Assembly: GCF_000240165.1 (NCBI RefSeq)
Contig: NC_017586.1
Span: forward strand, 3,968,001 to 4,032,000
Origin: Streptantibioticus cattleyicolor NRRL 8057 = DSM 46488
Lineage (GTDB): Bacteria; Actinomycetota; Actinomycetes; Streptomycetales; Streptomycetaceae
Length of the DNA stretch: 64,000 nt
Direction: 5' to 3'
The notes beneath the pieces are model-generated. The model worked only from the letters and a program-made list of their open reading frames with translations. It ran no database searches and was not told the origin of the DNA. The translations under genes were made by a program, and so were the position numbers. Positions within the stretch are counted from its first letter, which is position 1, and every line of letters starts with the position of its first letter. Positions 1 to 64,000 of the stretch are shown piece by piece.

Positions 1-111
1 ATCCCGCCGCTGAAGGAACTCGGCGTCGCCGCGATCTTCACCCCCGGCACCACCACCGGCGACGTGGTCGACTGGGTCCGCGCCAACGTCCGCCAGCCCG
101 CCGAAGCGTGA
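1..111 (+). CDS. Cobalamin-dependent mutase, B12-binding C-terminus (partial)
   Basis: The window opens inside a reading frame that ends with TGA at 109-111. The 36 visible residues (IPPLKELGVAAIFTPGTT, then a short GDVVDWVR stretch) match the last strand and helix of the B12-binding domain of methylmalonyl-CoA or isobutyryl-CoA mutases, which rearrange acyl-CoA carbon skeletons using adenosylcobalamin. The DxHxxG cobalamin-ligating motif would lie upstream and is not visible. The gene could be the small subunit of isobutyryl-CoA mutase (icmB-like) or the end of a large mutase; the fragment cannot decide. Confidence 0.8.
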   Translation: MPPLKELGVAAIFTPGTTTGDVVDWVRANVRQPAEA

Positions 112-117
112 CCCCAC

Positions 118-141
118 CGGGCCGCACCCCGATGCGGCCCG
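118..141 (+). terminator. Hairpin after the mutase gene
   Basis: A perfect 9-bp inverted repeat (118-126 with 133-141, 6-nt loop) lies 7 nt after the mutase stop codon. It has no T tract, which is usual for Streptomyces terminators. Confidence 0.6.
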
Positions 142-435
142 GCGAGCGACGAGTCCCGCCCCGTCCGGGGCGGGGGCCCCTGTTCGGCCGCACCTGGCCT
201 GGCGTGGCTCCGCCCCTGTCCGGTTTCCGCCCGGCGGCTTGGCTGGGCCGCGTGACGCTGCCCCGTTCGGCTTCGCCCGGACTGCTGGGCCCGTCGCGTC
301 CGGCTCGGGCCGCGCCCGTTTGGGGTCGCCCGGTCTGCATGGGTGCGCCCGGCTTGCTGGGTCCGGGGGCTCAGCCCGCCGGGGTGGCGTTGGCTCGCCC
401 CTGACCGGCTCCGTCGGCCCCGCCCCGCCCGGGGC
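142..435. other. Non-coding spacer
   Basis: I see no convincing gene between the mutase hairpin and the end of the convergent DUF5691 gene. A second stem (CCCGCCCC at 155-162 with GGGGCGGG at 167-174, loop GTCC) could terminate transcription. The rest is GC-rich low-complexity sequence whose open frames look like shadows. Confidence 0.5.
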
Positions 436-2061
436 TCAGCTCGGGGCGGGTGGAGGGGCGAGTTCGGAGAGCATCGCCGCGCGGAGGCGGAGGGTGCTGA
501 CGAGGCGTTGGAAGGCTTCGGTCCAGTAGGCGGTGGCGCCGGGGGAGCCGTCGGGGGGGTCTTCGGGGGTGGCGGTCAGGGGGGTCAGGCGGTTGGCCTG
601 GGCGGGGTCGAGGCAGCGTTCGGCCAGGCCCATGACGCCGCTGAAGCTCCACGGGTAGCTGCCCGCCTCGCGGGCGATCTCGAGGGCGTCGACCACGGCG
701 CGGCCCAGCGGTTCGGCCCACGGCACCGCGCAGGCGCCGAGCATCTGGAACGCCTCGGAGAGCCCGTGGGAGTCGATGAAGCGGGCGACCCATGCCGCCC
801 GTTCGTCCTCCGGCAGGACCGACAGCAGCTTGGCCGGGTCGCCCATCGAGGCGACCACGCCCGCCGGGCCGGGCGGCGGCCCGAGCAGTGCCCGCGCCCA
901 GCCGGGGTCGCGCTGCCGTACCGCCGCCCGGCACCAGGCGGCGTGCAGATCCGGCTGCCAGTCGTCGTCCACCGGCAGCGCGGTGATCTCCTCCGGGCGC
1001 AGTCCGCCGAAGACCCGGGTCCACACCGCCAGCGGCGCCGCCTCCACCAACTGCCCGAACCACCAGGCGCGTTCGCCGCGGCCGGACGGCGGAACGGGGC
1101 TCACCCCGTCACGTTCCATCGCCGCGTCGCAGGCATGCGGCGCGGCCACGGCTATGTGCGGACCGCTCGCGCCGTGGCGCAGGAAGACGCAGCGCACCGC
1201 CCGTTCGCCCATCCGGGCGGCCAGCGCCGAGCCGGGCAGGGCGGCCAGCAGCTCGGCCGCGGTGGCGCGTACGGTGCGGCTGCGGTCGGCGAGCGCCTGC
1301 TCCAGGAAGTCCTCGTCGGCCAGGCTCAGCCCGGTGCGCAGCGAGTCGGCGAACATCAGCCGGTCCTCGGCGCGTTCCCGCTGCCAGGTGGTGCGCAGCA
1401 GGGCGAGGCCGGCCGCCGGGTCGGTGGTGCGCAACCCGCTGAGCAGGGCGACGCGTTCGGCGAAGAGCCCTTCCTCCCACAGTCGCCGGGTGGCCCGCGG
1501 GTCGGCGGCGGCGTCCCCGGCGGCGCTGCGGTTGGCGGCGCGCAGCGCGAACCGCCAGTCGGGGTTGAGCTCGGCCAGCCACAGGGCCCGTGGTCCGGCG
1601 AGGGTGAGCGCGTCGGGGCGCAGGTCGGTACGGGCCCGGGCGGCGTCCAGCAGCGCGGGCAGCGCTTCCTCGGGGGCGCGGTAGCCGTACGCGTTGGCCG
1701 CCGCCAGCCACTGCGGCAGCAGTTCGCCGAGGCTGGGCGCGGTGCCGCGGCGGCCGGCGGACGGACCGGCGCCGGACCGTTCGCTCAGCAGCGCCGCGAG
1801 CCTGCCCCGGGCGGCCTGCGGCACCACCGGCCGGGTGTCCCGGACGGCGGGCCGCGGTCGTACGGCCGCGCGCACCGGACGCGCCCCGGCCCGCCGCCGC
1901 ACCGCGGCCACCGCCGCCGCGTCCAGCAGCGCCACCGCCGGATCGTCCGCCCCGGCGGCCAACCCCGCGGGTATCCGCCGGTCGGTGCCGACGAGCGCGG
2001 CGGAGACCAGCTCGGCCCAGGAGGGCGTGGCCGGCGCCGGGGCGCGTTCGCGGCCGGTCAC
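436..2061 (-). CDS. DUF5691 family protein
   Basis: This 541-residue protein starts at GTG 2061, which overlaps the TGA of the upstream SWIM gene by 4 bp (GTGA), so the two are almost certainly translated together. It resembles the actinobacterial DUF5691 family: an N-terminal WAELVSAALVGTDRR segment, then Ala/Leu-rich helical stretches that look like HEAT-type repeats (for example AELLAALPGSALAARMGER near the middle). No catalytic motif is recognised and no signal peptide or membrane segment is visible, so a cytosolic scaffold or adaptor role is likely but inferred. It is the second gene of the minus-strand half of a divergent locus whose plus-strand half encodes a MoxR ATPase, a DUF5682 protein and a VWA protein. 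Confidence 0.8.
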   Translation of the reverse strand: MTGRERAPAPATPSWAELVSAALVGTDRRIPAGLAAGADDPAVALLDAAAVAAVRRRAGARPVRAAVRPRPAVRDTRPVVPQAARGRLAALLSERSGAGPSAGRRGTAPSLGELLPQWLAAANAYGYRAPEEALPALLDAARARTDLRPDALTLAGPRALWLAELNPDWRFALRAANRSAAGDAAADPRATRRLWEEGLFAERVALLSGLRTTDPAAGLALLRTTWQRERAEDRLMFADSLRTGLSLADEDFLEQALADRSRTVRATAAELLAALPGSALAARMGERAVRCVFLRHGASGPHIAVAAPHACDAAMERDGVSPVPPSGRGERAWWFGQLVEAAPLAVWTRVFGGLRPEEITALPVDDDWQPDLHAAWCRAAVRQRDPGWARALLGPPPGPAGVVASMGDPAKLLSVLPEDERAAWVARFIDSHGLSEAFQMLGACAVPWAEPLGRAVVDALEIAREAGSYPWSFSGVMGLAERCLDPAQANRLTPLTATPEDPPDGSPGATAYWTEAFQRLVSTLRLRAAMLSELAPPPAPS

Positions 2062-3428
2062 AGCGCCACCGCCTCGGGACGTGCCGGGTCGTGGGCCACC
2101 CAGGTGGTCAGCGGGGCGAAGCCGTGGTGGCCCAGGGTGCCGAAGACGGTGACCGGATCGCCGCCGGAGACGGCGGGCAGTCGCCACAGGGAGGGCCGGC
2201 CGATCCGGCGGCGGTCCACCGGGAGCGCCCAGGCGCCGCCCGCGTCGGCCAGCTGCCAGCCGGTCTCGCACGGCACCGGGACCACACCGGCCAGCACCAC
2301 CGGCCACTCCTCCAGCCACGGATCGGCACGCACCGCCTCCCCGTACGCGTCCAGCGCCGCCTCCACCCCGATGCCGGGGGGTACCGGGCCGGGGCCCGGG
2401 GCGCCGTGGCGTGGGCCGAGGGCGGCGCGCAGCCGTATCGCGCCGGGGTGGTAGGCGAGTTCGGCGTCGAGCACCGCGCCGACCGGCAGCGACACCTCGG
2501 GCGGGCGGCCCCGGGCGCCGTAGGAGAGCAGCAGGGCGGGGCGTTCGCCGTCCAGGCCGTGCAGCCAGATCCGGCGGGTCGTCAGCCGTTCGTCGCCCGA
2601 GTCGTGCTGGGCGAGGACGAGCCAGCGGTCGCGCACGGTGCGGCCGGCGAGCAGCCCGGCCGCCTCGACGGTGAAGCCGACGCGGGACCGGACGGTGGCG
2701 GCCAGCGGCCCGGGCAGCGCGTCGCCACGCAGACAGCCGCGGGCGAGGAGGTGGAGCAGGCCGCTCTCCTCCAGCATCCGGGAGGGCCACTCGGTGCCGG
2801 TGTGCGGTATGGCGGCCAACTCCCGTACCCGGGCGGCGAGTCCGGGCGCCTGGGCGTCGACCATGCGGGCGGCGATCTCGTCCCAGACGCGGCCGTCCCG
2901 GGCGTCGGGCGCGGCCAGTCCGGCGCGCAGCCGGTCGGCGAGGCGCTGTTCCAGCTCGGCGGCGCCCGCGGCGACCCGGTGGGCCCGCCGTTCGGCGCGG
3001 CGGCGGGCGGCCTGCGGATCGGCGCGGGCCGTACGGGGGCCGGCGGGGCGGGGCTCCGGGCGGGCGGCGAGCCATGGTGTCACCCATTCGGGTGGTTCGG
3101 CGGCGGGGACGTCCGTACCGGCGTCGCGCGCCCACAGCGACAGCAGGGCGAGGGCGTGTTCGCACGGTGCCTCGCGGCTGCGGCACGTGCAGTGGAACGC
3201 CGGTCCGGACAGGTCGGCGACGGTCTCGTACGGCGGGCCGGAGCCGTCCGCGCACCGTCCCCACACCGTGCCGCCGGCCCCGGGCGCCCGGTCGTCCGAC
3301 GGTGGCGACCAACCCGTGCCGGACCAGGGCCCCGGCTTCCCGAGCCGGTCGCCCACGGTGCGTGAGGCGGCGTCGGGAGCGAGCGCGAGCACCCGCTCCA
3401 CCGGCCACCGCGATGGGGTCTCCTCCAT
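2058..3428 (-). CDS. SWIM zinc finger family protein
   Basis: This 456-residue protein carries a SWIM zinc-binding motif near its N-terminus: Cys80-x-Cys82, Cys89-x-His91 (FHCTCRSREAPCEHAL). SWIM domains bind zinc and mediate DNA or protein contacts. The rest is alpha/beta sequence with no recognised enzyme motif; conserved-looking stretches include VLAQHDSGDERLTTRRIWL. The start is set by ATG 3428, which lies only 7 nt after a clear -10 element (see the promoter at 3436-3458). That leaves no room for a Shine-Dalgarno sequence, so the mRNA is probably leaderless. The TGA overlaps the GTG of the DUF5691 gene. It is divergent from the MoxR-DUF5682-VWA operon and probably functions with it. Confidence 0.85.
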   Translation of the reverse strand: MEETPSRWPVERVLALAPDAASRTVGDRLGKPGPWSGTGWSPPSDDRAPGAGGTVWGRCADGSGPPYETVADLSGPAFHCTCRSREAPCEHALALLSLWARDAGTDVPAAEPPEWVTPWLAARPEPRPAGPRTARADPQAARRRAERRAHRVAAGAAELEQRLADRLRAGLAAPDARDGRVWDEIAARMVDAQAPGLAARVRELAAIPHTGTEWPSRMLEESGLLHLLARGCLRGDALPGPLAATVRSRVGFTVEAAGLLAGRTVRDRWLVLAQHDSGDERLTTRRIWLHGLDGERPALLLSYGARGRPPEVSLPVGAVLDAELAYHPGAIRLRAALGPRHGAPGPGPVPPGIGVEAALDAYGEAVRADPWLEEWPVVLAGVVPVPCETGWQLADAGGAWALPVDRRRIGRPSLWRLPAVSGGDPVTVFGTLGHHGFAPLTTWVAHDPARPEAVAL

Positions 3429-3435
3429 GCCCCTC

Positions 3436-3458
3436 ACGCTACGAGCGGCCACTGACAA
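3436..3458 (-). promoter_or_regulatory. DNA-damage-type promoter (RecA-NDp/PafBC motif) for the SWIM gene
   Basis: Read on the minus strand the sequence is TTGTCAGTGGC, six bases (CGCTCG), then TAGCGT. This matches exactly the LexA-independent damage promoter known from actinobacteria (TTGTCAGTG-N8-TAnnnT, first seen at recA, controlled by PafBC in mycobacteria). The transcript start expected 7-8 nt after the -10 falls on or next to the SWIM ATG at 3428. Damage induction is inferred from the motif. Confidence 0.75.
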
Positions 3459-3507
3459 TGGCCCCGGCAACTGCCCTGACCTGCAAGGACATTGGCGGGC
3501 AGGGCGA

Positions 3508-3530
3508 TTGTCAGTGGCGTGGTGCAAGGT
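3508..3530 (+). promoter_or_regulatory. DNA-damage-type promoter for the MoxR operon
   Basis: TTGTCAGTGGC, six bases (GTGGTG), then CAAGGT. The -35 part is identical to the one facing the other way; the -10 has C in place of the first T. The two TTGTCAGTGG boxes form an 11-bp inverted repeat (3449-3459 with 3507-3517). The leader to the ATG at 3730 would be about 190 nt; I see no other gene in it. Confidence 0.6.
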
Positions 3531-3729
3531 GGATGGCATCCGCGGTCCGCAGGGGTCGGGCGGAACGCGGCCGTGCTTGCGCCATGTCCGCCGAATCGTG
3601 CCGTGCCGCCGGTGAAGTGCCGCCGCCCGCGAGGGAGTCGGCCGTCCGCCGCCGTATCCCGTGACCGCGAACCGTCTCCATTGCCACTTCCGATCCGCGT
3701 TCCGTCCACTCGTTCTCGCTGGGGGAGCC

Positions 3730-4818
3730 ATGACCGAACAGGCCCTGCGGCCACACGCCGAGGACGCCTTCGCCGAGGAGCTGAAGGCGCTCGCCGCCGC
3801 CGACGACCGGCCGCGTCCGCCGCGCTGGAACCTGTCGCCCTGGGCCGTGGCGAAGTACCTGCTCGGCGGCACGCTGCCGGACGGCACCGTGATCACCCCG
3901 AAGTACACCGGTCCCCGGCGCGTCGTCGAGGTGGCCGTCAGCACGCTCGCCACCGACCGGGCGCTGCTGCTGCTCGGCGTGCCCGGCACCGCCAAGACGT
4001 GGGTCTCCGAACACCTCGCGGCGGCGGTCAGCGGTGACTCCACGCTGCTGGTGCAGGGCACCGCGGGCACCCCGGAGGAGGCGATCCGCTACGGCTGGAA
4101 CTACGCCCAGTTGCTGGCCGAAGGCCCGTCCCGGAAGGCCCTGGTACCGGGACCGGTCATGCGGGCCATGGCCGACGGCCGGCTCGCGCGCGTCGAGGAG
4201 CTGACCCGGATCCCCGCCGACGTGCAGGACACGCTGATCACTGTGCTCTCCGAGAAGACACTGCCGATACCGGAGTTGGGCGAGGAGGTGATGGCGGTGC
4301 GCGGGTTCAACCTGATCGCCACCGCCAACGACCGCGACCGCGGGGTCAACGAGCTGTCCAGCGCCCTGCGCCGGCGGTTCAACACCGTGGTCCTGCCACT
4401 GCCCGCAACCGTCGAGGAGGAGGTCTCCATCGTCACCCGCCGGGTCGCGCAGATCGGCCGCGGCATCGACCTGCCGCCGGTGCCGGAGGGGGCGGACGAG
4501 ATCCGGCGCGTCGTCACCGTCTTCCGCGAGCTGCGCGAAGGGGTCACCGCCGACGGGCGCACCCGGGTCAAGTCGCCCTCCGGCACGCTCTCCACCGCCG
4601 AGGCCATCTCCGTGGTCACCGGTGGCCTCGCCCTGGCGGCCCACTTCGGCGACGGTGTGCTGCGCCCCGCGGACATCGCGGCGGGGATGCTCGGCGCGGT
4701 GGTCCGCGACCCGGCGGCCGACCGGCTGGTCTGGCGGGAATACCTGGAGTCGGTGGTGCGGGAGCGGGAGGGCTGGCAGGACTTCTACCGGGCGTGCCGG
4801 GAGGTGACGTCGGCATGA
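3730..4818 (+). CDS. MoxR-type AAA ATPase
   Basis: This 362-residue AAA ATPase is of the MoxR/AAA_5 class, whose members act with VWA-domain partners as chaperones or remodelers. Visible motifs are Walker A GVPGTAKT (residues 83-90), a Walker B-like strand ending RVEEL where the usual Asp-Glu is Glu-Glu, sensor 1 in LIATANDRDRG, and an arginine-finger region LSSALRRRFN. ATG 3730 is preceded by GGGGGAG. It is the first gene of an operon; its stop overlaps the next start (ATGA). The direct VWA neighbour at 7112 is the expected partner. The Glu-Glu may be normal for this subfamily. Confidence 0.9.
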   Translation: MTEQALRPHAEDAFAEELKALAAADDRPRPPRWNLSPWAVAKYLLGGTLPDGTVITPKYTGPRRVVEVAVSTLATDRALLLLGVPGTAKTWVSEHLAAAVSGDSTLLVQGTAGTPEEAIRYGWNYAQLLAEGPSRKALVPGPVMRAMADGRLARVEELTRIPADVQDTLITVLSEKTLPIPELGEEVMAVRGFNLIATANDRDRGVNELSSALRRRFNTVVLPLPATVEEEVSIVTRRVAQIGRGIDLPPVPEGADEIRRVVTVFRELREGVTADGRTRVKSPSGTLSTAEAISVVTGGLALAAHFGDGVLRPADIAAGMLGAVVRDPAADRLVWREYLESVVREREGWQDFYRACREVTSA

Positions 4819-7115
4819 CCGCCCGGACGCGCCCCGCGGACCCGCCGCCCGCCCCGGCCGGCTCCCCGTTGCTGCTCGGGGTGCGCCACCACGGGCCCGG
4901 GTCGGCGCGCGGGGTGCGGGCGGCGCTGGAACGCCACCGGCCGGCGGTGGTGCTGGTCGAGGGGCCGCGCGAGGCGGACGCGGTGGTGGAGCTGGCCGGG
5001 GCGGAGGGCATGCGGCCACCGGTGGCGTTGCTGGCGCACGCGGTGGACGACCCGGCGGTGGCGGCGTTCTGGCCGTTCGCGGAGTTCTCACCGGAGTGGC
5101 AGGCGATCCGCTGGGCGGTGGAGCGGCGGGTTCCGGTGCGCTTCATCGACCTGCCGGCCGCGCACACCCTGGCGTTGCGGCAGGCGCCGCCGGAGGAGGA
5201 CGGCGTACGGGCGGACCCGCTCGCCGTGCTGGCCCGCACCGCCGGGTACGACGACCCGGAGCGCTGGTGGGAGGACGCGGTGGAGCACCGGGCGGGGGAC
5301 GGTGACGTCACGGCGGCGTTCGCGGCGGTGGCCGAGGCGATGACGGTGCTGCGGGGGTCGCCGGGGGAGGGGGACCCGGGGGGTGTGGAGGCCGCCCGGG
5401 AGGCCCACATGCGGCTGCGGATCCGGGAGGCGGTGCGGGAGTTCGGGCACGCGGCGGTGGTCTGCGGGGCGTGGCACGTACCGGCGCTGGCCCGGGCGCG
5501 TCCGGTGACCGCCGACCGGCAGGCGGTGCGGGGGCTGCCGAAGGTGCGGGCCGCGATCACCTGGGTGCCGTGGACCCATCGGCGGCTGACCCGGAGCAGC
5601 GGTTACGGCGCCGGGATCGACTCCCCGGGGTGGTACGCGCATCTGTTCCGGCACGCGGGGCGGGAGCCGGGCGCCGTGCTCGCGGGGTGGCTGACCACGG
5701 TGGCCGGGCTGTTGCGGGAGGAGGACCTGCCGGTCTCCACGGCGCACGTGATCGAGGCGGTGCGGCTGGCGGAGACGCTCGCGGCGCTGCGCGGGCGCCC
5801 GTTGGCGGGGCTGGCGGAGAGCCTGGACGCGGCGCGGGCGGTGCTGTGCGAGGGGTCCGAGGTGCCGCTGGCGCTCGTGCGGGAGCGGCTGGTGGTCGGC
5901 GAGGCGCTGGGCCAGGTGCCGCCCGAGGCGCCGGCGGTGCCGCTCGCCCGCGACCTCGCCCGACTGCAAAGGGCGTTGAGGCTGCGTCCGGAGGCGGCCG
6001 AGCGCCGGCTCGACCTCGATCTGCGCAACGACACCGACGCGCGGCGCAGCCGGCTGCTGCACCGGCTCGCCCTGCTCGGCGTCGACTGGGGGCACCCGGA
6101 TACGTCCCGCACCGGCGGCACGGGCACGTTCCGGGAGAGCTGGCGGCTGCGCTGGGAGCCGGAGTCGGCGGTGCGGGTGGCCGAGGCGGGCGTGTGGGGC
6201 ACCACGGTACGGGCCGCGGCGACCGCGAAGACGCAGGACGCGGCGGGGTCGGCGGCCACCCTCGCCGAGGTCACCGCGCTCGCCGAACGCTGCCTGCCGG
6301 CCGGGCTGCCGGAGGCGCTGCGCACGGTGACACGGGCCCTCGCCGACAAGGCGGCGCTCGACACGGACGTCTCCCAACTGGCCCAGGCGCTGCCCGCGTT
6401 GGTGCGCTCGGTGCGCTACGGGGACGTGCGGGACACCGACGCGGCGGCGTTGCGGGAGGTCGCCGAGGGGATCGCGCTGCGGGTGTGCGTGGGGCTGCCG
6501 CCGGCCTGCGCGGGGCTGGACGAGTCGGGGGCCACGGTGATGCGCGGGCACCTGGACGCGGTGCACGCGGCGGTCGGGCTGCTCGGCGGTGCCGGGCCGG
6601 GGGAGCGGTGGGCGGCCACGCTCGGCGTGCTGGCCCGGCGGGACGCGGCGGTCTCCGGGCTGATCCGCGGCCGGGCGGTCCGCCTGCTGCTGGACGACGG
6701 GAGGCTCACCGCGCCGGAGGCGGAACGGCTGATGGCCCTGGCCCTGTCGCCCGGCACCCCGCACCGTGACGCGGCGGCCTTGATCGACGGCTTCCTGGCC
6801 GACGGCGGCATGCTCCTGGTCCACGACGAACGGCTGCTGGGCCTGGTCGACCGGTGGCTGACGGCGGTCCCGAAGGAGGCGTTCACCGACGTGCTGCCGC
6901 TGGTACGGCGGACGTTCGGGCGGTTCGAGGCCGGGGTGCGGCGGTCGGTGGGGGAGCTGGTGCGCCGCGGCACCGGCGGCGGCGCGGCGCGCGCGGCCGG
7001 GCCGGCGGAGGGCCTGCCGGGGTTCGCCCCTGAGCTGGACGCGGCCCGCGCCGACGCCGTACTGCCGGTGCTGCGGCTGCTGTTGGGACACCGGGAGGAG
7101 GGGGTGACGGCGTGA
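4815..7115 (+). CDS. DUF5682 family protein
   Basis: This 766-residue cytosolic-looking protein belongs to the DUF5682 family, usually found between a MoxR ATPase and a VWA gene, as here. The N-terminal third has a strand LLLGVRHHGPGSARG (about residues 19-33), a VLVEGP strand near residue 50 and a CGAWH motif near residue 217. That spacing of HH, EGP and GxxH recalls the TraB/EreA/ChaN hydrolase-like fold; this is my inference. The C-terminal two thirds are helical and Ala/Leu/Arg-rich. It overlaps its upstream neighbour by ATGA and its downstream neighbour by GTGA, so the three are translationally coupled. No signal peptide or membrane segment is visible. Confidence 0.82.
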   Translation: MTARTRPADPPPAPAGSPLLLGVRHHGPGSARGVRAALERHRPAVVLVEGPREADAVVELAGAEGMRPPVALLAHAVDDPAVAAFWPFAEFSPEWQAIRWAVERRVPVRFIDLPAAHTLALRQAPPEEDGVRADPLAVLARTAGYDDPERWWEDAVEHRAGDGDVTAAFAAVAEAMTVLRGSPGEGDPGGVEAAREAHMRLRIREAVREFGHAAVVCGAWHVPALARARPVTADRQAVRGLPKVRAAITWVPWTHRRLTRSSGYGAGIDSPGWYAHLFRHAGREPGAVLAGWLTTVAGLLREEDLPVSTAHVIEAVRLAETLAALRGRPLAGLAESLDAARAVLCEGSEVPLALVRERLVVGEALGQVPPEAPAVPLARDLARLQRALRLRPEAAERRLDLDLRNDTDARRSRLLHRLALLGVDWGHPDTSRTGGTGTFRESWRLRWEPESAVRVAEAGVWGTTVRAAATAKTQDAAGSAATLAEVTALAERCLPAGLPEALRTVTRALADKAALDTDVSQLAQALPALVRSVRYGDVRDTDAAALREVAEGIALRVCVGLPPACAGLDESGATVMRGHLDAVHAAVGLLGGAGPGERWAATLGVLARRDAAVSGLIRGRAVRLLLDDGRLTAPEAERLMALALSPGTPHRDAAALIDGFLADGGMLLVHDERLLGLVDRWLTAVPKEAFTDVLPLVRRTFGRFEAGVRRSVGELVRRGTGGGAARAAGPAEGLPGFAPELDAARADAVLPVLRLLLGHREEGVTA

Positions 7116-8293
7116 GCGGGGCGGCGGAGGAGACCGTGGACGGGGAGCGGCTGCGGCGCTGGCGGATGGTGCTCGGCGGGGGCGCGGCGGACGGCACGGG
7201 GCGGCTGCTCACCGGGCGGGACGCGGAGATGGACCGGACGCTGGCGGCGTTGTACGGCGGGCCGCAGGAGGCCGGCGGGCCGCCGGGCGACCGGGGAGCC
7301 GGGCTCGGGGCCTCGGCGCCCCGGGTGGCCCGCTGGCTCGGTGACGTCCGCCGGTACTTCCCGGCCTCCGTGGTCCAGGTGATGCAGCGGGACGCCATCG
7401 ACCGGCTCGGGCTGTCCGCGCTGTTGCTGGAGCCGGAGATGCTGGAGGCGGTCGAGGCCGACGTGCACCTGGTCGGCACCCTGGTCTCGTTGCACCACGC
7501 GATGCCGGAGACCACCCGGCGCACCGCGCGGCTGGTGGTGGGCAAGGTGGTGCGGGAGCTGGAGGCGCGGCTGGCGGGCCGCACCCGGGCCGTGCTGGGC
7601 GGGGCGCTCGACCGCTCGGCGCGGGTGGCACGGCCCCGCCACCGCGACATCGACTGGCACCGGACGATACGCGCCAACCTCGGCACCTACCTGCCCGAGC
7701 ACCGCACGGTGGTGCCGGAGCGGCTGGTGGGCCACGGGCGGGCGGCGCGCGGGGTGCGCAAGGAGGTGGTGCTCTGCGTCGACCAGTCGGGCTCGATGGC
7801 GGCGTCGGTGGTGTACGCGTCGGTCTTCGGCGCCGTGCTCGCCTCGATGCGGTCGGTCGCCACCCGGCTGGTGGTCTTCGACACCGCCGTCGCCGACCTC
7901 ACCGACCAGCTCGACGACCCGGTCGACGTGCTCTTCGGCGTGCGCCTCGGTGGCGGTACGGACATCAACCGGGCGCTCGCCCACTGCCAGTCGCTGATCG
8001 GCCGTCCCGCCGAGACGGTGGTGGTGCTCATCAGCGACCTGTTCGAGGGCGGCATACGGGAGGAGATGCTGCGCCGGGTGGCGGCGATGACGGGGGCGGG
8101 GGTGCGGTTCGTGGTGCTGCCGGCGCTCTCCGACGAGGGCGCGCCCGCGTACGACCGGCGGAACGCGGCGGCGCTGGCCGCGTTGGGGGTGCCGGTGTTC
8201 GCCTGCACGCCCGACCTGTTCCCGGAGGTGATGGCGGCGGCGATCGAGAAACGGCCGTTGCCGATACCCGACATGGCGTCGCATCAGGCATAA
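7112..8293 (+). CDS. VWA domain-containing protein (CoxE-like)
   Basis: This 393-residue protein starts at GTG 7112 inside the stop of the DUF5682 gene. A C-terminal von Willebrand factor A domain holds a complete metal-ion site: DQSGS at residues 224-228, a threonine in GGGTDIN, and an aspartate in LISDLFEGG. VWA proteins of this class are the usual partners of MoxR ATPases and probably recruit substrates. The N-terminal half (about 200 residues) is helical, with conserved-looking SARVARPRHRDIDWHRTI just before the VWA domain. It is the last gene of the operon. Confidence 0.9.
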   Translation: MSGAAEETVDGERLRRWRMVLGGGAADGTGRLLTGRDAEMDRTLAALYGGPQEAGGPPGDRGAGLGASAPRVARWLGDVRRYFPASVVQVMQRDAIDRLGLSALLLEPEMLEAVEADVHLVGTLVSLHHAMPETTRRTARLVVGKVVRELEARLAGRTRAVLGGALDRSARVARPRHRDIDWHRTIRANLGTYLPEHRTVVPERLVGHGRAARGVRKEVVLCVDQSGSMAASVVYASVFGAVLASMRSVATRLVVFDTAVADLTDQLDDPVDVLFGVRLGGGTDINRALAHCQSLIGRPAETVVVLISDLFEGGIREEMLRRVAAMTGAGVRFVVLPALSDEGAPAYDRRNAAALAALGVPVFACTPDLFPEVMAAAIEKRPLPIPDMASHQA

Positions 8294-8408
8294 GGCGCCG
8301 TAACGGTGGCAAGGCGGGAAGGGGGGTTGCGGTGCCCCCGGTCGGCCGTGCGAGGATCCATCCGTCACCCGGAACGTGTGTCGATCCGTACGGGAAGGTC
8401 CCCCCACC

Positions 8409-9245
8409 TTGTCATCCGTGGCTCATGCCCTGCCTGCCGCCGTCGTGCCGTCGCGCACCACGGTCGCGGTGCGGCGCGCGCTGCGGGTGACGATGCTGCT
8501 CGGCGGATTCCTGGCGGTCGCCTTCCTCTTCGCGGGCAGGGCGCACGCCGACACACCGAGGGTGCCGGGTGTTCCCGGCGCGCACACCGCGGCGCGGTCC
8601 ACCACGCCGCACCGGGCGGCCACCGGCAAGGCCCTTGCCGCCGCAGCGAGTTCGGCGGCGGACCGCGGCGAGATCCCGGGCGTGGCCCGGGGTGCCGTGG
8701 ACGGTGGGTCCGGCCTCGACGCCACCGGGGTCCCCGGTGACGTCGCGCGGATGGCGGTGGTCCGCCCGGTCGGCACGCTGGACGACGCGTTGGAACCGGG
8801 CCGGGTCATCGGTGCCGTACGGCAGGTGGCCGGCCGTCTCGTGCCGGTCGCGGCCGGTCCGTCGGCCGGTGCGCCGGGCGGCGGTCACCACGTGGTGGCG
8901 GGCTCCCGTGCCGGTCACGGCGGTGCCACGGCCACGCGGCGTACCGCGTCTCCGGCGGCCGACGTTGCGCCGACGACGACCGGTGGCGGCCACGCGGCGT
9001 ACGCCGTGAGCGGGGCGCACACCGGCGTCCAGGTGGCGCACCGGCGGCCCGCGCACGCTCCGGCGGCGCCCGCCGGACACCAGGAGCACCCTGGCGAGAG
9101 TGACGGCGTCCACCACGACGGTGGCGCCCACGCCACGTTGCCCGCGTCCGGCGCGCGGCTCCCGTTGAACGCGGTCGCGATCCGCGCCGCGCACGGTTCG
9201 TCGCCCCTCCAGCGGCCGGCGAACGTCTCCGTCCAGCCCGACTAG
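8409..9245 (+). CDS. Secreted low-complexity Ala/Gly/His-rich protein
   Basis: I do not recognise this 278-residue protein. It has an arginine-bearing N-region (RTTVAVRRALRVT), a hydrophobic core (MLLGGFLAVAFLFAG) and a likely AHA cleavage site, then a mature part rich in Ala, Gly, His, Thr and Pro without cysteine. The start is uncertain: TTG 8409 follows GGGAAGG at a good distance, while GTG 8376 or GTG 8418 in the same frame are possible. It lies upstream of a second secreted protein of similar composition; the two may be a related pair. A cell-surface role is inferred only from the signal sequence. Confidence 0.6.
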   Translation: MSSVAHALPAAVVPSRTTVAVRRALRVTMLLGGFLAVAFLFAGRAHADTPRVPGVPGAHTAARSTTPHRAATGKALAAAASSAADRGEIPGVARGAVDGGSGLDATGVPGDVARMAVVRPVGTLDDALEPGRVIGAVRQVAGRLVPVAAGPSAGAPGGGHHVVAGSRAGHGGATATRRTASPAADVAPTTTGGGHAAYAVSGAHTGVQVAHRRPAHAPAAPAGHQEHPGESDGVHHDGGAHATLPASGARLPLNAVAIRAAHGSSPLQRPANVSVQPD

Positions 9246-9504
9246 GCGGTCCCACGGCGACGCCCGGTGCGCGAGGCACGGGCGTGGCAGGACGCCTCCG
9301 GCTGTGGACGTGAGCGACCCCGGCGGGCCGTCGAGCCCCCGTACGTGTTCCCGCGTTCCGCGCAACTGACCGGTGTACGGGCCGTGTTGCCCGCATCCGA
9401 CAGTGCGCGCCCGGCGTAGGCGTCGCGCCGCCCCGTTTCCTCTCGCGTGCCCGGCCGAGCCGTACACGTCCCGAAGAGAATCCGAAGAGAGAAAAGGTCC
9501 CCTC

Positions 9505-10464
9505 ATGCGTACGAGCATTCGCCGTGCCGTTGTCGTCGTCGCCGCCGCTTCCGGGGTGTGGGCGCTCGGGAGCGTCGCCGCCAACGCGGCCACGCTGCCC
9601 GTGGTGCCCGGCACCGGCCAGGCCGTCGGCCGGGTCACCGGCGAGGTCACCGGCACGGCGGCCCGGCTGGCCTCCGTCGCCGGCCCGGTGAACGTCACCC
9701 ACACCGTCGGCGCCGTGCGGGACAAGCTGCCCGTCGTCGGTTCGCCGACCGGCAGCGGACCGGTCGAGCACCCGATGACCACGGCGGCGCGGCCGGTGAC
9801 CGGCGGGAACGTCCACCGGACCGGCGCCGTCCCGTCCGTGCGCCGGCTCGCCGAGGCGGCGCACGGCGTCGGTGCCGGCGCCGTGACCGGTGCGGTCGAG
9901 CACGTCGGTACGGTGCCCGCGGCCCCGGCCGGGCCCGCGCTGCCGTCCTCGGGCCTGCCGTCCGTCCCCTCCGTCCCGTCCGCGCCCTCCGTCCCGGCTC
10001 CGGGCGACGCCACCGATCTGTCCAACGGGATCCTCGCCGCCGGCACCCGGTTGGACGCGCTGACCAAGGCGGGCCCGCTCGCCAGGAAGGCCGTCGCCGG
10101 GACGCTCCCGGTGGCCCGGGGCGCCGTCGCCGGTGCCGGCAGCGTGGCGCGGGACGAGTCGGGGCAGGCCCGGCCGTTCGCCACCGGAGTCGTGCGGCAG
10201 GCCCGGCCGCTGACCGGCGCGGTCACTGGATGCGCCCAGGGCGTGGTCGCCCAGACCCTGCCCTTCGCGCACAACGCCGTGGCCGGCGCCGTCAACGGGG
10301 CCGTCCGGGTCGCGACCACCACGGTGAACGGGGTGCGCGTCGCGGTGACGCCGGTGGAGGCGGCCGGTTCGCTGCCGACGCTGCCGACCGGCGTCCCGTC
10401 GCTGCCGGGCACCGGCTCCCTGTCGGCCCTGCCGACCCTGCCGACCGGCGCCCTCGGCATCTGA
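9505..10464 (+). CDS. Secreted Ala/Val/Pro-rich protein
   Basis: This 319-residue protein has ATG 9505 behind a GAGAGAAAAGG ribosome site. It begins with a clear signal peptide (MRTSIRRAVVVVAAASGVWA, cleavage probably after ANA near residue 28). The mature region is low complexity with repeated short blocks such as PSVPSVPSAPSVP and alternating ARP/AVAG segments, suggesting an extended surface protein. No enzyme motif or sorting signal is visible. It sits just upstream of sucCD but is separated by 356 bp holding its own promoter-like elements, so it is unlikely to be co-transcribed with them. Confidence 0.7.
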   Translation: MRTSIRRAVVVVAAASGVWALGSVAANAATLPVVPGTGQAVGRVTGEVTGTAARLASVAGPVNVTHTVGAVRDKLPVVGSPTGSGPVEHPMTTAARPVTGGNVHRTGAVPSVRRLAEAAHGVGAGAVTGAVEHVGTVPAAPAGPALPSSGLPSVPSVPSAPSVPAPGDATDLSNGILAAGTRLDALTKAGPLARKAVAGTLPVARGAVAGAGSVARDESGQARPFATGVVRQARPLTGAVTGCAQGVVAQTLPFAHNAVAGAVNGAVRVATTTVNGVRVAVTPVEAAGSLPTLPTGVPSLPGTGSLSALPTLPTGALGI

Positions 10465-10601
10465 CCGACCGGGCCTCCATGGACCGCCGGGCGGTCCGGA
10501 CGTGGTGCGTTCCCCGCCATCCCCCGCACCACTCCGGGCCGCCCGGCCTTCGGCCGCTCCGGGGCGCGACAGAGGGGCGCGACACACCCGCTCAGGTGTT
10601 T

Positions 10602-10615
10602 GTGACCGTTCTCAC
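10602..10615. promoter_or_regulatory. CRP-like palindrome upstream of sucC
   Basis: GTGA-CCGTTC-TCAC is a perfect GTGA-N6-TCAC palindrome, the half-sites recognised by CRP/FNR-family regulators, including the conserved Streptomyces Crp. It lies about 20 bp upstream of the proposed sucC -35 box. The 356-bp spacer 10465-10820 contains no gene that I can support. Confidence 0.4.
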
Positions 10616-10636
10616 CGCGCTCGTGTGACGTTGGAT

Positions 10637-10666
10637 TTAGACCCTCGCAGCGGGCAGGGATAACCT
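10637..10666 (+). promoter_or_regulatory. Putative sucCD promoter
   Basis: TTAGAC at 10637-10642 and TAACCT at 10661-10666 are spaced by 18 bp and resemble housekeeping (HrdB-type) -35 and -10 boxes. The leader to GTG 10821 would be about 145 nt. Confidence 0.35.
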
Positions 10667-10820
10667 GCGATGCGGACATGCCGCGTACTTGGACGACGTG
10701 TGCGCCCTCTTCCCCGGATCGCGTCACCACGCCGTAGCCACTGGGTCACGGCACGCCCGCGCACACAAAAAACCCGCGATCACCAGACTGCGATTAAGAG
10801 AAGCAAAGGGACGGACGCGC

Positions 10821-11993
10821 GTGGACCTGTTCGAGTACCAAGCGAGGGATCTCTTCGCCAAGCACGATGTACCGGTGCTGAGCGGTGAAGTCATCGACAC
10901 GCCGGAGGCCGCGCGCGAGGTTGCCGAGCGTCTCGGCGGCCGTGTGGTCGTCAAGGCGCAGGTCAAGACCGGTGGCCGCGGCAAGGCCGGCGGCGTGAAG
11001 CTGGCCGACGGCCCGGACGACGCGGTGGAGAAGGCCGGCGCCATCCTGGGCATGGACATCAAGGGCCACACGGTCCACAAGGTGATGCTGGCCCAGACCG
11101 CGGACATCGTGGACGAGTACTACGTCTCGTTCCTGCTGGACCGTGCCAACCGGACGTTCCTCGCCATGGCCTCCGTCGAGGGCGGCATGGAGATCGAGGA
11201 GGTGGCCGCCACCAAGCCGGAGGCGCTCGCCAAGGTCCCGGTGGACGCCAAGGAGGGCGTGACCGACGCCAAGGCCCGCGAGATCGTCGAGGCCGCCAAG
11301 TTCCCGGCCGAGGTCGCCGACCAGGTCGCCGAGGTCCTCAAGAAGCTGTGGACCGTCTTCATCAAGGAAGACGCCCTGCTGGTCGAGGTCAACCCGCTGG
11401 CGAAGACCGGTGACGGCACGGTGCTGGCGATCGACGGCAAGGTGTCGCTGGACGCCAACGCCGCCTTCCGGCAGCCGGACCACGCCGAGCTGGAGGACAA
11501 GGCTTCCGCCAACCCGCTGGAGGCCGCCGCCAAGGCCAAGGGCCTCAACTACGTCAAGCTCGACGGCGAGGTCGGCATCATCGGCAACGGCGCGGGCCTG
11601 GTCATGTCGACCCTGGACGTCGTCGCCTACGCCGGCGAGAAGCACGGCAACGTCAAGCCGGCCAACTTCCTGGACATCGGCGGCGGCGCCTCCGCCGAGG
11701 TGATGGCCAACGGTCTGGAGATCATCCTGGGCGACCCGGCCGTCAAGTCGGTCTTCGTCAACGTCTTCGGCGGCATCACCGCGTGCGACGCGGTCGCCAA
11801 CGGCATCGTCCAGGCCCTGGAGCTGCTCAAGTCCAAGGGCGAGGACGTCAACAAGCCGCTGGTCGTGCGTCTGGACGGCAACAACGCCGAGCTGGGCCGC
11901 AAGATCCTCACCGACGCCAACCACCCGCTGGTGCAGCAGGTGGACACCATGGATGACGCGGCGGACCGCGCCGCCGAGCTGGCTGCTAAGTAA
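10821..11993 (+). CDS. sucC: Succinyl-CoA synthetase (ADP-forming) subunit beta
   Basis: This 390-residue protein has the length and motifs of SucC, which with SucD interconverts succinyl-CoA and succinate with ATP formation in the TCA cycle. It begins [15 protein letters not shown], has the ATP-grasp start [20 protein letters not shown] (about residues 43-62), and the C-terminal ligase region [21 protein letters not shown] 10821 fits family starts and follows an AAAGGGA ribosome site; an upstream in-frame extension is not family-like. sucD follows after 20 bp. Confidence 0.97.
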
Positions 11994-12013
11994 AGGACGA
12001 GGTAACCGACACC

Positions 12014-12898
12014 ATGGCTATCTTCCTCACCAAGGAATCCAAGGTCATCGTCCAGGGCATGACCGGCTCCGAGGGCCAGAAGCACACCCGCCGGATGCTC
12101 GCCTCCGGCACCAACATCGTCGGCGGTGTCAACCCGCGCAAGGCCGGCCAGAAGGTCGACTTCGACGGCACCGAGGTACCGGTCTTCGGCACGGTCAAGG
12201 AGGCCATCGAGGCCACCGGCGCCGACGTGACCGTCATCTTCGTCCCGGAGAAGTTCACCAAGGACGCGGTCGTCGAGGCCATCGACGCCGAGATCCCGCT
12301 GGCCGTCGTGATCACCGAGGGCATCGCGGTCCACGACACCGCCTACTTCTGGGCGCACGCCCAGTCCAAGGGCAACAAGACCCGGATCATCGGCCCCAAC
12401 TGCCCGGGCCTGATCACCCCGGGTCAGTCGAACGCCGGCATCATCCCGTCCGACATCACCAAGCCGGGCCGCATCGGCCTGGTGTCGAAGTCGGGCACGC
12501 TGACCTACCAGATGATGTACGAGCTGCGTGACATCGGCTTCAGCTCCTGCGTCGGCATCGGTGGCGACCCGATCATCGGGACCACGCACATCGACTGCCT
12601 CAAGGCGTTCCAGGAGGACCCGGAGACCGACCTCATCGTGATGATCGGTGAGATCGGCGGCGACGCCGAGGAGCGCGCGGCGGCCTACATCAAGGAGCAC
12701 GTGACCAAGCCGGTCGTCGGCTACGTCGCGGGCTTCACCGCCCCCGAGGGCAAGACGATGGGCCACGCGGGCGCGATCGTCTCCGGTTCGTCGGGCACCG
12801 CCCAGGCGAAGAAGGAGGCCCTGGAGGCGGCCGGCGTCAAGGTCGGCAAGACCCCGAGCGAGACCGCGCGTCTCGCCCGCGCCGCCCTGGCCGGCTGA
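12014..12898 (+). CDS. sucD: Succinyl-CoA synthetase subunit alpha
   Basis: This 294-residue subunit carries the CoA-binding Rossmann domain ([17 protein letters not shown] near residue 13) and the active-site histidine in [12 protein letters not shown] (about residues 245-255), which is phosphorylated during catalysis. ATG 12014 follows AAAGGACGAGG. It forms an operon with sucC and is closed by a strong hairpin at 12930-12961. Confidence 0.97.
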
Positions 12899-12929
12899 CA
12901 CCAGGCCGACCCACCGCGGCAGAGCGCAC

Positions 12930-12961
12930 GAGCCCGGTTCCGGATCCCCGGAGCCGGGCTC
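12930..12961 (+). terminator. Terminator of sucCD
   Basis: GAGCCCGG (12930-12937) pairs with CCGGGCTC (12954-12961), with further CCGG pairing inside the loop, starting 31 nt after the sucD stop. Confidence 0.75.
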
Positions 12962-13070
12962 GCGGCTTTCCCGCCGTCTTCGCGCGGATCCGGAGCGGGC
13001 GGCGACACGGCCCGGCGTCCGACCTGACGTTCCATCACCTTATGTCCGTTAATTGGCATGATGCGGTGAT

Positions 13071-14450
13071 GTGACCTATGCGGGTGAGCGTTTCCCCCGG
13101 CGTACGCGGCGGCGGGGCGGACCGGGGCGCCGGGCGCCGGAGATGACCGCGGCGGCCTTCAGCGGCGCGGTGGCCGCGGTGCTCGGGCTCGGCGCGGTGG
13201 TGGTGCTGGTGCTGCTGGTGTGGAGCACGTCGCCGTACCCGGAACGCGGTCCGGACGGGGCGCTGCACGTGGCGGCGGCGTTGTGGCTGCTGGCGCACGG
13301 CGTCCGGCTGCTGCGCACCGACGCGTTGACCGGGGCCGCCGCGCCGATCGCGGTGACGCCGCTGCTGTTGTCGCTGCCGCTGGCCTGGCTGCTGTACCGC
13401 ACGGCCGGCCACGCGGTGCTGCGGCAGGAGGAACGCGGTTTCCTCGGGGTCGTCCGGCCCATCGGACCGGTCGCGGTGACCTGCTGGTTCGCCGCCGGAT
13501 ACCTGGCGGTGGCCGCCGCCGTGGTGCCGTGGACCGGCGGCGGGCCGCTGCGCGCCGTGCCGCTCTCCGCGCTGCTGAGGCTCCCGCCGGCCGCCTGCGC
13601 GGTGGTCGTCGCCGGCGCCTGGTCGGCCTGCGGACGGCCGTCGAGCGTACGGCTGGTGGCCCGGCTGCCGTACGGGGTGCGGCGGACGGCGGCGCGGCTG
13701 CGGATCCCGTACGGCGGGCTGCGGGTGGCGTTGCGCTGCGCGGCGGGGGAACGGCGGTGCTGGCCGGCGGGGGCGCGCTGCTGAGCGTGGGTTCGCTGGT
13801 GTGGCACGGGCAGGCCGCGCTGGACTCGCTGCTGCGGCTGGCGGGTTCGTTCTCCGGACGGTTCGCGGTGTCGCTGCTGGCGGTGGCGTTGCTGCCGGAC
13901 GCGGCGGTGTGGGGTGCGGCGTACGCGCTGGGGCCGGGGTTCGCGTTCGGGGCGCACGGGTGGGCGGGGCCGGGCGGGGTGTACGGGTATCCGCCGCTGC
14001 CGCCGGACTTCCCGCTGCTCGCGGCGGTGCCGGCGGCGGGCGGACGGGGACACGGCGCCGGGCTCGGCTGGCTGGCCGTGGTGGTGCCGGTGGCGGCCGG
14101 GCTGGTGATGGCCCGGTCGGCGGCCCGGGCGGCGCGGGAACGCGGCTGGACGGCGGCGCGCACCGCCGTGGTCACCGCGCTCGCCGCGCTGTGCGGTGCC
14201 GTCGCGGTCGCGTCGGCCGCGGCGCTGGCCTCCGGCCCGATGGGGGTCGCCGCACTCTCCCGGTTCGGCCCGGACCCGCTGCTCACCGGCGCCGCCGCGC
14301 TGGCCTGGCTGGCCGCGGTGGCGGTCCCCGGAGCGCTCGCCGCCCGCTGGCACGCCGCCCGCCGCGCCCCCACCCGCCGTTCCCCCGCCGTCCCGCCACC
14401 CACCCCGGGCCCGCCCCCCCGGCGTCCCCCACGTCCGCCCGCTCTCCCCC
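13071..14450 (+). pseudogene. DUF6350 (PerM-like) membrane protein, frameshifted
   Basis: The first 220 or so codons from GTG 13071 encode a multi-pass membrane protein of the DUF6350 family, often annotated as cell division protein PerM and found next to purN in Streptomyces (ISSPYP-like [32 protein letters not shown]). Around 13730-13750 the family match leaves this frame (which stops at 13784) and continues in another frame ([20 protein letters not shown] and further membrane helices). In the second frame homology fades into Pro/Arg-rich sequence after about 14400, near a C7 run, and the frame stays open to 14974. A 1-base change near 13740, and perhaps a second near 14400, would explain this. 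It may be a true pseudogene or a sequencing error in a GC-rich stretch. ATG 13143 is an alternative start. Confidence 0.75.
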
Positions 14451-14871
14451 CCGGGGCGAGAGCGAGCCCGCGCGATAGCGCCCCGGGCGGTGTGGTCGTG
14501 GTGTGCCGTGAGTGTGCCGGTCGCCGAGCGGGCCCTCGGCGGGGCCCGCGAACTCCCGCGCGGGGGTGGCCGGTTCGCGGTGGCGGCGCGGAGCGGGCGG
14601 CGGACTGGCGTGTGAGGTGGGCGCGTTGCCGCGTCGCCGTTCGGCGGGGCCACCGCGAACGCCCGGGCGTGAGCGGTCCGTTGGCGACGTGGGGCCGCCG
14701 CCGGCCCCGGGGCGTACGGGGGTTGCGCGCTCGCCGTCGCCGTCGGTGGGACTCGCGGCGTCCCGTGCGCGTGCCGGTTGCCGAGCGGCGCCGCCCCAAG
14801 CCCCGTGGGGGATGCGCTCCGGCCGACAGGGCGCCTCCCGGCCATGGGCGCCGGGGGCTTCGTTCCCGCGC
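14451..14871. other. GC-rich spacer with an imperfect repeat
   Basis: No gene supported. The DUF6350 frame is formally open here but the composition is Arg/Pro-rich and not family-like. GTGCCGGTCGCCGAGCGG (14514-14531) recurs with one mismatch at 14771-14788, so part of this spacer is repetitive. Confidence 0.4.
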
Positions 14872-15612
14872 TCAGTCGCGGTTGCCGAGCATGGGGCGGA
14901 TCTGCTCGGGGAGGAGGGCGGTGCAGGCTTGGCGGTCGGGTTGGGTGAGGGCGTCGTCGACGCAGGTGAAGTAGTCGCGGTAGGCGAGTTGGAAGGTGAA
15001 GGTGAGGGCGACGATCGCGAGGGCGACGGAGCCGGCGACGATGCCGCTGACGGCGGCGGTGTACTGCGGGCGTTGCTGGGCGGGGTGGGGGCCGGGGGTC
15101 TCGGGGCGGGGTTTGGCCTTGCCGCGCAGGGCGCTGATGCCCCAGTAGAGGGCGAGCGCGCCGAGCAGCAGACCGATCTCGGGCACGCTGAACAGGCCGA
15201 AGAACAGCCCCCACATCCCGCACAGCAGGGCGTAGCGGGCCCGGCGCTGCACGGGGTCGGTGATGTCGAAACGGGGGCCGGGGGCGCCGGGGCCGGGGCC
15301 GGAGGGGCCGCCGGGGCGCTCCGGGCGGTCGGGGCGGCCGAAGCCGCCGGGGTGGGGGCCGGGCTGCTGCGGGCTCCAGCGGTCACCGCCGGGACCGGGG
15401 CCGGGACCGGGGCCGGGACCGGGGCCGGGGCCAGGGGAGCCCTCCGGGCCGCCGCCCTCCTGGCCGCGCGGCTGCCAGGGCCGGTCGGCGGCGCCCTTGG
15501 GCGGCGGCGCGAACGGGTTGTCCTCCTGCTGTTCACGCAGGACCGGGCCGGGGACCGCCCCTTCGTGGCGCGTGGTGGTGATGCGGCCGTTGCTCATGGT
15601 TGGAAGCGCCAT
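14872..15612 (-). CDS. Membrane protein with Pro/Gly-rich N-terminus (DUF4190-like)
   Basis: This 246-residue protein has a disordered N-terminal half with a run of alternating Gly-Pro (about residues 55-70), then two or three hydrophobic segments ([59 protein letters not shown]) and a short C-terminal extracytoplasmic part with two cysteines. It resembles DUF4190-type small membrane proteins of Streptomyces; function unknown. ATG 15612 is chosen because it heads [13 protein letters not shown] 15597 is possible. It is divergent from purN. Confidence 0.75.
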
Positions 15613-15866
15613 CCCCTTGCCGTCGGCTCCTCGTGCGTCGCTCTCCGCCGGTACGCCCGCCACACCGCGCGGGCGGCTGTCGTCGACGGCGGACGTCTGA
15701 TGGTCAGACGCTACCCGTCGCGCCCGCCACCGTCCCTGCGGGGGCCGGTCGCCGTGCCGGTATCGTTGCTGACGGTCGGCGCCTTCGTAGGGTTCCCTGG
15801 ATGTTGGGTACCCACCGATTCGTACGACCGCACAAATCGCTCGGTCCCGCGAGAAAGAACCCCGCC

Positions 15867-16556
15867 GTGATCCCCCCGGATTCCGACCTTCCGCCCGACT
15901 CTGTCCCCGCCCGACCGACGCCCGGCAGCCCCGGCCGGAGCGGCGGTGGCCCGGCACGCCTCGTCGTCCTCGTCTCCGGCTCCGGCACCAACCTCCAGGC
16001 GCTGCTGGACGCCATCGCCGACGACCCCGGTTACGGGGCGCGGGTGGTGGCGGTCGGCGCCGACCGGGACGGCATCGCGGGGCTCGACCGGGCCCGCGCC
16101 GCCGGGCTGCCGGTCTTCGTCTGCCGGGTGGGCGACCATCCGGACCGGGCCGCCTGGGACCGCGCGCTGGCCGACGCGGTCGCCGCGTACCAGCCCGACC
16201 TGGTGGTCTCCGCCGGGTTCATGAAGATCGTCGGACCGGAGTTCCTGGCCCGGTTCGGCGGGCGCTTCGTCAACACCCACCCCGCCCTGCTGCCCAGCTT
16301 CCCCGGCGCCCACGGCGTACGGGACGCGCTCGCCTACGGGGTCAAGGTCACCGGCTGCACCGTCCACTTCGTCGACGACGGCGTCGACACCGGACCGATC
16401 ATCGCCCAGGGCGTGGTCGAGGTCCGCACCGAGGACGACGAGGCCACGCTGCACGAGCGCATCAAGGAAGTCGAGCGACGGCTGCTCGTCGAGGTCGTGG
16501 GCCGGCTCGCCCGCGACGGCTACCGCATCGAGGGAAGAAAGGTCATCGTCCCGTGA
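15867..16556 (+). CDS. purN: Phosphoribosylglycinamide formyltransferase
   Basis: This 229-residue enzyme transfers a formyl group from 10-formyl-THF to GAR in purine synthesis. Signatures are [17 protein letters not shown], the catalytic Asn/His region [18 protein letters not shown] and Asp in [14 protein letters not shown]. It is a little longer than the usual 200-220 residues because of a Pro/Ser-rich N-terminal tail of about 30 residues from GTG 15867. The stop overlaps the purH start (GTGA). Confidence 0.95.
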
Positions 16557-18163
16557 CGACCGAAGGTACGACCGTGGGCAACGCGCCCGAAGCCACCGCC
16601 GCCGGCGAGGACACCAGGCGGCCGGTGCGCCGCGCACTGGTCAGCGTCTACGACAAGACCGGGCTGACGGAGCTGGCCCAGGGGCTGCACGCGGCCGGCG
16701 TGGAGATCGTCTCCACCGGGTCGACGGCCGCCCGGATCGCCGAGGCCGGGGTGCCGGTCATCCCGGTGCAGGAGCTGACCGGCTTCCCCGAGTGCCTGGA
16801 CGGCCGGGTCAAGACGCTGCACCCCAAGATCCACGCCGGGATCCTCGCCGACCTGCGGCTGGACGACCACCGCGGCCAGCTCGCCGAGCTGGGCGTGGCC
16901 CCGTTCGAGCTGGTGGTGGTCAACCTCTACCCGTTCCGCGAGACGGTGGCCTCCGGCGCCACCCCGGACGAGTGCGTCGAGCAGATCGACATCGGCGGCC
17001 CCTCCATGGTCCGCGCCGCCGCCAAGAACCACCCCTCGGTGGCCGTGGTGGTCAACCCCGGGCGCTACGCCGACGTACTGGCCGCGGTCACCGCGGGCGG
17101 CTTCGACCTGGCGGCCCGCAAGCGGCTGGCCGCCGAGGCGTTCGCGCACACCGCCGCCTACGACGTGGCCGTGGCCAACTGGTTCGCCGGCGAGTACGCC
17201 CCGGACGCCGAGGGCGCGGGCTTCCCCGAGTTCACCGGCGCCGCCTTCTCCCGCGCCCGGGTGCTGCGGTACGGCGAGAACCCGCACCAGAGCGCCGCCC
17301 TCTACACCGACGGCTCGCCCGGACTGGCCCAGGCCGAGCAGGTGCACGGCAAGGAGATGTCCTACAACAACTACGTCGACACCGAGGCCGCGCGCCGGGC
17401 CGCCTACGACCACCAGGACCCCTGCGTGGCCATCATCAAGCACGCCAACCCGTGCGGCATCGCGGTCGGCGCCGACGTCGCCGAGGCGCACCGCAAGGCG
17501 CACGCCTGCGACCCGGTCTCCGCCTACGGTGGTGTGATCGCGGTCAACCGGCCGGTGAGCGTGGCCCTGGCCGAGCAGGTCGCCGACATCTTCACCGAGG
17601 TGGTCATCGCGCCCGGTTTCGAGGAGGGCGCGCTGGAGGTGCTCACCCGCAAGAAGAACCTGCGGGTGCTGCGCTGCGCCGAAGAGCCGTGCGAGCGGCG
17701 GGAGTTCCGGCGGATCGAGGGCGGTCTGCTGGTGCAGGCCAAGGACCGCTTCCAGGCCGACGGCGACGACCCGGCCACCTGGACGCTCGCCACCGGTGAC
17801 GCGCTGGACGCGGCGGCCCTGGCCGACCTCGCCTTCGCCTGGCGGGCCTGCCGCGCGGTGAAGTCCAACGCCATCCTGCTCGCCAAGGACGGGGCCACCG
17901 TCGGCGTCGGCATGGGCCAGGTCAACCGGGTCGACTCGGCCCGGCTCGCGGTGCAGCGCGCCGGGGCGGAGCGGGCGGCCGGCTCCTACGCCGCCTCCGA
18001 CGCGTTCTTCCCGTTCCCCGACGGGCTGGAGGTGCTGGCCGAGGCCGGGATCAAGGCCGTTGCGCAGCCGGGCGGTTCGATCCGCGACGACCAGGTGATC
18101 GAGGCCGCGCGCAAGGCGGGGATCACCATGTACCTGACGGGCACCCGGCACTTCTTCCACTGA
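16553..18163 (+). CDS. purH: Bifunctional AICAR transformylase/IMP cyclohydrolase
   Basis: This 536-residue bifunctional protein carries out the last two steps of IMP synthesis: formylation of AICAR (ZMP) and ring closure. The N-terminal MGS-like cyclohydrolase domain starts at [13 protein letters not shown] (about residue 25) with the [13 protein letters not shown] motif. The C-terminal transformylase carries [13 protein letters not shown] and [17 protein letters not shown] 16553 overlaps the purN stop; an alternative GTG at 16574 would shorten the tail. A strong terminator follows. Its substrate ZMP is the ligand family of the riboswitch before glyA. Confidence 0.97.
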
Positions 18164-18179
18164 GCCGCCGCCAACGCGC

Positions 18180-18211
18180 GAGGCCGCACCCCCGGTTCGG
18201 GGTGCGGCCTC
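18180..18211. terminator. Bidirectional terminator between purH and a convergent gene
   Basis: A perfect 13-bp stem (18180-18192 with 18199-18211, loop CGGTTC) lies 16 nt after purH and 19 nt beyond the stop of the opposing membrane-protein gene, so it can serve both. Confidence 0.85.
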
Positions 18212-18230
18212 GTCGCCGTGGCATGACGGC

Positions 18231-18836
18231 TCAGTAGCGCGGACGCTTGAACCACGCGGCGGTCGACGACTGGAGCATCGAGGCGAGCAGGAAGCCGCCG
18301 AGGGCCAGCCCAGTCACGCCGAAGAGGGCACCGCCGGCACCCCGCGCGAAGTTGCCCAGCGCGCCCAGGAGCAGCAGGCACGAGTAGACGATCGTGGTGA
18401 TCCGGATGCCGTTGCCGCCCTTGCCGAACCGGGCGCCCAGGAAGATCAGCAGGCCGGCGAGGGCGGCCATGACGAGCGCGATCACGATGCCGATCCCGGC
18501 CATCGCGCTGCCGGCGCCCTCGACGTCGGTGCCGCTGGTGGCGCCCTTGGCCACGGCGAAGAGCACGGCCACGCCGATCGCCCCGAGGATCTGGAGGCCG
18601 CCGAGGACGAACAGGATGACCCGGGCGGCCTGGGCTATGCCCGGCATCTGCATCGGCACCTGGCCGGCCACCCCCGGGTAACCGGCGTAGCCGGGGTAAC
18701 CGGGCTGCTGGGGGTAGCCGTACTGCGGCTGGCCCTGCTGGGGGTAGCCGTACTGCGGCTGCTGACCCTGCTGCGGCTGACCGTAGCCGGGCTGCTGCTG
18801 GCCGTACGGGTCCTGAGGACCGGGCGGGTAACTCAC
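18231..18836 (-). CDS. Membrane protein with Pro-Gly-Gln-Tyr-rich N-terminus
   Basis: This 201-residue protein starts with about 60 residues of Gln/Pro/Tyr/Gly repeats (variants of [10 protein letters not shown]), followed by four likely membrane segments ([58 protein letters not shown], and a last helix around [12 protein letters not shown]). No enzymatic motif. Such proteins are common in actinobacteria and their function is unknown. It is convergent with purH, sharing its terminator, and divergent from folD. Confidence 0.8.
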
Positions 18837-19044
18837 GTGGTGTCCTTCGAGCGGAGAAGTTGGGACGTGTCCGGACCGCTCGGGTCAGGACGAACACGCG
18901 ATACCCCCGTGACCCCCCGCGGTCTTCAGTCACATCGTCCTAGGCGGCACCTGTGATGTCCAGACGAGACCGCCGGGCACGGCCGGGGGCGGCGCGGGCG
19001 GCGCCGATTGGTTCGCCACGGGGCCGATCCGCGAGGATGGGGCC

Positions 19045-19926
19045 ATGACCGCCCAGATTCTCGATGGCAAGGCCACCGCCGCCGCGATCAAGTCCGAGCT
19101 CGCCGTCCGCGTCGAGGCGCTGAAGGCCCGGGGCATCACCCCCGGCCTCGGCACCATCCTGGTCGGGGACGACCCGGGCAGCCACATCTACGTCGCGGGC
19201 AAGCACCGCGACTGCGCCCAGATCGGCATCGCCTCCATCCAGCGTGAACTCCCCGCGAGCGCCACGCAGGAGGAGATCGAGGCGGTCGTCCGGGAACTCA
19301 ACGACAACCCCGCCTGCACCGGCTACATCGTCCAACTCCCGCTGCCCAAGGGCGTGGACACCAACCGGGTGCTGGAACTGATGGACCCGGCCAAGGACGC
19401 CGACGGGCTCCACCCGACGAGCCTGGGCCGGCTGGTGCTGGGCCAGCGGGCGCCGCTGCCGTGCACCCCCAACGGCGTCATCAAGCTGCTGCGCCGCCAC
19501 GACGTGCCGCTCGCCGGCGCCCACGTGGTCGTGGTCGGCCGGGGCATCACCGTCGGCCGGTCGCTGCCGCTGCTGCTCACCCGGCGCAGCGAGAACGCGA
19601 CCGTCACCCAGTGCCACACCGGCACCCGTGATCTGCCCGCGCTGCTGCGCCAGGCCGACATCGTGGTCGCCGCGGCCGGCGTGCCGCACCTGATCAAGCC
19701 GGAGGACGTCAAGCCGGGCGCGGCCGTGCTCGACGTGGGCGTCAGCCGGGACGAGAACGGCAAGATCCTCGGCGACGTCCACCCCGGGGTGCGCGAGGTG
19801 GCCGGCTGGCTGTCGCCCAACCCGGGCGGGGTGGGCCCGATGACCCGGGCGATGCTGCTGGCCAACGTGGTGGAGGCGGCGGAGCTGGCCGGGGCGGGCG
19901 CCGCCGGCGCGGGCCATGCCGGCTGA
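19045..19926 (+). CDS. folD: Methylene-THF dehydrogenase/methenyl-THF cyclohydrolase
   Basis: This 293-residue bifunctional enzyme interconverts methylene-, methenyl- and 10-formyl-THF, supplying formyl groups for PurN and PurH. Visible signatures are YVAGKHRDC with the catalytic lysine near residue 57, [11 protein letters not shown], the NADP-binding [18 protein letters not shown] and [16 protein letters not shown] near the C-terminus. Its last 11 bp overlap the DUF3017 gene. Confidence 0.96.
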
Positions 19927-20341
19927 CGCGCCGAAGCCGGAACGGCCCGCCTCCGGCGGCAGCCGGCGCTTCCCCGAGCACACCACCGGCACCTCCCGGC
20001 CGGAGGGCGGCGGCCGGGCGGCCGGCGGCACCCACTCCGCCCCGGCCCGGCAGTGGCCGCTGCTGACGGTGGTCGCCGGGGTGGCGCTGGGGCTGCTGAT
20101 CACCGCGGCCGGGGAGTTCCGGGCCGGGCTGATCGTGGTGGGGGCCGCGCTGCTGTTCGGCGCGGCGCTGCGGTGGCTGCTGCCGTCGGTGGGGATGCTG
20201 GCGGTACGCAGCCGGTTCACCGACCTGATCACCTACGGGGTGCTGGGGGTGGCCGTGGTGCTGCTGGCGCTGATGGCCCCGCCGCGGCCGATCGTGCACA
20301 TCCCGCTGCTGGACGACATCGTCCGGTTCGCCGTGCGCTGA
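19916..20341 (+). CDS. DUF3017 domain-containing membrane protein
   Basis: This 141-residue protein has a hydrophilic N-terminal 45 residues and three membrane segments ([56 protein letters not shown]). It matches the actinobacterial DUF3017 family, regularly found directly after folD. The start ATG 19916 lies inside the end of folD, implying translational coupling. Function unknown. Confidence 0.88.
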
Positions 20342-20543
20342 ACCCCGCCGCCGTTCCCGGTGCGGGGCGGGCGGGACGGCCGGGGTGGCCGAGGAAGGCG
20401 GGAACTGTCCGCTCCCCGTGGGTAGTGACATTGAGGACGCGACGGACTGCGGACAGTCGCCGTCGCCGGCCCCGACCCGGCCGGCGACCGCCCGCACCGG
20501 ACGTGGCCGCCGGGGAGGAGACCGCACCGGGACGGGGAGGGAC

Positions 20544-21323
20544 ATGGCACGCTGGCAGCCGCTTCCGGAGGAGCTGGCGCCCGAGTTACGCCGTCTGACG
20601 CTGCACCTGCGCCGGCTCACCGACCGCACCGGGCTGAGCCTGGCCGCGCTCGGCGCCACCACGGCGTACGACCCCGCCCAGTGGGACCGTTACCTCAACG
20701 CGGCCGACCTCGTACCGCGGCAGGCGGTGCACGCCCTCGTCGCGCTGGCCGGCGCCGACCCGGACCGGGTGTCGGCGCTGTGGGAGGCGGCGGCGTGGCA
20801 GGCGCTCACCGGCGCCCGCCCCCGCACGGCCGACCAGCCGCGTACCGTGCGCCGGGCCCGGTCCGCCGCCCCGGCCGTGGTCACCGCCACCGCCCGCCGC
20901 GTCCCGGCCCCGCGGACCCCGGCGGACGGGGCGCCCCGGACGGCCGGGCGCCCGGGGAAGGCACCCAGTGCCGCATCCCGGGCGCCGGGCGGCCCGCCGG
21001 CGGCGTGCGGACGCGGCGGAGGCGTGGTTTTCGGCCACCGGGAGGCGTGGTGGGTGCGGGCCGGGGGCGGTACGGCCGGCGGCGCCGATCTCACCACGGC
21101 GCTGCGCGCGGAACGCCGCGCCCGGCACCGCCGCGCGCTGCTGGCCGCCCTGGTGGCCATCGCCGTCCTCGGGCTCGGACTCGCCAGCGGGCTCGCCCTG
21201 TTGCGGGGCGGCGCGGCGAAGACACCACCGGTGCGCTGCCGCCCCGCCGCCCGCTGCGACGGCACGGCGGCGCCGTCCCCGACGTCAACGGCCGTCTCCC
21301 GCCGCTCACCCGGTCGGCGCTGA
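20544..21323 (+). CDS. HTH-like protein with a C-terminal membrane anchor
   Basis: This 259-residue protein has an N-terminal helical domain (LPEELAPELRRLTLHLRRL, then GLSLAALGATTAYDPAQWDRYL) resembling the degenerate XRE-type HTH domains of Streptomyces regulators. A long Pro/Ala/Arg-rich linker follows, then one membrane segment (ALLAALVAIAVLGLGLASGLAL, about residues 200-220) and a short outer tail. ATG 20544 follows GGGGAGGG. It may be an inner-membrane signalling or anti-sigma-like protein; that is inference. The following gene has a related N-terminus. Confidence 0.7.
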   Translation: MARWQPLPEELAPELRRLTLHLRRLTDRTGLSLAALGATTAYDPAQWDRYLNAADLVPRQAVHALVALAGADPDRVSALWEAAAWQALTGARPRTADQPRTVRRARSAAPAVVTATARRVPAPRTPADGAPRTAGRPGKAPSAASRAPGGPPAACGRGGGVVFGHREAWWVRAGGGTAGGADLTTALRAERRARHRRALLAALVAIAVLGLGLASGLALLRGGAAKTPPVRCRPAARCDGTAAPSPTSTAVSRRSPGRR

Positions 21324-21538
21324 ACGCGGGCCGGCGCCCCGGATCCGCCGCCGCCGGACGGGGCCGAGGACAACACCACGTGGGACCGCCCGCCCGCCCC
21401 GCGCGACGGCCGGGCCGGCCTCCCGCCGCTCACCTGCCCGGGCTAACCCCTGAGTGCGCAATCGGCGTTTCCGGGGAACCACCCAAGCGGCACGCCACGT
21501 TCCCCACAGCAGGGGCAACCCGGGGCAGGGGAGGGGAC

Positions 21539-22177
21539 ATGACCCGAATCCGTCGACTTCCGGAGGAACGGGACGGGGCGCTACGGAAGTTGGCACACAC
21601 TGTCCGACGGCTCGCACGGCATGACGGCGGCGGAACGCACCCCGCCCGTGGCGAGCGCCCCCGCCGGCCCGTCCCGCCGCCGGCCGAGGTGAGCGAACGT
21701 CACGACCGCGCCGCCGACGACGACCGCGTCCCCGGTGCCGTCGTGCCCGGGGTCCGCGACGCGGGCGGCCCCCGTCCGGACGGCACCCATCACGCGGCGG
21801 CCGACCCCGACGCGTTCACCCCGGCCCGGCGGCCGGTGACCGGTCCGGCGCCGCCCGGCGCGGCCGGGGAGCCGGCCCCCGGGGAGGGCACCTTCCACCT
21901 CTTCGGCGGCCCCGGTGCGGACGGCCCCTCGGCCACCGTGGTGCCCGGTCCGCAGAAGGCGGCGGTGCTCTTCGTGACCGGGCTGGCCGCCGCGCTGGTG
22001 GTGCTGATCGGCGCCGTCGTCTGCTTCGGCATCGGCCGTCCCGCCCCGGCGCCGCCCGCCGTCCCGCCGCCGGTGACCGCCGTGCCCGCCTCCGTGCCGG
22101 CCCCCTCCCCGTCGTCCTCGCCGTCCCTCACCCGCCTGCCCGGCCGCCCCGCCCACCACACGGCCCTGGGCGGCTGA
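21539..22177 (+). CDS. Membrane-anchored paralogue of the preceding HTH protein, HTH degenerate
   Basis: This 212-residue protein begins MTRIRRLPEERDGALRKLAH, which aligns with the start of the preceding gene (shared LPEE, regular Leu/Arg spacing, LRRL-type helix). The region that should form the HTH is replaced by Arg/Pro/Asp-rich sequence. One membrane segment (AAVLFVTGLAAALVVLIGAV) is followed by a Pro/Ser-rich tail. It looks like a diverged tandem duplicate that kept the membrane-anchor layout. ATG 21539 follows GGGGAGGGG. Function unknown. Confidence 0.65.
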   Translation: MTRIRRLPEERDGALRKLAHTVRRLARHDGGGTHPARGERPRRPVPPPAEVSERHDRAADDDRVPGAVVPGVRDAGGPRPDGTHHAAADPDAFTPARRPVTGPAPPGAAGEPAPGEGTFHLFGGPGADGPSATVVPGPQKAAVLFVTGLAAALVVLIGAVVCFGIGRPAPAPPAVPPPVTAVPASVPAPSPSSSPSLTRLPGRPAHHTALGG

Positions 22178-22224
22178 CCGCCTCGCGGGGCGTGTACTCC
22201 GTCCCGGCACGGCTGTCCGCGTAG

Positions 22225-23373
<1,149 letters not shown>

Positions 23374-23387
23374 CATAGCGTCAGCTT

Positions 23388-23422
23388 CTCGGTCCGGGTC
23401 CGCACGGCGGGTCCGGACCGAG
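23388..23422 (+). terminator. Terminator of mdh
   Basis: CTCGGTCCGG (23388-23397) pairs with CCGGACCGAG (23413-23422), followed by GCGTTTT; it starts 15 nt after the mdh stop. Confidence 0.8.
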
Positions 23423-23525
23423 GCGTTTTCCGGACCGTCGCGCACAGCTGTGACGCGCCCCCTACAATGAGCCACCCGCGGCGGGAGAAGCCCCGCCGAC
23501 GTGGGAGTTGCCTTGGGGGGGGACC

Positions 23526-25292
23526 ATGGGCGCCGAGGGTTACGTACCCGGAGGCCGGACGACACAGTGGCAGACGCCGGTTCCGCCGCCCGCCCCGCCG
23601 TTCGTCCCCGGACCACCGCCGTCCGCCGCGCCCCGGGTCCCCGGGAGCACCCCGGCCACCAGCGAGGCCACCCGGCTGCTGTGCGCCGGCGTCTACCTCG
23701 ACCACGTCTTCCGGGACCGGGTCATCGAGGAACTGGCCGAGCACGAACACCGGCCGGTGGCACCGTCGTTGGGGATCGACGCGGTGCCGGTGCTGGCGCA
23801 CGCGCTGCGCGCCCGGCGCCGGGACGTGTTGACCGCGCTGGCGCTGCTGGCGGTGTGGGTGGGCTTCCCGCTGCTGTCCGCGCTGGTGTCGGCCTCCGCG
23901 ACGAGCTTCGACCCGTTCTCCGGGCTGCTGCCGCTGGGGCTGTCGGGGCTGCTGTCGGTGATCGGCGCGTCGCTGTACGGGTGGGTGTGCCTGGCGTTGT
24001 GGGCGGCGTGCAAGGTCGCCGGTCGCCGGGTCGGCGGATGGGCGACCGACGGCACGCGCAACGCGGTGGGCCCGGGCCGCCGCAGGTTCGGCGCGGCGCT
24101 GACCTTCTCGGCCCGGATGTTCGCGGTCTACTACTGGATCGTGGCGGTGGCCTCGCTGTTCGCGTTGCAGTTCGGCATGGTCGTGCTGCCGCTGCTGGTG
24201 GCCGCGGTGACCGACTGGCCGCGGCGGTGGACGGCCCGTACGTTCCGCACCGAGCTGCGGCCCGAGGTGTTCGCGGCGCGGCCGAGGCCCCCGATGCCGC
24301 CCTCGCCCCGTTACCAACGCATCGTCGAGGCGATCGACCGCGAGCAGTACTCCCCGCTGACCGTCTACGACCCCTTCCGGCCGTTCATCGGGGCGGGCGT
24401 GCTCACCTACGGGCCGTGGTCGTTCGTGCTGGAGCTCAAGCGCAGGAAGGACGGTCGGGCGGCCGACGGCGGCGACATGACGAGCCGTCAGATCCTGGAT
24501 CTCGTCAAGCCGCAGCTCGAACGCCTCCGGGTGTCCGCGGGCACCTCACGGGACCGGCTGCGGGAGCTGGAGGTCGAGGAGTGCGTCTTCCTGCCGGCCG
24601 GGGTCTCCCGGGAGCGGCTGGCCACCGAGTACCGCCCCGAGTCCGTCGCACGCCACCTGGCCGAGGCGGTCGAGGAGGGCGGCGAGGCACGCCGGCTCTT
24701 CCTGCGCGTCCGGGTCGGCGCCTGGCACGAGCAGGTGGTCACCACGGTGCTGGTGCGGGTGCACACCCAAGGCGGCATGCTGGTGCTGGAGTTCGTGCCG
24801 CACGTACTGCCGCCGGTGCGCCGGGACTTCCGGCAGGCCGACGCGATCGCGGCCGGCCGTGACGACGGCTTCGCGCGGGTGGCGCTGCGCGCCCTCGTCG
24901 CCTCCCCGACCGCCAACGTCGAGGCCGGGATCTCCGCGCTGCGGGTGCTGCGTGACGCGCTGCGGGCGTGGCTCACCAACCCCAGCGAGCGCTACCCGGA
25001 GGGCCCGGTGGTCTCGGTACGGGAGCTGGGCAGCGGCGACGCCATGCAGCTCTTCCAGGATCTCGACGTCAGCCGCTACGTCAAGACGATCCAGGACCGC
25101 GTGGTCAACGGCGTCCGGGAGGCGCTGCGTTCGCGCGGGTACGAGACGGGCGAGTTCGAGCAGCAGGTCGTCAACGTCAACGGCAACGGGGTCTTCATCG
25201 GCGGCTCCATGAGCGGCGGGGCGATCGCCACCGGGGCGCAGGCCACCGCCCGGCACACCGAGGGCACCGGCCGCGACCAGGAGAAGCCGTAG
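23526..25292 (+). CDS. Unknown membrane protein with C-terminal GGSMSGGAIATG motif
   Basis: I do not recognise a named family for this 588-residue protein. A Pro-rich N-terminus of about 45 residues is followed by a short helical region, three or four membrane segments (about residues 100-235: VLTALALLAVWVGFPLLSAL, LLSVIGASLYGWVCLALWAA, MVVLPLLVAAV) and a soluble C-terminal half of about 350 residues with motif-like FIGAGVLTYGPWSFVLELKR. The last 40 residues carry VNVNGNGVFIGGSMSGGAIA, a Gly-rich motif shared with the next gene. Start is ATG 23526, although TTG 23508 is possible; a G8 run lies between them. It heads a three-gene unit. Confidence 0.65.
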   Translation: MGAEGYVPGGRTTQWQTPVPPPAPPFVPGPPPSAAPRVPGSTPATSEATRLLCAGVYLDHVFRDRVIEELAEHEHRPVAPSLGIDAVPVLAHALRARRRDVLTALALLAVWVGFPLLSALVSASATSFDPFSGLLPLGLSGLLSVIGASLYGWVCLALWAACKVAGRRVGGWATDGTRNAVGPGRRRFGAALTFSARMFAVYYWIVAVASLFALQFGMVVLPLLVAAVTDWPRRWTARTFRTELRPEVFAARPRPPMPPSPRYQRIVEAIDREQYSPLTVYDPFRPFIGAGVLTYGPWSFVLELKRRKDGRAADGGDMTSRQILDLVKPQLERLRVSAGTSRDRLRELEVEECVFLPAGVSRERLATEYRPESVARHLAEAVEEGGEARRLFLRVRVGAWHEQVVTTVLVRVHTQGGMLVLEFVPHVLPPVRRDFRQADAIAAGRDDGFARVALRALVASPTANVEAGISALRVLRDALRAWLTNPSERYPEGPVVSVRELGSGDAMQLFQDLDVSRYVKTIQDRVVNGVREALRSRGYETGEFEQQVVNVNGNGVFIGGSMSGGAIATGAQATARHTEGTGRDQEKP

Positions 25293-25333
25293 CCGCGCCG
25301 GGCGCGGCCGGGAACGGGGAGGACGAGGAGAAC

Positions 25334-25885
25334 ATGGGTCGAGGCAGCGGCACCGGAGGCGACGGCACCCCGGGCGAGGAGCCGCCGGCCGCCACCGGCG
25401 GTGTGGTGATCGGCGGCAGCATGACCGGCGGGGCCGTCGCCTCCGGCGCCAGGTCGTCGGCGCGCGACGCGAGCCGGCGTGACACGGCGGTCCCGGTCGA
25501 GTCGCTGCCGGCCCCGGCCGCCCCGGCGGTACCCGCCGCGCCCGGCCAGGTGTACGTGGCCGGCCACGTCACCGGCGGCGCGGTGGCGGCCGGCGAGGAC
25601 AGCGAGGCGGTCCACGAGGCGACCACCACCGACGCCGCCCACCGCGAACTGCTGGCCGCCGTCACGCTGCTGCGCGAGCACCTGGCGAGCTTCGCCCGCA
25701 CCGACGACGTGGCGGCCGTCGACGCCGAACTCGCCGTCGTCCAGGACGAGATCGGCACCACCGGCCGGGCCGACACCGGGCGGCTGCGGTGGCTGCGGGA
25801 CCGGCTGACGGCCGCCGGCACCGTGCTGGCCGCGCTCTCCTCGGCGGCGACCGTGGCCCAGGCGATCCAAGCGCTGGCCGGCTGA
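25334..25885 (+). CDS. Unknown protein with two Gly-rich GGA repeats and a helical C-terminus
   Basis: This 183-residue soluble-looking protein contains two copies of a short Gly-rich motif, VVIGGSMTGGAVASGA (about residues 25-40) and VYVAGHVTGGAVAAGE (about 76-91), matching the C-terminal motif of the preceding protein. Such motifs resemble the alternating Val/Gly GxVxGxVxxG segments found as linkers in bacterial signalling and conflict proteins. The C-terminal 90 residues are helical (ELLAAVTLLREHLASFA) and may oligomerise. ATG 25334 follows GGACGAGGAG. It is followed after 1 bp by the next gene, so the three are probably co-expressed. Confidence 0.65.
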   Translation: MGRGSGTGGDGTPGEEPPAATGGVVIGGSMTGGAVASGARSSARDASRRDTAVPVESLPAPAAPAVPAAPGQVYVAGHVTGGAVAAGEDSEAVHEATTTDAAHRELLAAVTLLREHLASFARTDDVAAVDAELAVVQDEIGTTGRADTGRLRWLRDRLTAAGTVLAALSSAATVAQAIQALAG

Positions 25886-25886
25886 G

Positions 25887-26756
25887 ATGGCCGAGGGTGA
25901 GGGGGAGGAGTACTGGGACGCCGAACTCCAGGCGTGGGCGGTGCGTCCGTCGTCCGGGCCGAAGACCCAGGCGTCCGGCGGGCCCGCGTTCGTCCCGGGG
26001 CAGTCGCTGTACGCCCCGGGGCCGCCGACGGTGCCCACACCGGTGACCGGGACGGCCGGGGCGACCGGGGCGCGGCGGCCACGGGTCTGGTACGCGGCGG
26101 CCGGGGTGGTGGTCTGCGTGGGCCTGGCGTCGGCCGGCTGGCTGCTGCTGGGCTCCGGCGGCCCGCACGGCGGCCACGGCACGGGCACCGCGCCCGGTGC
26201 CGTCAGCGCGTCGGCACCGCAGGAGACCGCCGGGTCCCCGACGCCCGGTGCCGCGACGTCCGACGCGCCCACCCCGTCCGCCCCGGCCGCCGGATACACA
26301 CACGTCGAGGACCCGTTGGGGTTCGCCCTCGACGTACCGAGCGGGTGGACGCGGCGGGAGCAGCCGGCGAGCGACGGCGGGCAGGTCTTCTACAGTGCGG
26401 ACGGCGACGACCACCTGGTCCAGGTCGGCGTGGTGCACGGGCAGAGCCAGACCCCGTACGAGACGTTCCAGACGATGCAGCGGGAGCTGGCCGCCCAACG
26501 CGACGGCTACCAGCTGCACCGGCTGGCCCGGGTGGACGGCGACCCGAACGGGCCGGTGGAGATCGAGTTCTCCTACAACAGCCCCGACCACGGCCCCCGG
26601 CATGTGATCGACCGGGGCTTCACCGGGGCCGACGGCACCTTCTACGCGATCCTGGTGGCGGGCCCGGAGGACGAGTGGGACGCCTCCCTGGAGCGCTACC
26701 GCACCGTGGTCGCCTCCTTCTGCGCCGACGGCGTCTGCCCGAGCACAAGCCCCTGA
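25887..26756 (+). CDS. Unknown single-pass membrane protein with extracytoplasmic domain
   Basis: This 289-residue protein starts YWDAELQAWAVR at the N-terminus, has a Pro-rich cytoplasmic stretch, one membrane segment (VWYAAAGVVVCVGLASAGWLLLG split around residues 65-88), a Ser/Pro/Ala linker, then a compact domain of about 150 residues with GFALDVPSGWTRRE, a pattern seen in extracytoplasmic sensor-like or PsbP-like domains. Two cysteines lie at the very C-terminus (FCADGVC). The start overlaps nothing but sits 1 bp after the previous stop, indicating one operon. Function unknown. Confidence 0.65.
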   Translation: MAEGEGEEYWDAELQAWAVRPSSGPKTQASGGPAFVPGQSLYAPGPPTVPTPVTGTAGATGARRPRVWYAAAGVVVCVGLASAGWLLLGSGGPHGGHGTGTAPGAVSASAPQETAGSPTPGAATSDAPTPSAPAAGYTHVEDPLGFALDVPSGWTRREQPASDGGQVFYSADGDDHLVQVGVVHGQSQTPYETFQTMQRELAAQRDGYQLHRLARVDGDPNGPVEIEFSYNSPDHGPRHVIDRGFTGADGTFYAILVAGPEDEWDASLERYRTVVASFCADGVCPSTSP

Positions 26757-26780
26757 CCGGCGATTACGCAACCCCTCCGG

Positions 26781-26808
26781 GCCGAAAGTGAGAGGGAACA
26801 CTTTCGGC
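26781..26808. promoter_or_regulatory. 10-bp inverted repeat upstream of betB
   Basis: GCCGAAAGTG (26781-26790) and CACTTTCGGC (26799-26808) form a perfect inverted repeat with an 8-nt AGAGGGAA spacer. It lies 25 nt after the previous operon and 92 bp before betB, so it may be that operon's terminator or an operator of the betaine genes. Confidence 0.5.
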
Positions 26809-26899
26809 GCGGAAAACGGCATACCCCCGACCCTTCGGGGCACGGCTCCCGGTTGCCGTCGGCGACCCGCGGGCGGCAATCGGGCAAGAAGGGCGAAAC

Positions 26900-28417
26900 G
26901 TGCCGGTAGTCGGGACCAGTCATGTCGAGACCATCCATGTGGACGGGGTGTGGCGCGCCGCGGAATCGGGCGCGCGCCGGGAGATCACCGACCCCGCCGA
27001 CGCGACCACGCTGACTGAGGTCGCCGAGGGCGGGGCCGCCGACGCGGACGCCGCGGTGGCCGCCGCCCGCCGCGCCTTCGACCACGGTCCGTGGCCGGCC
27101 ACCCCGGTCGCCGACCGGGCCGCGCTGCTGCGCAGGGTCGCCGACCTGCTCCAGCGCGACCGCGAGGAGATCGCCCGCACCGAGAGCCGCGACACCGGCA
27201 AGACACTCGCCGAAGGACGCGTCGACGTCGACGACGTCACAGGCGCCTTCCGCTACTTCGCCGACCTGGCCGCGAGCACCGACGGCGGACGCGTGGTGGA
27301 CGCCGGCAGCCCCACCGTGCACAGCGTCGTGGTCCACGAACCGGTCGGCGTCTGCGCGCTGATCACCCCGTGGAACTATCCGCTGCTCCAGGCGAGTTGG
27401 AAGATCGCCCCGGCGCTCGCGGCCGGCAACACCTTCGTGGTCAAGCCCAGCGAGATCACCCCGCTGTCCACCGTCCACCTGATCCGGCTGCTCGCCGAGG
27501 CCGGGCTGCCGGACGGGGTGGCCAACCTCGTCACCGGCCCCGGCGACCCGGTCGGCGCGCGCCTCGCCGAACACCCCGGCGTCGACCTGGTCTCCTTCAC
27601 CGGCGGCCTGGCCAGCGGCACCCGGGTGATGGCCGCCGCCGCCCCCACCGTCAAGAAGGTCGCCCTCGAACTCGGCGGCAAGAACCCCAACGTGGTCTTC
27701 GCCGACGCCTGCGCCACCGACGAGGGCTTCGACACCGCGGTCGACCAGGCGCTCAACGCCGCCTTCATCCACAGCGGCCAGGTCTGCTCGGCCGGCTCCC
27801 GGCTGATCATCGAGGAGTCGGTCCGCGACCGCTTCGTCGCCGAACTCGCCCGCCGCGCCGAACGCGTCAAGCTCGGCCGCGGCACCGAGGACGGCGTCGA
27901 ATGCGGCCCCCTGGTCTCCGCCGCCCAACTCGCCAAGACCGAGGAGTACGTCGCCTCCGCCCTCGCCGAGGGCGCCACCCTGCGCTGCGGCGGCGAACGC
28001 CCCAAGCCCTCCGACACCCTCCCGGCCACCGGCTACTTCTACCGCCCGACCGTGCTCGACCACTGCCACGGCGGCATGCGGGTGGTACGCGAGGAGGTCT
28101 TCGGTCCCGTCCTGACCGTGGAGACCTTCCGCACCGAGGACGAGGCGGTCGCGCTCGCCAACGACACCGAGTACGGGCTCGCCGGAGCCGTGTGGACGGC
28201 GGACGCCGGACGCGCCCGGCGGGTCGCCGCCCGGCTGCGCCACGGCACCGTGTGGATCAACGACTACCACCCCTACCTGCCGCAGGCGGAATGGGGCGGC
28301 TTCGGCAAGTCCGGCACCGGCCGCGAACTCGGCCCGGCCGGCCTCGACGAGTACCGCGAGGCCAAGCACGTCTACCAGAACCTGGCGCCGGCCCCGGTCC
28401 GCTGGTTCGCCGGCTGA
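26900..28417 (+). CDS. betB: Betaine-aldehyde dehydrogenase
   Basis: This 505-residue NAD-dependent aldehyde dehydrogenase is assigned to betaine aldehyde oxidation because a choline-oxidase-type GMC enzyme and a glycine betaine ABC importer follow directly. Family motifs are the ITPWNYPLLQASWK segment with the catalytic Asn, the general-base Glu in LELGGKNPNVV and the nucleophilic Cys in IHSGQVCSAGSRL (about residue 297). GTG 26900 lacks a strong ribosome site but gives the expected length. First gene of the osmoprotectant operon. Confidence 0.92.
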   Translation: MPVVGTSHVETIHVDGVWRAAESGARREITDPADATTLTEVAEGGAADADAAVAAARRAFDHGPWPATPVADRAALLRRVADLLQRDREEIARTESRDTGKTLAEGRVDVDDVTGAFRYFADLAASTDGGRVVDAGSPTVHSVVVHEPVGVCALITPWNYPLLQASWKIAPALAAGNTFVVKPSEITPLSTVHLIRLLAEAGLPDGVANLVTGPGDPVGARLAEHPGVDLVSFTGGLASGTRVMAAAAPTVKKVALELGGKNPNVVFADACATDEGFDTAVDQALNAAFIHSGQVCSAGSRLIIEESVRDRFVAELARRAERVKLGRGTEDGVECGPLVSAAQLAKTEEYVASALAEGATLRCGGERPKPSDTLPATGYFYRPTVLDHCHGGMRVVREEVFGPVLTVETFRTEDEAVALANDTEYGLAGAVWTADAGRARRVAARLRHGTVWINDYHPYLPQAEWGGFGKSGTGRELGPAGLDEYREAKHVYQNLAPAPVRWFAG

Positions 28418-28494
28418 CCCGCGCCCCGCACCCCTCCCTTCCGCGGAACAGCCCTTCCGCCATCCCCTCATCCCCCACCCCGAGGAGTACCTCC

Positions 28495-30057
28495 ATGCCC
28501 GCGTCCACCCGGTTCGACCACCACGACACCGTCTACGACTACGTGATCGTCGGCGGCGGCACCGCGGGGTCGGTGATCGCCTCCCGGCTGACCGAGGACC
28601 CCGCCGTGCGGGTGGCCGTGATCGAGGGCGGACCGTCGGACGTGGACCGCCCCGAGGTGCTCACCCTGCGGCGCTGGCTCGGACTGCTCGGCGGCGAGCT
28701 GGACTACGACTACCCCACCACCGAACAGCCGCGCGGCAACTCCCACATCCGGCACAGCCGGGCCCGGGTACTCGGCGGCTGCTCCTCGCACAACACGCTG
28801 ATCAGCTTCAAGCCGCTGCCGTCGGACTGGGCGGAGTGGGTGGCCGCCGGCGCCGACGGGTGGGACGCGCAGGCCATGGAGCCCTACTTCACCAAGCTGC
28901 GCAACAACATCGTCCCGGTGGACGAGAAGGACCGCAACGCCATCGCCCGCGACTTCGTGGACGCCGCCCAGCAGGCGCTCGGCGTACCGCGCGTCGAGGG
29001 GTTCAACGCCCGCCCGTTCCACGAGGGCGTCGGCTTCTTCGACCTGGCCTACCACCCCGAGGACAACAAGCGCTCCTCCGCCTCGGTGGCCTACCTCCAC
29101 CCGTTCCTGGACCGCCCCAACCTCCACATCATGCTGGAGACCTGGGCCGGCCGGCTGGAGATGGACGGCAACCGGGCCACCGGGGTGCGGGTACGCACCA
29201 AGGACGGCGAGGAGCTGCTGATCGAGGCCACCCGCGAGGTGGTGGTCTGCGCCGGCGCGGTGGACACCCCGAGGCTGCTGCTCCACTCCGGCATCGGCCC
29301 CAAGGAGGACCTGTCGGAGCTGGGCATCCCCGTGGTGCACGACCTGCCCGGGGTCGGGGAGAACCTGCTCGACCACCCCGAGTCGGTGATCGTCTGGGAG
29401 ACCGACGGGCCGATCCCGGAGAACTCCGCGATGGACTCCGACGCCGGGCTCTTCGTCCGCCGTGACCCCGCCTCGCCCGGCCCCGACCTGATGTTCCACT
29501 TCTACCAGATCCCGTTCACCGACAACCCCGAACGCCTCGGCTACCTCAAGCCCGAGCACGGGGTGTCGATGACCCCCAACATCCCCAAGCCGCGCAGTCG
29601 CGGCCGGCTCTACCTGACCAGCGCCGACCCCTCCGTCAAACCGGCCCTGGACTTCCGCTACTTCACCGACCCCGAGGACTACGACGCCCGCACCCTGGTC
29701 GACGGCATCCGCATCGCCCGCGAGATCGCCCGCACCCAGCCGCTGGCCGGCTGGCTGGGGCGCGAGGTCTGCCCCGGACCGGAGGTCACCTCGGACGAGG
29801 AGCTGTCGGAGTACGCCCGCAAGGTGGCGCACACCGTCTACCACCCGGCCGGCACCTGCCGCATCGGCGCCGCCGACGACGAACTCGCCGTCGTCGACCC
29901 GAGGTTGAGGATTCGCGGCCTGGAGGGCGTCCGCATCGCCGACGCCTCGGTCTTCCCGACCATCCCGTCCGTCAACCCCATGATCGGCGTACTGATGGTG
30001 GGGGAGAAGGCCGCCGAGATGATCGCCGCCGACCAGCAGGACGGTGACGCCGCATGA
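28495..30057 (+). CDS. betA: GMC oxidoreductase, choline dehydrogenase/oxidase type
   Basis: This 520-residue FAD enzyme probably oxidises choline to betaine aldehyde. It has the FAD-binding [17 protein letters not shown] near residue 15, the GMC signature region around [12 protein letters not shown] (about 88-99), and the C-terminal active site [14 protein letters not shown] followed by [22 protein letters not shown] 28495 follows CGAGGAG. It overlaps the downstream ABC ATPase gene by ATGA. Substrate is inferred from the neighbours; choline oxidase is an equally possible name. Confidence 0.88.
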
Positions 30058-31151
30058 CCGCCGTGAGCGCCGCCACCGCCACCGCCCCCGACGCGCCGCT
30101 GCGCCGCCGTCCGCCGAGCACCCCGGTCTTCCAGGTACGCGACCTGTGGAAGGTCTTCGGCCCCAAGGCCGACCGGGTGCCCGGCTCCCCGGAGGCCGAC
30201 CTCGACGCCGCCGAACTGCGCCGCCGCACCGGCTGCACGGTGGCCGTCCGCGACGTGTCGTTCGACGTCCACCCCGGCGAGGTCTTCGTCGTGATGGGGC
30301 TGTCCGGCTCGGGCAAGTCCACCCTGGTGCGCTGCCTGACCCGGCTGATCGAGCCGACCGACGGACGGATCGCCATCGACGGCGAGGACGTCCGCGGCAT
30401 GGACCGCGGCACCCTGCGGCAACTGCGCCGGCACCGGGCCGCCATGGTCTTCCAGCACTTCGGGCTGCTGCCGCACCGCACCGTGCTGGACAACGTCGCC
30501 TACGGCCTGGAGATCCAGGGCCGGGGCCGCTCCGAACGGCGCCGCAGGGCCGCCGAGATGGTGGCCAAGGTGGGCCTGGCCGGGCTGGAGGGACGCCGCC
30601 CCGGCCAGCTCTCCGGCGGCCAGCAGCAGCGCGTCGGCCTCGCCCGGGCGCTCGCCGCCGACCCCGAAGTCCTCCTGTTCGACGAGCCGTTCAGCGCCCT
30701 CGACCCGCTCATCCGCCGCGACATGCAGGAAGAGGTCGTCCGCCTGCACCGCGAGGAGGGGCGCACCATGGTCTTCATCACCCACGACCTGTCCGAGGCG
30801 CTGCGCATCGGCGACCGGATCGCCCTGATGCGCGACGGCCGCATCGTGCAGTGCGGCACCCCCGAGGAGATCGTCGGCTCCCCGGCCGACGACTACGTCC
30901 GCGACTTCGTCCGCGACGTGCCGCGCGAACAGGTCCTCACGGTACGCAACGCGATGCGCCCGGTCCGCGACGGCGAGGCCGGATCCGGCCCGGCGCTCGC
31001 CCCCGGCACGCTGGTGCGCGACGCCATCGAGTCGGTCGCCCGCACCGGCCTCCCCGCCCGGGTCGTCGAGGAGGGCCGCTGCCTGGGCGTGGTCGACCAC
31101 GCCACGCTGCTGGCCGTGGTGGCCGGCGTCGCCGGGAGGGCCGCCGCATGA
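30054..31151 (+). CDS. Glycine betaine/proline ABC transporter ATPase (ProV/OpuAA-like)
   Basis: This 365-residue ATPase has Walker [10 protein letters not shown] (about residues 81-89), signature LSGGQQQR, Walker B VLLFDEP and H-loop FITHD. As in ProV/OpuAA, an N-terminal extension of about 50 residues precedes the ABC fold. The C-terminal 80 residues hold only one short CBS-like segment rather than the tandem CBS ionic-strength sensor. It overlaps the GMC gene upstream and the permease downstream (ATGA each). Confidence 0.93.
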
Positions 31152-33127
31152 CCACGCTGACCGCCCTCCCCCGGCAGACCACCGGGCTCCGACATACCGT
31201 GCTGCGCCACCCGGCCTCCCGCAAACTCGCCGTGATCGCCGTCCTCGCGGCGGCCGTCACCGGCACCGGGCTCGCCCTCGGCGGCCCCTCCTGGACCGCC
31301 GGCGCCTGGCCGCACGCGCTCACCGTCGACGTCTCGCACCCGCTGAAGGCGGCCAGCGACTGGATCGTCGACAACCGCGACACCCACCCGCTCTTCCTCT
31401 ACTTCTTCGGCTGGATCAGCTACGCCGTGGTGGAGTCGGTGCGCGCCGTCTACCTGCTGCTGCTCGCCCTCGGCTGGGCCGGGGTCACGGTCGCCGCCGG
31501 GCTGCTGTCGTGGCGGGTGGCCGGGGTACGGGTCGCGGTCACCGCGGTGGTCTCCTTCGCGGTGTGCGGGGCGCTGGGCATGTGGGTGCCGACCATGCAG
31601 ACGCTGGCGCTGATGGTGGTCGCGGTGGCCGCCTCGGTGGCGGTCGGCGCGCTGCTGGGGCTGGCCGGCGGGGTCTCCGACACCGCGTTCCGGGCGCTGC
31701 GGCCGGTGCTGGACACCATGCAGGTGCTGCCCGCCTTCGCCTATCTGCTGCCGGTGGTGCTGGTCTTCGGCATCGGGGTGCCCGCCGCGGTGCTGGCCAC
31801 CGTGGTCTACGCGGCCCCGCCGATGGCCCGGCTCACCGCGCTCGGGCTGCGCGGCGCCGACCCCGGCGTGCTGGAGGCGGTCACCTCGCTGGGCGCCACC
31901 GCCCGGCAGCGCCTGCTGACCGCCCGGCTGCCGCTGGCCCGCCGGGAACTGCTGCTCGGCCTCAACCAGACGATCATGATGGCGCTCTCCATGGCCGTGA
32001 TCGCCTCGGTGATCGGCGCCGGCGGCCTCGGCGACCGGGTCTACCAGGCGCTGTCCACCGTGGACGTGGGCAACGCGCTCGCCGCGGGCATCCCGATCGT
32101 GCTGCTCGCGGTCGTCCTGGACCGCACCACCGCCGCCGCCGGCCACCGTACCGAACGCGGCACGTCCGGCCGGCGCGCCCTGCTCACCGCGCTCGCCGCG
32201 CTGGCCGCCACCGTCCTGGCCGCCCTCGCCGGGCGCCTGGCGCACTCCGCCGTCTGGCCCGACGCCTGGCACCTGGCCATCGCCGCGCCCGTCAACGACG
32301 CGGTGAACTGGATGACCGGCCACCTGTACTCCGGCGTCCCGGTGATCGGCGGCACCGCCGACTGGGCGGCCGGCTTCACCTCCTGGGTGCTCGACCCGCT
32401 GCGTTCCGGGCTGCAAGGGCTGCCGTGGTGGTCGGTGCTGCTGATCACCGGCGCCCTCGCCTGGCTGATCGGCACCTGGCGCACCGCGCTGACCGCGGTA
32501 GCCGCGCTGGCCGTCATCGGCGTGCTGGGCGTGTGGGACCTGTCGATGGACACGCTCTCCCAGGTGCTCGCCGCCGTCGCGGTGACGCTGGTGGTCGGGG
32601 TGGCCGTCGGCATCGCGGCGACCCGCAGCAAGCGGCTGGACGCGGCGCTGCGTCCGGTGCTGGACGTCTTCCAGACCATGCCGCAGTTCGTCTACCTGAT
32701 CCCGGTGGTCGCGCTCTTCGGCGCGGGCCGGGCCCCGGCGGTCGCCGCCGCCGTGGTCTACGCGCTCCCCGCGGTGGTACGGATCACCGCGCAGGGCGTC
32801 AAGCAGGTCGACCCCGGCGTGCTGGAGGCGGCGCGGTCGCTCGGCGCCACCCCGGGACAGCGCCTGCGGCAGGTCCAACTCCCGCTCGCCAGGCCCGCGT
32901 TGCTGCTCGCCGTCAACCAGGGCGTGGTCCTCGTGCTGGCCGTCGTCATCATCGGCGGCATGGTCGGCGGCGGCGCCCTCGGCTACAACGTCGTCTTCGG
33001 CCTCGCCCAGGGCGACCTGGCCACCGGCCTGGTGGCGGGGGCGGCCATCGTCTGCCTGGGGCTGGCGCTGGACCGGGTGACGCAGCCGGCGCCCGGTGCG
33101 TCGTCCGCCGAGCGGAAGGGGCGCTGA
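31148..33127 (+). CDS. Glycine betaine ABC permease, two fused permease domains
   Basis: This 659-residue protein contains two consecutive BPD_transp_1 domains. The cytoplasmic EAA loops are repeated: [20 protein letters not shown] near residue 240 and [20 protein letters not shown] near residue 560. ProW-type permeases usually carry one such domain of 280-350 residues, so this is a tandem duplication in one chain that could form the whole membrane pore with an ATPase dimer. Each half is preceded by a periplasm-facing segment with an SDWIVDN or NDAVNWM start. Confidence 0.92.
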
Positions 33128-33129
33128 CC

Positions 33130-34098
33130 ATGAGGACCGCCACCAAGCTCACCGCCGCCGTGCTCGCCGCCGTCGCGGTCGCCACCGCGAGCGGCTGCGG
33201 CGCCGCCGACATGACCAAGCAGGCCTCCCCCTACGCCGCCGCCCAGGGCGCCCACTCCGTCACGCTCTCCGTGCAGTCGTGGGTGGGTTCCCAGGCCAAC
33301 GTGGCCGTGGCGAGCTACCTGCTGGAGCACGAACTCGGCTACCACGTCGACACCGTCCAGGTCGACGAGGTCCCCGCCTGGGACGCGCTCAGCCAGGGCC
33401 GCGTCGACGCCATCCTGGAGGACTGGGGCCACCCCGACCAGGAGAAGCGGTACGTCGACGACAAGCACACCATCGTCCCCGCCGGCGCCGAAGGGGTCAC
33501 CGGTCACATCGGCTGGTGGGTACCGAAGTACTTCGCCGACCAGCACCCCGACGTCCTCGACTGGCACAACCTCGACAAGTACGCCGCACTGCTGCGCACC
33601 TCCGAGAGCGGCGCCGAGGGCCAACTCCTGGACGGCTCGCCCAGCTACGTCACCAACGACAAGGCGCTGGTGAAGAACCTCCACCTGGACTACCAGCCGG
33701 TCTTCGCCGGCTCCGAGGCGGCCCAGATCACCCAGCTCAAGCAGTACGCCAAGGAGAAGAAGCCGTTCCTCACCTACTGGTACGAACCCCAGTGGCTCTT
33801 CAATGAGATCCCGTTCGAGGAGGTGAAACTGCCGCCCCACACCCCCGCCTGTGACCGCAAGGCCCCCGAGGACATCGACTGCGCCTACCCCACCACCGCG
33901 CTGCGCAAGTACCTCAACGCGGGCTTCGCCCGGCACGGCGGCAAGGCGGCGCGGTTCCTGGAGAACTTCCACTGGACCAAGGAGCAGCAGAACGAGGTGG
34001 CCCAGCTCATCGCGGAGCGGAAGCTGTCGCCGGACGAGGCGGCGAAGCGGTGGGTGGAGTCACACCGTTCGGTGTGGAGGGCGTGGATTCCGCGTTAG
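33130..34098 (+). CDS. Glycine betaine-binding lipoprotein (OpuAC family)
   Basis: This 322-residue substrate-binding protein has a lipoprotein signal peptide with lipobox ASGC (Cys near residue 24). The OpuAC fold is indicated by LSVQSWVGSQANVAVASYL, ILEDWGHPD, TGHIGWWVPKYF and FLTYWYEPQWLF. Its tryptophans and tyrosines would supply the aromatic cage for the trimethylammonium group. ATG 33130 lies 2 bp after the permease stop. It completes the uptake system. Confidence 0.93.
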   Translation: MRTATKLTAAVLAAVAVATASGCGAADMTKQASPYAAAQGAHSVTLSVQSWVGSQANVAVASYLLEHELGYHVDTVQVDEVPAWDALSQGRVDAILEDWGHPDQEKRYVDDKHTIVPAGAEGVTGHIGWWVPKYFADQHPDVLDWHNLDKYAALLRTSESGAEGQLLDGSPSYVTNDKALVKNLHLDYQPVFAGSEAAQITQLKQYAKEKKPFLTYWYEPQWLFNEIPFEEVKLPPHTPACDRKAPEDIDCAYPTTALRKYLNAGFARHGGKAARFLENFHWTKEQQNEVAQLIAERKLSPDEAAKRWVESHRSVWRAWIPR

Positions 34099-34129
34099 GC
34101 ATTGGGGCAGGCCCACCCGGCGTGGTGTG

Positions 34130-34531
34130 ATGGCGGCCGTGAGCCGAGCCGTCGAGGAGACCAACCGCCGGATGCTGAGGGCCCGGGACGCCATGGACCG
34201 CGCGTACGCGCAGCCCTTGGACGTCCCGGCCCTGGCCCGGATCGCCCACGTGTCCCCGGCGCATTTCGCCCGCACCTTCCGCGCCACGTTCGGCGAGACC
34301 CCGCACCGCTACCTCCAGCGCCGCCGGGTGGAACGCGCGATGTTCCTGCTGCGGGAGACCGACCGCGGCGTCACCGACATCTGCTTCGAGGTCGGCTTCG
34401 GCAGCCCGGGGACGTTCAGCCGGACCTTCCGCGACATCGTCGGCCGCTCGCCGCGCGAATACCGGAAGGAATCGGTGCCCATCCGCGTGCCGACCTGCTT
34501 CGCCATGGCCTGGACCCGGCCGAGCGGCTGA
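34130..34531 (+). CDS. AraC-type HTH regulator, DNA-binding domain only
   Basis: This 133-residue protein consists almost entirely of the AraC/XylS double HTH: LDVPALARIAHVSPAHFART for the first helix-turn-helix and VTDICFEVGFGSPGTFSRTF for the second. No ligand-binding domain is present. In actinobacteria such short AraC proteins are often paired with a VOC/glyoxalase gene, as here (34604). ATG 34130 is chosen; no strong ribosome site is visible. Confidence 0.88.
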   Translation: MAAVSRAVEETNRRMLRARDAMDRAYAQPLDVPALARIAHVSPAHFARTFRATFGETPHRYLQRRRVERAMFLLRETDRGVTDICFEVGFGSPGTFSRTFRDIVGRSPREYRKESVPIRVPTCFAMAWTRPSG

Positions 34532-34603
34532 GCGCGAACACCCCTCGCGCATCGAGCAGTTCTGGATAAGTTTCCGCGCCGCCCGCCCCGTAGCGTTACC
34601 CCC

Positions 34604-35011
34604 ATGTTCAACACCATCACGCACTCGCAGATATACGTCCTCGACCAGGACGAGGCCCTCGACTTCTACGTCGGCAAGCTCGGTCTGGAGGTCGCCGCCG
34701 ACGTCGACCTCGGCTTCATGCGCTGGCTGACCGTCCGCGTCCCCGGCGAGGAGCGCGAGATCCTGCTGGAGAAGCCGGGCCCGCCCGCGTGCTCCGAGGA
34801 GACCGCCGCGCAGATCCGCGACCTGGTGACCAAGGGCGCGATGGGCGGCTGGGTCATCCTCCGCACCGACGACTGCCGCAAGACCTACGAGACGCTGCTG
34901 GCCAAGGGCGTGGAGTTCACCGAGGAGCCGACCGAGCGGCCGTACGGGATCGACTGCGGGCTGCGGGACCCGTTCGGGAACCGGCTGAGGATCGGCCAGC
35001 CGAAGGGCTGA
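34604..35011 (+). CDS. VOC (glyoxalase-fold) family protein
   Basis: This 135-residue protein has the paired beta-alpha-beta-beta-beta modules of the vicinal oxygen chelate fold (YVLDQDEALDFYVGKLGLEV; GLRDPFGNRLRI at the end). Metal-ligand candidates are His near residue 7 and Glu near 50. It could be a glyoxalase, dioxygenase or resistance protein; the substrate is unknown. The AraC gene just upstream is its likely regulator. Confidence 0.88.
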   Translation: MFNTITHSQIYVLDQDEALDFYVGKLGLEVAADVDLGFMRWLTVRVPGEEREILLEKPGPPACSEETAAQIRDLVTKGAMGGWVILRTDDCRKTYETLLAKGVEFTEEPTERPYGIDCGLRDPFGNRLRIGQPKG

Positions 35012-35102
35012 GCGCCGGGGCGAGGGCGGCACGGAATTGACCTGGCTGCGGGACGGTCAAGTGGACCACGCGGCCGGTCCACCCGCTCCGTACGCTGAGG
35101 CC

Positions 35103-35603
35103 ATGACCACGACGCCCTCCCACGACACCACCGACCCCCTCGTCCCCGCCCCGCCCCGCCGGCTCGACCTCGGCAAGCACGCCCCCGACTTCTACGAGGC
35201 GATGTCCGCCCTCCACAAGGCGGCCTCCACGGGCCTCGACCCGGTGATCGAGGAACTGGTCAAGATCCGCGCCTCCCAGCTCAACGGCTGCGCCTTCTGC
35301 GTCGACAAGCACACCCACGAGGCCCGCCGCATCGGCCTGCCCGAGCAGAAGCTCTACGCCATACCCGTCTGGCGCGAAACCCCCTTCTTCACCGCCCGCG
35401 AACGCGCCGCCCTCGCCCTCGCCGAAGCCGTCACCCACCTCGACCCCCACCACGGCGTCCCCGACCCCGTCTACGACGAAGCCGCCCGCCTCTTCCCCGA
35501 ACCCGAACTCACCCGCCTCATCGCCATGTGCGTCACCATCAACGCCTGGAACCGCATCGGCGTGACGTGCCGGATGTCGCCGGGGCGGCGTAGGGAGGGG
35601 TGA
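35103..35603 (+). CDS. Carboxymuconolactone decarboxylase/AhpD-like protein
   Basis: This 166-residue protein carries the AhpD-type redox motif: a Glu in EELVKIRASQLNGC, then CAFCVDKHTHEAR (Cys-x-x-Cys-x-x-x-His). Such proteins are alkylhydroperoxidase-like thiol peroxidases or reductants. ATG 35103 gives the family length. The last codons (RMSPGRRREG) may be a slightly extended tail. The next gene starts 2 bp after its stop. Confidence 0.9.
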   Translation: MTTTPSHDTTDPLVPAPPRRLDLGKHAPDFYEAMSALHKAASTGLDPVIEELVKIRASQLNGCAFCVDKHTHEARRIGLPEQKLYAIPVWRETPFFTARERAALALAEAVTHLDPHHGVPDPVYDEAARLFPEPELTRLIAMCVTINAWNRIGVTCRMSPGRRREG

Positions 35604-35604
35604 G

Positions 35605-36189
35605 GTGAGGTCACGCCGACGACGCGATCGCACGGTTCCCACGAGTGCGGTGGTTGCTGCGTTCTCCTTGCTGACCGCCGGTTGCGGCGGCGCGGCGGAT
35701 CACCCCGGGAGGGCGGCGGGGCCACGGGCCGACGCCGCCCACGCCCGGGCGGGTTTGGCGGCGGTACTGGACCGGACCTTCGGGGCGATTCGTCCACCGC
35801 TCCGGTACAAGGAGTCGTCCCCGACCGTGACCCGGCTGAACAACGTGCTGGGGCGTCCCGACGGGACGGCCGTGCTGGCTCAGGACCGGTACGTCATGAC
35901 GAAGGTGTCGCAGGCCAAGCGCGGCGCCTTGCTGGGTGTGGTGGAGCGGAGCTGGAAGCGGTTCGGTTACCGCATCGAGTCCGTCAACCCGAGCAAGATC
36001 GTTCCCGCGATCTTCGCCGTGACGCCGGACGGGTACGGCGTGAACATCCAGGTCGGCGTGGAGGGAAACGTGTCGTTCGAGGTGGGCAGCCCGTCGTTCC
36101 CGTACTCCGAGGATTCCGAGGCCTACGACAGCGGCGGGCTGGAGCCGGACACGATGCCGGACGTGGACGATCCCTTCTGGTCGCGGTGA
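35605..36189 (+). CDS. Putative lipoprotein of unknown function
   Basis: This 194-residue protein has an Arg-rich N-terminus, a short hydrophobic stretch and lipobox LTAGC (Cys near residue 27), so it is probably anchored outside the membrane. The mature part has mixed alpha/beta composition and an acidic tail (DVDDPFWSR). It starts at GTG 35605, nearly touching the AhpD-like gene, and is followed by another unknown gene. Confidence 0.7.
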   Translation: MRSRRRRDRTVPTSAVVAAFSLLTAGCGGAADHPGRAAGPRADAAHARAGLAAVLDRTFGAIRPPLRYKESSPTVTRLNNVLGRPDGTAVLAQDRYVMTKVSQAKRGALLGVVERSWKRFGYRIESVNPSKIVPAIFAVTPDGYGVNIQVGVEGNVSFEVGSPSFPYSEDSEAYDSGGLEPDTMPDVDDPFWSR

Positions 36190-36229
36190 GAGGGGTCGTC
36201 GCCCGGCCCGGCCCTGGGTACGGCCGGTC

Positions 36230-36799
36230 GTGAGTTTCTGGATTCGGACGGGTTCGCCGGAGGCCCGGGACGTCCCCGGCGTCGTGGACAACATGGCGGA
36301 AGCCGTGGCGGAGATGTACCCGGTCGACACCGAGCGCCTGGTCCTGTCGTGGAACGGTGTGCCGGTGTCGCTGGTGTACTGCGAGGACGTGCAGGTCATG
36401 GTGGACGACATCGCCATGATGCTGGCGAGGCTGGCGGAGCGGCCGGACGCGCCGGTGTACGTTCGCTGGGGGCCGTCCGCGTTCCAGGCGGAGTGGCGGA
36501 TCGCCCGGGACGGCACCGACCTGGTCGTCGACTCCCGCTGGGAGATCGTCGACCACGGCCCCGAGGACCTGCTGAGCGCCCGCGCCCGGCTGGTGGTACC
36601 GGAGGCGGATTTCCGCGAGGAATGGCTGAAGGTGTTGCGGCTCCTCGTGGACGACATCACCGCGCGGTCCGTCGCCATGGAGGACACGCTCATTTTCGAC
36701 CAGGTCCGCGCGGTCCTGGCACCGGCCAGGAGGTGGGGCGTTCAGAACACCGCGTCCGCCAGCCGGTCGATCTGGTCGGCATCCGACGACCAGCAGTAG
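36230..36799 (+). CDS. Hypothetical protein
   Basis: This 189-residue protein is not recognised. It has no signal peptide and contains Trp-rich conserved-looking strands (VYVRWGPSAFQAEWRI, WEIVDHGPEDLL). It looks cytosolic. Its last 58 nt overlap the 3' end of the convergent LLM gene, so the C-terminal residues (ASRSIWSASDDQQ) may be read-through past an original end. The start is GTG 36230. Confidence 0.6.
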   Translation: MSFWIRTGSPEARDVPGVVDNMAEAVAEMYPVDTERLVLSWNGVPVSLVYCEDVQVMVDDIAMMLARLAERPDAPVYVRWGPSAFQAEWRIARDGTDLVVDSRWEIVDHGPEDLLSARARLVVPEADFREEWLKVLRLLVDDITARSVAMEDTLIFDQVRAVLAPARRWGVQNTASASRSIWSASDDQQ

Positions 36800-37593
36800 A
36801 GCATGACCTCGTCCGCGCCGATGGCGAAGAAGGCGTCGGTGGTTTCGCGGATGCGCTCGGGGGTGGTGAGAAGGCCCTCGGCCATGTGGCCGGCGCGGCC
36901 GGTGAAGGCGTAGTAGTCGCGGATGTTGTGCCGGGCGTGGGCCAGGGTGCCGGCCGGGCCGAGGGCGACGTTCAGTTGGGCGACGAGGCGGGGGCGGCCG
37001 GGCCGGGCGTGTTTTTCCCAGGCGGCCTCGACGTCGCGGAAGAGGCCGGTCATGAGGTGGGGCGGCAGGGCGGCGCCGAGGAAGCCGTCGCCGAAGCGGG
37101 CGACGCGTTCGAGCGCGGCGGGGGCGAAGCCGCCGAAGAGGACTTCGGGGCCGCCGGGCGTCGCGGGGCGCGGGCCGATGGGGCCGACGCCGTCCCCGTA
37201 CGGCTCGCCGGACCAGACGCGGCGCAGCAGGGCCATCTGCCCGTCGAGGCGGCGTCCCCGGCGGTGGATGTCGACGCCCGCGGCCAGGCAGTCGTCCTCC
37301 CGGCCGCCGACACCGATGCCGAGCGTGAAACGGCCGCCGGAGATACGGTCGAGGGTCGCGGTCTGCTTGGCCAGCATCGCCGTGTTGTGCACCGGCGCGA
37401 TCAGCACCTCGGTCTGGACGCGGATACGGGACGTGGCACCGGCGAGACCCGCCAGCGTGACGAGCGGTTCGGGGTTGCCGTACACGAGCCGGTCCAGCAG
37501 CCCGAGGGTGCTGAACGGTCCCGCGTCGGCACGCCGTGCCCAGCTCAGCAGCGCGGCGGGGTCGTCGATGGGGAGGCCGAGGCCGATCTTCAT
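36742..37593 (-). CDS. LLM-class flavin/F420-dependent oxidoreductase
   Basis: This 283-residue protein has the luciferase-like monooxygenase TIM-barrel pattern: MKIGLGLPIDDPAAL at the N-terminus, TSRIRVQTEVLIAPVHN, LDRISGGRFTLGIGVGGRED (the F420/FMN phosphate-binding segment) and LFGGFAPAALERVARFGDG. ATG 37593 gives the standard start. Substrate unknown; F420 use is likely in Streptomyces but not proven. Confidence 0.9.
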   Translation of the reverse strand: MKIGLGLPIDDPAALLSWARRADAGPFSTLGLLDRLVYGNPEPLVTLAGLAGATSRIRVQTEVLIAPVHNTAMLAKQTATLDRISGGRFTLGIGVGGREDDCLAAGVDIHRRGRRLDGQMALLRRVWSGEPYGDGVGPIGPRPATPGGPEVLFGGFAPAALERVARFGDGFLGAALPPHLMTGLFRDVEAAWEKHARPGRPRLVAQLNVALGPAGTLAHARHNIRDYYAFTGRAGHMAEGLLTTPERIRETTDAFFAIGADEVMLYCWSSDADQIDRLADAVF

Positions 37594-37801
37594 GGGGAGG
37601 ATCCTCGGGAGGGCATGCCAGATTAAGGTGCCGCCCCTCCATGGCTCCGCGCGACGTCGCGCGGGCTCGCTCCCGTTCTGCGGCTGTGGTTCGAGAGAGC
37701 GTGATCGTCGAAGTGCGGCGACGGTAGCGTGCCGCGTGCGGACCGGGCAACGGGGTTTCGACACGGGGTGGTGCCGTCCGCCCCGGGCCCGGTGCGGACG
37801 G

Positions 37802-39988
37802 CTAATCGGCTCGCGGGGTCCAGCGCCGGGCGCTCCGCACGGCCATGGAGCCTCCGGCCCAGGTGATGAGGGCCGCCATGGCGAGACTGGCGGCGAGCAT
37901 GACGCCGTAGAGGGTGACGGGCCATTCGGCGCTCTGCTCCCCGTTGGTCGCCGGTATGGCGAGGAACGCTTCGAGCAGGACGCCGGCGACCCCGGCCAGC
38001 AGCACCGGGACGCCGAGTGACCACAGCGCGGTGCGCCGTACGAAGCGGGTGTTGCCGGAGAGCACGCTGAGCGGGGCCATCGCCGTGCCGAAGCGGAGGA
38101 ATTCGGAGAAGGCGGCCAGCCCCATGGCCGTCAGCAGGGCGAGCGCACCGGCCGCGCCGAAGAAGGTGAGCCAGCGTGCCTGGTAGCCCAGCTCGAACGA
38201 GGTGCCACCGGCCTCTCCGAGCGTGCGCACGCTGGCGGTGAGGTCGAGTCTTTGGTGGATGGCGCCCTTGACCCGGGAGATGTCCATCTGGCGGTTCTCG
38301 TCGGTGAAGACGGCCAGCCACAAGGTGCCTTCGCTGCCGAGTTTCGTGAGGTCGCCGGTGCGCACCGTGGCCGGGGTCGGCCCGTACCACTGGTAGCTGA
38401 CCTGGCGCAGCCGTGCGTCGAGGTAGCCGTAGGCGACGTCCTGGCTGTGACCGGCGGCGGGGCAGTCGAGCCGGAGGGCCTTCAGGTCGGGGCAGGGTGC
38501 CTGGACGATCCGGTGCCCGGCGGGGCCCGGGCCGAGGGAGACCACGTGCGTCCCGGAAGGGAGCGCGGCGCGGAACTCCGGCCCGAGCCTGGCCGAGGGG
38601 GACGCCTGGAGGATGAGCATGGTCCGGCTGCGGGGTGAGTGCAGCAGCGTGAGGTTTCCGGAGCGGTTGCTGGTCATGCTGGACAGGATCTGGGTCTGGC
38701 CGACCACCCCGATCGCGACGACCAGCGCGGTCACCAGGCGGACGGCCGCACCCGGCCGGGCGGCGGCCCGCCGGGCGGCGACGAGCCCCGCGCCCCCGCC
38801 GTTCCTCCGTGCCCGCTCGGCCAACGGACGGGCGGCGCGCGTCCCCCACCAGGCGAGCAGGCCGGGCAGGGTGACGAGTACCCCCAGCGTCGCGGCGCAG
38901 TACACCGGGGCCGCCAGGCTGTTGCCGGCGAAGAGGGTGCCGGAGAACCAGGCGAGCAGCGCGAACGCCGGACACATGCCCACGCACAGCAGGCGCAGCA
39001 GCCCTCCGCGGTGTGAACCGGGCCGTGTCGACGCGGACTTCGCCCTCCGCAGCGGACGGAGCACGACCACGAGAGCCAGCGTGAGGAGGGGGGCCAGGAG
39101 TACGGCCGCCACGAGCCGGGGCCACGCCTGGCGCATGTCGGCGGCGGCCAGGGTGTAGTCGATCCACGGCAGCCGGACGTTCCAGACCGTCGAGGCCGCC
39201 ACGATCAGGCCACCGAGCACGGTGCCGTATCCGATCGGGAGGGCCGCCTCGCCCCACTCCATCCAGAGGCGTGCCGCACGGCCGGCGCCGAGCGCTTCCA
39301 CCAGGGCGGCGCGGCGGTCGCGTCCGGCCGAGCCCATCCGGATCGCGGCACCCGCCAGGACGAGCGCGGGACCGGCGAAGAGGACGGCGATCATCGCGAG
39401 CAACTGCCCCGCCGGACGGATGATCGTCAGGTCCCCGAAGCCGCCTTCCTCGTGCCGTCCGTAACCGGAGATGCCCACCCACCCGTCGGTGCTCGCGGCC
39501 ATGGCGTCGGTGGGGCGCACGTACGCCAGCCGTTCCCCCGGCGAGGCGAGCCCCGACTCGCCGATGGTTCCCGCGACCTGGCCGTACCGGTGGGTGAAAT
39601 CCTCGGCGGGCGAACCGTCGCGCAACGCCGGTGACAGGTAGACCTTGCCCGGGGCGGGCCAGCGGGTCAGACCCGGCGGCAGCGGCGCGTCATGCGTCAC
39701 GGGGGCGACGGCCACGACGTAGAACTGGCGCCCCTGGTAGGAGTCCCAGTAGCTGGTCCACCGCGCCCGTACGTCGGCGGGGCGCGCCGCGGGCACCGGC
39801 TCGCGGGCGTCCGCCCGCACCTGGCGCGCGTCGTACGTCGCCGACGTCGCGACGAAAGCCGATCCGGCGAGAACGAGGACGGCCACGGCACACAGCAGGG
39901 CGACCGAGCGGGCTCGCCCCCCTTCCGCCGCACGTCCCGCCGCCCGGCCTATCCGCAGCATCTGCCACCACAACGAGCCGCGCATCAC
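37802..39988 (-). CDS. FtsX-like ABC permease, bacteriocin-associated type
   Basis: This 728-residue membrane protein has an N-terminal helix (ALLCAVAVLVLAGSAFVATS), a large extracytoplasmic domain, a cluster of helices near residues 205-330, a second large outer loop, and three C-terminal helices. This matches MacB/FtsX-type permeases and the bacteriocin-associated integral membrane proteins of lactococcin-972 systems. GTG 39988 overlaps the stop of the ATPase gene (GTGA). An outer-loop pair of cysteines (CPDLKALRLDC) may form a disulfide. With the ATPase it probably exports or gives immunity to the lactococcin-like peptide encoded at 43047. Confidence 0.8.
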   Translation of the reverse strand: MMRGSLWWQMLRIGRAAGRAAEGGRARSVALLCAVAVLVLAGSAFVATSATYDARQVRADAREPVPAARPADVRARWTSYWDSYQGRQFYVVAVAPVTHDAPLPPGLTRWPAPGKVYLSPALRDGSPAEDFTHRYGQVAGTIGESGLASPGERLAYVRPTDAMAASTDGWVGISGYGRHEEGGFGDLTIIRPAGQLLAMIAVLFAGPALVLAGAAIRMGSAGRDRRAALVEALGAGRAARLWMEWGEAALPIGYGTVLGGLIVAASTVWNVRLPWIDYTLAAADMRQAWPRLVAAVLLAPLLTLALVVVLRPLRRAKSASTRPGSHRGGLLRLLCVGMCPAFALLAWFSGTLFAGNSLAAPVYCAATLGVLVTLPGLLAWWGTRAARPLAERARRNGGGAGLVAARRAAARPGAAVRLVTALVVAIGVVGQTQILSSMTSNRSGNLTLLHSPRSRTMLILQASPSARLGPEFRAALPSGTHVVSLGPGPAGHRIVQAPCPDLKALRLDCPAAGHSQDVAYGYLDARLRQVSYQWYGPTPATVRTGDLTKLGSEGTLWLAVFTDENRQMDISRVKGAIHQRLDLTASVRTLGEAGGTSFELGYQARWLTFFGAAGALALLTAMGLAAFSEFLRFGTAMAPLSVLSGNTRFVRRTALWSLGVPVLLAGVAGVLLEAFLAIPATNGEQSAEWPVTLYGVMLAASLAMAALITWAGGSMAVRSARRWTPRAD

Positions 39989-40665
39989 CCGGCACCCCCG
40001 GGTACGAGCTCACCGGCGCGCAGCCGCAGCACCCGGTCGGCCCGCGCCGCCACCGTCGCGTCGTGGGTGACCACGACCAGCGCGCACCCGTGCTCCTTCG
40101 GCGCCGCGAAGAGCAGCGCCGCGATCTGCGCCCGCGACTCCTCGTCCAGCGAACCGGTGGGTTCGTCGGCCAGCAGCAGATCCGGCGCGCCCATCAACGC
40201 CCGTGCCACCGCGACACGTTGCCGCTCACCGCCCGACAACTCCGCCGTCGTCACCGCGCCGAGACCGGCCAGCCCGACCGCGTCCAGCAACTCACCGGCG
40301 CGCGCGTACGCCGTCCTGCCGGGCGATCCGCCCAGCAGACCCGCCAACGCGACGTTCTCCACCGGCTTCAGCTCCGGAAGCAACTCGCCGAACTGGAACA
40401 CCATCCCGACGTGCGCACGGCGAAACGCGGCCAGCTTGCCCCCACGTAATGCCGCCACATCCTGGCCGGCCACGAGAATACGTCCGGAATCGGGTCTGAC
40501 CAGTCCGAGCAGCAGGGACAGCAACGTGCTTTTCCCCGCGCCGGAAGGCCCCATGACGGCGACCGACTCACCGGCCCGTACGGACAGGCCGACATGGTTC
40601 AGCAACTGGCGTCCGGCGATCTCGTACGTCAGGTCTTCGACTTCAACCGGCATTACGCCAGCCAT
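39985..40665 (-). CDS. ABC transporter ATPase, MacB/lactococcin-972 exporter type
   Basis: This 226-residue ATPase has Walker A GPSGAGKST (about residues 41-49), Q-loop VFQFGELLPEL, signature LSGGERQRVAVA, Walker B LLLADEPTGSLD and H-loop VVVTHD, typical of LolD/MacB-class ATPases that partner with FtsX-like permeases. Start ATG 40665 follows AAAGGCCCC; ATG 40653 is an alternative. It is co-translated with the permease. The association with the bacteriocin is inferred from family and proximity; an IS copy (41061-41929) now separates them. Confidence 0.85.
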   Translation of the reverse strand: MAGVMPVEVEDLTYEIAGRQLLNHVGLSVRAGESVAVMGPSGAGKSTLLSLLLGLVRPDSGRILVAGQDVAALRGGKLAAFRRAHVGMVFQFGELLPELKPVENVALAGLLGGSPGRTAYARAGELLDAVGLAGLGAVTTAELSGGERQRVAVARALMGAPDLLLADEPTGSLDEESRAQIAALLFAAPKEHGCALVVVTHDATVAARADRVLRLRAGELVPGGAG

Positions 40666-41060
40666 TGCGGTGGGGCCTTTCTTTCCGGTGGGGTACGGCG
40701 AACCGCCGGGCCGGTGGCCGCGCGACGCAGCCCCGATCCCGGCGGAGTCCGGCCTGGTCAGCCGTGGGAGTGGTTGTCCGTCCACCACGCGCTGCAGTCG
40801 TCGGGCTGCAGCGACAGGGACGTGCGGGTCCGGTTGTCCCTTCCTTGGCTTCCTGGGAATGTGGCCTGTCGGCCGGTTTCCTTCGGCCGCGCAAGTGACC
40901 AGCAAAATAAGGCGTGGCGAGCATCAGAATCTAGCATTCCTGTAAGTGAAGCGCCGTGTTATTGATCTGATGCATGGCAGGTGAATGGCTGATTTTCCTC
41001 TTCTTCTCCGTCACGTCATGTGCGATACGGACAGGCGAGGTCGTCGGGCACCCGACCCTA
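40666..41060. other. Upstream region of the ABC transporter
   Basis: No firm gene. A hairpin (CGCTGCAG 40790-40797 with CTGCAGCG 40806-40813) lies upstream of the ATPase gene. A 59-codon minus-strand frame (40937 to 40758) ending in a Cys/Trp-rich tail (DDCSAWWTDNHSHG) exists, but it lacks a spaced ribosome site. The stretch 40900-41040 is clearly lower in GC than its neighbours, consistent with acquired DNA. Confidence 0.4.
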
Positions 41061-41929
41061 AGGGCTGTCCCGTAAATGATCTCTGACGGGTCTGGTGGCC
41101 TGCTGGTTTCTGCGTCACCCGGCAAGGACGAGGTTGTGCAGGCGGGCGATGCCGAGCATGGCGTGCTGGACGCCGTCGCCCTTCAGCCGGCAGTCGCGAA
41201 GGATCTTCCAGCCCTTCATCCGGGCGAAGACGTGCTCTACACGGGCGCGGACTTTGCGGTGGGAGGCGTTGTGCTCCTCCTTCCATTCCGGGAGTTCGGT
41301 CTGGCCCTTCTCGCGGCGGTGCGGGATGACCAGGCCGGTGCCCCGGTAGCCGCCATCTGCGATGACCGTGGTCTTGCCGACGGCGTCTTTCGCGCCGGAC
41401 AGCTCCCACGCCTTGCAGTCGTTGCGGTTGCCTGCGACTGGTCGGCCGACCGCGACGACGAGCCGGGTGTCGGCGTCGATGACGACCTGGTGGTTGGTGG
41501 AGTACCGGTAGTTCTTGGACTGCTCGGCGATGGTGTGGTCACGGGTGGGAACGAGGGTGCCGTCCATGATGAGCACGGTGTCCTTGCGGAACCGCTTGCG
41601 CTGCTGGAGCGCGAGCGCGGGCCCGAGGTGGTCGATGATGCGGTCGGCCGCCGACTTGGACACCCCGAACAGCGGGGCCAGTTGGCGCAGGGTCAGGTTC
41701 GTCCGCCAGTACGCGGCGATCAGGAGCACGCGGTCCTCCAGCGGCAGGCTCCATGGCCGACCCTTGCGCACCGGGTCCACACCCTCACGCCGGAGCGCGG
41801 TGATCAGCTTGCCGAACTGGCGCGGGCTCAGCCCAGTGAACGGGGCTATCCAGGAGGGCTCAGACGCCGTGATCACACCAGACACAGCCAGATCATCTCA
41901 CCCGTGACCAGCAGTTACGGGACAGCCCT
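41061..41929 (-). mobile_element. IS5-family insertion sequence, copy 1
   Basis: This 869-bp element has 15-bp perfect terminal inverted repeats (AGGGCTGTCCCGTAA at the left; its complement ends at 41929). It is bounded by TA on both sides (41059-41060 and 41930-41931) within an original CTAG target. It carries one transposase gene on the minus strand. It is the same length as the copy at 50088-50956 and differs from it at one base I can detect (41567). Confidence 0.93.
41115..41885 (-). CDS. IS5-family transposase (DDE_4 type)
   Basis: This 256-residue transposase has an N-terminal HTH (LTLRQLAPLFGVSKSAADRI) and a DDE catalytic core: Asp in VLIMDGTLVPTRD (about residue 108), Asp in VIADGGYRGTGL (about 175) and Glu in ARVEHVFARMKG (about 218). 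It appears intact and is in one frame. The GTG start 41885 lies 44 bp inside the element. Residue 107 is Met here and Val in the other copy. Confidence 0.95.
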   Translation of the reverse strand: MSGVITASEPSWIAPFTGLSPRQFGKLITALRREGVDPVRKGRPWSLPLEDRVLLIAAYWRTNLTLRQLAPLFGVSKSAADRIIDHLGPALALQQRKRFRKDTVLIMDGTLVPTRDHTIAEQSKNYRYSTNHQVVIDADTRLVVAVGRPVAGNRNDCKAWELSGAKDAVGKTTVIADGGYRGTGLVIPHRREKGQTELPEWKEEHNASHRKVRARVEHVFARMKGWKILRDCRLKGDGVQHAMLGIARLHNLVLAG

Positions 41930-42042
41930 TAGCTTGTCACGAGACCGGGTCCGGATCGCCGGCACATGTCCGCCTCTCCCTCGTCCACTGCACAGGTCGC
42001 ACGTCCCCATGGCTCACGGTGGTCAGCGACTACCATGCGGCC

Positions 42043-42414
42043 ATGATCAGGGCTGCCGTGTTCGATGTCGGCCCCGCCCGCGCCGTGCACCGCGGCGCCG
42101 ACCGGGACAGGCCCGCAGACGGCCGAGCCCGACGGCGAGCAGGCCGCCGGGCGCCCCCCTCCGCCGGGCCGGTCCCGGACGGCTCGGCGGGCATCGCCCC
42201 GCACGGGGTCTACGCCGAGGTACGCGCCATCCACGACGAAGTCAGGCCCGTCTCGGCCAAGTTGGGCGCCGGGCCGCAGCACGCTGCGCAGATCGCCGAC
42301 CGCGAGACCCCCTTGCGGATCCTGGAGCGCGCCCGCTGGCCGCTCCCGTCCATCGGTGCCCTGTGCGGCATCGCCGGGGTGATCGCCAGCGTGATCGCCA
42401 TCTACCACCACTGA
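42043..42414 (+). pseudogene. Chimeric small ORF: HAD-like start joined to a phage-type membrane tail
   Basis: The frame from ATG 42043 starts MIRAAVFDVG, the hallmark N-terminus of a HAD hydrolase. After 10 residues it becomes Arg/Pro-rich. From about residue 55 it reads GVYAEVRAIHDEVRPVSAKL and ends in a membrane helix (GALCGIAGVIASVIAIYHH), like small holin-type phage proteins. This looks like a junction of two broken genes next to the IS. The tail alone could still be expressed. Not confidently functional. Confidence 0.45.
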
Positions 42415-43046
42415 CTACGCCCCGCCCCTCCCTGGTTCTCCGCTAGGGCGGGCGCCCGGGAAGGGGTGGTCGGCAGGGCCAGGCCCGAAGGCCACGCCGC
42501 AGACAGCGCGTGACACGGCCCTGCTGGTCAGCAGGTCCCCCACAAGAGGAGAACGCCCTCATGGTATCCGCCTGCCTACGCCTGAAGCCGCCCCCGGGGC
42601 GCTCGATGGCACCCGGCCTGTGGAAGGGCTGCACGACCTTAAAGCGCGTGGTGGCGACGCTGCGAGCAGTACGCCCGTGGCGACGTCTGATGCACTGAGC
42701 AGTAGAAACGCAAAAAACGAGCCTTGGACGAACGTTGCGAACCCGACATTCAGGGCGTTCCATGCAGATGGCATGGGATCGGATATGTAAATGCCTGCAA
42801 TGTCCAAACCATCGGACCGATTCAGTAGGCGAAGAGGAACCAGGGAAACCGGCCTATTTTTCGATGACCGCCAGGCTTCCCAAGGTACCTATCGAGCACA
42901 ATCCAGCCATCGACTTAAGAGCATGCAGCACGCATGAGCCATTTCCAGCCATCTCCTCAGCAGGCCCTTTACTGGGAAACGTTGAACGCCGAAGATCTTC
43001 TGCGGAAGGTCAATCCCGATTCAACTAGAAGGAGGATGTGGTCTTT
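42415..43046. other. Low-GC upstream region of the bacteriocin gene
   Basis: No gene that I trust. A palindrome CCTGCTG-GT-CAGCAGG lies at 42520-42535. A 45-codon frame from ATG 42561, after GAGGAG, is possible but has no recognisable product. Base composition from about 42700 to 43040 is markedly less GC-rich than the core genes, suggesting recent acquisition. Confidence 0.4.
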
Positions 43047-43460
43047 ATGAAGACCCTCGGCAGATCAATCGCCCTCATCGGTGCGGCTGCGGCATTGTCC
43101 GCTGGAGCCTTCATTTCGCCAGCCACTGCGGCAGCTCCCCAGCAGCAGGCGCCCGCGTTCCTGGGGCACCCGAAGGCATGGGGCGAGGTGACTTTCACCA
43201 TCAACCCTTCTTCGAAGACGATGTCTCCGCAGAGGGCCACTGAAAGTGTCGGCGGTGGAACATGGGAATACGGCTCCGGCATTGACGGCGGCAGCAAGTC
43301 ATGCTGGTCCAATTACGTACACCCGTCGCTGCGTCACTCGGCGACGGCGACCATCGCCAACGCCGTGGACAAGGAGTACGCCGACGCCGGTAGCTGGGCG
43401 GACGCATACGTCACCGCCGGCCTCAGCTACACCTGCAAGGCGTACTGGGCGACGTACTAA
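43047..43460 (+). CDS. Lactococcin-972-family bacteriocin precursor
   Basis: This 137-residue secreted peptide has a Sec signal (MKTLGRSIALIGAAAALSAG, cleavage near residue 28). The C-terminal domain has the lactococcin 972 pattern: GGTWEYGSG near residue 70, WSNYVHPSLRHSATA, and AGSWADAYVTAGLSYTCKAYW. Lactococcin 972 blocks septum formation by binding lipid II in its known host. Cys86 and Cys130 could form a disulfide. ATG 43047 lies 11 nt after a very strong AGAAGGAGG site. The mature part is longer than that of the type member because of an N-terminal stretch of about 40 residues. The cognate-looking ABC genes lie at 37802-40665, on the other side of an IS. Confidence 0.85.
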   Translation: MKTLGRSIALIGAAAALSAGAFISPATAAAPQQQAPAFLGHPKAWGEVTFTINPSSKTMSPQRATESVGGGTWEYGSGIDGGSKSCWSNYVHPSLRHSATATIANAVDKEYADAGSWADAYVTAGLSYTCKAYWATY

Positions 43461-43835
43461 GGGCTAGGCTCTCCGTCGTCGTGGTCCCGGCCGGTCCGTG
43501 GTTCTCCGGAGGCCTTGCCGGGACCTCGCCCTCTCAACAGGGGGTCCGGAGACTCCCTCGACTGAAGGGGACGTAGAGCAGCAGTCGGTACCTGAGTCCG
43601 GACGCCGCTTCGGCGGAGCAGCACAACGGATATTTGGTGCCGGAGTCGCCGTGTCGGCAGCAGTAGGCGTCCCCGCAGGCCCGGTGATCATCGGTCGGTC
43701 AAGTTGCGCCAAAAGCGGCTGCTGGCTCGCGATGACGGCTATCATCCCCTTGGACGAGGGTGGTGTCCAGTAGCGCGCTGGTGTCAATTGCCCGGTTCGT
43801 CCGCCTGGTCACCGAAAAGGGAAACTTCAAGCATC
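43461..43835. other. Spacer after the bacteriocin gene
   Basis: I see no supported gene. Open frames on both strands here have no recognisable similarity. No clear hairpin terminator follows the bacteriocin stop. Confidence 0.35.
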
Positions 43836-44459
43836 GTGCACTCTTCGCGATCCCGTATCTTGGCGTCTGTGGCCGCGCTGGCAGTTGGCGCGGTCCTCGG
43901 GGTTCTCGGCCCACTTCTCAACATAGCTGGCGGCCCGACAGGCCATGTGGCAAGTCTCGTCCTGTCCGCCGGATGGGCCTGGGCCGCACTGGCTTTCTGT
44001 GTCGGCCTCACACGGAGATCCAAAATGGAGTCCGCCATCCTGGCCCCCGCATCTCTGATCATCGCGGTGATCGCATACTACGCGACCAAAATTACGCAAG
44101 GAGACTACCTAGCGTACGACCATGCCGACCCTTCCGGGAAGACAACGTATATCGACTGGGCCGACGCACTATCAAAGGCGGCGGTCTGGTGCTTAGTCGC
44201 TTGCATTCTCGGCTCTCTCTTGGGACTGGCCGGTAATTTGGCGCGGAGGCACGGTATTCGCGGCCTACCTTTCCGAGTGCTGGTTCCGCTGGTGGCTATC
44301 GTTGACACGTCGATGCGACTCCGTTTCGATGCCCCCCTGCAAGGGGCAATCCCGACGACGACGTGGAACGTTATCCGCTTCGCTGCTGTGGCCGTCATCG
44401 TCATCCTCGCAGGGCACACAGTGATCACCACCCGATCCGCCGAACGGACGCACAGGTAA
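43836..44459 (+). CDS. Multi-pass membrane protein, possible bacteriocin immunity (unknown)
   Basis: This 207-residue protein has five likely membrane segments (ILASVAALAVGAVLGVLGPL, LVLSAGWAWAALAFCVGL, ILAPASLIIAVIAYY, AAVWCLVACILGSLLGLAGN, FAAVAVIVILAGHTVI). It is not recognised. Its place 375 bp downstream of the bacteriocin gene on the same strand makes an immunity role conceivable, but that is inference. It contains a TTA leucine codon at 44193-44195, which in Streptomyces makes translation dependent on the bldA tRNA. GTG 43836 is the chosen start; no strong ribosome site. Confidence 0.55.
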   Translation: MHSSRSRILASVAALAVGAVLGVLGPLLNIAGGPTGHVASLVLSAGWAWAALAFCVGLTRRSKMESAILAPASLIIAVIAYYATKITQGDYLAYDHADPSGKTTYIDWADALSKAAVWCLVACILGSLLGLAGNLARRHGIRGLPFRVLVPLVAIVDTSMRLRFDAPLQGAIPTTTWNVIRFAAVAVIVILAGHTVITTRSAERTHR

Positions 44460-44671
44460 AGCCAACCTCGACATCGACGCGCGGCGTAGCCTTCCGCAGC
44501 CAGCCAGGCTCGTCGCAACGCTCTGGAAGCGAAGGCACAGCCGCCGGCACACATAGACGGCGGCAGCGATCAACGCGACAAAACATCTGTCTGGCCGGGC
44601 GGCAGCGAAGTGGGTTGGTATTGACGCAACCACCGTCAAGCGGTCCAGCGCCGTCCTCGCCGCCAACAGCC

Positions 44672-45760
44672 CTAGTGTCCTGAGTCGTTAATTCGTGTGC
44701 AGTATGCGGCGAGAGTGCCGAGGATGTCGTCGGCGGTCTTCGTCCAGACGAACGGCTTGGGGTTCTTGTTCCATTCGTTGATCCAGCCGCGGATGTCCCG
44801 TTCGAGTTCGACGACGCTGTGGTGGGCCGAGCGGCGGAGTTTGCGGCAGGTCAGCTCGGCGAACCAGCGCTCGACGAGGTTGAGCCAGGACGCCGAGGTG
44901 GGGGTGAAGTGCAGGTGGAAGCGGGGGTGCCGGAGCAGCCACTTCTTGACCGGCTCGGTCTTGTGGGTGGCGTAGTTGTCCAGGACCAGGTGCAGGTCCA
45001 GGTCCTTGGGTACGGCGGCGTCGATGGTCTTCAGGAAGCGGAGGAACTCCTGGTGGCGATGGCGTCGGTAGTGCTGGGCTATGACCGAGCCGGACGCGAT
45101 GTCCAAGGCGGCGAACAGGCTGGTCGTGCCGTGCCGGACGTAGTCGTGCGTCATCTTCGCCGGCGTGGCCGGCGCCATCGGCAGCACCGGCTGGGTCCGG
45201 TCCAGGGCCTGTATCTGCGACTTCTCGTCCACTGCCAGGACCAGGGCGTTCTGCGGCGGGGACAGGTAAATGCCCACCACGTCGCGGACCTTGGTCACGA
45301 ACTGCGGGTCGGTCGACAGCTTCCAGGTCTCCACGATGTGCGGCTTGAGGCCGAACGCCCGCCAGATCCGGGAGACAGCCGACTGCGACATCCCCACCGC
45401 CTCGGCCATCGAACGCGTCGACCAATGCGAATCTCCTGTCGGCGGCGCCTGACCGAGCGTCCTGGCGACCAGGGCCTCGACCTGCTCGTCCGTAATCTTC
45501 CGCGGCGCCCCCGAACGCGGCCGGTCCACCAGGCCCTCCAGCCGGTCCGCGGCAAACCGGGACCGCCACTTGCGCACCGTCTCCCTCGAGACACCCAGGT
45601 CATCCGCGACCTGCGCGTTCGGTCGGCCCTCCGCGCACGCCAACACGATCCTCGACCGCAGCACCAGCGCCTGAGAGGCGGTCTGCTTGCGCATCCAACC
45701 CCGCAGCACCCGGCGTTCGTGATCGGACAACTCCAGCGGCAACGGCTTCGGACCAGGCAC
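44672..45760 (-). CDS. IS630-family transposase
   Basis: This 362-residue transposase has a winged HTH (NAQVADDLGVSRETVRKWRS), a second HTH (SMAEAVGMSQSAVSRIWRAF) and a DDE domain: Asp in ALVLAVDEKSQIQALD, Asp in LHLVLDNYATHK and Glu in SWLNLVERWFAEL. It seems intact. Its TAG stop uses the flanking C plus the duplicated TA at 44672-44674, so the gene is closed by the target site rather than by the element itself. Confidence 0.95.
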   Translation of the reverse strand: MPGPKPLPLELSDHERRVLRGWMRKQTASQALVLRSRIVLACAEGRPNAQVADDLGVSRETVRKWRSRFAADRLEGLVDRPRSGAPRKITDEQVEALVARTLGQAPPTGDSHWSTRSMAEAVGMSQSAVSRIWRAFGLKPHIVETWKLSTDPQFVTKVRDVVGIYLSPPQNALVLAVDEKSQIQALDRTQPVLPMAPATPAKMTHDYVRHGTTSLFAALDIASGSVIAQHYRRHRHQEFLRFLKTIDAAVPKDLDLHLVLDNYATHKTEPVKKWLLRHPRFHLHFTPTSASWLNLVERWFAELTCRKLRRSAHHSVVELERDIRGWINEWNKNPKPFVWTKTADDILGTLAAYCTRINDSGH

Positions 45761-45803
45761 CGCCCCACCCTACAACTGCAAGGGAACTAACGACTCGGGA
45801 CAC
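44675..45803 (-). mobile_element. IS630-family insertion sequence
   Basis: This 1129-bp element has imperfect terminal inverted repeats (GTGTCCTGAGTCGTTAA at the left against GTGTCCCGAGTCGTTAG at the right, read inward) and a TA target duplication (44673-44674 and 45804-45805), as expected for IS630/Tc1-mariner elements. The reconstructed target is CTAG. Confidence 0.92.
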
Positions 45804-46072
45804 TAGGAACCATTCCTACCTGCGCCCCCGCCCGGTCCTGCGGGACCGAGCGGGGGCGTTTCTGCGTGGCCACGTTGACCAGGGCGTCGCTCGTAGGCCG
45901 AATTCCCGAATCCCCGGCTCAGCCTCCTGCGACGGCACCGGCCGGCCTTCCGCCGAGCAGCGGCGCCCGGAACGGCGTCGGCCCCCGCGGGTGGGTGCGG
46001 GGGCCGATCACCGTTCCCCCGGCTGGCTCCGGGGGTACCGTTCTGGGTGTCGAGGCCAGAACGGAGTTCAGT

Positions 46073-47275
46073 ATGCCGGATGCCCTGGATGATCGGGCGG
46101 GGATCGGGCGGCGCATCGCGCAGGCCCGCAAGACACGGGGGCTGACACAGACCGAGCTAGCTCGGCGTATCCCTTGCTCGAAGTCCCTCATTGCCCAGGT
46201 CGAAACAGGCCACAAGCCAGCCAGCCCCTCACTCACCGCCGGGGCTGCTCGCGCCCTCGGCATCCGCCTGGAACAACTCACCGGGCAGCCCTATGACGAC
46301 GCACGACAAGGCCGCGTCCACGACACCATCCCGCACATCCGCCGATCCCTGCTCTCCTGGGACCTTCCCGGCGAGGACTTGCCCGCCCGTCCGTTCGACG
46401 ACCTCGCCGCCGACGTAGCCAGGGCCTCGCAGCTCGGTCGCAAGGCGCGATACATGCAACTCGGGCAAATGCTGCCGTCGCTGCTCGACGAACTGTGCAC
46501 TGCCTGCCACGCCGCTGACGGCCGCGAGCAGCAACGGCTGTTCGGGCTTTTGTCGGAGGCGTACACCGGAGTCACCGCGATCGCCTATGCGTTGGGCGAG
46601 TTCGACCTTCGGTCGTTGGGCATGGACCGGGTGCAATGGGCCGCCCAAATGTCTGGTGATCCGCTGCGCGTGGCGCGTACCCAGTGGCAGCGGTCCACGC
46701 TGTTCTTGCAGGCCGCCGCCTACGACCGCGGTATGCGGCTGCTCGATCGGCTCCGCGGCGACCTCGGCGACGACATCGCACGTATGGAACCGGCGATGCT
46801 CTCGGTGTACGGCGCCGTACACCTGCGGTCGGCCATGTTCGCGGCCCGCGCTTCCAACGCCCAGGCCGCGCGGGACCACATCGCTGCGGCGCGCGATACC
46901 GCCCGAGTGTTGGGCGCTGACGCGAACCACTATGGGCTGGAGTTCGGGCCAACGAACGTGGACATCCACGCCTTGGGCATGGCAGTGGAGTTGTACGACG
47001 GGGCCGGGGTCGCTCGCTTGGCGGAGTCGACTCGGCTGCCGCCGGATATCGCGCCAGTGCGGGCAGGGCGTTGGTACATGGATCTTGCCAAGGGGTGGCT
47101 GGACTACGGCCAGCGTGACAGAGCCGTTGCGGCGATTGCGGCGGCCCGGAAGGTGTCGCCGGAGCAGGCGCGGAATCATCCCCAGGTACGGGAAACGGTG
47201 CGCACGCTCATTGAGTTGGAGAGGTACCGGAAGGATTCGCTGGTCGGGCTGGCTCACTGGCTGGGTATCATGTGA
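46073..47275 (+). CDS. XRE-family regulator with TPR-like C-terminus
   Basis: This 400-residue protein begins with a Cro/CI-type HTH (GRRIAQARKTRGLTQTELAR, then CSKSLIAQVETGHKPASPSL, about residues 10-60). About 300 residues of helical repeats follow (DRAVAAIAAARKVSPEQARN near the end), typical of Streptomyces XRE-TPR regulators that sense a small ligand or peptide. ATG 46073 is preceded by ACGGAG. A recombinase-like gene and a small Cys protein follow, a combination often seen on mobile islands. Confidence 0.85.
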   Translation: MPDALDDRAGIGRRIAQARKTRGLTQTELARRIPCSKSLIAQVETGHKPASPSLTAGAARALGIRLEQLTGQPYDDARQGRVHDTIPHIRRSLLSWDLPGEDLPARPFDDLAADVARASQLGRKARYMQLGQMLPSLLDELCTACHAADGREQQRLFGLLSEAYTGVTAIAYALGEFDLRSLGMDRVQWAAQMSGDPLRVARTQWQRSTLFLQAAAYDRGMRLLDRLRGDLGDDIARMEPAMLSVYGAVHLRSAMFAARASNAQAARDHIAAARDTARVLGADANHYGLEFGPTNVDIHALGMAVELYDGAGVARLAESTRLPPDIAPVRAGRWYMDLAKGWLDYGQRDRAVAAIAAARKVSPEQARNHPQVRETVRTLIELERYRKDSLVGLAHWLGIM

Positions 47276-47346
47276 AGTTTCACAGCTCGTGAAACTCGAA
47301 GCGCTCCACAGCGGGCAATCTGTGAGTTATCGATCACAGACCGTTG

Positions 47347-47760
47347 ATGGAGCCGACTTTGAGGAGCCCTCAGCCCACTCTCGCGTTCGTCTACGACCGA
47401 TGCTGCACCTCGGACACGACGGAGCTGGAGCGTCGCCTGAAAGCGTGCGGTGAGTACGTCGTCGCGCAGGGCTGGGGCTTCGGCGGCTGGTGGCGCGACA
47501 CCGGCGACCAGGCCCTGGTCAACGACCACCGACCCGCATTCGACACCCTGCTGCGCACGATGCGCGCCGCGGAAGGCTGCCAGCGGGTGTGCCTGGTCTA
47601 CGACTGGCACCGCCTCAGCCACGACCTCGGCAAGCGGACCATCCTGGTCCGCCGTCTGCTCGGGCTCGGTGCCACGGTCGAGACGTGCTTCGGCGAACGG
47701 ATGACCCCCGACGGCCGCCACGAGCCGCTCGGCTCCCTGTCCGGCATGCCGCTGACATGA
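47347..47760 (+). CDS. Serine-recombinase-like protein lacking the catalytic serine
   Basis: This 137-residue protein resembles only the N-terminal catalytic domain of serine recombinases: FVYDRCCTSD at residues 14-23, GWWRDTGDQ, HRPAFDTLLRTMRAAE, VCLVYDWHRLSHDL. The position of the nucleophilic Ser in the YxRxS motif is Cys20, while the Arg of RLS is kept. No DNA-binding domain follows. It may be a non-recombining regulatory relative. ATG 47347 is chosen over TTG 47344. The stop overlaps the next start (ATGA). Confidence 0.7.
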   Translation: MEPTLRSPQPTLAFVYDRCCTSDTTELERRLKACGEYVVAQGWGFGGWWRDTGDQALVNDHRPAFDTLLRTMRAAEGCQRVCLVYDWHRLSHDLGKRTILVRRLLGLGATVETCFGERMTPDGRHEPLGSLSGMPLT

Positions 47761-47972
47761 CCGGACGCTGCGGCTGGTGCCGCGAACCGAGGAACGACCT
47801 CGTCGCTGTCGGCTTCCACCCGGCGACGTCCGCCGGCGGCGTCAGCGTCTATGCCTGCGCCGGCTGCGTGGCCGCGCGCCAGCTCCTCCCGCTCGCCGAA
47901 CACCCGGTGGAGACCGACGGAACCCCGCGAATTCGGCCCAGCACCACCACGACGACCCGCACGGGCCAGTAG
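47757..47972 (+). CDS. Small zinc-ribbon-like protein
   Basis: This 71-residue protein has two CxxC pairs (CGWC near residue 5 and CAGC near residue 34) that could bind one zinc ion, followed by a Thr-rich tail. It is co-translated with the recombinase-like protein through an ATGA overlap. No family recognised. Confidence 0.6.
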   Translation: MTGRCGWCREPRNDLVAVGFHPATSAGGVSVYACAGCVAARQLLPLAEHPVETDGTPRIRPSTTTTTRTGQ

Positions 47973-48267
47973 CCCCTGCCGCGGGGTCGAACGGACCTCT
48001 GCGGCAGGTAGACCCCACACCGGCCGGACGTCTGGACAGCAACCCCGGCCGACGTGGGCGCGTGCACGACGGCCGCGGGGACGAACCCCGTACCCGGCGC
48101 GACACGGGAGCGATCCTGTGCGCGACATTCCCGGCGTGGCCCACGCCGACCCCGAGGAAGAGCCCGGCGACGGGGGCAGCCCCGGCCCGGACGTGGACGA
48201 CGGCAGGGGCGGCGCCCCCAGCCCCGGCCACTGACCACGACGGCCCCCACGCACCCGGCGTGGGGGC

Positions 48268-48582
48268 ATGCTCGGCACCGTGCCCGTGCCCGGACGGTCC
48301 GGCGGCGACCCGGACCTGTGGGCCGCGGCCACCACGCACCTGCCCGTCACCGAGGCCGCCCGCGCCGACGGACCACCGCGCTGGTTCATCTGCGCGGGCG
48401 CCGGAAGCCGCATCACCCGCGCTCCCCGCACACTCGACGTCCGCGTCGTGGCCTGGTCGCTCACGAACGGACGCGGCTTCACCCTCAACGGGACCTACTT
48501 CGGCCACGACAACGGCCACATCGGACGCCTGTGCTTCGGCGAACCGACCCTCACCGCACGCGCCCACGCGGTGCTCACCTGA
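48268..48582 (+). CDS. Hypothetical protein
   Basis: This 104-residue protein is not recognised. It reads like a compact cytosolic domain (PRWFICAGAGSRITRAPRTL, FTLNGTYFGHDNGHIGRLCF). ATG 48268 lacks a clear ribosome site; GTG 48280 is possible. The 295-bp spacer before it (47973-48267) holds nothing that I can support. Confidence 0.5.
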   Translation: MLGTVPVPGRSGGDPDLWAAATTHLPVTEAARADGPPRWFICAGAGSRITRAPRTLDVRVVAWSLTNGRGFTLNGTYFGHDNGHIGRLCFGEPTLTARAHAVLT

Positions 48583-48696
48583 CGAGCCCGCACGAACCCG
48601 AACGAGCCCGCACGTTCTCTCCATGGCGCACGGACGCGCCGTCGCACGTCACAAACCCGGCGACGCCGACGATCGGCCTCGGGATACTGGGTGCCC

Positions 48697-49443
48697 ATGG
48701 ATGAGGTCGAGGTCGTCGTCGCCCATTCCGAGCGGGCGACTCTGCGCGTCGGTGATGTGTTCCTGAAGGTGGACGCGGATCAGGCGCGTATCGATACCGA
48801 GGTCGAGGCGATGGCGTTGGTGCCGGTCCCGACGCCGGAGGTTCTGTGGCGCAAGCCGCCGGTGCTCGCGATCTCCGCGGTGAGGGGGACGGCGCTGGGT
48901 CGCCTCGGTGAGCCGTCGACCGCGTCCCCGGCGGCGTGGGCCGCGGCGGGTGCCACCGTCCGGAGGGTGCACGACGCACCGTTGCCGCCGTGGCCCGGGC
49001 GGGCCGGCCGGGGTGTTGAGGAGTTGGCGGCGAATCTCGACGGTGAGTGTGAGTGGCTGGCGGCCAACGGCGTCCTGCCCGCCGAGTTGGTCACCCGGAA
49101 CCGCCAGGTCGCCCAGGCGGCGTTCCGGCCGTGGGCTCCGGTGTTCACGCACGGCGACTTGCAGATCGCTCACGTGTTCGTCGACGGTGACGAGGTCACG
49201 GGCATCATCGACTGGTCCGAGGCGGGTCAGGGCGATGCCCTGTACGACCTCGCCACCTTGACGCTGGGACACGAGGAGCACCTCGGCGATGTCGTCGCCG
49301 GTTACGGCACCGACGTCGACCTCGACGTGATCCGCGCGTGGTGGTCGTTGCGAAGCCTGCTGGGGGTTCGCTGGCTGATCGAGCACGGCTTCGACCCGTC
49401 CGCTCCGGGATGTGAGGTCGACGTGCTGAAATCCCGGATGTGA
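48697..49443 (+). CDS. Aminoglycoside-phosphotransferase-fold kinase-like protein
   Basis: This 248-residue protein has the APH/choline-kinase fold: an N-lobe strand VFLKVDAD, the catalytic loop FTHGDLQIAHVFV (His152-x-Asp154) and the metal-binding GIIDWSEAGQGDALYDLATL (Asp near residue 173). The usual Asn seven residues after the loop His is His159 here, so magnesium binding may differ or the family uses His. Possible roles are antibiotic or small-molecule phosphorylation; the substrate is unknown. ATG 48697 is chosen, GTG 48691 is possible. Confidence 0.82.
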   Translation: MDEVEVVVAHSERATLRVGDVFLKVDADQARIDTEVEAMALVPVPTPEVLWRKPPVLAISAVRGTALGRLGEPSTASPAAWAAAGATVRRVHDAPLPPWPGRAGRGVEELAANLDGECEWLAANGVLPAELVTRNRQVAQAAFRPWAPVFTHGDLQIAHVFVDGDEVTGIIDWSEAGQGDALYDLATLTLGHEEHLGDVVAGYGTDVDLDVIRAWWSLRSLLGVRWLIEHGFDPSAPGCEVDVLKSRM

Positions 49444-49599
49444 CGCCGCGCGGGCCGGACCGGCAACTCCGATCCATTATCGGGTGGTTCAACGCTGCGA
49501 GGTGTCGCCCTCGGTGGGGATTTGCTCGGGCAAGGTCTTCGATAACGCACGCCCGCCGGAAGGGCGTGGTGTGAACAAGGTCGGATAACGACAGCGGGA

Positions 49600-50061
49600 T
49601 TAGAGGCAGGGGGAGAAGGGGCGGAAAGGGAAAGGGGGTTCGCGGAGGAGGACCCAGACGCGTTTGCCGGTGTCGGTGGGGGTGGCACCCCAGGCGTCGG
49701 CGAGGGTGGAGATGAGGAAGAGGCCGCGGCCGGATTCGGAGAGGGAGTCGGGGGCGGCGCGGAGGACGGGGAGGGCGGGAGAATAGTCGGAGACGGCGGC
49801 GAGAACGGTGTTGGGCGTCGATTCGAGCACGAGTTCGCATTCGGGGCTCTCGACGTGCCGGTGGACGTTGGCCAGTATCTCCGTGACGCACATGGCGGCG
49901 GTGTCCGCGAGGGTGGGGTGACCCCAGAGGCCCAGGTGGGACGTGATGAGTTGACGGACCGTGGCGAAGAGGGCCGGGTCCGCCAACAGGCGCAGGACGT
50001 AGCGCTGTTCGGCGAGGGCGGCGGGCCCTGTCATCACCTCGGGTGGAGATTCCGGCTTCAT
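49600..50061 (-). CDS. RsbW-like ATP-binding protein (HATPase_c)
   Basis: This 153-residue protein has the GHKL ATPase motifs of anti-sigma-factor kinases: N-box VTEILANVHRHV (about residue 63), G1 box AVSDYSPALP and G2-like SESGRGLFLISTLADAWG. In Streptomyces such proteins are commonly encoded beside XRE-DUF397 pairs (abaA/whiJ-type clusters). The XRE and DUF397 genes at 51025-52082 are its likely partners, now separated by an IS copy inserted 26 bp upstream of its ATG (50061). Confidence 0.85.
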   Translation of the reverse strand: MKPESPPEVMTGPAALAEQRYVLRLLADPALFATVRQLITSHLGLWGHPTLADTAAMCVTEILANVHRHVESPECELVLESTPNTVLAAVSDYSPALPVLRAAPDSLSESGRGLFLISTLADAWGATPTDTGKRVWVLLREPPFPFRPFSPCL

Positions 50062-50087
50062 GCTTCCACATTCCCCAAGTCTGGCTA

Positions 50088-50956
50088 AGGGCTGTCCCGT
50101 AACTGCTGGTCACGGGTGAGATGATCTTGCTGTGTCTGGTGTGATCACGGCGTCTGAGCCCTCCTGGATAGCCCCGTTCACTGGGCTGAGCCCGCGCCAG
50201 TTCGGCAAGCTGATCACCGCGCTCCGGCGTGAGGGTGTGGACCCGGTGCGCAAGGGTCGGCCATGGAGCCTGCCGCTGGAGGACCGCGTGCTCCTGATCG
50301 CCGCGTACTGGCGGACGAACCTGACCCTGCGCCAACTGGCCCCGCTGTTCGGGGTGTCCAAGTCGGCGGCCGACCGCATCATCGACCACCTCGGGCCCGC
50401 GCTCGCGCTCCAGCAGCGCAAGCGGTTCCGCAAGGACACCGTGCTCATCGTGGACGGCACCCTCGTTCCCACCCGTGACCACACCATCGCCGAGCAGTCC
50501 AAGAACTACCGGTACTCCACCAACCACCAGGTCGTCATCGACGCCGACACCCGGCTCGTCGTCGCGGTCGGCCGACCAGTCGCAGGCAACCGCAACGACT
50601 GCAAGGCGTGGGAGCTGTCCGGCGCGAAAGACGCCGTCGGCAAGACCACGGTCATCGCAGATGGCGGCTACCGGGGCACCGGCCTGGTCATCCCGCACCG
50701 CCGCGAGAAGGGCCAGACCGAACTCCCGGAATGGAAGGAGGAGCACAACGCCTCCCACCGCAAAGTCCGCGCCCGTGTAGAGCACGTCTTCGCCCGGATG
50801 AAGGGCTGGAAGATCCTTCGCGACTGCCGGCTGAAGGGCGACGGCGTCCAGCACGCCATGCTCGGCATCGCCCGCCTGCACAACCTCGTCCTTGCCGGGT
50901 GACGCAGAAACCAGCAGGCCACCAGACCCGTCAGAGATCATTTACGGGACAGCCCT
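50088..50956 (+). mobile_element. IS5-family insertion sequence, copy 2
   Basis: This 869-bp element is oriented opposite to copy 1, with the same terminal repeats and flanked by TA (50086-50087 and 50957-50958) within a CTAG site. The only difference from copy 1 that I find is G at 50450. It sits between the divergent RsbW-like and XRE genes. Confidence 0.93.
50132..50902 (+). CDS. IS5-family transposase (DDE_4 type)
   Basis: This 256-residue protein is identical to the transposase at 41115-41885 except for Val instead of Met just before the first catalytic Asp (VLIVDGTLVP). All DDE residues are present, so either copy could move both. Confidence 0.95.
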   Translation: MSGVITASEPSWIAPFTGLSPRQFGKLITALRREGVDPVRKGRPWSLPLEDRVLLIAAYWRTNLTLRQLAPLFGVSKSAADRIIDHLGPALALQQRKRFRKDTVLIVDGTLVPTRDHTIAEQSKNYRYSTNHQVVIDADTRLVVAVGRPVAGNRNDCKAWELSGAKDAVGKTTVIADGGYRGTGLVIPHRREKGQTELPEWKEEHNASHRKVRARVEHVFARMKGWKILRDCRLKGDGVQHAMLGIARLHNLVLAG

Positions 50957-51024
50957 TAGCCTGACCAGACACAAAGCGTTCCCACAAGTCGCTGTGGAGG
51001 AACGGGTCGGGGAGGGTGATGGTT

Positions 51025-51834
51025 ATGGCGAATGTAGAAGGTTCCGACAACATGCGGATGTACGGGGCCCTCGTGCGTCACCTGCGCACCAGGCAGAAGA
51101 TCTCACTGGAACGTCTCGCCGCCCACTGCGGCTACTCCAAGTCTCTCGTCGCCGCGATCGAGACCGGGATCCGCATGCCCAGCATGTATTTCATCCGCAA
51201 GGCCGCCGAAATCCTCGGCGAAGACGCGCTGCTCATGGAGCTGGCCGAGCATCTGTCGCGGGACACCTACCCGCACTGGTTCCTGGACTACCTTGATCTG
51301 GAACGCCGTGCTCGCGCCATCCATTCGTACCAGGCCCACGTGCTTCCGGGTCTGCTGCAGACCGAAGAGACCGCGCGTGCGGTCCTGTCCGCCTACCGGC
51401 CGGTCATCGACGACAAGGACATCGAGGAACGAGTCGCCGGTCGCATGGCCCGGCAAACGATCTTCGACCGCAAGCCGACCCCGGTCCTGAGCTTCGTGCT
51501 CGAACTGATCACCATCACTCGGCCCATTGGCGGGCCCGAAGTCCATCGGGCGCAACTGGAACGGTTGTTGTTCGATGCGCAGCGACGAAATGTCGAGATC
51601 CAGATCATGCCGCCGGATCGGGAGACGCACTCCGCGCTCGACGGCCCCTTCACGCTGATCGAGACCTACGACAACCGTCGCCTCGCCTACGTCGAAGGTC
51701 AGCACGGCAGCCGTCTCATCGAAGATCCGCTGACCGTCAGCGACATGGACGCACGGTATGGGATCATCCGCGCACAGGCTTTCAGTCCCGAAGAGTCCTT
51801 GCGTCTCATCGAACAGGTGGCAAAGGAACTATGA
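51025..51834 (+). CDS. XRE-family regulator (DUF5753 type)
   Basis: This 269-residue protein has an N-terminal HTH (ALVRHLRTRQKISLERLAAH, then YSKSLVAAIETGIRMPS) and a C-terminal DUF5753 domain (YQAHVLPGLLQTEETARAVL, TLIETYDNRRLAYVEGQHGS). Such regulators work with the DUF397 protein encoded directly downstream and control development or antibiotic genes in Streptomyces. ATG 51025 is 9 nt after GGGGAGG; ATG 51019 and GTG 51016 are possible. The stop overlaps the DUF397 start. Confidence 0.92.
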   Translation: MANVEGSDNMRMYGALVRHLRTRQKISLERLAAHCGYSKSLVAAIETGIRMPSMYFIRKAAEILGEDALLMELAEHLSRDTYPHWFLDYLDLERRARAIHSYQAHVLPGLLQTEETARAVLSAYRPVIDDKDIEERVAGRMARQTIFDRKPTPVLSFVLELITITRPIGGPEVHRAQLERLLFDAQRRNVEIQIMPPDRETHSALDGPFTLIETYDNRRLAYVEGQHGSRLIEDPLTVSDMDARYGIIRAQAFSPEESLRLIEQVAKEL

Positions 51835-52082
51835 GCACTGACCTCGTGTGGTTCAAGTCCAGCTACAGCGGCAACCAGGGCGGCAACTGCGTCGAAATCG
51901 CCCTGGACTGGCGGAAGTCGAGCTACAGCGGCAACCAGGGCGGGGACTGCGTCGAGGTGGCCTCCTGCCCCTCCGTGGTGCATGTGCGGGACTCGAAGGA
52001 CAAGAGTGGGCCGACGTTGACGTTCGCGCCGGAGGAGTGGTCGGCGTTCGTGGCGTTCGCGGCCGACGTGACGGTAGAGTAA
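51831..52082 (+). CDS. DUF397 protein with an internal duplication
   Basis: This 83-residue DUF397 protein is the small partner of the XRE regulator. It contains two adjacent 20-residue units, WFKSSYSGNQGGNCVEIA (from Trp7) and WRKSSYSGNQGGDCVEVA (from Trp27); normal DUF397 proteins have one. At DNA level the units are 51849-51908 and 51909-51968, exactly 60 bp each. The rest (VVHVRDSKDKSGPTLTF, EEWSAFVAF) is typical. Translational coupling to the XRE gene is by ATGA. Confidence 0.92.
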   Translation: MSTDLVWFKSSYSGNQGGNCVEIALDWRKSSYSGNQGGDCVEVASCPSVVHVRDSKDKSGPTLTFAPEEWSAFVAFAADVTVE

Positions 52083-52105
52083 TCGTCCGATCACGGACCG
52101 AAAGC

Positions 52106-52140
52106 GGCCCTCAGAGGTGCGCCAACACCGCCTGAGGGCC
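52106..52140 (+). terminator. Terminator of the XRE-DUF397 operon
   Basis: GGCCCTCAG (52106-52114) pairs with CTGAGGGCC (52132-52140), with an inner GGTG/CACC stem, 24 nt after the DUF397 stop. Confidence 0.85.
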
Positions 52141-52178
52141 TCACCGCCAAGTGCTTAAAACTCAGAGGAGCACCTGGG

Positions 52179-53039
52179 ATGTTCAGGCATGCTATCGCGC
52201 CTGCGCGTTTCTTCTCGCAGACGCCGAACGACCTCATTCGTCATCCACGGTTGACCGGGTGTGCGGTCCGGTTGCTTCAGTGGGCGTTGTCGTTGCCGGA
52301 GGGGTCCCGCGAGACGATCACGTCGATCGCGGAGAAGATGCCGGAGGGGCGGACGACGGTCCGTAATGCCCGGCGTCAGTTGGAGGCGGAGGGGTATCTG
52401 CACACGCGGCGCCGTCAGGATCCGGTGACGGGGCGGTGGACGACCCAAGTGCTCGTCAGCAACGTGCCGTTGCGGGAGCCGGAGGCGGTCGAGGCCGCGT
52501 TCGGGCAGGTGGCGCCGGGTGACCGTGGGCCGACGGTCGGTGCGCCGGCCGTTCGCGCCGTCGGCACGTCCACCAAGGTGGAGAAGAACGAGGAGAAGAC
52601 CCCCAACCCGCCCGACCGGGAGGCCGACCAGGACGTCCCGCCTGAGCGCGGGCGGGCCGCCGCGTTGCTGGCGCGGCTCGGTGAGCGTGAGCCCCGGTTG
52701 CGGCTGGGGGCGCCGGAAGCGGTGCGGTTGGCGCCGTTGGCGGCGGCCGTGTTGGCCGGGGGAGTGCCGGAGAGTGTGTTGGGGGAGACGTTGGCGGCCG
52801 GGTTGCCGCCGGTGGTGCATGCCCCGGCCGCGTTCCTTACGCACCGATTGAAGGCCAAACTTACTCATGAGGGTGAGGAACGTCCCCGACGGTTGCCGTG
52901 CGGGCCGTTGCCGGAGTGTGAGGCGTGCCGGGATCCGTTGCCACGCGGGTCGTCGGCCGGGCGGTGTCGGCGGTGTACGGCGGCGGGCGGATACCGCTCA
53001 GTAGCATGGCCGCTTCATGCATCGTCGCTACGGAGCTAG
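52179..53039 (+). CDS. Winged-HTH protein with C-terminal zinc-ribbon-like region
   Basis: This 286-residue protein starts with a winged HTH (HPRLTGCAVRLLQWALSL, EKMPEGRTTVRNARRQLEAE) like plasmid replication or helix-turn-helix proteins common in Streptomyces. The middle is charged and Pro-rich; the C-terminus has a CxxC pair and CRRC that may bind zinc. ATG 52179 follows AGAGGAGC. Probably a DNA-binding protein; target unknown. Confidence 0.75.
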   Translation: MFRHAIAPARFFSQTPNDLIRHPRLTGCAVRLLQWALSLPEGSRETITSIAEKMPEGRTTVRNARRQLEAEGYLHTRRRQDPVTGRWTTQVLVSNVPLREPEAVEAAFGQVAPGDRGPTVGAPAVRAVGTSTKVEKNEEKTPNPPDREADQDVPPERGRAAALLARLGEREPRLRLGAPEAVRLAPLAAAVLAGGVPESVLGETLAAGLPPVVHAPAAFLTHRLKAKLTHEGEERPRRLPCGPLPECEACRDPLPRGSSAGRCRRCTAAGGYRSVAWPLHASSLRS

Positions 53040-53047
53040 GAGCAGCC

Positions 53048-53770
53048 ATGCCGGATGAGCGAGCGGCCGTGACCGATGGCAGACGGATCGCGTTCCGGGG
53101 GGCGGCGTGTGCCGCGGGTGTGGCGGGGCTGGTGGGGACGACGGCGCAGAGCCTGAGTCAGCCGGGGCCGGCGGAGTTCTGGATCTACTTCACGTTCCAG
53201 AGCAACCTGTTGCTGGCGGTGTTCTTCGGGGTGCTCGTCGGGCGTGAGGTGCGCGGGGCGGGGGAGCCGGGGCCGTTCCTGCGCGGGGCGAAGGGCGCGG
53301 TGACGCTGTACATCCTGATCACCGGGTTGGTGTTCAACCTGTTGCTGGCGAATCCGGCGAGCCCGTTCTACACCGTGCAGAAGGATTCGCACTATTTGTG
53401 GTACAGCGTGCTGCTGCATGTGGTGGCGCCGGTGATGGCGTTGCTGGACTGGTTGATGTTCGGGCCGCGCGGGAGCCTGCGGTGGCGGCATGCGGCGATG
53501 TGGCTGGCGTACCCGTTGGCGTATCTGGCGTTCGCGCTGATCAGGGGCGCGGTGGTGACGACGGGGACGTTGTACCCGTACCCGTTCCTCGACGTGGCGA
53601 AGTCGGGGTACGGGCAGGTGACGGTGAACTGCTGCGCGCTGGCGGTGGCGTTCTGGCTGCTGGGCGTCGGGCTGGTGGCGCTGGACCGGCGGGCGGCGGG
53701 GCGGGGCGGGGACGAGGTGGCGGTGGCCGAGGACGTCCCCGCGCCGACGGCGGTCAGTCGGCGGCGTTGA
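53048..53770 (+). CDS. Pr6Pr family membrane protein
   Basis: This 240-residue protein has six likely membrane segments and matches the Pr6Pr/FAR-17a-like family: FWIYFTFQSNLLLAVFFGVL near residue 43, YSVLLHVVAPVMALLDWLMF and GYGQVTVNCCALAVAFWLLG. Function unknown. ATG 53048 follows AGGAGCAGCC. Its last 17 nt overlap the convergent SnoaL-like gene. Confidence 0.85.
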   Translation: MPDERAAVTDGRRIAFRGAACAAGVAGLVGTTAQSLSQPGPAEFWIYFTFQSNLLLAVFFGVLVGREVRGAGEPGPFLRGAKGAVTLYILITGLVFNLLLANPASPFYTVQKDSHYLWYSVLLHVVAPVMALLDWLMFGPRGSLRWRHAAMWLAYPLAYLAFALIRGAVVTTGTLYPYPFLDVAKSGYGQVTVNCCALAVAFWLLGVGLVALDRRAAGRGGDEVAVAEDVPAPTAVSRRR

Positions 53771-54164
53771 ACGCGCGGGCCAGGGCGAGGCTGTCCTCGA
53801 ACGCCAGATAGCGCGTGATCAGGCCGTTCTCGACCACGAAGTGGAAGGCGAACGGCGAGGCGAAGATCTTGCCGGTGGACTTGACGAGCTGTTCCATGTC
53901 GCCGAGGGCCACCGCGTGGACGCCGTCGGCCACGATGTGGCGGCAGGTGAAGTGCTTGGTCTCCAGGTGTCCACGCAGCTCCGTGTAGAACTGCCCGGCC
54001 TCCTCGCGGGTGGTGCGCCTGCCGACCCAGGGCACCGCGTCGGAGCCGTAGATGTACCAGTCGATCCGCTCGGCGAACAGGTCGCCCACGGTCTCCGGTT
54101 CGCCGTCGCGGACGCGGCGGAAGAACTCCTCGACGACGGCGCGGGTCTCGGCGGTGTCGCTCAT
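53754..54164 (-). CDS. SnoaL-like (NTF2-fold) protein
   Basis: This 136-residue protein has the NTF2-like pattern of SnoaL ketosteroid-isomerase relatives (VVEEFFRRVRDGEPETVGDL, WVGRRTTREEAGQFYTEL, FHFVVENGLITRYLAFED). It could bind a small hydrophobic ligand or act as isomerase; no specific substrate is indicated. ATG 54164 follows GGAGAGGACGCC. Confidence 0.85.
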   Translation of the reverse strand: MSDTAETRAVVEEFFRRVRDGEPETVGDLFAERIDWYIYGSDAVPWVGRRTTREEAGQFYTELRGHLETKHFTCRHIVADGVHAVALGDMEQLVKSTGKIFASPFAFHFVVENGLITRYLAFEDSLALARAFNAAD

Positions 54165-54413
54165 GGCGTCCTCTCCGTTCAGGTCTTCTCGGCCATGCGG
54201 GATCAGCTCGCTCGCTCGTCCTTGATCCACGGCGAGTGGGCGGCGCAGCCTATTCCCCACCGGGACGTACTGCCGTACACCACTCGGTGGAGTGGTGGAG
54301 ATTCACGCGGGTTGACGAGTGGGGTGGGGGCGTTGCCATCACGGGGGTGATGGCGGGGCGGAATTTCCGTCCGGAAAGCGGGAATTCGGTGGTGGGGGCG
54401 GAAATTCGGCGCG

Positions 54414-55283
54414 TTATTCCGTCGTTTCCACGGGGTGCGTTGTGCTCGCTTCGGCGCCGCCCTCGCCGAAGCGGGCCAGGGCGAGCGCGCCCAGGACGGC
54501 CAGGGCGTAACCGGCGATCGCCAGGCCGCCGAGTCCCTCGCGGGTGCGGTCGCCGAGCGCGAGCACGCCGACCAGGGCCGGGCCGATCGTCTCGCCGATC
54601 ACCATCCCGGCGGTGGCCGTGGTGACCGAGCCGCGTTGCAGCGCCGTGGTCAGCAGCAGGAACGCGGCGCCGCCGCCGACGAGCACGGCGTACGTCGCCG
54701 GGTTGGCCAGCAGGCCGTGCACCGTGAACGACGGGATCAGCCGCACCGCGACCGTCACCACCCCGAAGCCCAGGCCCGCGCCGAGGCCGAGCGCGGCGGC
54801 CCGGGCCCGTTCCGGCAGCCTGCCCGCGGCCACCCCGCCCAGCAGGATCACCACCGACGCGCCGAGCACGCCCCAGCGCAGCGTCGTGTCGCCCGCGCCG
54901 TGGCCCTCGGCGCCGGACGCCACCGCCAGCGCGCCGAGCCCGACGCAGACCACGGCCACCGCGCCCCACTCCGCCCGGCCCAGCCGGGTGTCCAGCATCC
55001 ACGACGCGACCACCGCCGTCACCGCCAGGCTCGCGGCGAGCGCCGCCCCGACCGCGTAGATCGGCACCGACCGCAGCGCCACGATCTCCAGCGCGAACCC
55101 GGCGCCGTCCAGCCCGAGGCCCAGCACGTACCACCCCTGCCGTACGGCTCGCATCAGCAGCCCGACGTCCACCCCTCCGCTGTCCCCGGCGCGGGTTGCC
55201 CGGCGCGCGGCGACGGCTTGGAAGACGGATGCGGTGCCGAAGCAGAGGGCGGCGCCGAGGGCAGAGAGGAGTCCGAGTAGCAC
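54414..55283 (-). CDS. EamA/DMT-superfamily transporter
   Basis: This 289-residue protein has about ten hydrophobic segments in two related halves (AALCFGTASVFQAVAAR at the start; GMVIGETIGPALVGVLALGD in the second half), typical of drug/metabolite exporters of the EamA family. Substrate unknown. GTG 55283 is the chosen start. Confidence 0.82.
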   Translation of the reverse strand: MLLGLLSALGAALCFGTASVFQAVAARRATRAGDSGGVDVGLLMRAVRQGWYVLGLGLDGAGFALEIVALRSVPIYAVGAALAASLAVTAVVASWMLDTRLGRAEWGAVAVVCVGLGALAVASGAEGHGAGDTTLRWGVLGASVVILLGGVAAGRLPERARAAALGLGAGLGFGVVTVAVRLIPSFTVHGLLANPATYAVLVGGGAAFLLLTTALQRGSVTTATAGMVIGETIGPALVGVLALGDRTREGLGGLAIAGYALAVLGALALARFGEGGAEASTTHPVETTE

Positions 55284-55297
55284 GCGTTGGAGCGTAA

Positions 55298-55372
55298 TCG
55301 CTCGCGCTGGCGCTCAGCGGGTTCGCTCGCGCTGGCGGTCAGCGGGTTCGCTCGCGCTGGCGGTCAGCCATT
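55298..55372. repeat. Three 25-bp tandem repeats
   Basis: Units begin TCGCTCGCGCTGGCGGTCAG and occupy 55298-55322, 55323-55347 and 55348-55372 with few differences. They lie 15 bp upstream of the EamA gene start. Confidence 0.9.
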
Positions 55373-55424
55373 ACGTGGTGGCCGGTGCCCCCGGGTCCCC
55401 GCTGCGCGCGGCTGGGGCCTGCCA

Positions 55425-55720
55425 TGTCGTGGTGGCCGTTTCCGCCCGTTTCAGGATGCCGGGGTGGCCCCGGTGGGCCCGGGGTGGTGGGGGAAACCCC
55501 GGTTCCCTGCTGGGCGCGGTTGCGCGAGCCACTGTCGTGGTGGCCGTTTCCGCCCGTTTCAGGATGCCGGGTGGCCCCGGCGGGCCCGGGGTGGTGGGGC
55601 AACCCCGGTTCCCCGTCTGAGCGCGGCGGCGCGAGCCACTGTCGTGGTGGCCGGTTGCGCCCGGTCCCGGGGCCCGGGGTGGCCCCGGCGGCCCGTCGGG
55701 GTGGGCGGGTGGGTGGGAGC
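55425..55720. repeat. Imperfect 108-bp minisatellite
   Basis: Units starting TGTCGTGGTGGCCGTTTCC occur at 55425, 55533 and (diverged) 55640, about 107-108 bp apart, each with GTTTCAGGATGCCGG and CCCGGGGTGGTGGGG blocks. A truncated unit precedes the array from about 55373. No gene supported. Confidence 0.85.
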
Positions 55721-55757
55721 GTCCTGGCCGGTGGGTGGGGGGTGGGGTTTTGGTTTG

Positions 55758-56137
55758 GTTCGGCACTGGGTGCGGTCGCCTACGGTGCGTTGGGGGTCGG
55801 GGGCGCGCCGGGGGTGACTCCTCGCTCCCCGTATCCGCCATAGTTGCGCTCCGGCTATTGGGTCGCTGCGGGGACACCCCCGGCACACCCCCTTGTGCCG
55901 TCGTGCGTGTGCCTCTCTTCGCGGGTGGGGGTGAGTGAGGAGGTTGGGGTGACCCCGGTCTTTTTCTCACCCCCTCCGTGCCGCAGCGCGGAACGATGCG
56001 GAACGGGGGCGTGCAGGGGTGTCCCCGCAGCGACCCAGTAGCCGGAGCCCAGCCTTGGCGGATACGGGGAGCGAGGAGTCACCCCGGAGGGCCCCCGGAC
56101 CCAAGGCAGACAGTGCGCATCCCGCACTGTACGAACA
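55758..56137. repeat. Giant imperfect inverted repeat (about 190-bp arms)
   Basis: The core arms 55811-55879 and 56017-56085 match at 64 of 69 positions. Weaker pairing continues outwards (GTTCG at 55758 against CGAAC ending at 56137) and inwards to a centre around GGGGTGACCCC at 55946-55956. It is non-coding and lies upstream of both the EamA and FUSC genes. It could be two copies of one intergenic element placed head to head. Confidence 0.85.
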
Positions 56138-56263
56138 CAGCCACGGGTGGGCGGGGGGAAACATTCAGTGACGCCAGCCACGACGGAACCGGGACCGGGG
56201 GAACCCCCAGGAGGTAATGGCTGACGGCCGGCGTCAGCGGAGGCGTGCGATGCTGTACGTGCT

Positions 56264-58579
56264 GTGAGCAGCCAGAAGAGTCGGGAGTGCGGCGGCGGGA
56301 TGACGGTTAGCGGGCGGGTACGGGATTGGGTGGCGGCGGTCTGGGACCGATTCTCCGCATCGGATCCAGGGTTGCTGCGTCTGATGGCCGGGTTGCGCAC
56401 GGTGGGCGCGATCGCGCTGACGCTGTTCGCGCTGGCGTTGCTGGACACGCCGGTGAACCACCTCGTCGCGGGCGCGATGGCGGCCATGGCCGCGACGTTC
56501 GCGATCAGCGAGCGTCGGGTGAGCGGGCAGGCGATCACGCTGGCGCTCGGCTGGCCGACCGCGTTGGCCGCGATGACGCTGGGCGCGGTGCTCAACGGTG
56601 ACCGGATCGCCGGTGACGTGTTCTTCGTGGTGCTGATCGCGGGCGCGGTGTACGCCCGCAGGTTCGGCGATCGGGGGACCGCGCTCGGGGTGATCGGCTT
56701 TCAGGTCTACTTCATCTCGCTGTTCGTGCGGGCGCGTCCGGCCGGGTTGTGGTCGCTGTTCGTGACGTTGTCGGTGGCGTTCGCGTGTGCCGCGTTCGTA
56801 CGGTTCGCGGTGGTGCCGGCCACGCCGGAAGGGGCGTTGGTGCGGTTGCGCCGGGCGTTCCGGGCGCGGTTGGCGCAGGTGGTGGACACCCAGCGGGAGC
56901 TGGTGGACATCGAGCCGGAGCGGCTGGAGAAGGGCGTCGCGCAGTTGCGGCGGGACACCGCGCGGCTGCACGAGTGCGCGCTGATGATCCAGGGCCGGCT
57001 GGAGGACGGTACGCGGGACGAGGCCGCGGCGGCGCTGGTGCAGCGCCGGATCGCGGACGCCGAGATCGCGGCGGAGCGGCTGGGGGTGCTGCTGCTCAAG
57101 GCGCGTTCGTACGAGGGCGCCGACACGCTCACGTTGCACCTGCCGGACGTGGCGCTGGCGGCCTCGTCGACGCCGGTGCGGCGGGAGGACGAGACGACGC
57201 GGCTGCTCCGGCGCGACCTGGGGTCGCTGCATCTGCTGATCACCCGCCTGGCACCGGAGGACCGGGGCGCCGGGGTGGCCGTGCTGCGCAACCGGCTGCT
57301 GAGCTACCGCGACGAGGACAACCTGCCGCGGGCCTCCCTCGCCGTCCAGGACGTCTTCCGGGGCATCGGCGAGCTGGCCCGCGCGGTGCTGGGCCTGCGG
57401 CTGGCCTTCGACGGGCCGCAGGACGAGTCGGACGACACGCCCGAGACGACCAGGTCGCGCGAGGAGTTCGAGGCGGAGGACGCCTCGATGAGCGCCACCC
57501 GTGAGGAGCCGGAGGCCGAGGAGGAGCCCAAGGGGCTGAACCGGCCGACGACCCGGGCGGCGTTCCAGGTGGCCGTCGGCTCCACGCTGGCGATCGTGGG
57601 CGGGGAGTTCCTGTCCGCGCAGCGCTGGTACTGGGCGGTGCTCACCTGCTGGGTGGTCTTCCTCAACACCACGTCCACCGGCGAGATCCTGGTCAAGGGG
57701 TACCGGCGGCTGATCGGTACGGTCGCCGGGGTGGTCGCGGGTGTGCTGCTGGCCGGGCTGGTGGGTCACCACACGTGGACGGCGTTCGCGCTGGCGCTGC
57801 TGTGCGTGTTCGGGATGTTCTTCACCGCGCCGTTGTCGTACGCGCTGATGTCGTTCTTCGTCACGGCGATGCTGGGGTTGCTGTACACGTTGCTGAACAC
57901 GTACAGCCTCGCGGTGCTGGTTCTGCGGATCGAGGAGACGGCGCTGGGGGCGTCGTGCGGGATCATCGCCGCGTTCCTGGTGCTGCCGGTGCGTACGCAT
58001 CACCACACGGACCAGCAGTTGCGGGAGGTGCTGACCCGGCTGCGGGAGGTCGCCTCGGCGGCGGTGGACCAGCTCAGCGGTGGGACCGCGGGTGATCTGC
58101 TCGACCTGTCGCGGGAGTTGGACACCGCGCTGGACGATCTGCGGCGTTCCACGCGGCCGTTGACGCATCCGATCACGCCGTTGCGGGTGCGCAGGCGTAC
58201 GGCGCGCTATCTGGTCGGGCTGCTGGAAACGTGCGCGTACCACGCCCGGGCGCTGGCGGCCACGGCCGAACTCGTCCCCTACAGCAAGCGGATAGCGGCC
58301 GATCCGCGGCTGAAGCGGGCCGGCGAACGCATCGAACGCAACCTCGGCGTCCTCATCGCCCACCTCGGCGACGAGCGCGCCGAGGGCGAGGTGGAGTCCG
58401 GCGCGAGCATCGCCGCGATGCTGGAGAGCGGCAGCACGGAGGTGATCCGTCCGGGGACGGTCACCTTCCGCGTGCTGCGGCACCTGCAGCGGCTGGACGA
58501 GGGCGTGGCGGGGCTGGCGCGGCCGTTGTGCGTGCCGGTGGCGAGGGGCGACCGCCCGGCCGAACGCCACGTGGCGTAA
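56264..58579 (+). CDS. FUSC family membrane protein
   Basis: This 771-residue protein has the two-halves layout of FUSC/YccS/aromatic acid exporter proteins: a first helix bundle (residues about 40-190), a helical cytoplasmic region, then a second bundle from about residue 430 (VAVGSTLAIVGGEFLSAQRW, LIGTVAGVVAGVLLAGLVGH, LLCVFGMFFTAPLSYALMSF) and a helical C-terminus. It may export small aromatic or toxic compounds. The start is uncertain: GTG 56264 or ATG 56300. Confidence 0.85.
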   Translation: MSSQKSRECGGGMTVSGRVRDWVAAVWDRFSASDPGLLRLMAGLRTVGAIALTLFALALLDTPVNHLVAGAMAAMAATFAISERRVSGQAITLALGWPTALAAMTLGAVLNGDRIAGDVFFVVLIAGAVYARRFGDRGTALGVIGFQVYFISLFVRARPAGLWSLFVTLSVAFACAAFVRFAVVPATPEGALVRLRRAFRARLAQVVDTQRELVDIEPERLEKGVAQLRRDTARLHECALMIQGRLEDGTRDEAAAALVQRRIADAEIAAERLGVLLLKARSYEGADTLTLHLPDVALAASSTPVRREDETTRLLRRDLGSLHLLITRLAPEDRGAGVAVLRNRLLSYRDEDNLPRASLAVQDVFRGIGELARAVLGLRLAFDGPQDESDDTPETTRSREEFEAEDASMSATREEPEAEEEPKGLNRPTTRAAFQVAVGSTLAIVGGEFLSAQRWYWAVLTCWVVFLNTTSTGEILVKGYRRLIGTVAGVVAGVLLAGLVGHHTWTAFALALLCVFGMFFTAPLSYALMSFFVTAMLGLLYTLLNTYSLAVLVLRIEETALGASCGIIAAFLVLPVRTHHHTDQQLREVLTRLREVASAAVDQLSGGTAGDLLDLSRELDTALDDLRRSTRPLTHPITPLRVRRRTARYLVGLLETCAYHARALAATAELVPYSKRIAADPRLKRAGERIERNLGVLIAHLGDERAEGEVESGASIAAMLESGSTEVIRPGTVTFRVLRHLQRLDEGVAGLARPLCVPVARGDRPAERHVA

Positions 58580-58605
58580 CCGTCCCACGGAACGGGAGCC
58601 GGGGC

Positions 58606-58620
58606 CGGGGCTCAGCCCCG
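58606..58620. terminator. Hairpin between convergent FUSC and rocD genes
   Basis: CGGGGC-TCA-GCCCCG (58606-58620), followed by further GC-rich inverted repeats up to the rocD stop; likely terminates both genes. Confidence 0.55.
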
Positions 58621-58685
58621 TTGCCCCTGGCCCCTCCGGGCCGGGGAACCTCCGGCCCCCCGGCCCCCTCCCCGGCCCGCCGCGC

Positions 58686-59900
58686 TCAGGACTCCAGCGT
58701 CTCGCGGAGGCGGGCCAGGCCCCAGTCGAGGTCTTCCTTGGAGATGACCAGGGGTGGGGCGATGCGGATGGTGGAGCCGTGGGTGTCCTTGACGAGGACG
58801 CCGTGGTCGAGGAGGCGTTCGGAGAGTTGGCGGCCGGTGCCGTGGCCGGGGGAGATGTCGATGCCGGCCCACAGGCCGCGACCGCGTACGGCGTCGATGG
58901 CGCCGCCGCCGACGAGGGAGTTGAGTTCGGCGTGGAGGTGGTCGCCGAGGGCGGCGGCGTGTTCCTGGTATTCGCCGGTGCGGAGCATGGCGATGACTTC
59001 GAGGGCGACGGCGCAGGCGAGGGGGTTGCCGCCGAAGGTGGAGCCGTGTTCGCCGGGGCGGTAGACGCCGAGCACCTCGTCGGAGGAGACGACGGCGGAG
59101 ACGGGGACGACGCCGCCGCCGAGGGCCTTGCCGAGGACGTACATGTCGGGGACGACGCCCTCGTGTTCGCAGGCGAAGGTGCGGCCGGTGCGGCCGAGGC
59201 CGGACTGGATCTCGTCGGCGATCAGCAGTACGCCGCGCTCGGCGGTGAGCCGCCGGACCTCGGGCAGGTAGCCCGGCGGCGGTACCCGGACCCCCGACTC
59301 GCCCTGGATCGGCTCCAGCAGCACCGCGACCGTCCCGTCGGTCAGCGCGGCCCGCAGCGCGGCGATGTCGCCGTAGGGGACGACGTCGAAGCCGGGGGTG
59401 TAGGGGCCGAAGTCGGCGCGGGCCTCGGGGTCGGTGGAGAAGCTGACGATGGTGGTGGTGCGGCCGTGGAAGTTGTCGGCGGCCACCACGATCCTGGCCT
59501 GCCCGTCGGGCACGCCCTTGACCCGGTAACCCCACTTGCGGGCGGTCTTGACGGCGGTCTCCACCGCCTCGGCGCCAGTGTTCATGGGCAGCACCCGTTC
59601 CATGCCGCACAGGTCGGCCAACTCCGCGCAGAACGCGGCGAAACGGTCGTGGTGGAAGGCGCGGGAGGTGAGGGTGACCCGGTCGAGCTGGGCCTTGGCG
59701 GCGGCGATCAGCCGCGGGTTGCGGTGGCCGAAGTTGAGCGCCGAGTACCCGGCGAGCAGGTCGAGGTAGCGGCGTCCCTCGACGTCGGTCATCCAGGCGC
59801 CCTCCGCGGAGGAGACGACGACCGGCAACGGGTGGTAGTTGTGGGCGCTGTGCTCGTCCGCGCGCCTGATCAGCTCCGCGGTGGTGTGGTGCGAGGTCAC
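58686..59900 (-). CDS. rocD: Ornithine aminotransferase
   Basis: This 404-residue class-III PLP aminotransferase converts ornithine and 2-oxoglutarate to glutamate semialdehyde and glutamate. Motifs are [48 protein letters not shown] and the PLP lysine in [18 protein letters not shown] (about residue 260). GTG 59900 gives the family start [20 protein letters not shown]. Divergent from glyA. Confidence 0.93.
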
Positions 59901-60058
59901 CGGTGCACTCCGATCGTCGGGCCGTCGCCGCGCGCCGCCGGGCACCGTCGGACAGCGGGTGTTGCCGACGAACGCGGCTTTGATCTCTCTTTCTATCGCC
60001 GCGCGTCCGGTTCGTGAAGAGAACGTCCGGTACCGCCGCGCGGGCGCCCCGCCCCGGC

Positions 60059-60064
60059 TAGAGT
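60059..60064 (+). promoter_or_regulatory. -10-like box for glyA
   Basis: TAGAGT at 60059-60064 fits the TAnnnT -10 consensus and would start the transcript around 60071, exactly at the 5' edge of the ZTP aptamer. I find no clear -35. Confidence 0.4.
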
Positions 60065-60070
60065 GGAACG

Positions 60071-60197
60071 GCGTACACCGCGACTGGCGCAGCGGGGAGG
60101 CCACCCCGAGGGAGCGGTACGCGGCCGTGCCCCGCGCGGCCCTCACGCGGTGCCGCCCGCCTGGGCACCGGGTCCGTTCCGCCCGACGACGACCCGG
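60071..60197 (+). ncRNA. ZTP riboswitch (pfl motif) controlling glyA
   Basis: P1 forms between GTAC(A)CCG (60073-60080) and CGGTAC (60115-60120). Inside are the conserved CGACTGGCG (60081-60089), P2 GGGG/CCCC (60094-60097 with 60103-60106) and GGGAGCG (60110-60116). After a linker the second conserved part CGCCTGGGCA lies at 60158-60167. These are the core nucleotides of the ZTP/ZMP aptamer. A 7-bp stem (60168-60174 with 60191-60197) pairs into the glyA Shine-Dalgarno GGAGG, suggesting translational control. Confidence 0.85.
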
Positions 60198-60205
60198 AGG
60201 CCGCC

Positions 60206-61477
<1,272 letters not shown>

Positions 61478-61608
61478 CCGGCAGCACCCGAGCCCGGTCC
61501 GCCCGCCCTCCGACCAGCGCGGGGGCGCGCGGGCCGAGGCCCGGCGCGGTGCGGCGCGCCGGGGGCGGCCGGGGCGCCATGGCGTGTCGGAGCGGGGCGC
61601 GGACCTGA

Positions 61609-62649
<1,041 letters not shown>

Positions 62650-62782
62650 CGGCGGGCCCCGGCCGGCGGTACCGTCCCGGTCCACCGGCCGGACGCCCCG
62701 CACCACCCACACCCTCACAGGCGGCGCGCGGCCGGCGCCGTCCGACCACGTCCGGGAGGCAGCCACGAAAGGGGAGAGCGCA

Positions 62783-63364
62783 GTGGAGACCTGCACGATC
62801 GGCGTGTCGATCGCGGTGCCGGAGCCGCACGGCAGCCTGCTTCAGCGGTGCCGGGCCGGTTTCGGCGACCCGGCCGCCCACGCCATCCCCTCCCACATCA
62901 CGCTGCTGCCGCCCACCGAGGTCACCCCGGCCGAGCTGCCCGCCTTCCGCGAGCACCTGGCCAAGGTTGCCGAGGCCGGCCGGCCCTTCCGGCTCCGGCT
63001 GGACGGCACCGGCACCTTCCGGCCGCTGTCCCCGGTGGTCTTCGTCCGGCTCACCCGGGGCACCGCCGAATGCACCCGGCTCCAGGAACTCGTCCGCTCC
63101 GGCCCCGTCGCCCGCGACCTCCAGTTCCCCTACCACCCGCACGTCACCATCGCCCACGGCACCCCCGAGGAGGCGATGGACCGGGCCGAGCGGGAGCTGG
63201 CCCGCTTCCGCGCCGAGTGGACGGTGGGTGGCTTCAGCCTGTACGAGCAGGGCGGGGACGGGGTGTGGCGGATGATGTGCGAATACCCGTTCGGCCCCTG
63301 GCCGAACGGCGGCGTCCCGCAACAACCGGGCCGGCCGACCGCGGTGGCGTTTCCGCATTCGTAG
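62783..63364 (+). CDS. 2'-5' RNA ligase/2H phosphoesterase family protein
   Basis: This 193-residue protein has the two His-x-Thr motifs of the 2H phosphoesterase superfamily: SHITLLPPTEV (about residue 37) and HPHVTIAHG (about 118). Such proteins cleave or ligate 2'-5' or cyclic phosphodiester bonds; the substrate here is unknown. GTG 62783 follows GGGGAGAGCG. It lies between trpS and the YihY-like gene, all on the same strand. Confidence 0.9.
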   Translation: METCTIGVSIAVPEPHGSLLQRCRAGFGDPAAHAIPSHITLLPPTEVTPAELPAFREHLAKVAEAGRPFRLRLDGTGTFRPLSPVVFVRLTRGTAECTRLQELVRSGPVARDLQFPYHPHVTIAHGTPEEAMDRAERELARFRAEWTVGGFSLYEQGGDGVWRMMCEYPFGPWPNGGVPQQPGRPTAVAFPHS

Positions 63365-63426
63365 CGGCCGGGCGCCGGCCGGGTGGGTGCAGGTGTGCGG
63401 GCGGTTACTCAGGGTAGGCGTCGATC

Positions 63427-64000
63427 ATGGATTGGTTGACGCGGCTGCCGGGGGTCGGGCCGTGGGTGGGGCGGGGGATGCGGACGCACGCGTGGCGGGC
63501 GTTCGAGCACGCGCAGCGGGCGCAGTGGGGGCGGTTGGCGGCGGCGATCACGTTCAGCAGTTTCATCGCGCTGTTCCCGCTGATCACGCTGGGGGCGGCG
63601 ATCGGCGCGGCGGTGCTGACCGACGGGCAGTTGCACACCCTTGAGCACAAGCTCAACCAGCAGATCCCCGGGCTCTCCCAGCAGGTCGACATCGCCGGGC
63701 TGGCCGCCAACGCCGGGACCGTGGGCCTGATCGCGGCCGCGGCGCTGCTGCTCACCGGTGTCGGGTGGATCGGTCAGCTCCGCGGCTGCCTGCGGGCGGT
63801 GTGGGAACGGGACGACGAGGGACAGAACCCGCTGGTGCGCAAGGGCCTCGACGCCCTGATCCTGGTCGGCCTCGGGCTGGTCGGCGCCGCCTCCCTGGGC
63901 GGCTCCGCCTACGCCACCAGCGCGGTGGGCCGCTCCGCCCAGTACGCCGGGGTCAGCGGGGCCGGCGTCGGCGGCGTCCTGCTGACCGCCGTCGGCTTCC
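63427..64000 (+). CDS. YihY/BrkB family inner-membrane protein (partial, runs off the window)
   Basis: From ATG 63427 an open frame without stop continues to the window end. It translates to MDWLTRLPGVGPWVGRGMRT, then RAQWGRLAAAITFSSFIALF, LITLGAAIGAAVLTDGQL, LIAAAALLLTGVGWIGQLRG and ALILVGLGLVGAASLGGSAY. This is the pattern of the YihY/virulence factor BrkB (UPF0761) family: an N-terminal amphipathic part, then membrane helices. The gene continues beyond position 64000. Function of the family is unclear; it is not a ribonuclease despite older naming. Confidence 0.85.
   Translation, partial: MDWLTRLPGVGPWVGRGMRTHAWRAFEHAQRAQWGRLAAAITFSSFIALFPLITLGAAIGAAVLTDGQLHTLEHKLNQQIPGLSQQVDIAGLAANAGTVGLIAAAALLLTGVGWIGQLRGCLRAVWERDDEGQNPLVRKGLDALILVGLGLVGAASLGGSAYATSAVGRSAQYAGVSGAGVGGVLLTAVGF

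Follow-up and report, generated by a model that had tools for sequence, protein, structure and literature searches.

RecA-independent DNA-damage promoters of the RecA-NDp type carry a box whose consensus we take to be TTGTCRGTG-N8-TAnnnT, a formula that reportedly goes back to Gamulin et al. in 2004. The motif and its regulator, PafBC, are both named in the accessible portions of three papers, which do not print the letters (PMC6789036, PMC8223512, PMC11804915). In Streptomyces, promoters of this kind were reported earlier for recA and for SCO6735 (excerpts of PMC5087735 and PMC9411070), and that of S. coelicolor SCO6735 is UV-inducible (excerpt of PMC5087735). A study of S. venezuelae published in the Journal of Bacteriology in 2022 states, in the part available, that an initial search suggested that the PafBC motif of M. 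smegmatis is not conserved in that organism, and that a RecA/LexA-independent damage response in Streptomyces remains to be shown (PMC9380542).

On the protein side, NorQ/NorD and RavA/ViaA are AAA+/VWA remodelling pairs whose partners act together. In E. coli K-12, the row yehL-yehM-yehP-yehQ encodes MoxR, DUF5682, VWA_CoxE and SWIM proteins, with the WGR gene yehF lying approximately 7 kb upstream and yehI upstream as well. No function is named for this row in the E. coli annotation, and the literature found on the yeh genes consists, in its accessible text, of genome reports and otherwise of off-topic papers. The MoxR-vWA ternary conflict systems likewise combine a MoxR ATPase and a vWA protein; a term search of the main text of the paper that describes them returned no occurrence of SWIM, WGR, DUF5682, DUF5691, YehL or 'DNA damage' (PMC7159879).

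The locus that is compared here with these systems lies in a 64,000-nucleotide stretch of the genome of Streptantibioticus cattleyicolor (hereafter "the window"), and its features are listed in Table 1. Two boxes face away from each other between a SWIM zinc-finger gene and a gene for a MoxR-type ATPase, and their sequence, conservation and geometry make it very likely that they form a damage-inducible promoter pair. We hold with considerable confidence that this region is a divergent pair of RecA-independent DNA-damage promoters of the RecA-NDp/PafBC type, with PafBC as the likely activator. The locus shares with the RecA-NDp/PafBC promoters of mycobacteria and of Streptomyces recA and SCO6735 the core, the 8-nt spacing, the -10 of its minus box and the company of repair genes, and differs from them by its divergent arrangement, by a third element and by a CAnnnT -10 on one side. 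No report of a RecA-NDp promoter at a SWIM/MoxR locus was found in a search of the literature.

Table 1. Features of the divergent locus, in window positions.
Feature	Position	Strand	Remark
DUF5691 gene	436..2061	-	GTG overlaps SWIM stop (GTGA)
SWIM zinc-finger protein gene, 456 aa	2058..3428	-	motif recognized by eye
SWIM ATG	3426..3428	-	+30 from first base of the box, 7 nt past the -10; predicted leaderless
Minus -10 hexamer TAGCGT	3436..3441	-	read directly in the window
Minus box, TTGTCAGTGGC-CGCTCG-TAGCGT	3436..3458	-	
Minus-box core TTGTCAGTGGC, SWIM promoter	3448..3458	-	exact; RecA-NDp core
Third element GCAGGT (ACCTGC on the plus strand)	3479..3484	-	starts 26 nt upstream of the minus core
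Plus-box core TTGTCAGTGGC, MoxR promoter	3508..3518	+	exact; RecA-NDp core
Plus box, TTGTCAGTGGC-GTGGTG-CAAGGT	3508..3530	+	
Plus -10 hexamer CAAGGT, first base C	3525..3530	+	read directly in the window
MoxR-type AAA+ ATPase gene	3730..4818	+	GGGGGAG before ATG
DUF5682 gene	4815..7115	+	ATGA overlap with moxR
VWA (CoxE-like) gene	7112..8293	+	GTGA overlap with DUF5682

Both boxes contain TTGTCRGTG, the core of the presumed consensus, and in both the distance from core to -10 is 8 nt. The minus box, whose hexamer fits TAnnnT, follows TTGTCRGTG-N8-TAnnnT throughout, and the exact match that the original prediction had claimed for it is confirmed. The divergent pair that had been proposed is present in so far as both 11-mers are exact and lie where they had been placed, but the plus -10 begins with C and fails TAnnnT, which makes the plus box a variant and not a strict member of the RecA-NDp class. 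Within the window, the exact 11-mer TTGTCAGTGGC occurs in these two copies only, with 0.014 exact copies expected from base composition, and the probability of a second divergent copy within 100 bp is about 1e-5. The window holds 15 matches to the 11-mer, 13 of which carry one or two mismatches, a total near the mean of 13.2 obtained from shuffled windows; a minus box complete with its TAnnnT -10 arose in none of 100 shuffles. An origin by chance is ruled out by the shuffles, by the control on the reversed genome, by conservation among orthologues and by the class-wide counts. An ordinary sigma-70 promoter, in which TTGTCA would resemble the -35 hexamer, was also considered and was dropped because TTGTCA lies only 11 nt from the -10, which is far too close for a sigma-70 -35 element.

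Damage control could also be exerted by LexA, as in the SOS response, and the available part of one paper describes some mycobacterial genes that carry both types of box (PMC8223512). We regard this as extremely unlikely here, since CGAAC-N4-GTTCG, with up to two mismatches allowed, has no match in window positions 3208-5998; a scan for the shorter GAAC-N4-GTTC in positions 3300-3740 gave two matches, at 3387 and 3704, each with two mismatches. The LexA consensus published for S. venezuelae is given as tCGAAC-N4-GNNCGa in the accessible text of PMC9380542.

The SWIM-DUF5691 and MoxR-DUF5682-VWA genes look like two translationally coupled operons; the boxes would serve five genes, as the original prediction of a five-gene locus had it, but through two transcription units. 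The SWIM-DUF5691 mRNA is predicted from the position of its start codon to be leaderless. A start codon stands at +30 of the minus box in all 21 family orthologues of a first sample, and an ATG does so in 87 of 92 Streptomycetaceae loci among the matches listed from the scan described below. At the 24 consensus sites of the S. cattleyicolor genome, reading-frame starts peak at the same distance (7/24, with a mean of 0.56 per position), in a group that includes uvrB, dnaX, the exonuclease III-like gene, rarA and the SWIM gene of the window, while the usual start codons of recA and ruvC, judged by eye, lie further downstream than +30. This distance fixes the SWIM start, and also serves as a filter for true sites.

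These 24 sites are the matches to TTGTCRGTG-N8-TAnnnT in the 8.1-Mb genome, and the reversed control gave none. Nine precede repair or replication genes: uvrB, ogt (O6-methylguanine methyltransferase), dnaX, recA, an xthA-like (exonuclease III-like) gene, ruvC, rarA (MgsA/RarA ATPase), and the genes for a RecD2-HHH protein and a PD-(D/E)XK nuclease. Of two more, one lies before the WGR-domain gene next to uvrB and the other before the SWIM gene of the window. For the other 13 there is no clear tie to repair; their targets encode a ferredoxin, an amine-oxidase-like protein, an ABC permease, FolB, Z1, PfkB and an M78 peptidase, or are DUF6317-type small genes, rpoB and genes with no Pfam match, and two of these sites (L007 and L008) have no convincing gene downstream. 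Either some of the sites without a repair tie are due to chance, or the regulon is broader. The sharing of the box by recA, uvr and ruv promoters had been named beforehand as a check, and the genome motif scan indeed finds it before recA, uvrB and ruvC. PafA, PafB (WYL and WCX domains) and PafC (HTH_PafC and WYL domains) are encoded together, with the genes for PafB and PafC downstream of pafA.

Some of these sites have features of their own. The consensus box before rpoB (L014, C2:3778857-3778879) lies approximately 410 nt upstream of the rpoB start. Two further boxes (L013 and L120, C2 3674593 and 3675405) are 0.8 kb apart, the first of them preceding small DUF6317-type genes, and a repair tie is not obvious for the two. 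A second divergent pair (L003/L004, C2:1216745-1216831), with cores 41 bp apart, lies between uvrB and the gene for a WGR-domain/beta-propeller protein. Of 14 full-length WGR homologues in the family, 9 are preceded by a box whose core has no more than one mismatch; no WGR match was obtained from 15 of the 31 family genomes.

Conservation was followed in a class-wide sample of 246 genomes, 22 of which are Streptomycetaceae, and in a second sample of 31 family genomes from 17 genera. All 22 family genomes of the class sample carry between 9 and 41 consensus sites each, with 0-1 in the reversed control. Two class genomes of family f19 (G174 and G154) hold 119 and 63 consensus boxes, above the Streptomycetaceae maximum of 41, an excess that would represent either an expansion of the regulon or a repeated element. 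In the second sample, the recA box is present at 30 of 30 recA loci, with 22 exact cores and 8 with one mismatch; the 31st genome, which has recA fragments only, was left out of this count.

The divergent pair between SWIM and MoxR genes is present at all 21 family MoxR orthologues of the first sample, where minus core and -10 are exact in 21/21 and the plus core is exact in 19 and has one mismatch in 2. It was found at none of 20 paralogous MoxR loci and at none of 28 MoxR orthologues outside the family, where a lone near-match turned up in two cases (L063 and L069). As an exact pair with a gap of 35-65, it occurs in 18 of the 246 class genomes, that is, in 17 of the 22 family genomes and in one other, with a control of 0. 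Five family genomes are without the exact pair: the orthologue is missing from one, a second carries a core mismatch, and in three the gap is wider, with a core mismatch in addition in one of these. Two of the family loci (L026 and L027) have gaps of 569 and 612 bp and keep both boxes, and by eye the gap appears to contain an insertion, a small lipoprotein-like gene.

A MoxR orthologue was found in 28 of the 31 genomes of the second sample, 25 of them new with respect to the first. SWIM lies divergent within the flank at 15 of these 25 loci, and all 15 have a plus box whose core has no more than one mismatch, together with a minus box (core with up to two mismatches, ATG at +30). Five of the other ten have a plus box (L348, L352, L357, L361 and L364); in the remaining five (L360, L362 and L365-L367) no plus box reaches the threshold of at most one core mismatch, and a looser pattern gave one weak match, at L360. 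In two loci of genus g108 (L366 and L367), DUF5691 lies upstream of MoxR on the same strand and no plus box reaches the threshold, which is possibly the state that preceded the splitting of the operon.

The -10 hexamers were assessed in a scan of named genomes in which the two cores were fixed, with a gap of 35-65, and the -10s were left free. It yielded at least 119 stretches, comprising at least 92 SWIM/MoxR loci, all from Streptomycetaceae, 7 others from Streptomycetaceae and 20 from other groups; the 27 stretches that are not SWIM/MoxR loci were dropped before -10s, spacing and third element were counted. Because the scan fixed the cores only, the -10s amount to a free test, and among the matches listed the minus hexamer reads TAnnnT in 92 of 92 SWIM/MoxR loci and the plus hexamer CAnnnT in 92 of 92. 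Among the matches listed, seven exact pairs in Streptomyces (L184, L186, L191, L197, L202, L206 and L251) are not beside a SWIM or MoxR orthologue.

The invariable C at the head of the plus hexamer (92/92 among the matches listed) could be taken to mean that the minus box is the sole promoter, and that the plus box is the vestige of an inversion or has another role. The plus box also scores 17.9 with the position weight matrix, below all 23 training sites (22.0-30.0). We consider this reading improbable, since the second base (A) and the sixth (T) of the plus -10 are equally invariant (92/92 among the matches listed), the plus core and its spacer GTGGTG are, in the same matches listed, no less conserved than the minus spacer, and the plus box recurs at each of the 15 second-sample family loci with a divergent SWIM gene. 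Moreover, some CAnnnT sites of the S. cattleyicolor genome precede replication or repair genes. Of 37 sites in that genome whose -10 starts with a base other than T, 30 were looked at; further CAnnnT sites exist, some intergenic and others inside genes, and the genes downstream of the intergenic ones resemble, by eye, those for the beta clamp, the delta' subunit of polymerase III and an alkyltransferase-like protein; in this last case an ATG stands at +30. As intergenic CAnnnT sites stand before such replication- and repair-like genes, C seems to be tolerated as the first -10 base in this regulon, and a plus box that functions as a promoter is the reading retained here.

The distance between the two cores is not continuous. 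Among the matches listed, the gap in the 92 loci is 36-39 (57 loci), 48-51 (20) or 58-61 (15), with none between. A MoxR gene tree was built from the window and from the 81 of the 92 loci whose MoxR match is nearly complete, 82 rows in all. On it the gap class changes at least 21 times among the matches listed, a number that is possibly inflated, given that this is a quick gene tree. In the first sample, with the gap unlimited, 18 of 21 loci fall into the classes (36-38 in 11, 49 in 3, 60-61 in 4), and three have gaps of 171, 569 and 612. Fifteen gaps from sister genera include 36-38 in seven cases and 49 in one, the remainder being 7, 29, 29, 30, 47, 660 and 967, and because of these exceptions stepwise spacing is not a rule for the whole family. 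The uvrB/WGR pair of S. cattleyicolor, with a gap of 41, lies outside the classes too.

The steps of 36-39, 48-51 and 58-61 (among the matches listed), which look as if bound proteins met on one helix face, and the inverted repeat formed by the cores, could indicate that the pair is an operator, or the site of a repressor or nucleoid protein, instead of two promoters. Such a site would not explain, however, why each side keeps its -10 hexamer (92/92 and 92/92 among the matches listed), why the SWIM start codon follows its -10 by 7 nt, why recA and other genes have a single box of this type, or why both boxes persist in pairs spaced 7, 171 and as much as 967 nt apart; we find it highly improbable, and favor two divergent promoters.

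Inside the gap lies a third, GCAGGTCAG-like element. Among the matches listed, 80 of 92 loci contain an exact GCAGGT there, read on one strand or the other. Most copies start 14-15 nt upstream of the plus core (55 matches) or, in mirrored form, 14 nt away from the minus core (14 matches), and further copies lie at 24-27 or 37 nt; the window has the mirrored form, at 26 nt. None of the 23 other boxes of the S. cattleyicolor genome has GCAGGT within 60 nt upstream, and of 29 recA boxes 1 does. Its frequency here (80/92 among the matches listed), set against 0/23 and 1/29 elsewhere, leaves some room for the view that these are damage promoters, but that they depend on another WYL-type activator, or on PafBC together with a second factor at the GCAGGTCAG element. 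Mycobacteria also possess SiwR, a WYL activator of genotoxic stress, according to the available portion of PMC10693628. This view strikes us as rather unlikely: the core box is identical to the recA and uvrB boxes of the same genome, which fits one shared regulator, and outside the family GCAGGT/ACCTGC is absent within 60 nt upstream in 18 of 19 listed SWIM promoters. PafBC is hence kept as the activator. What is new at this locus is the fixed C of the plus -10, the third conserved element and the stepwise spacing in Streptomyces, which does not extend to all sister genera.

The locus is arranged differently in the other actinobacterial families sampled. SWIM lies on the same strand as MoxR and upstream of it in 27 of 27 loci outside Streptomycetaceae, with DUF5691 between them in 26; 27 of the 28 orthologues were used, G037, on a 7.7-kb contig, being left out. 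MoxR there is inside the row, with no divergent spacer, which accounts for the missing divergent pair. With a matrix built from 23 sites of the S. cattleyicolor genome (the window left out) and the best match near the SWIM start taken, the SWIM start falls at +29 to +31 from the best box in 21 of 27 loci, where 0.87 would be expected. Six of these 21 score at most 10 bits, and two of the six, L267 and L271, are matched by shuffles at p values of 0.36 and 0.08, so that for these six the argument rests on position and not on score. No best box is correctly placed in the remaining 6 of the 27 loci, which include one (L280) cut by the end of its contig. A k-mer search upstream of MoxR outside the family, where MoxR directly follows DUF5691, returned GC-rich words only. 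Since SWIM starts outside the family sit at +29 to +31 from their best box, the damage control of this locus looks old, and the simplest history would be that of one damage-controlled operon that was split in Streptomycetaceae, its MoxR half gaining a second box.

As regards the function of the encoded proteins, MoxR, DUF5682, VWA_CoxE and SWIM genes occur together in the window as they do in yehLMPQ, with the SWIM assignment based on a motif, C-x-C-x6-C-x-H at about residues 80-91, recognized by eye. The MoxR protein is 40% identical to YehL, and YehQ has no match to DUF5691. No Pfam, PADLOC or NCBIfam model matched the SWIM protein, and PADLOC gave no match for any of the five. The bpMoxR model reaches 19.6 bits on the MoxR protein, below its curated cut-off of 27, and the locus is not assigned to the ternary conflict systems. 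Among proteins of solved structure, those closest in sequence to the MoxR protein are midasin and NorQ, AAA+ machines that work with VWA domains or proteins. From NorQ/NorD and RavA/ViaA the locus differs by its gene company of DUF5682, DUF5691 and SWIM. The AlphaFold model of DUF5682 is poor (mean pLDDT 64), and neither a fold search (nothing at E <=0.001) nor a profile search of solved structures gave a match for it. The model of the SWIM protein is good (87.6); its fold search returned weak matches, the best at E 0.079, which include several ssDNA-binding proteins and are not counted as evidence, and the profile search one weak match to FEN-1 (E 0.03). Our best guess is an AAA+/VWA remodelling machine that is steered by partners able to bind DNA or protein.

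Taken together, these elements suggest a mechanism borrowed from mycobacteria, in which DNA damage would give rise to single-stranded DNA that activates PafBC, and activated PafBC would let the housekeeping RNA polymerase use both boxes. A leaderless SWIM-DUF5691 mRNA would then be raised leftward and, simultaneously, a leadered MoxR-DUF5682-VWA mRNA rightward, and the five proteins would probably form one AAA+/VWA remodelling machine in genotoxic stress. In Streptomycetaceae, the row would have been split into divergent halves, of which the MoxR half gained a box with a CAnnnT -10. The probable damage control of all five genes, as originally predicted, is supported by the conserved pair, its polarity, the -10s, the start distance and the presence of PafBC. 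A more extended proposal is tentative, and in our estimation doubtful as a whole: the SWIM-DUF5691-MoxR-DUF5682-VWA set may be an ancient genotoxic-stress machine, the counterpart of yehLMPQ, that has retained a leaderless PafBC-type promoter across actinobacterial families, and whose halves in Streptomyces and close relatives would be co-activated by a three-element divergent switch, with two PafBC promoters, a third factor at GCAGGTCAG, steps of ~11-12 bp and bound proteins that touch; the exceptions among sister genera lower the probability of this three-element contact switch.

The presence of the motif in the family, in 22/22 genomes of one sample and at 30/30 recA loci of another, speaks to the suggestion that it is not conserved in S. 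venezuelae, and to the question of a RecA/LexA-independent damage response in Streptomyces. In addition, to place a five-gene set that has an E. coli counterpart in the DNA-damage response would provide a first condition under which a phenotype may be sought.
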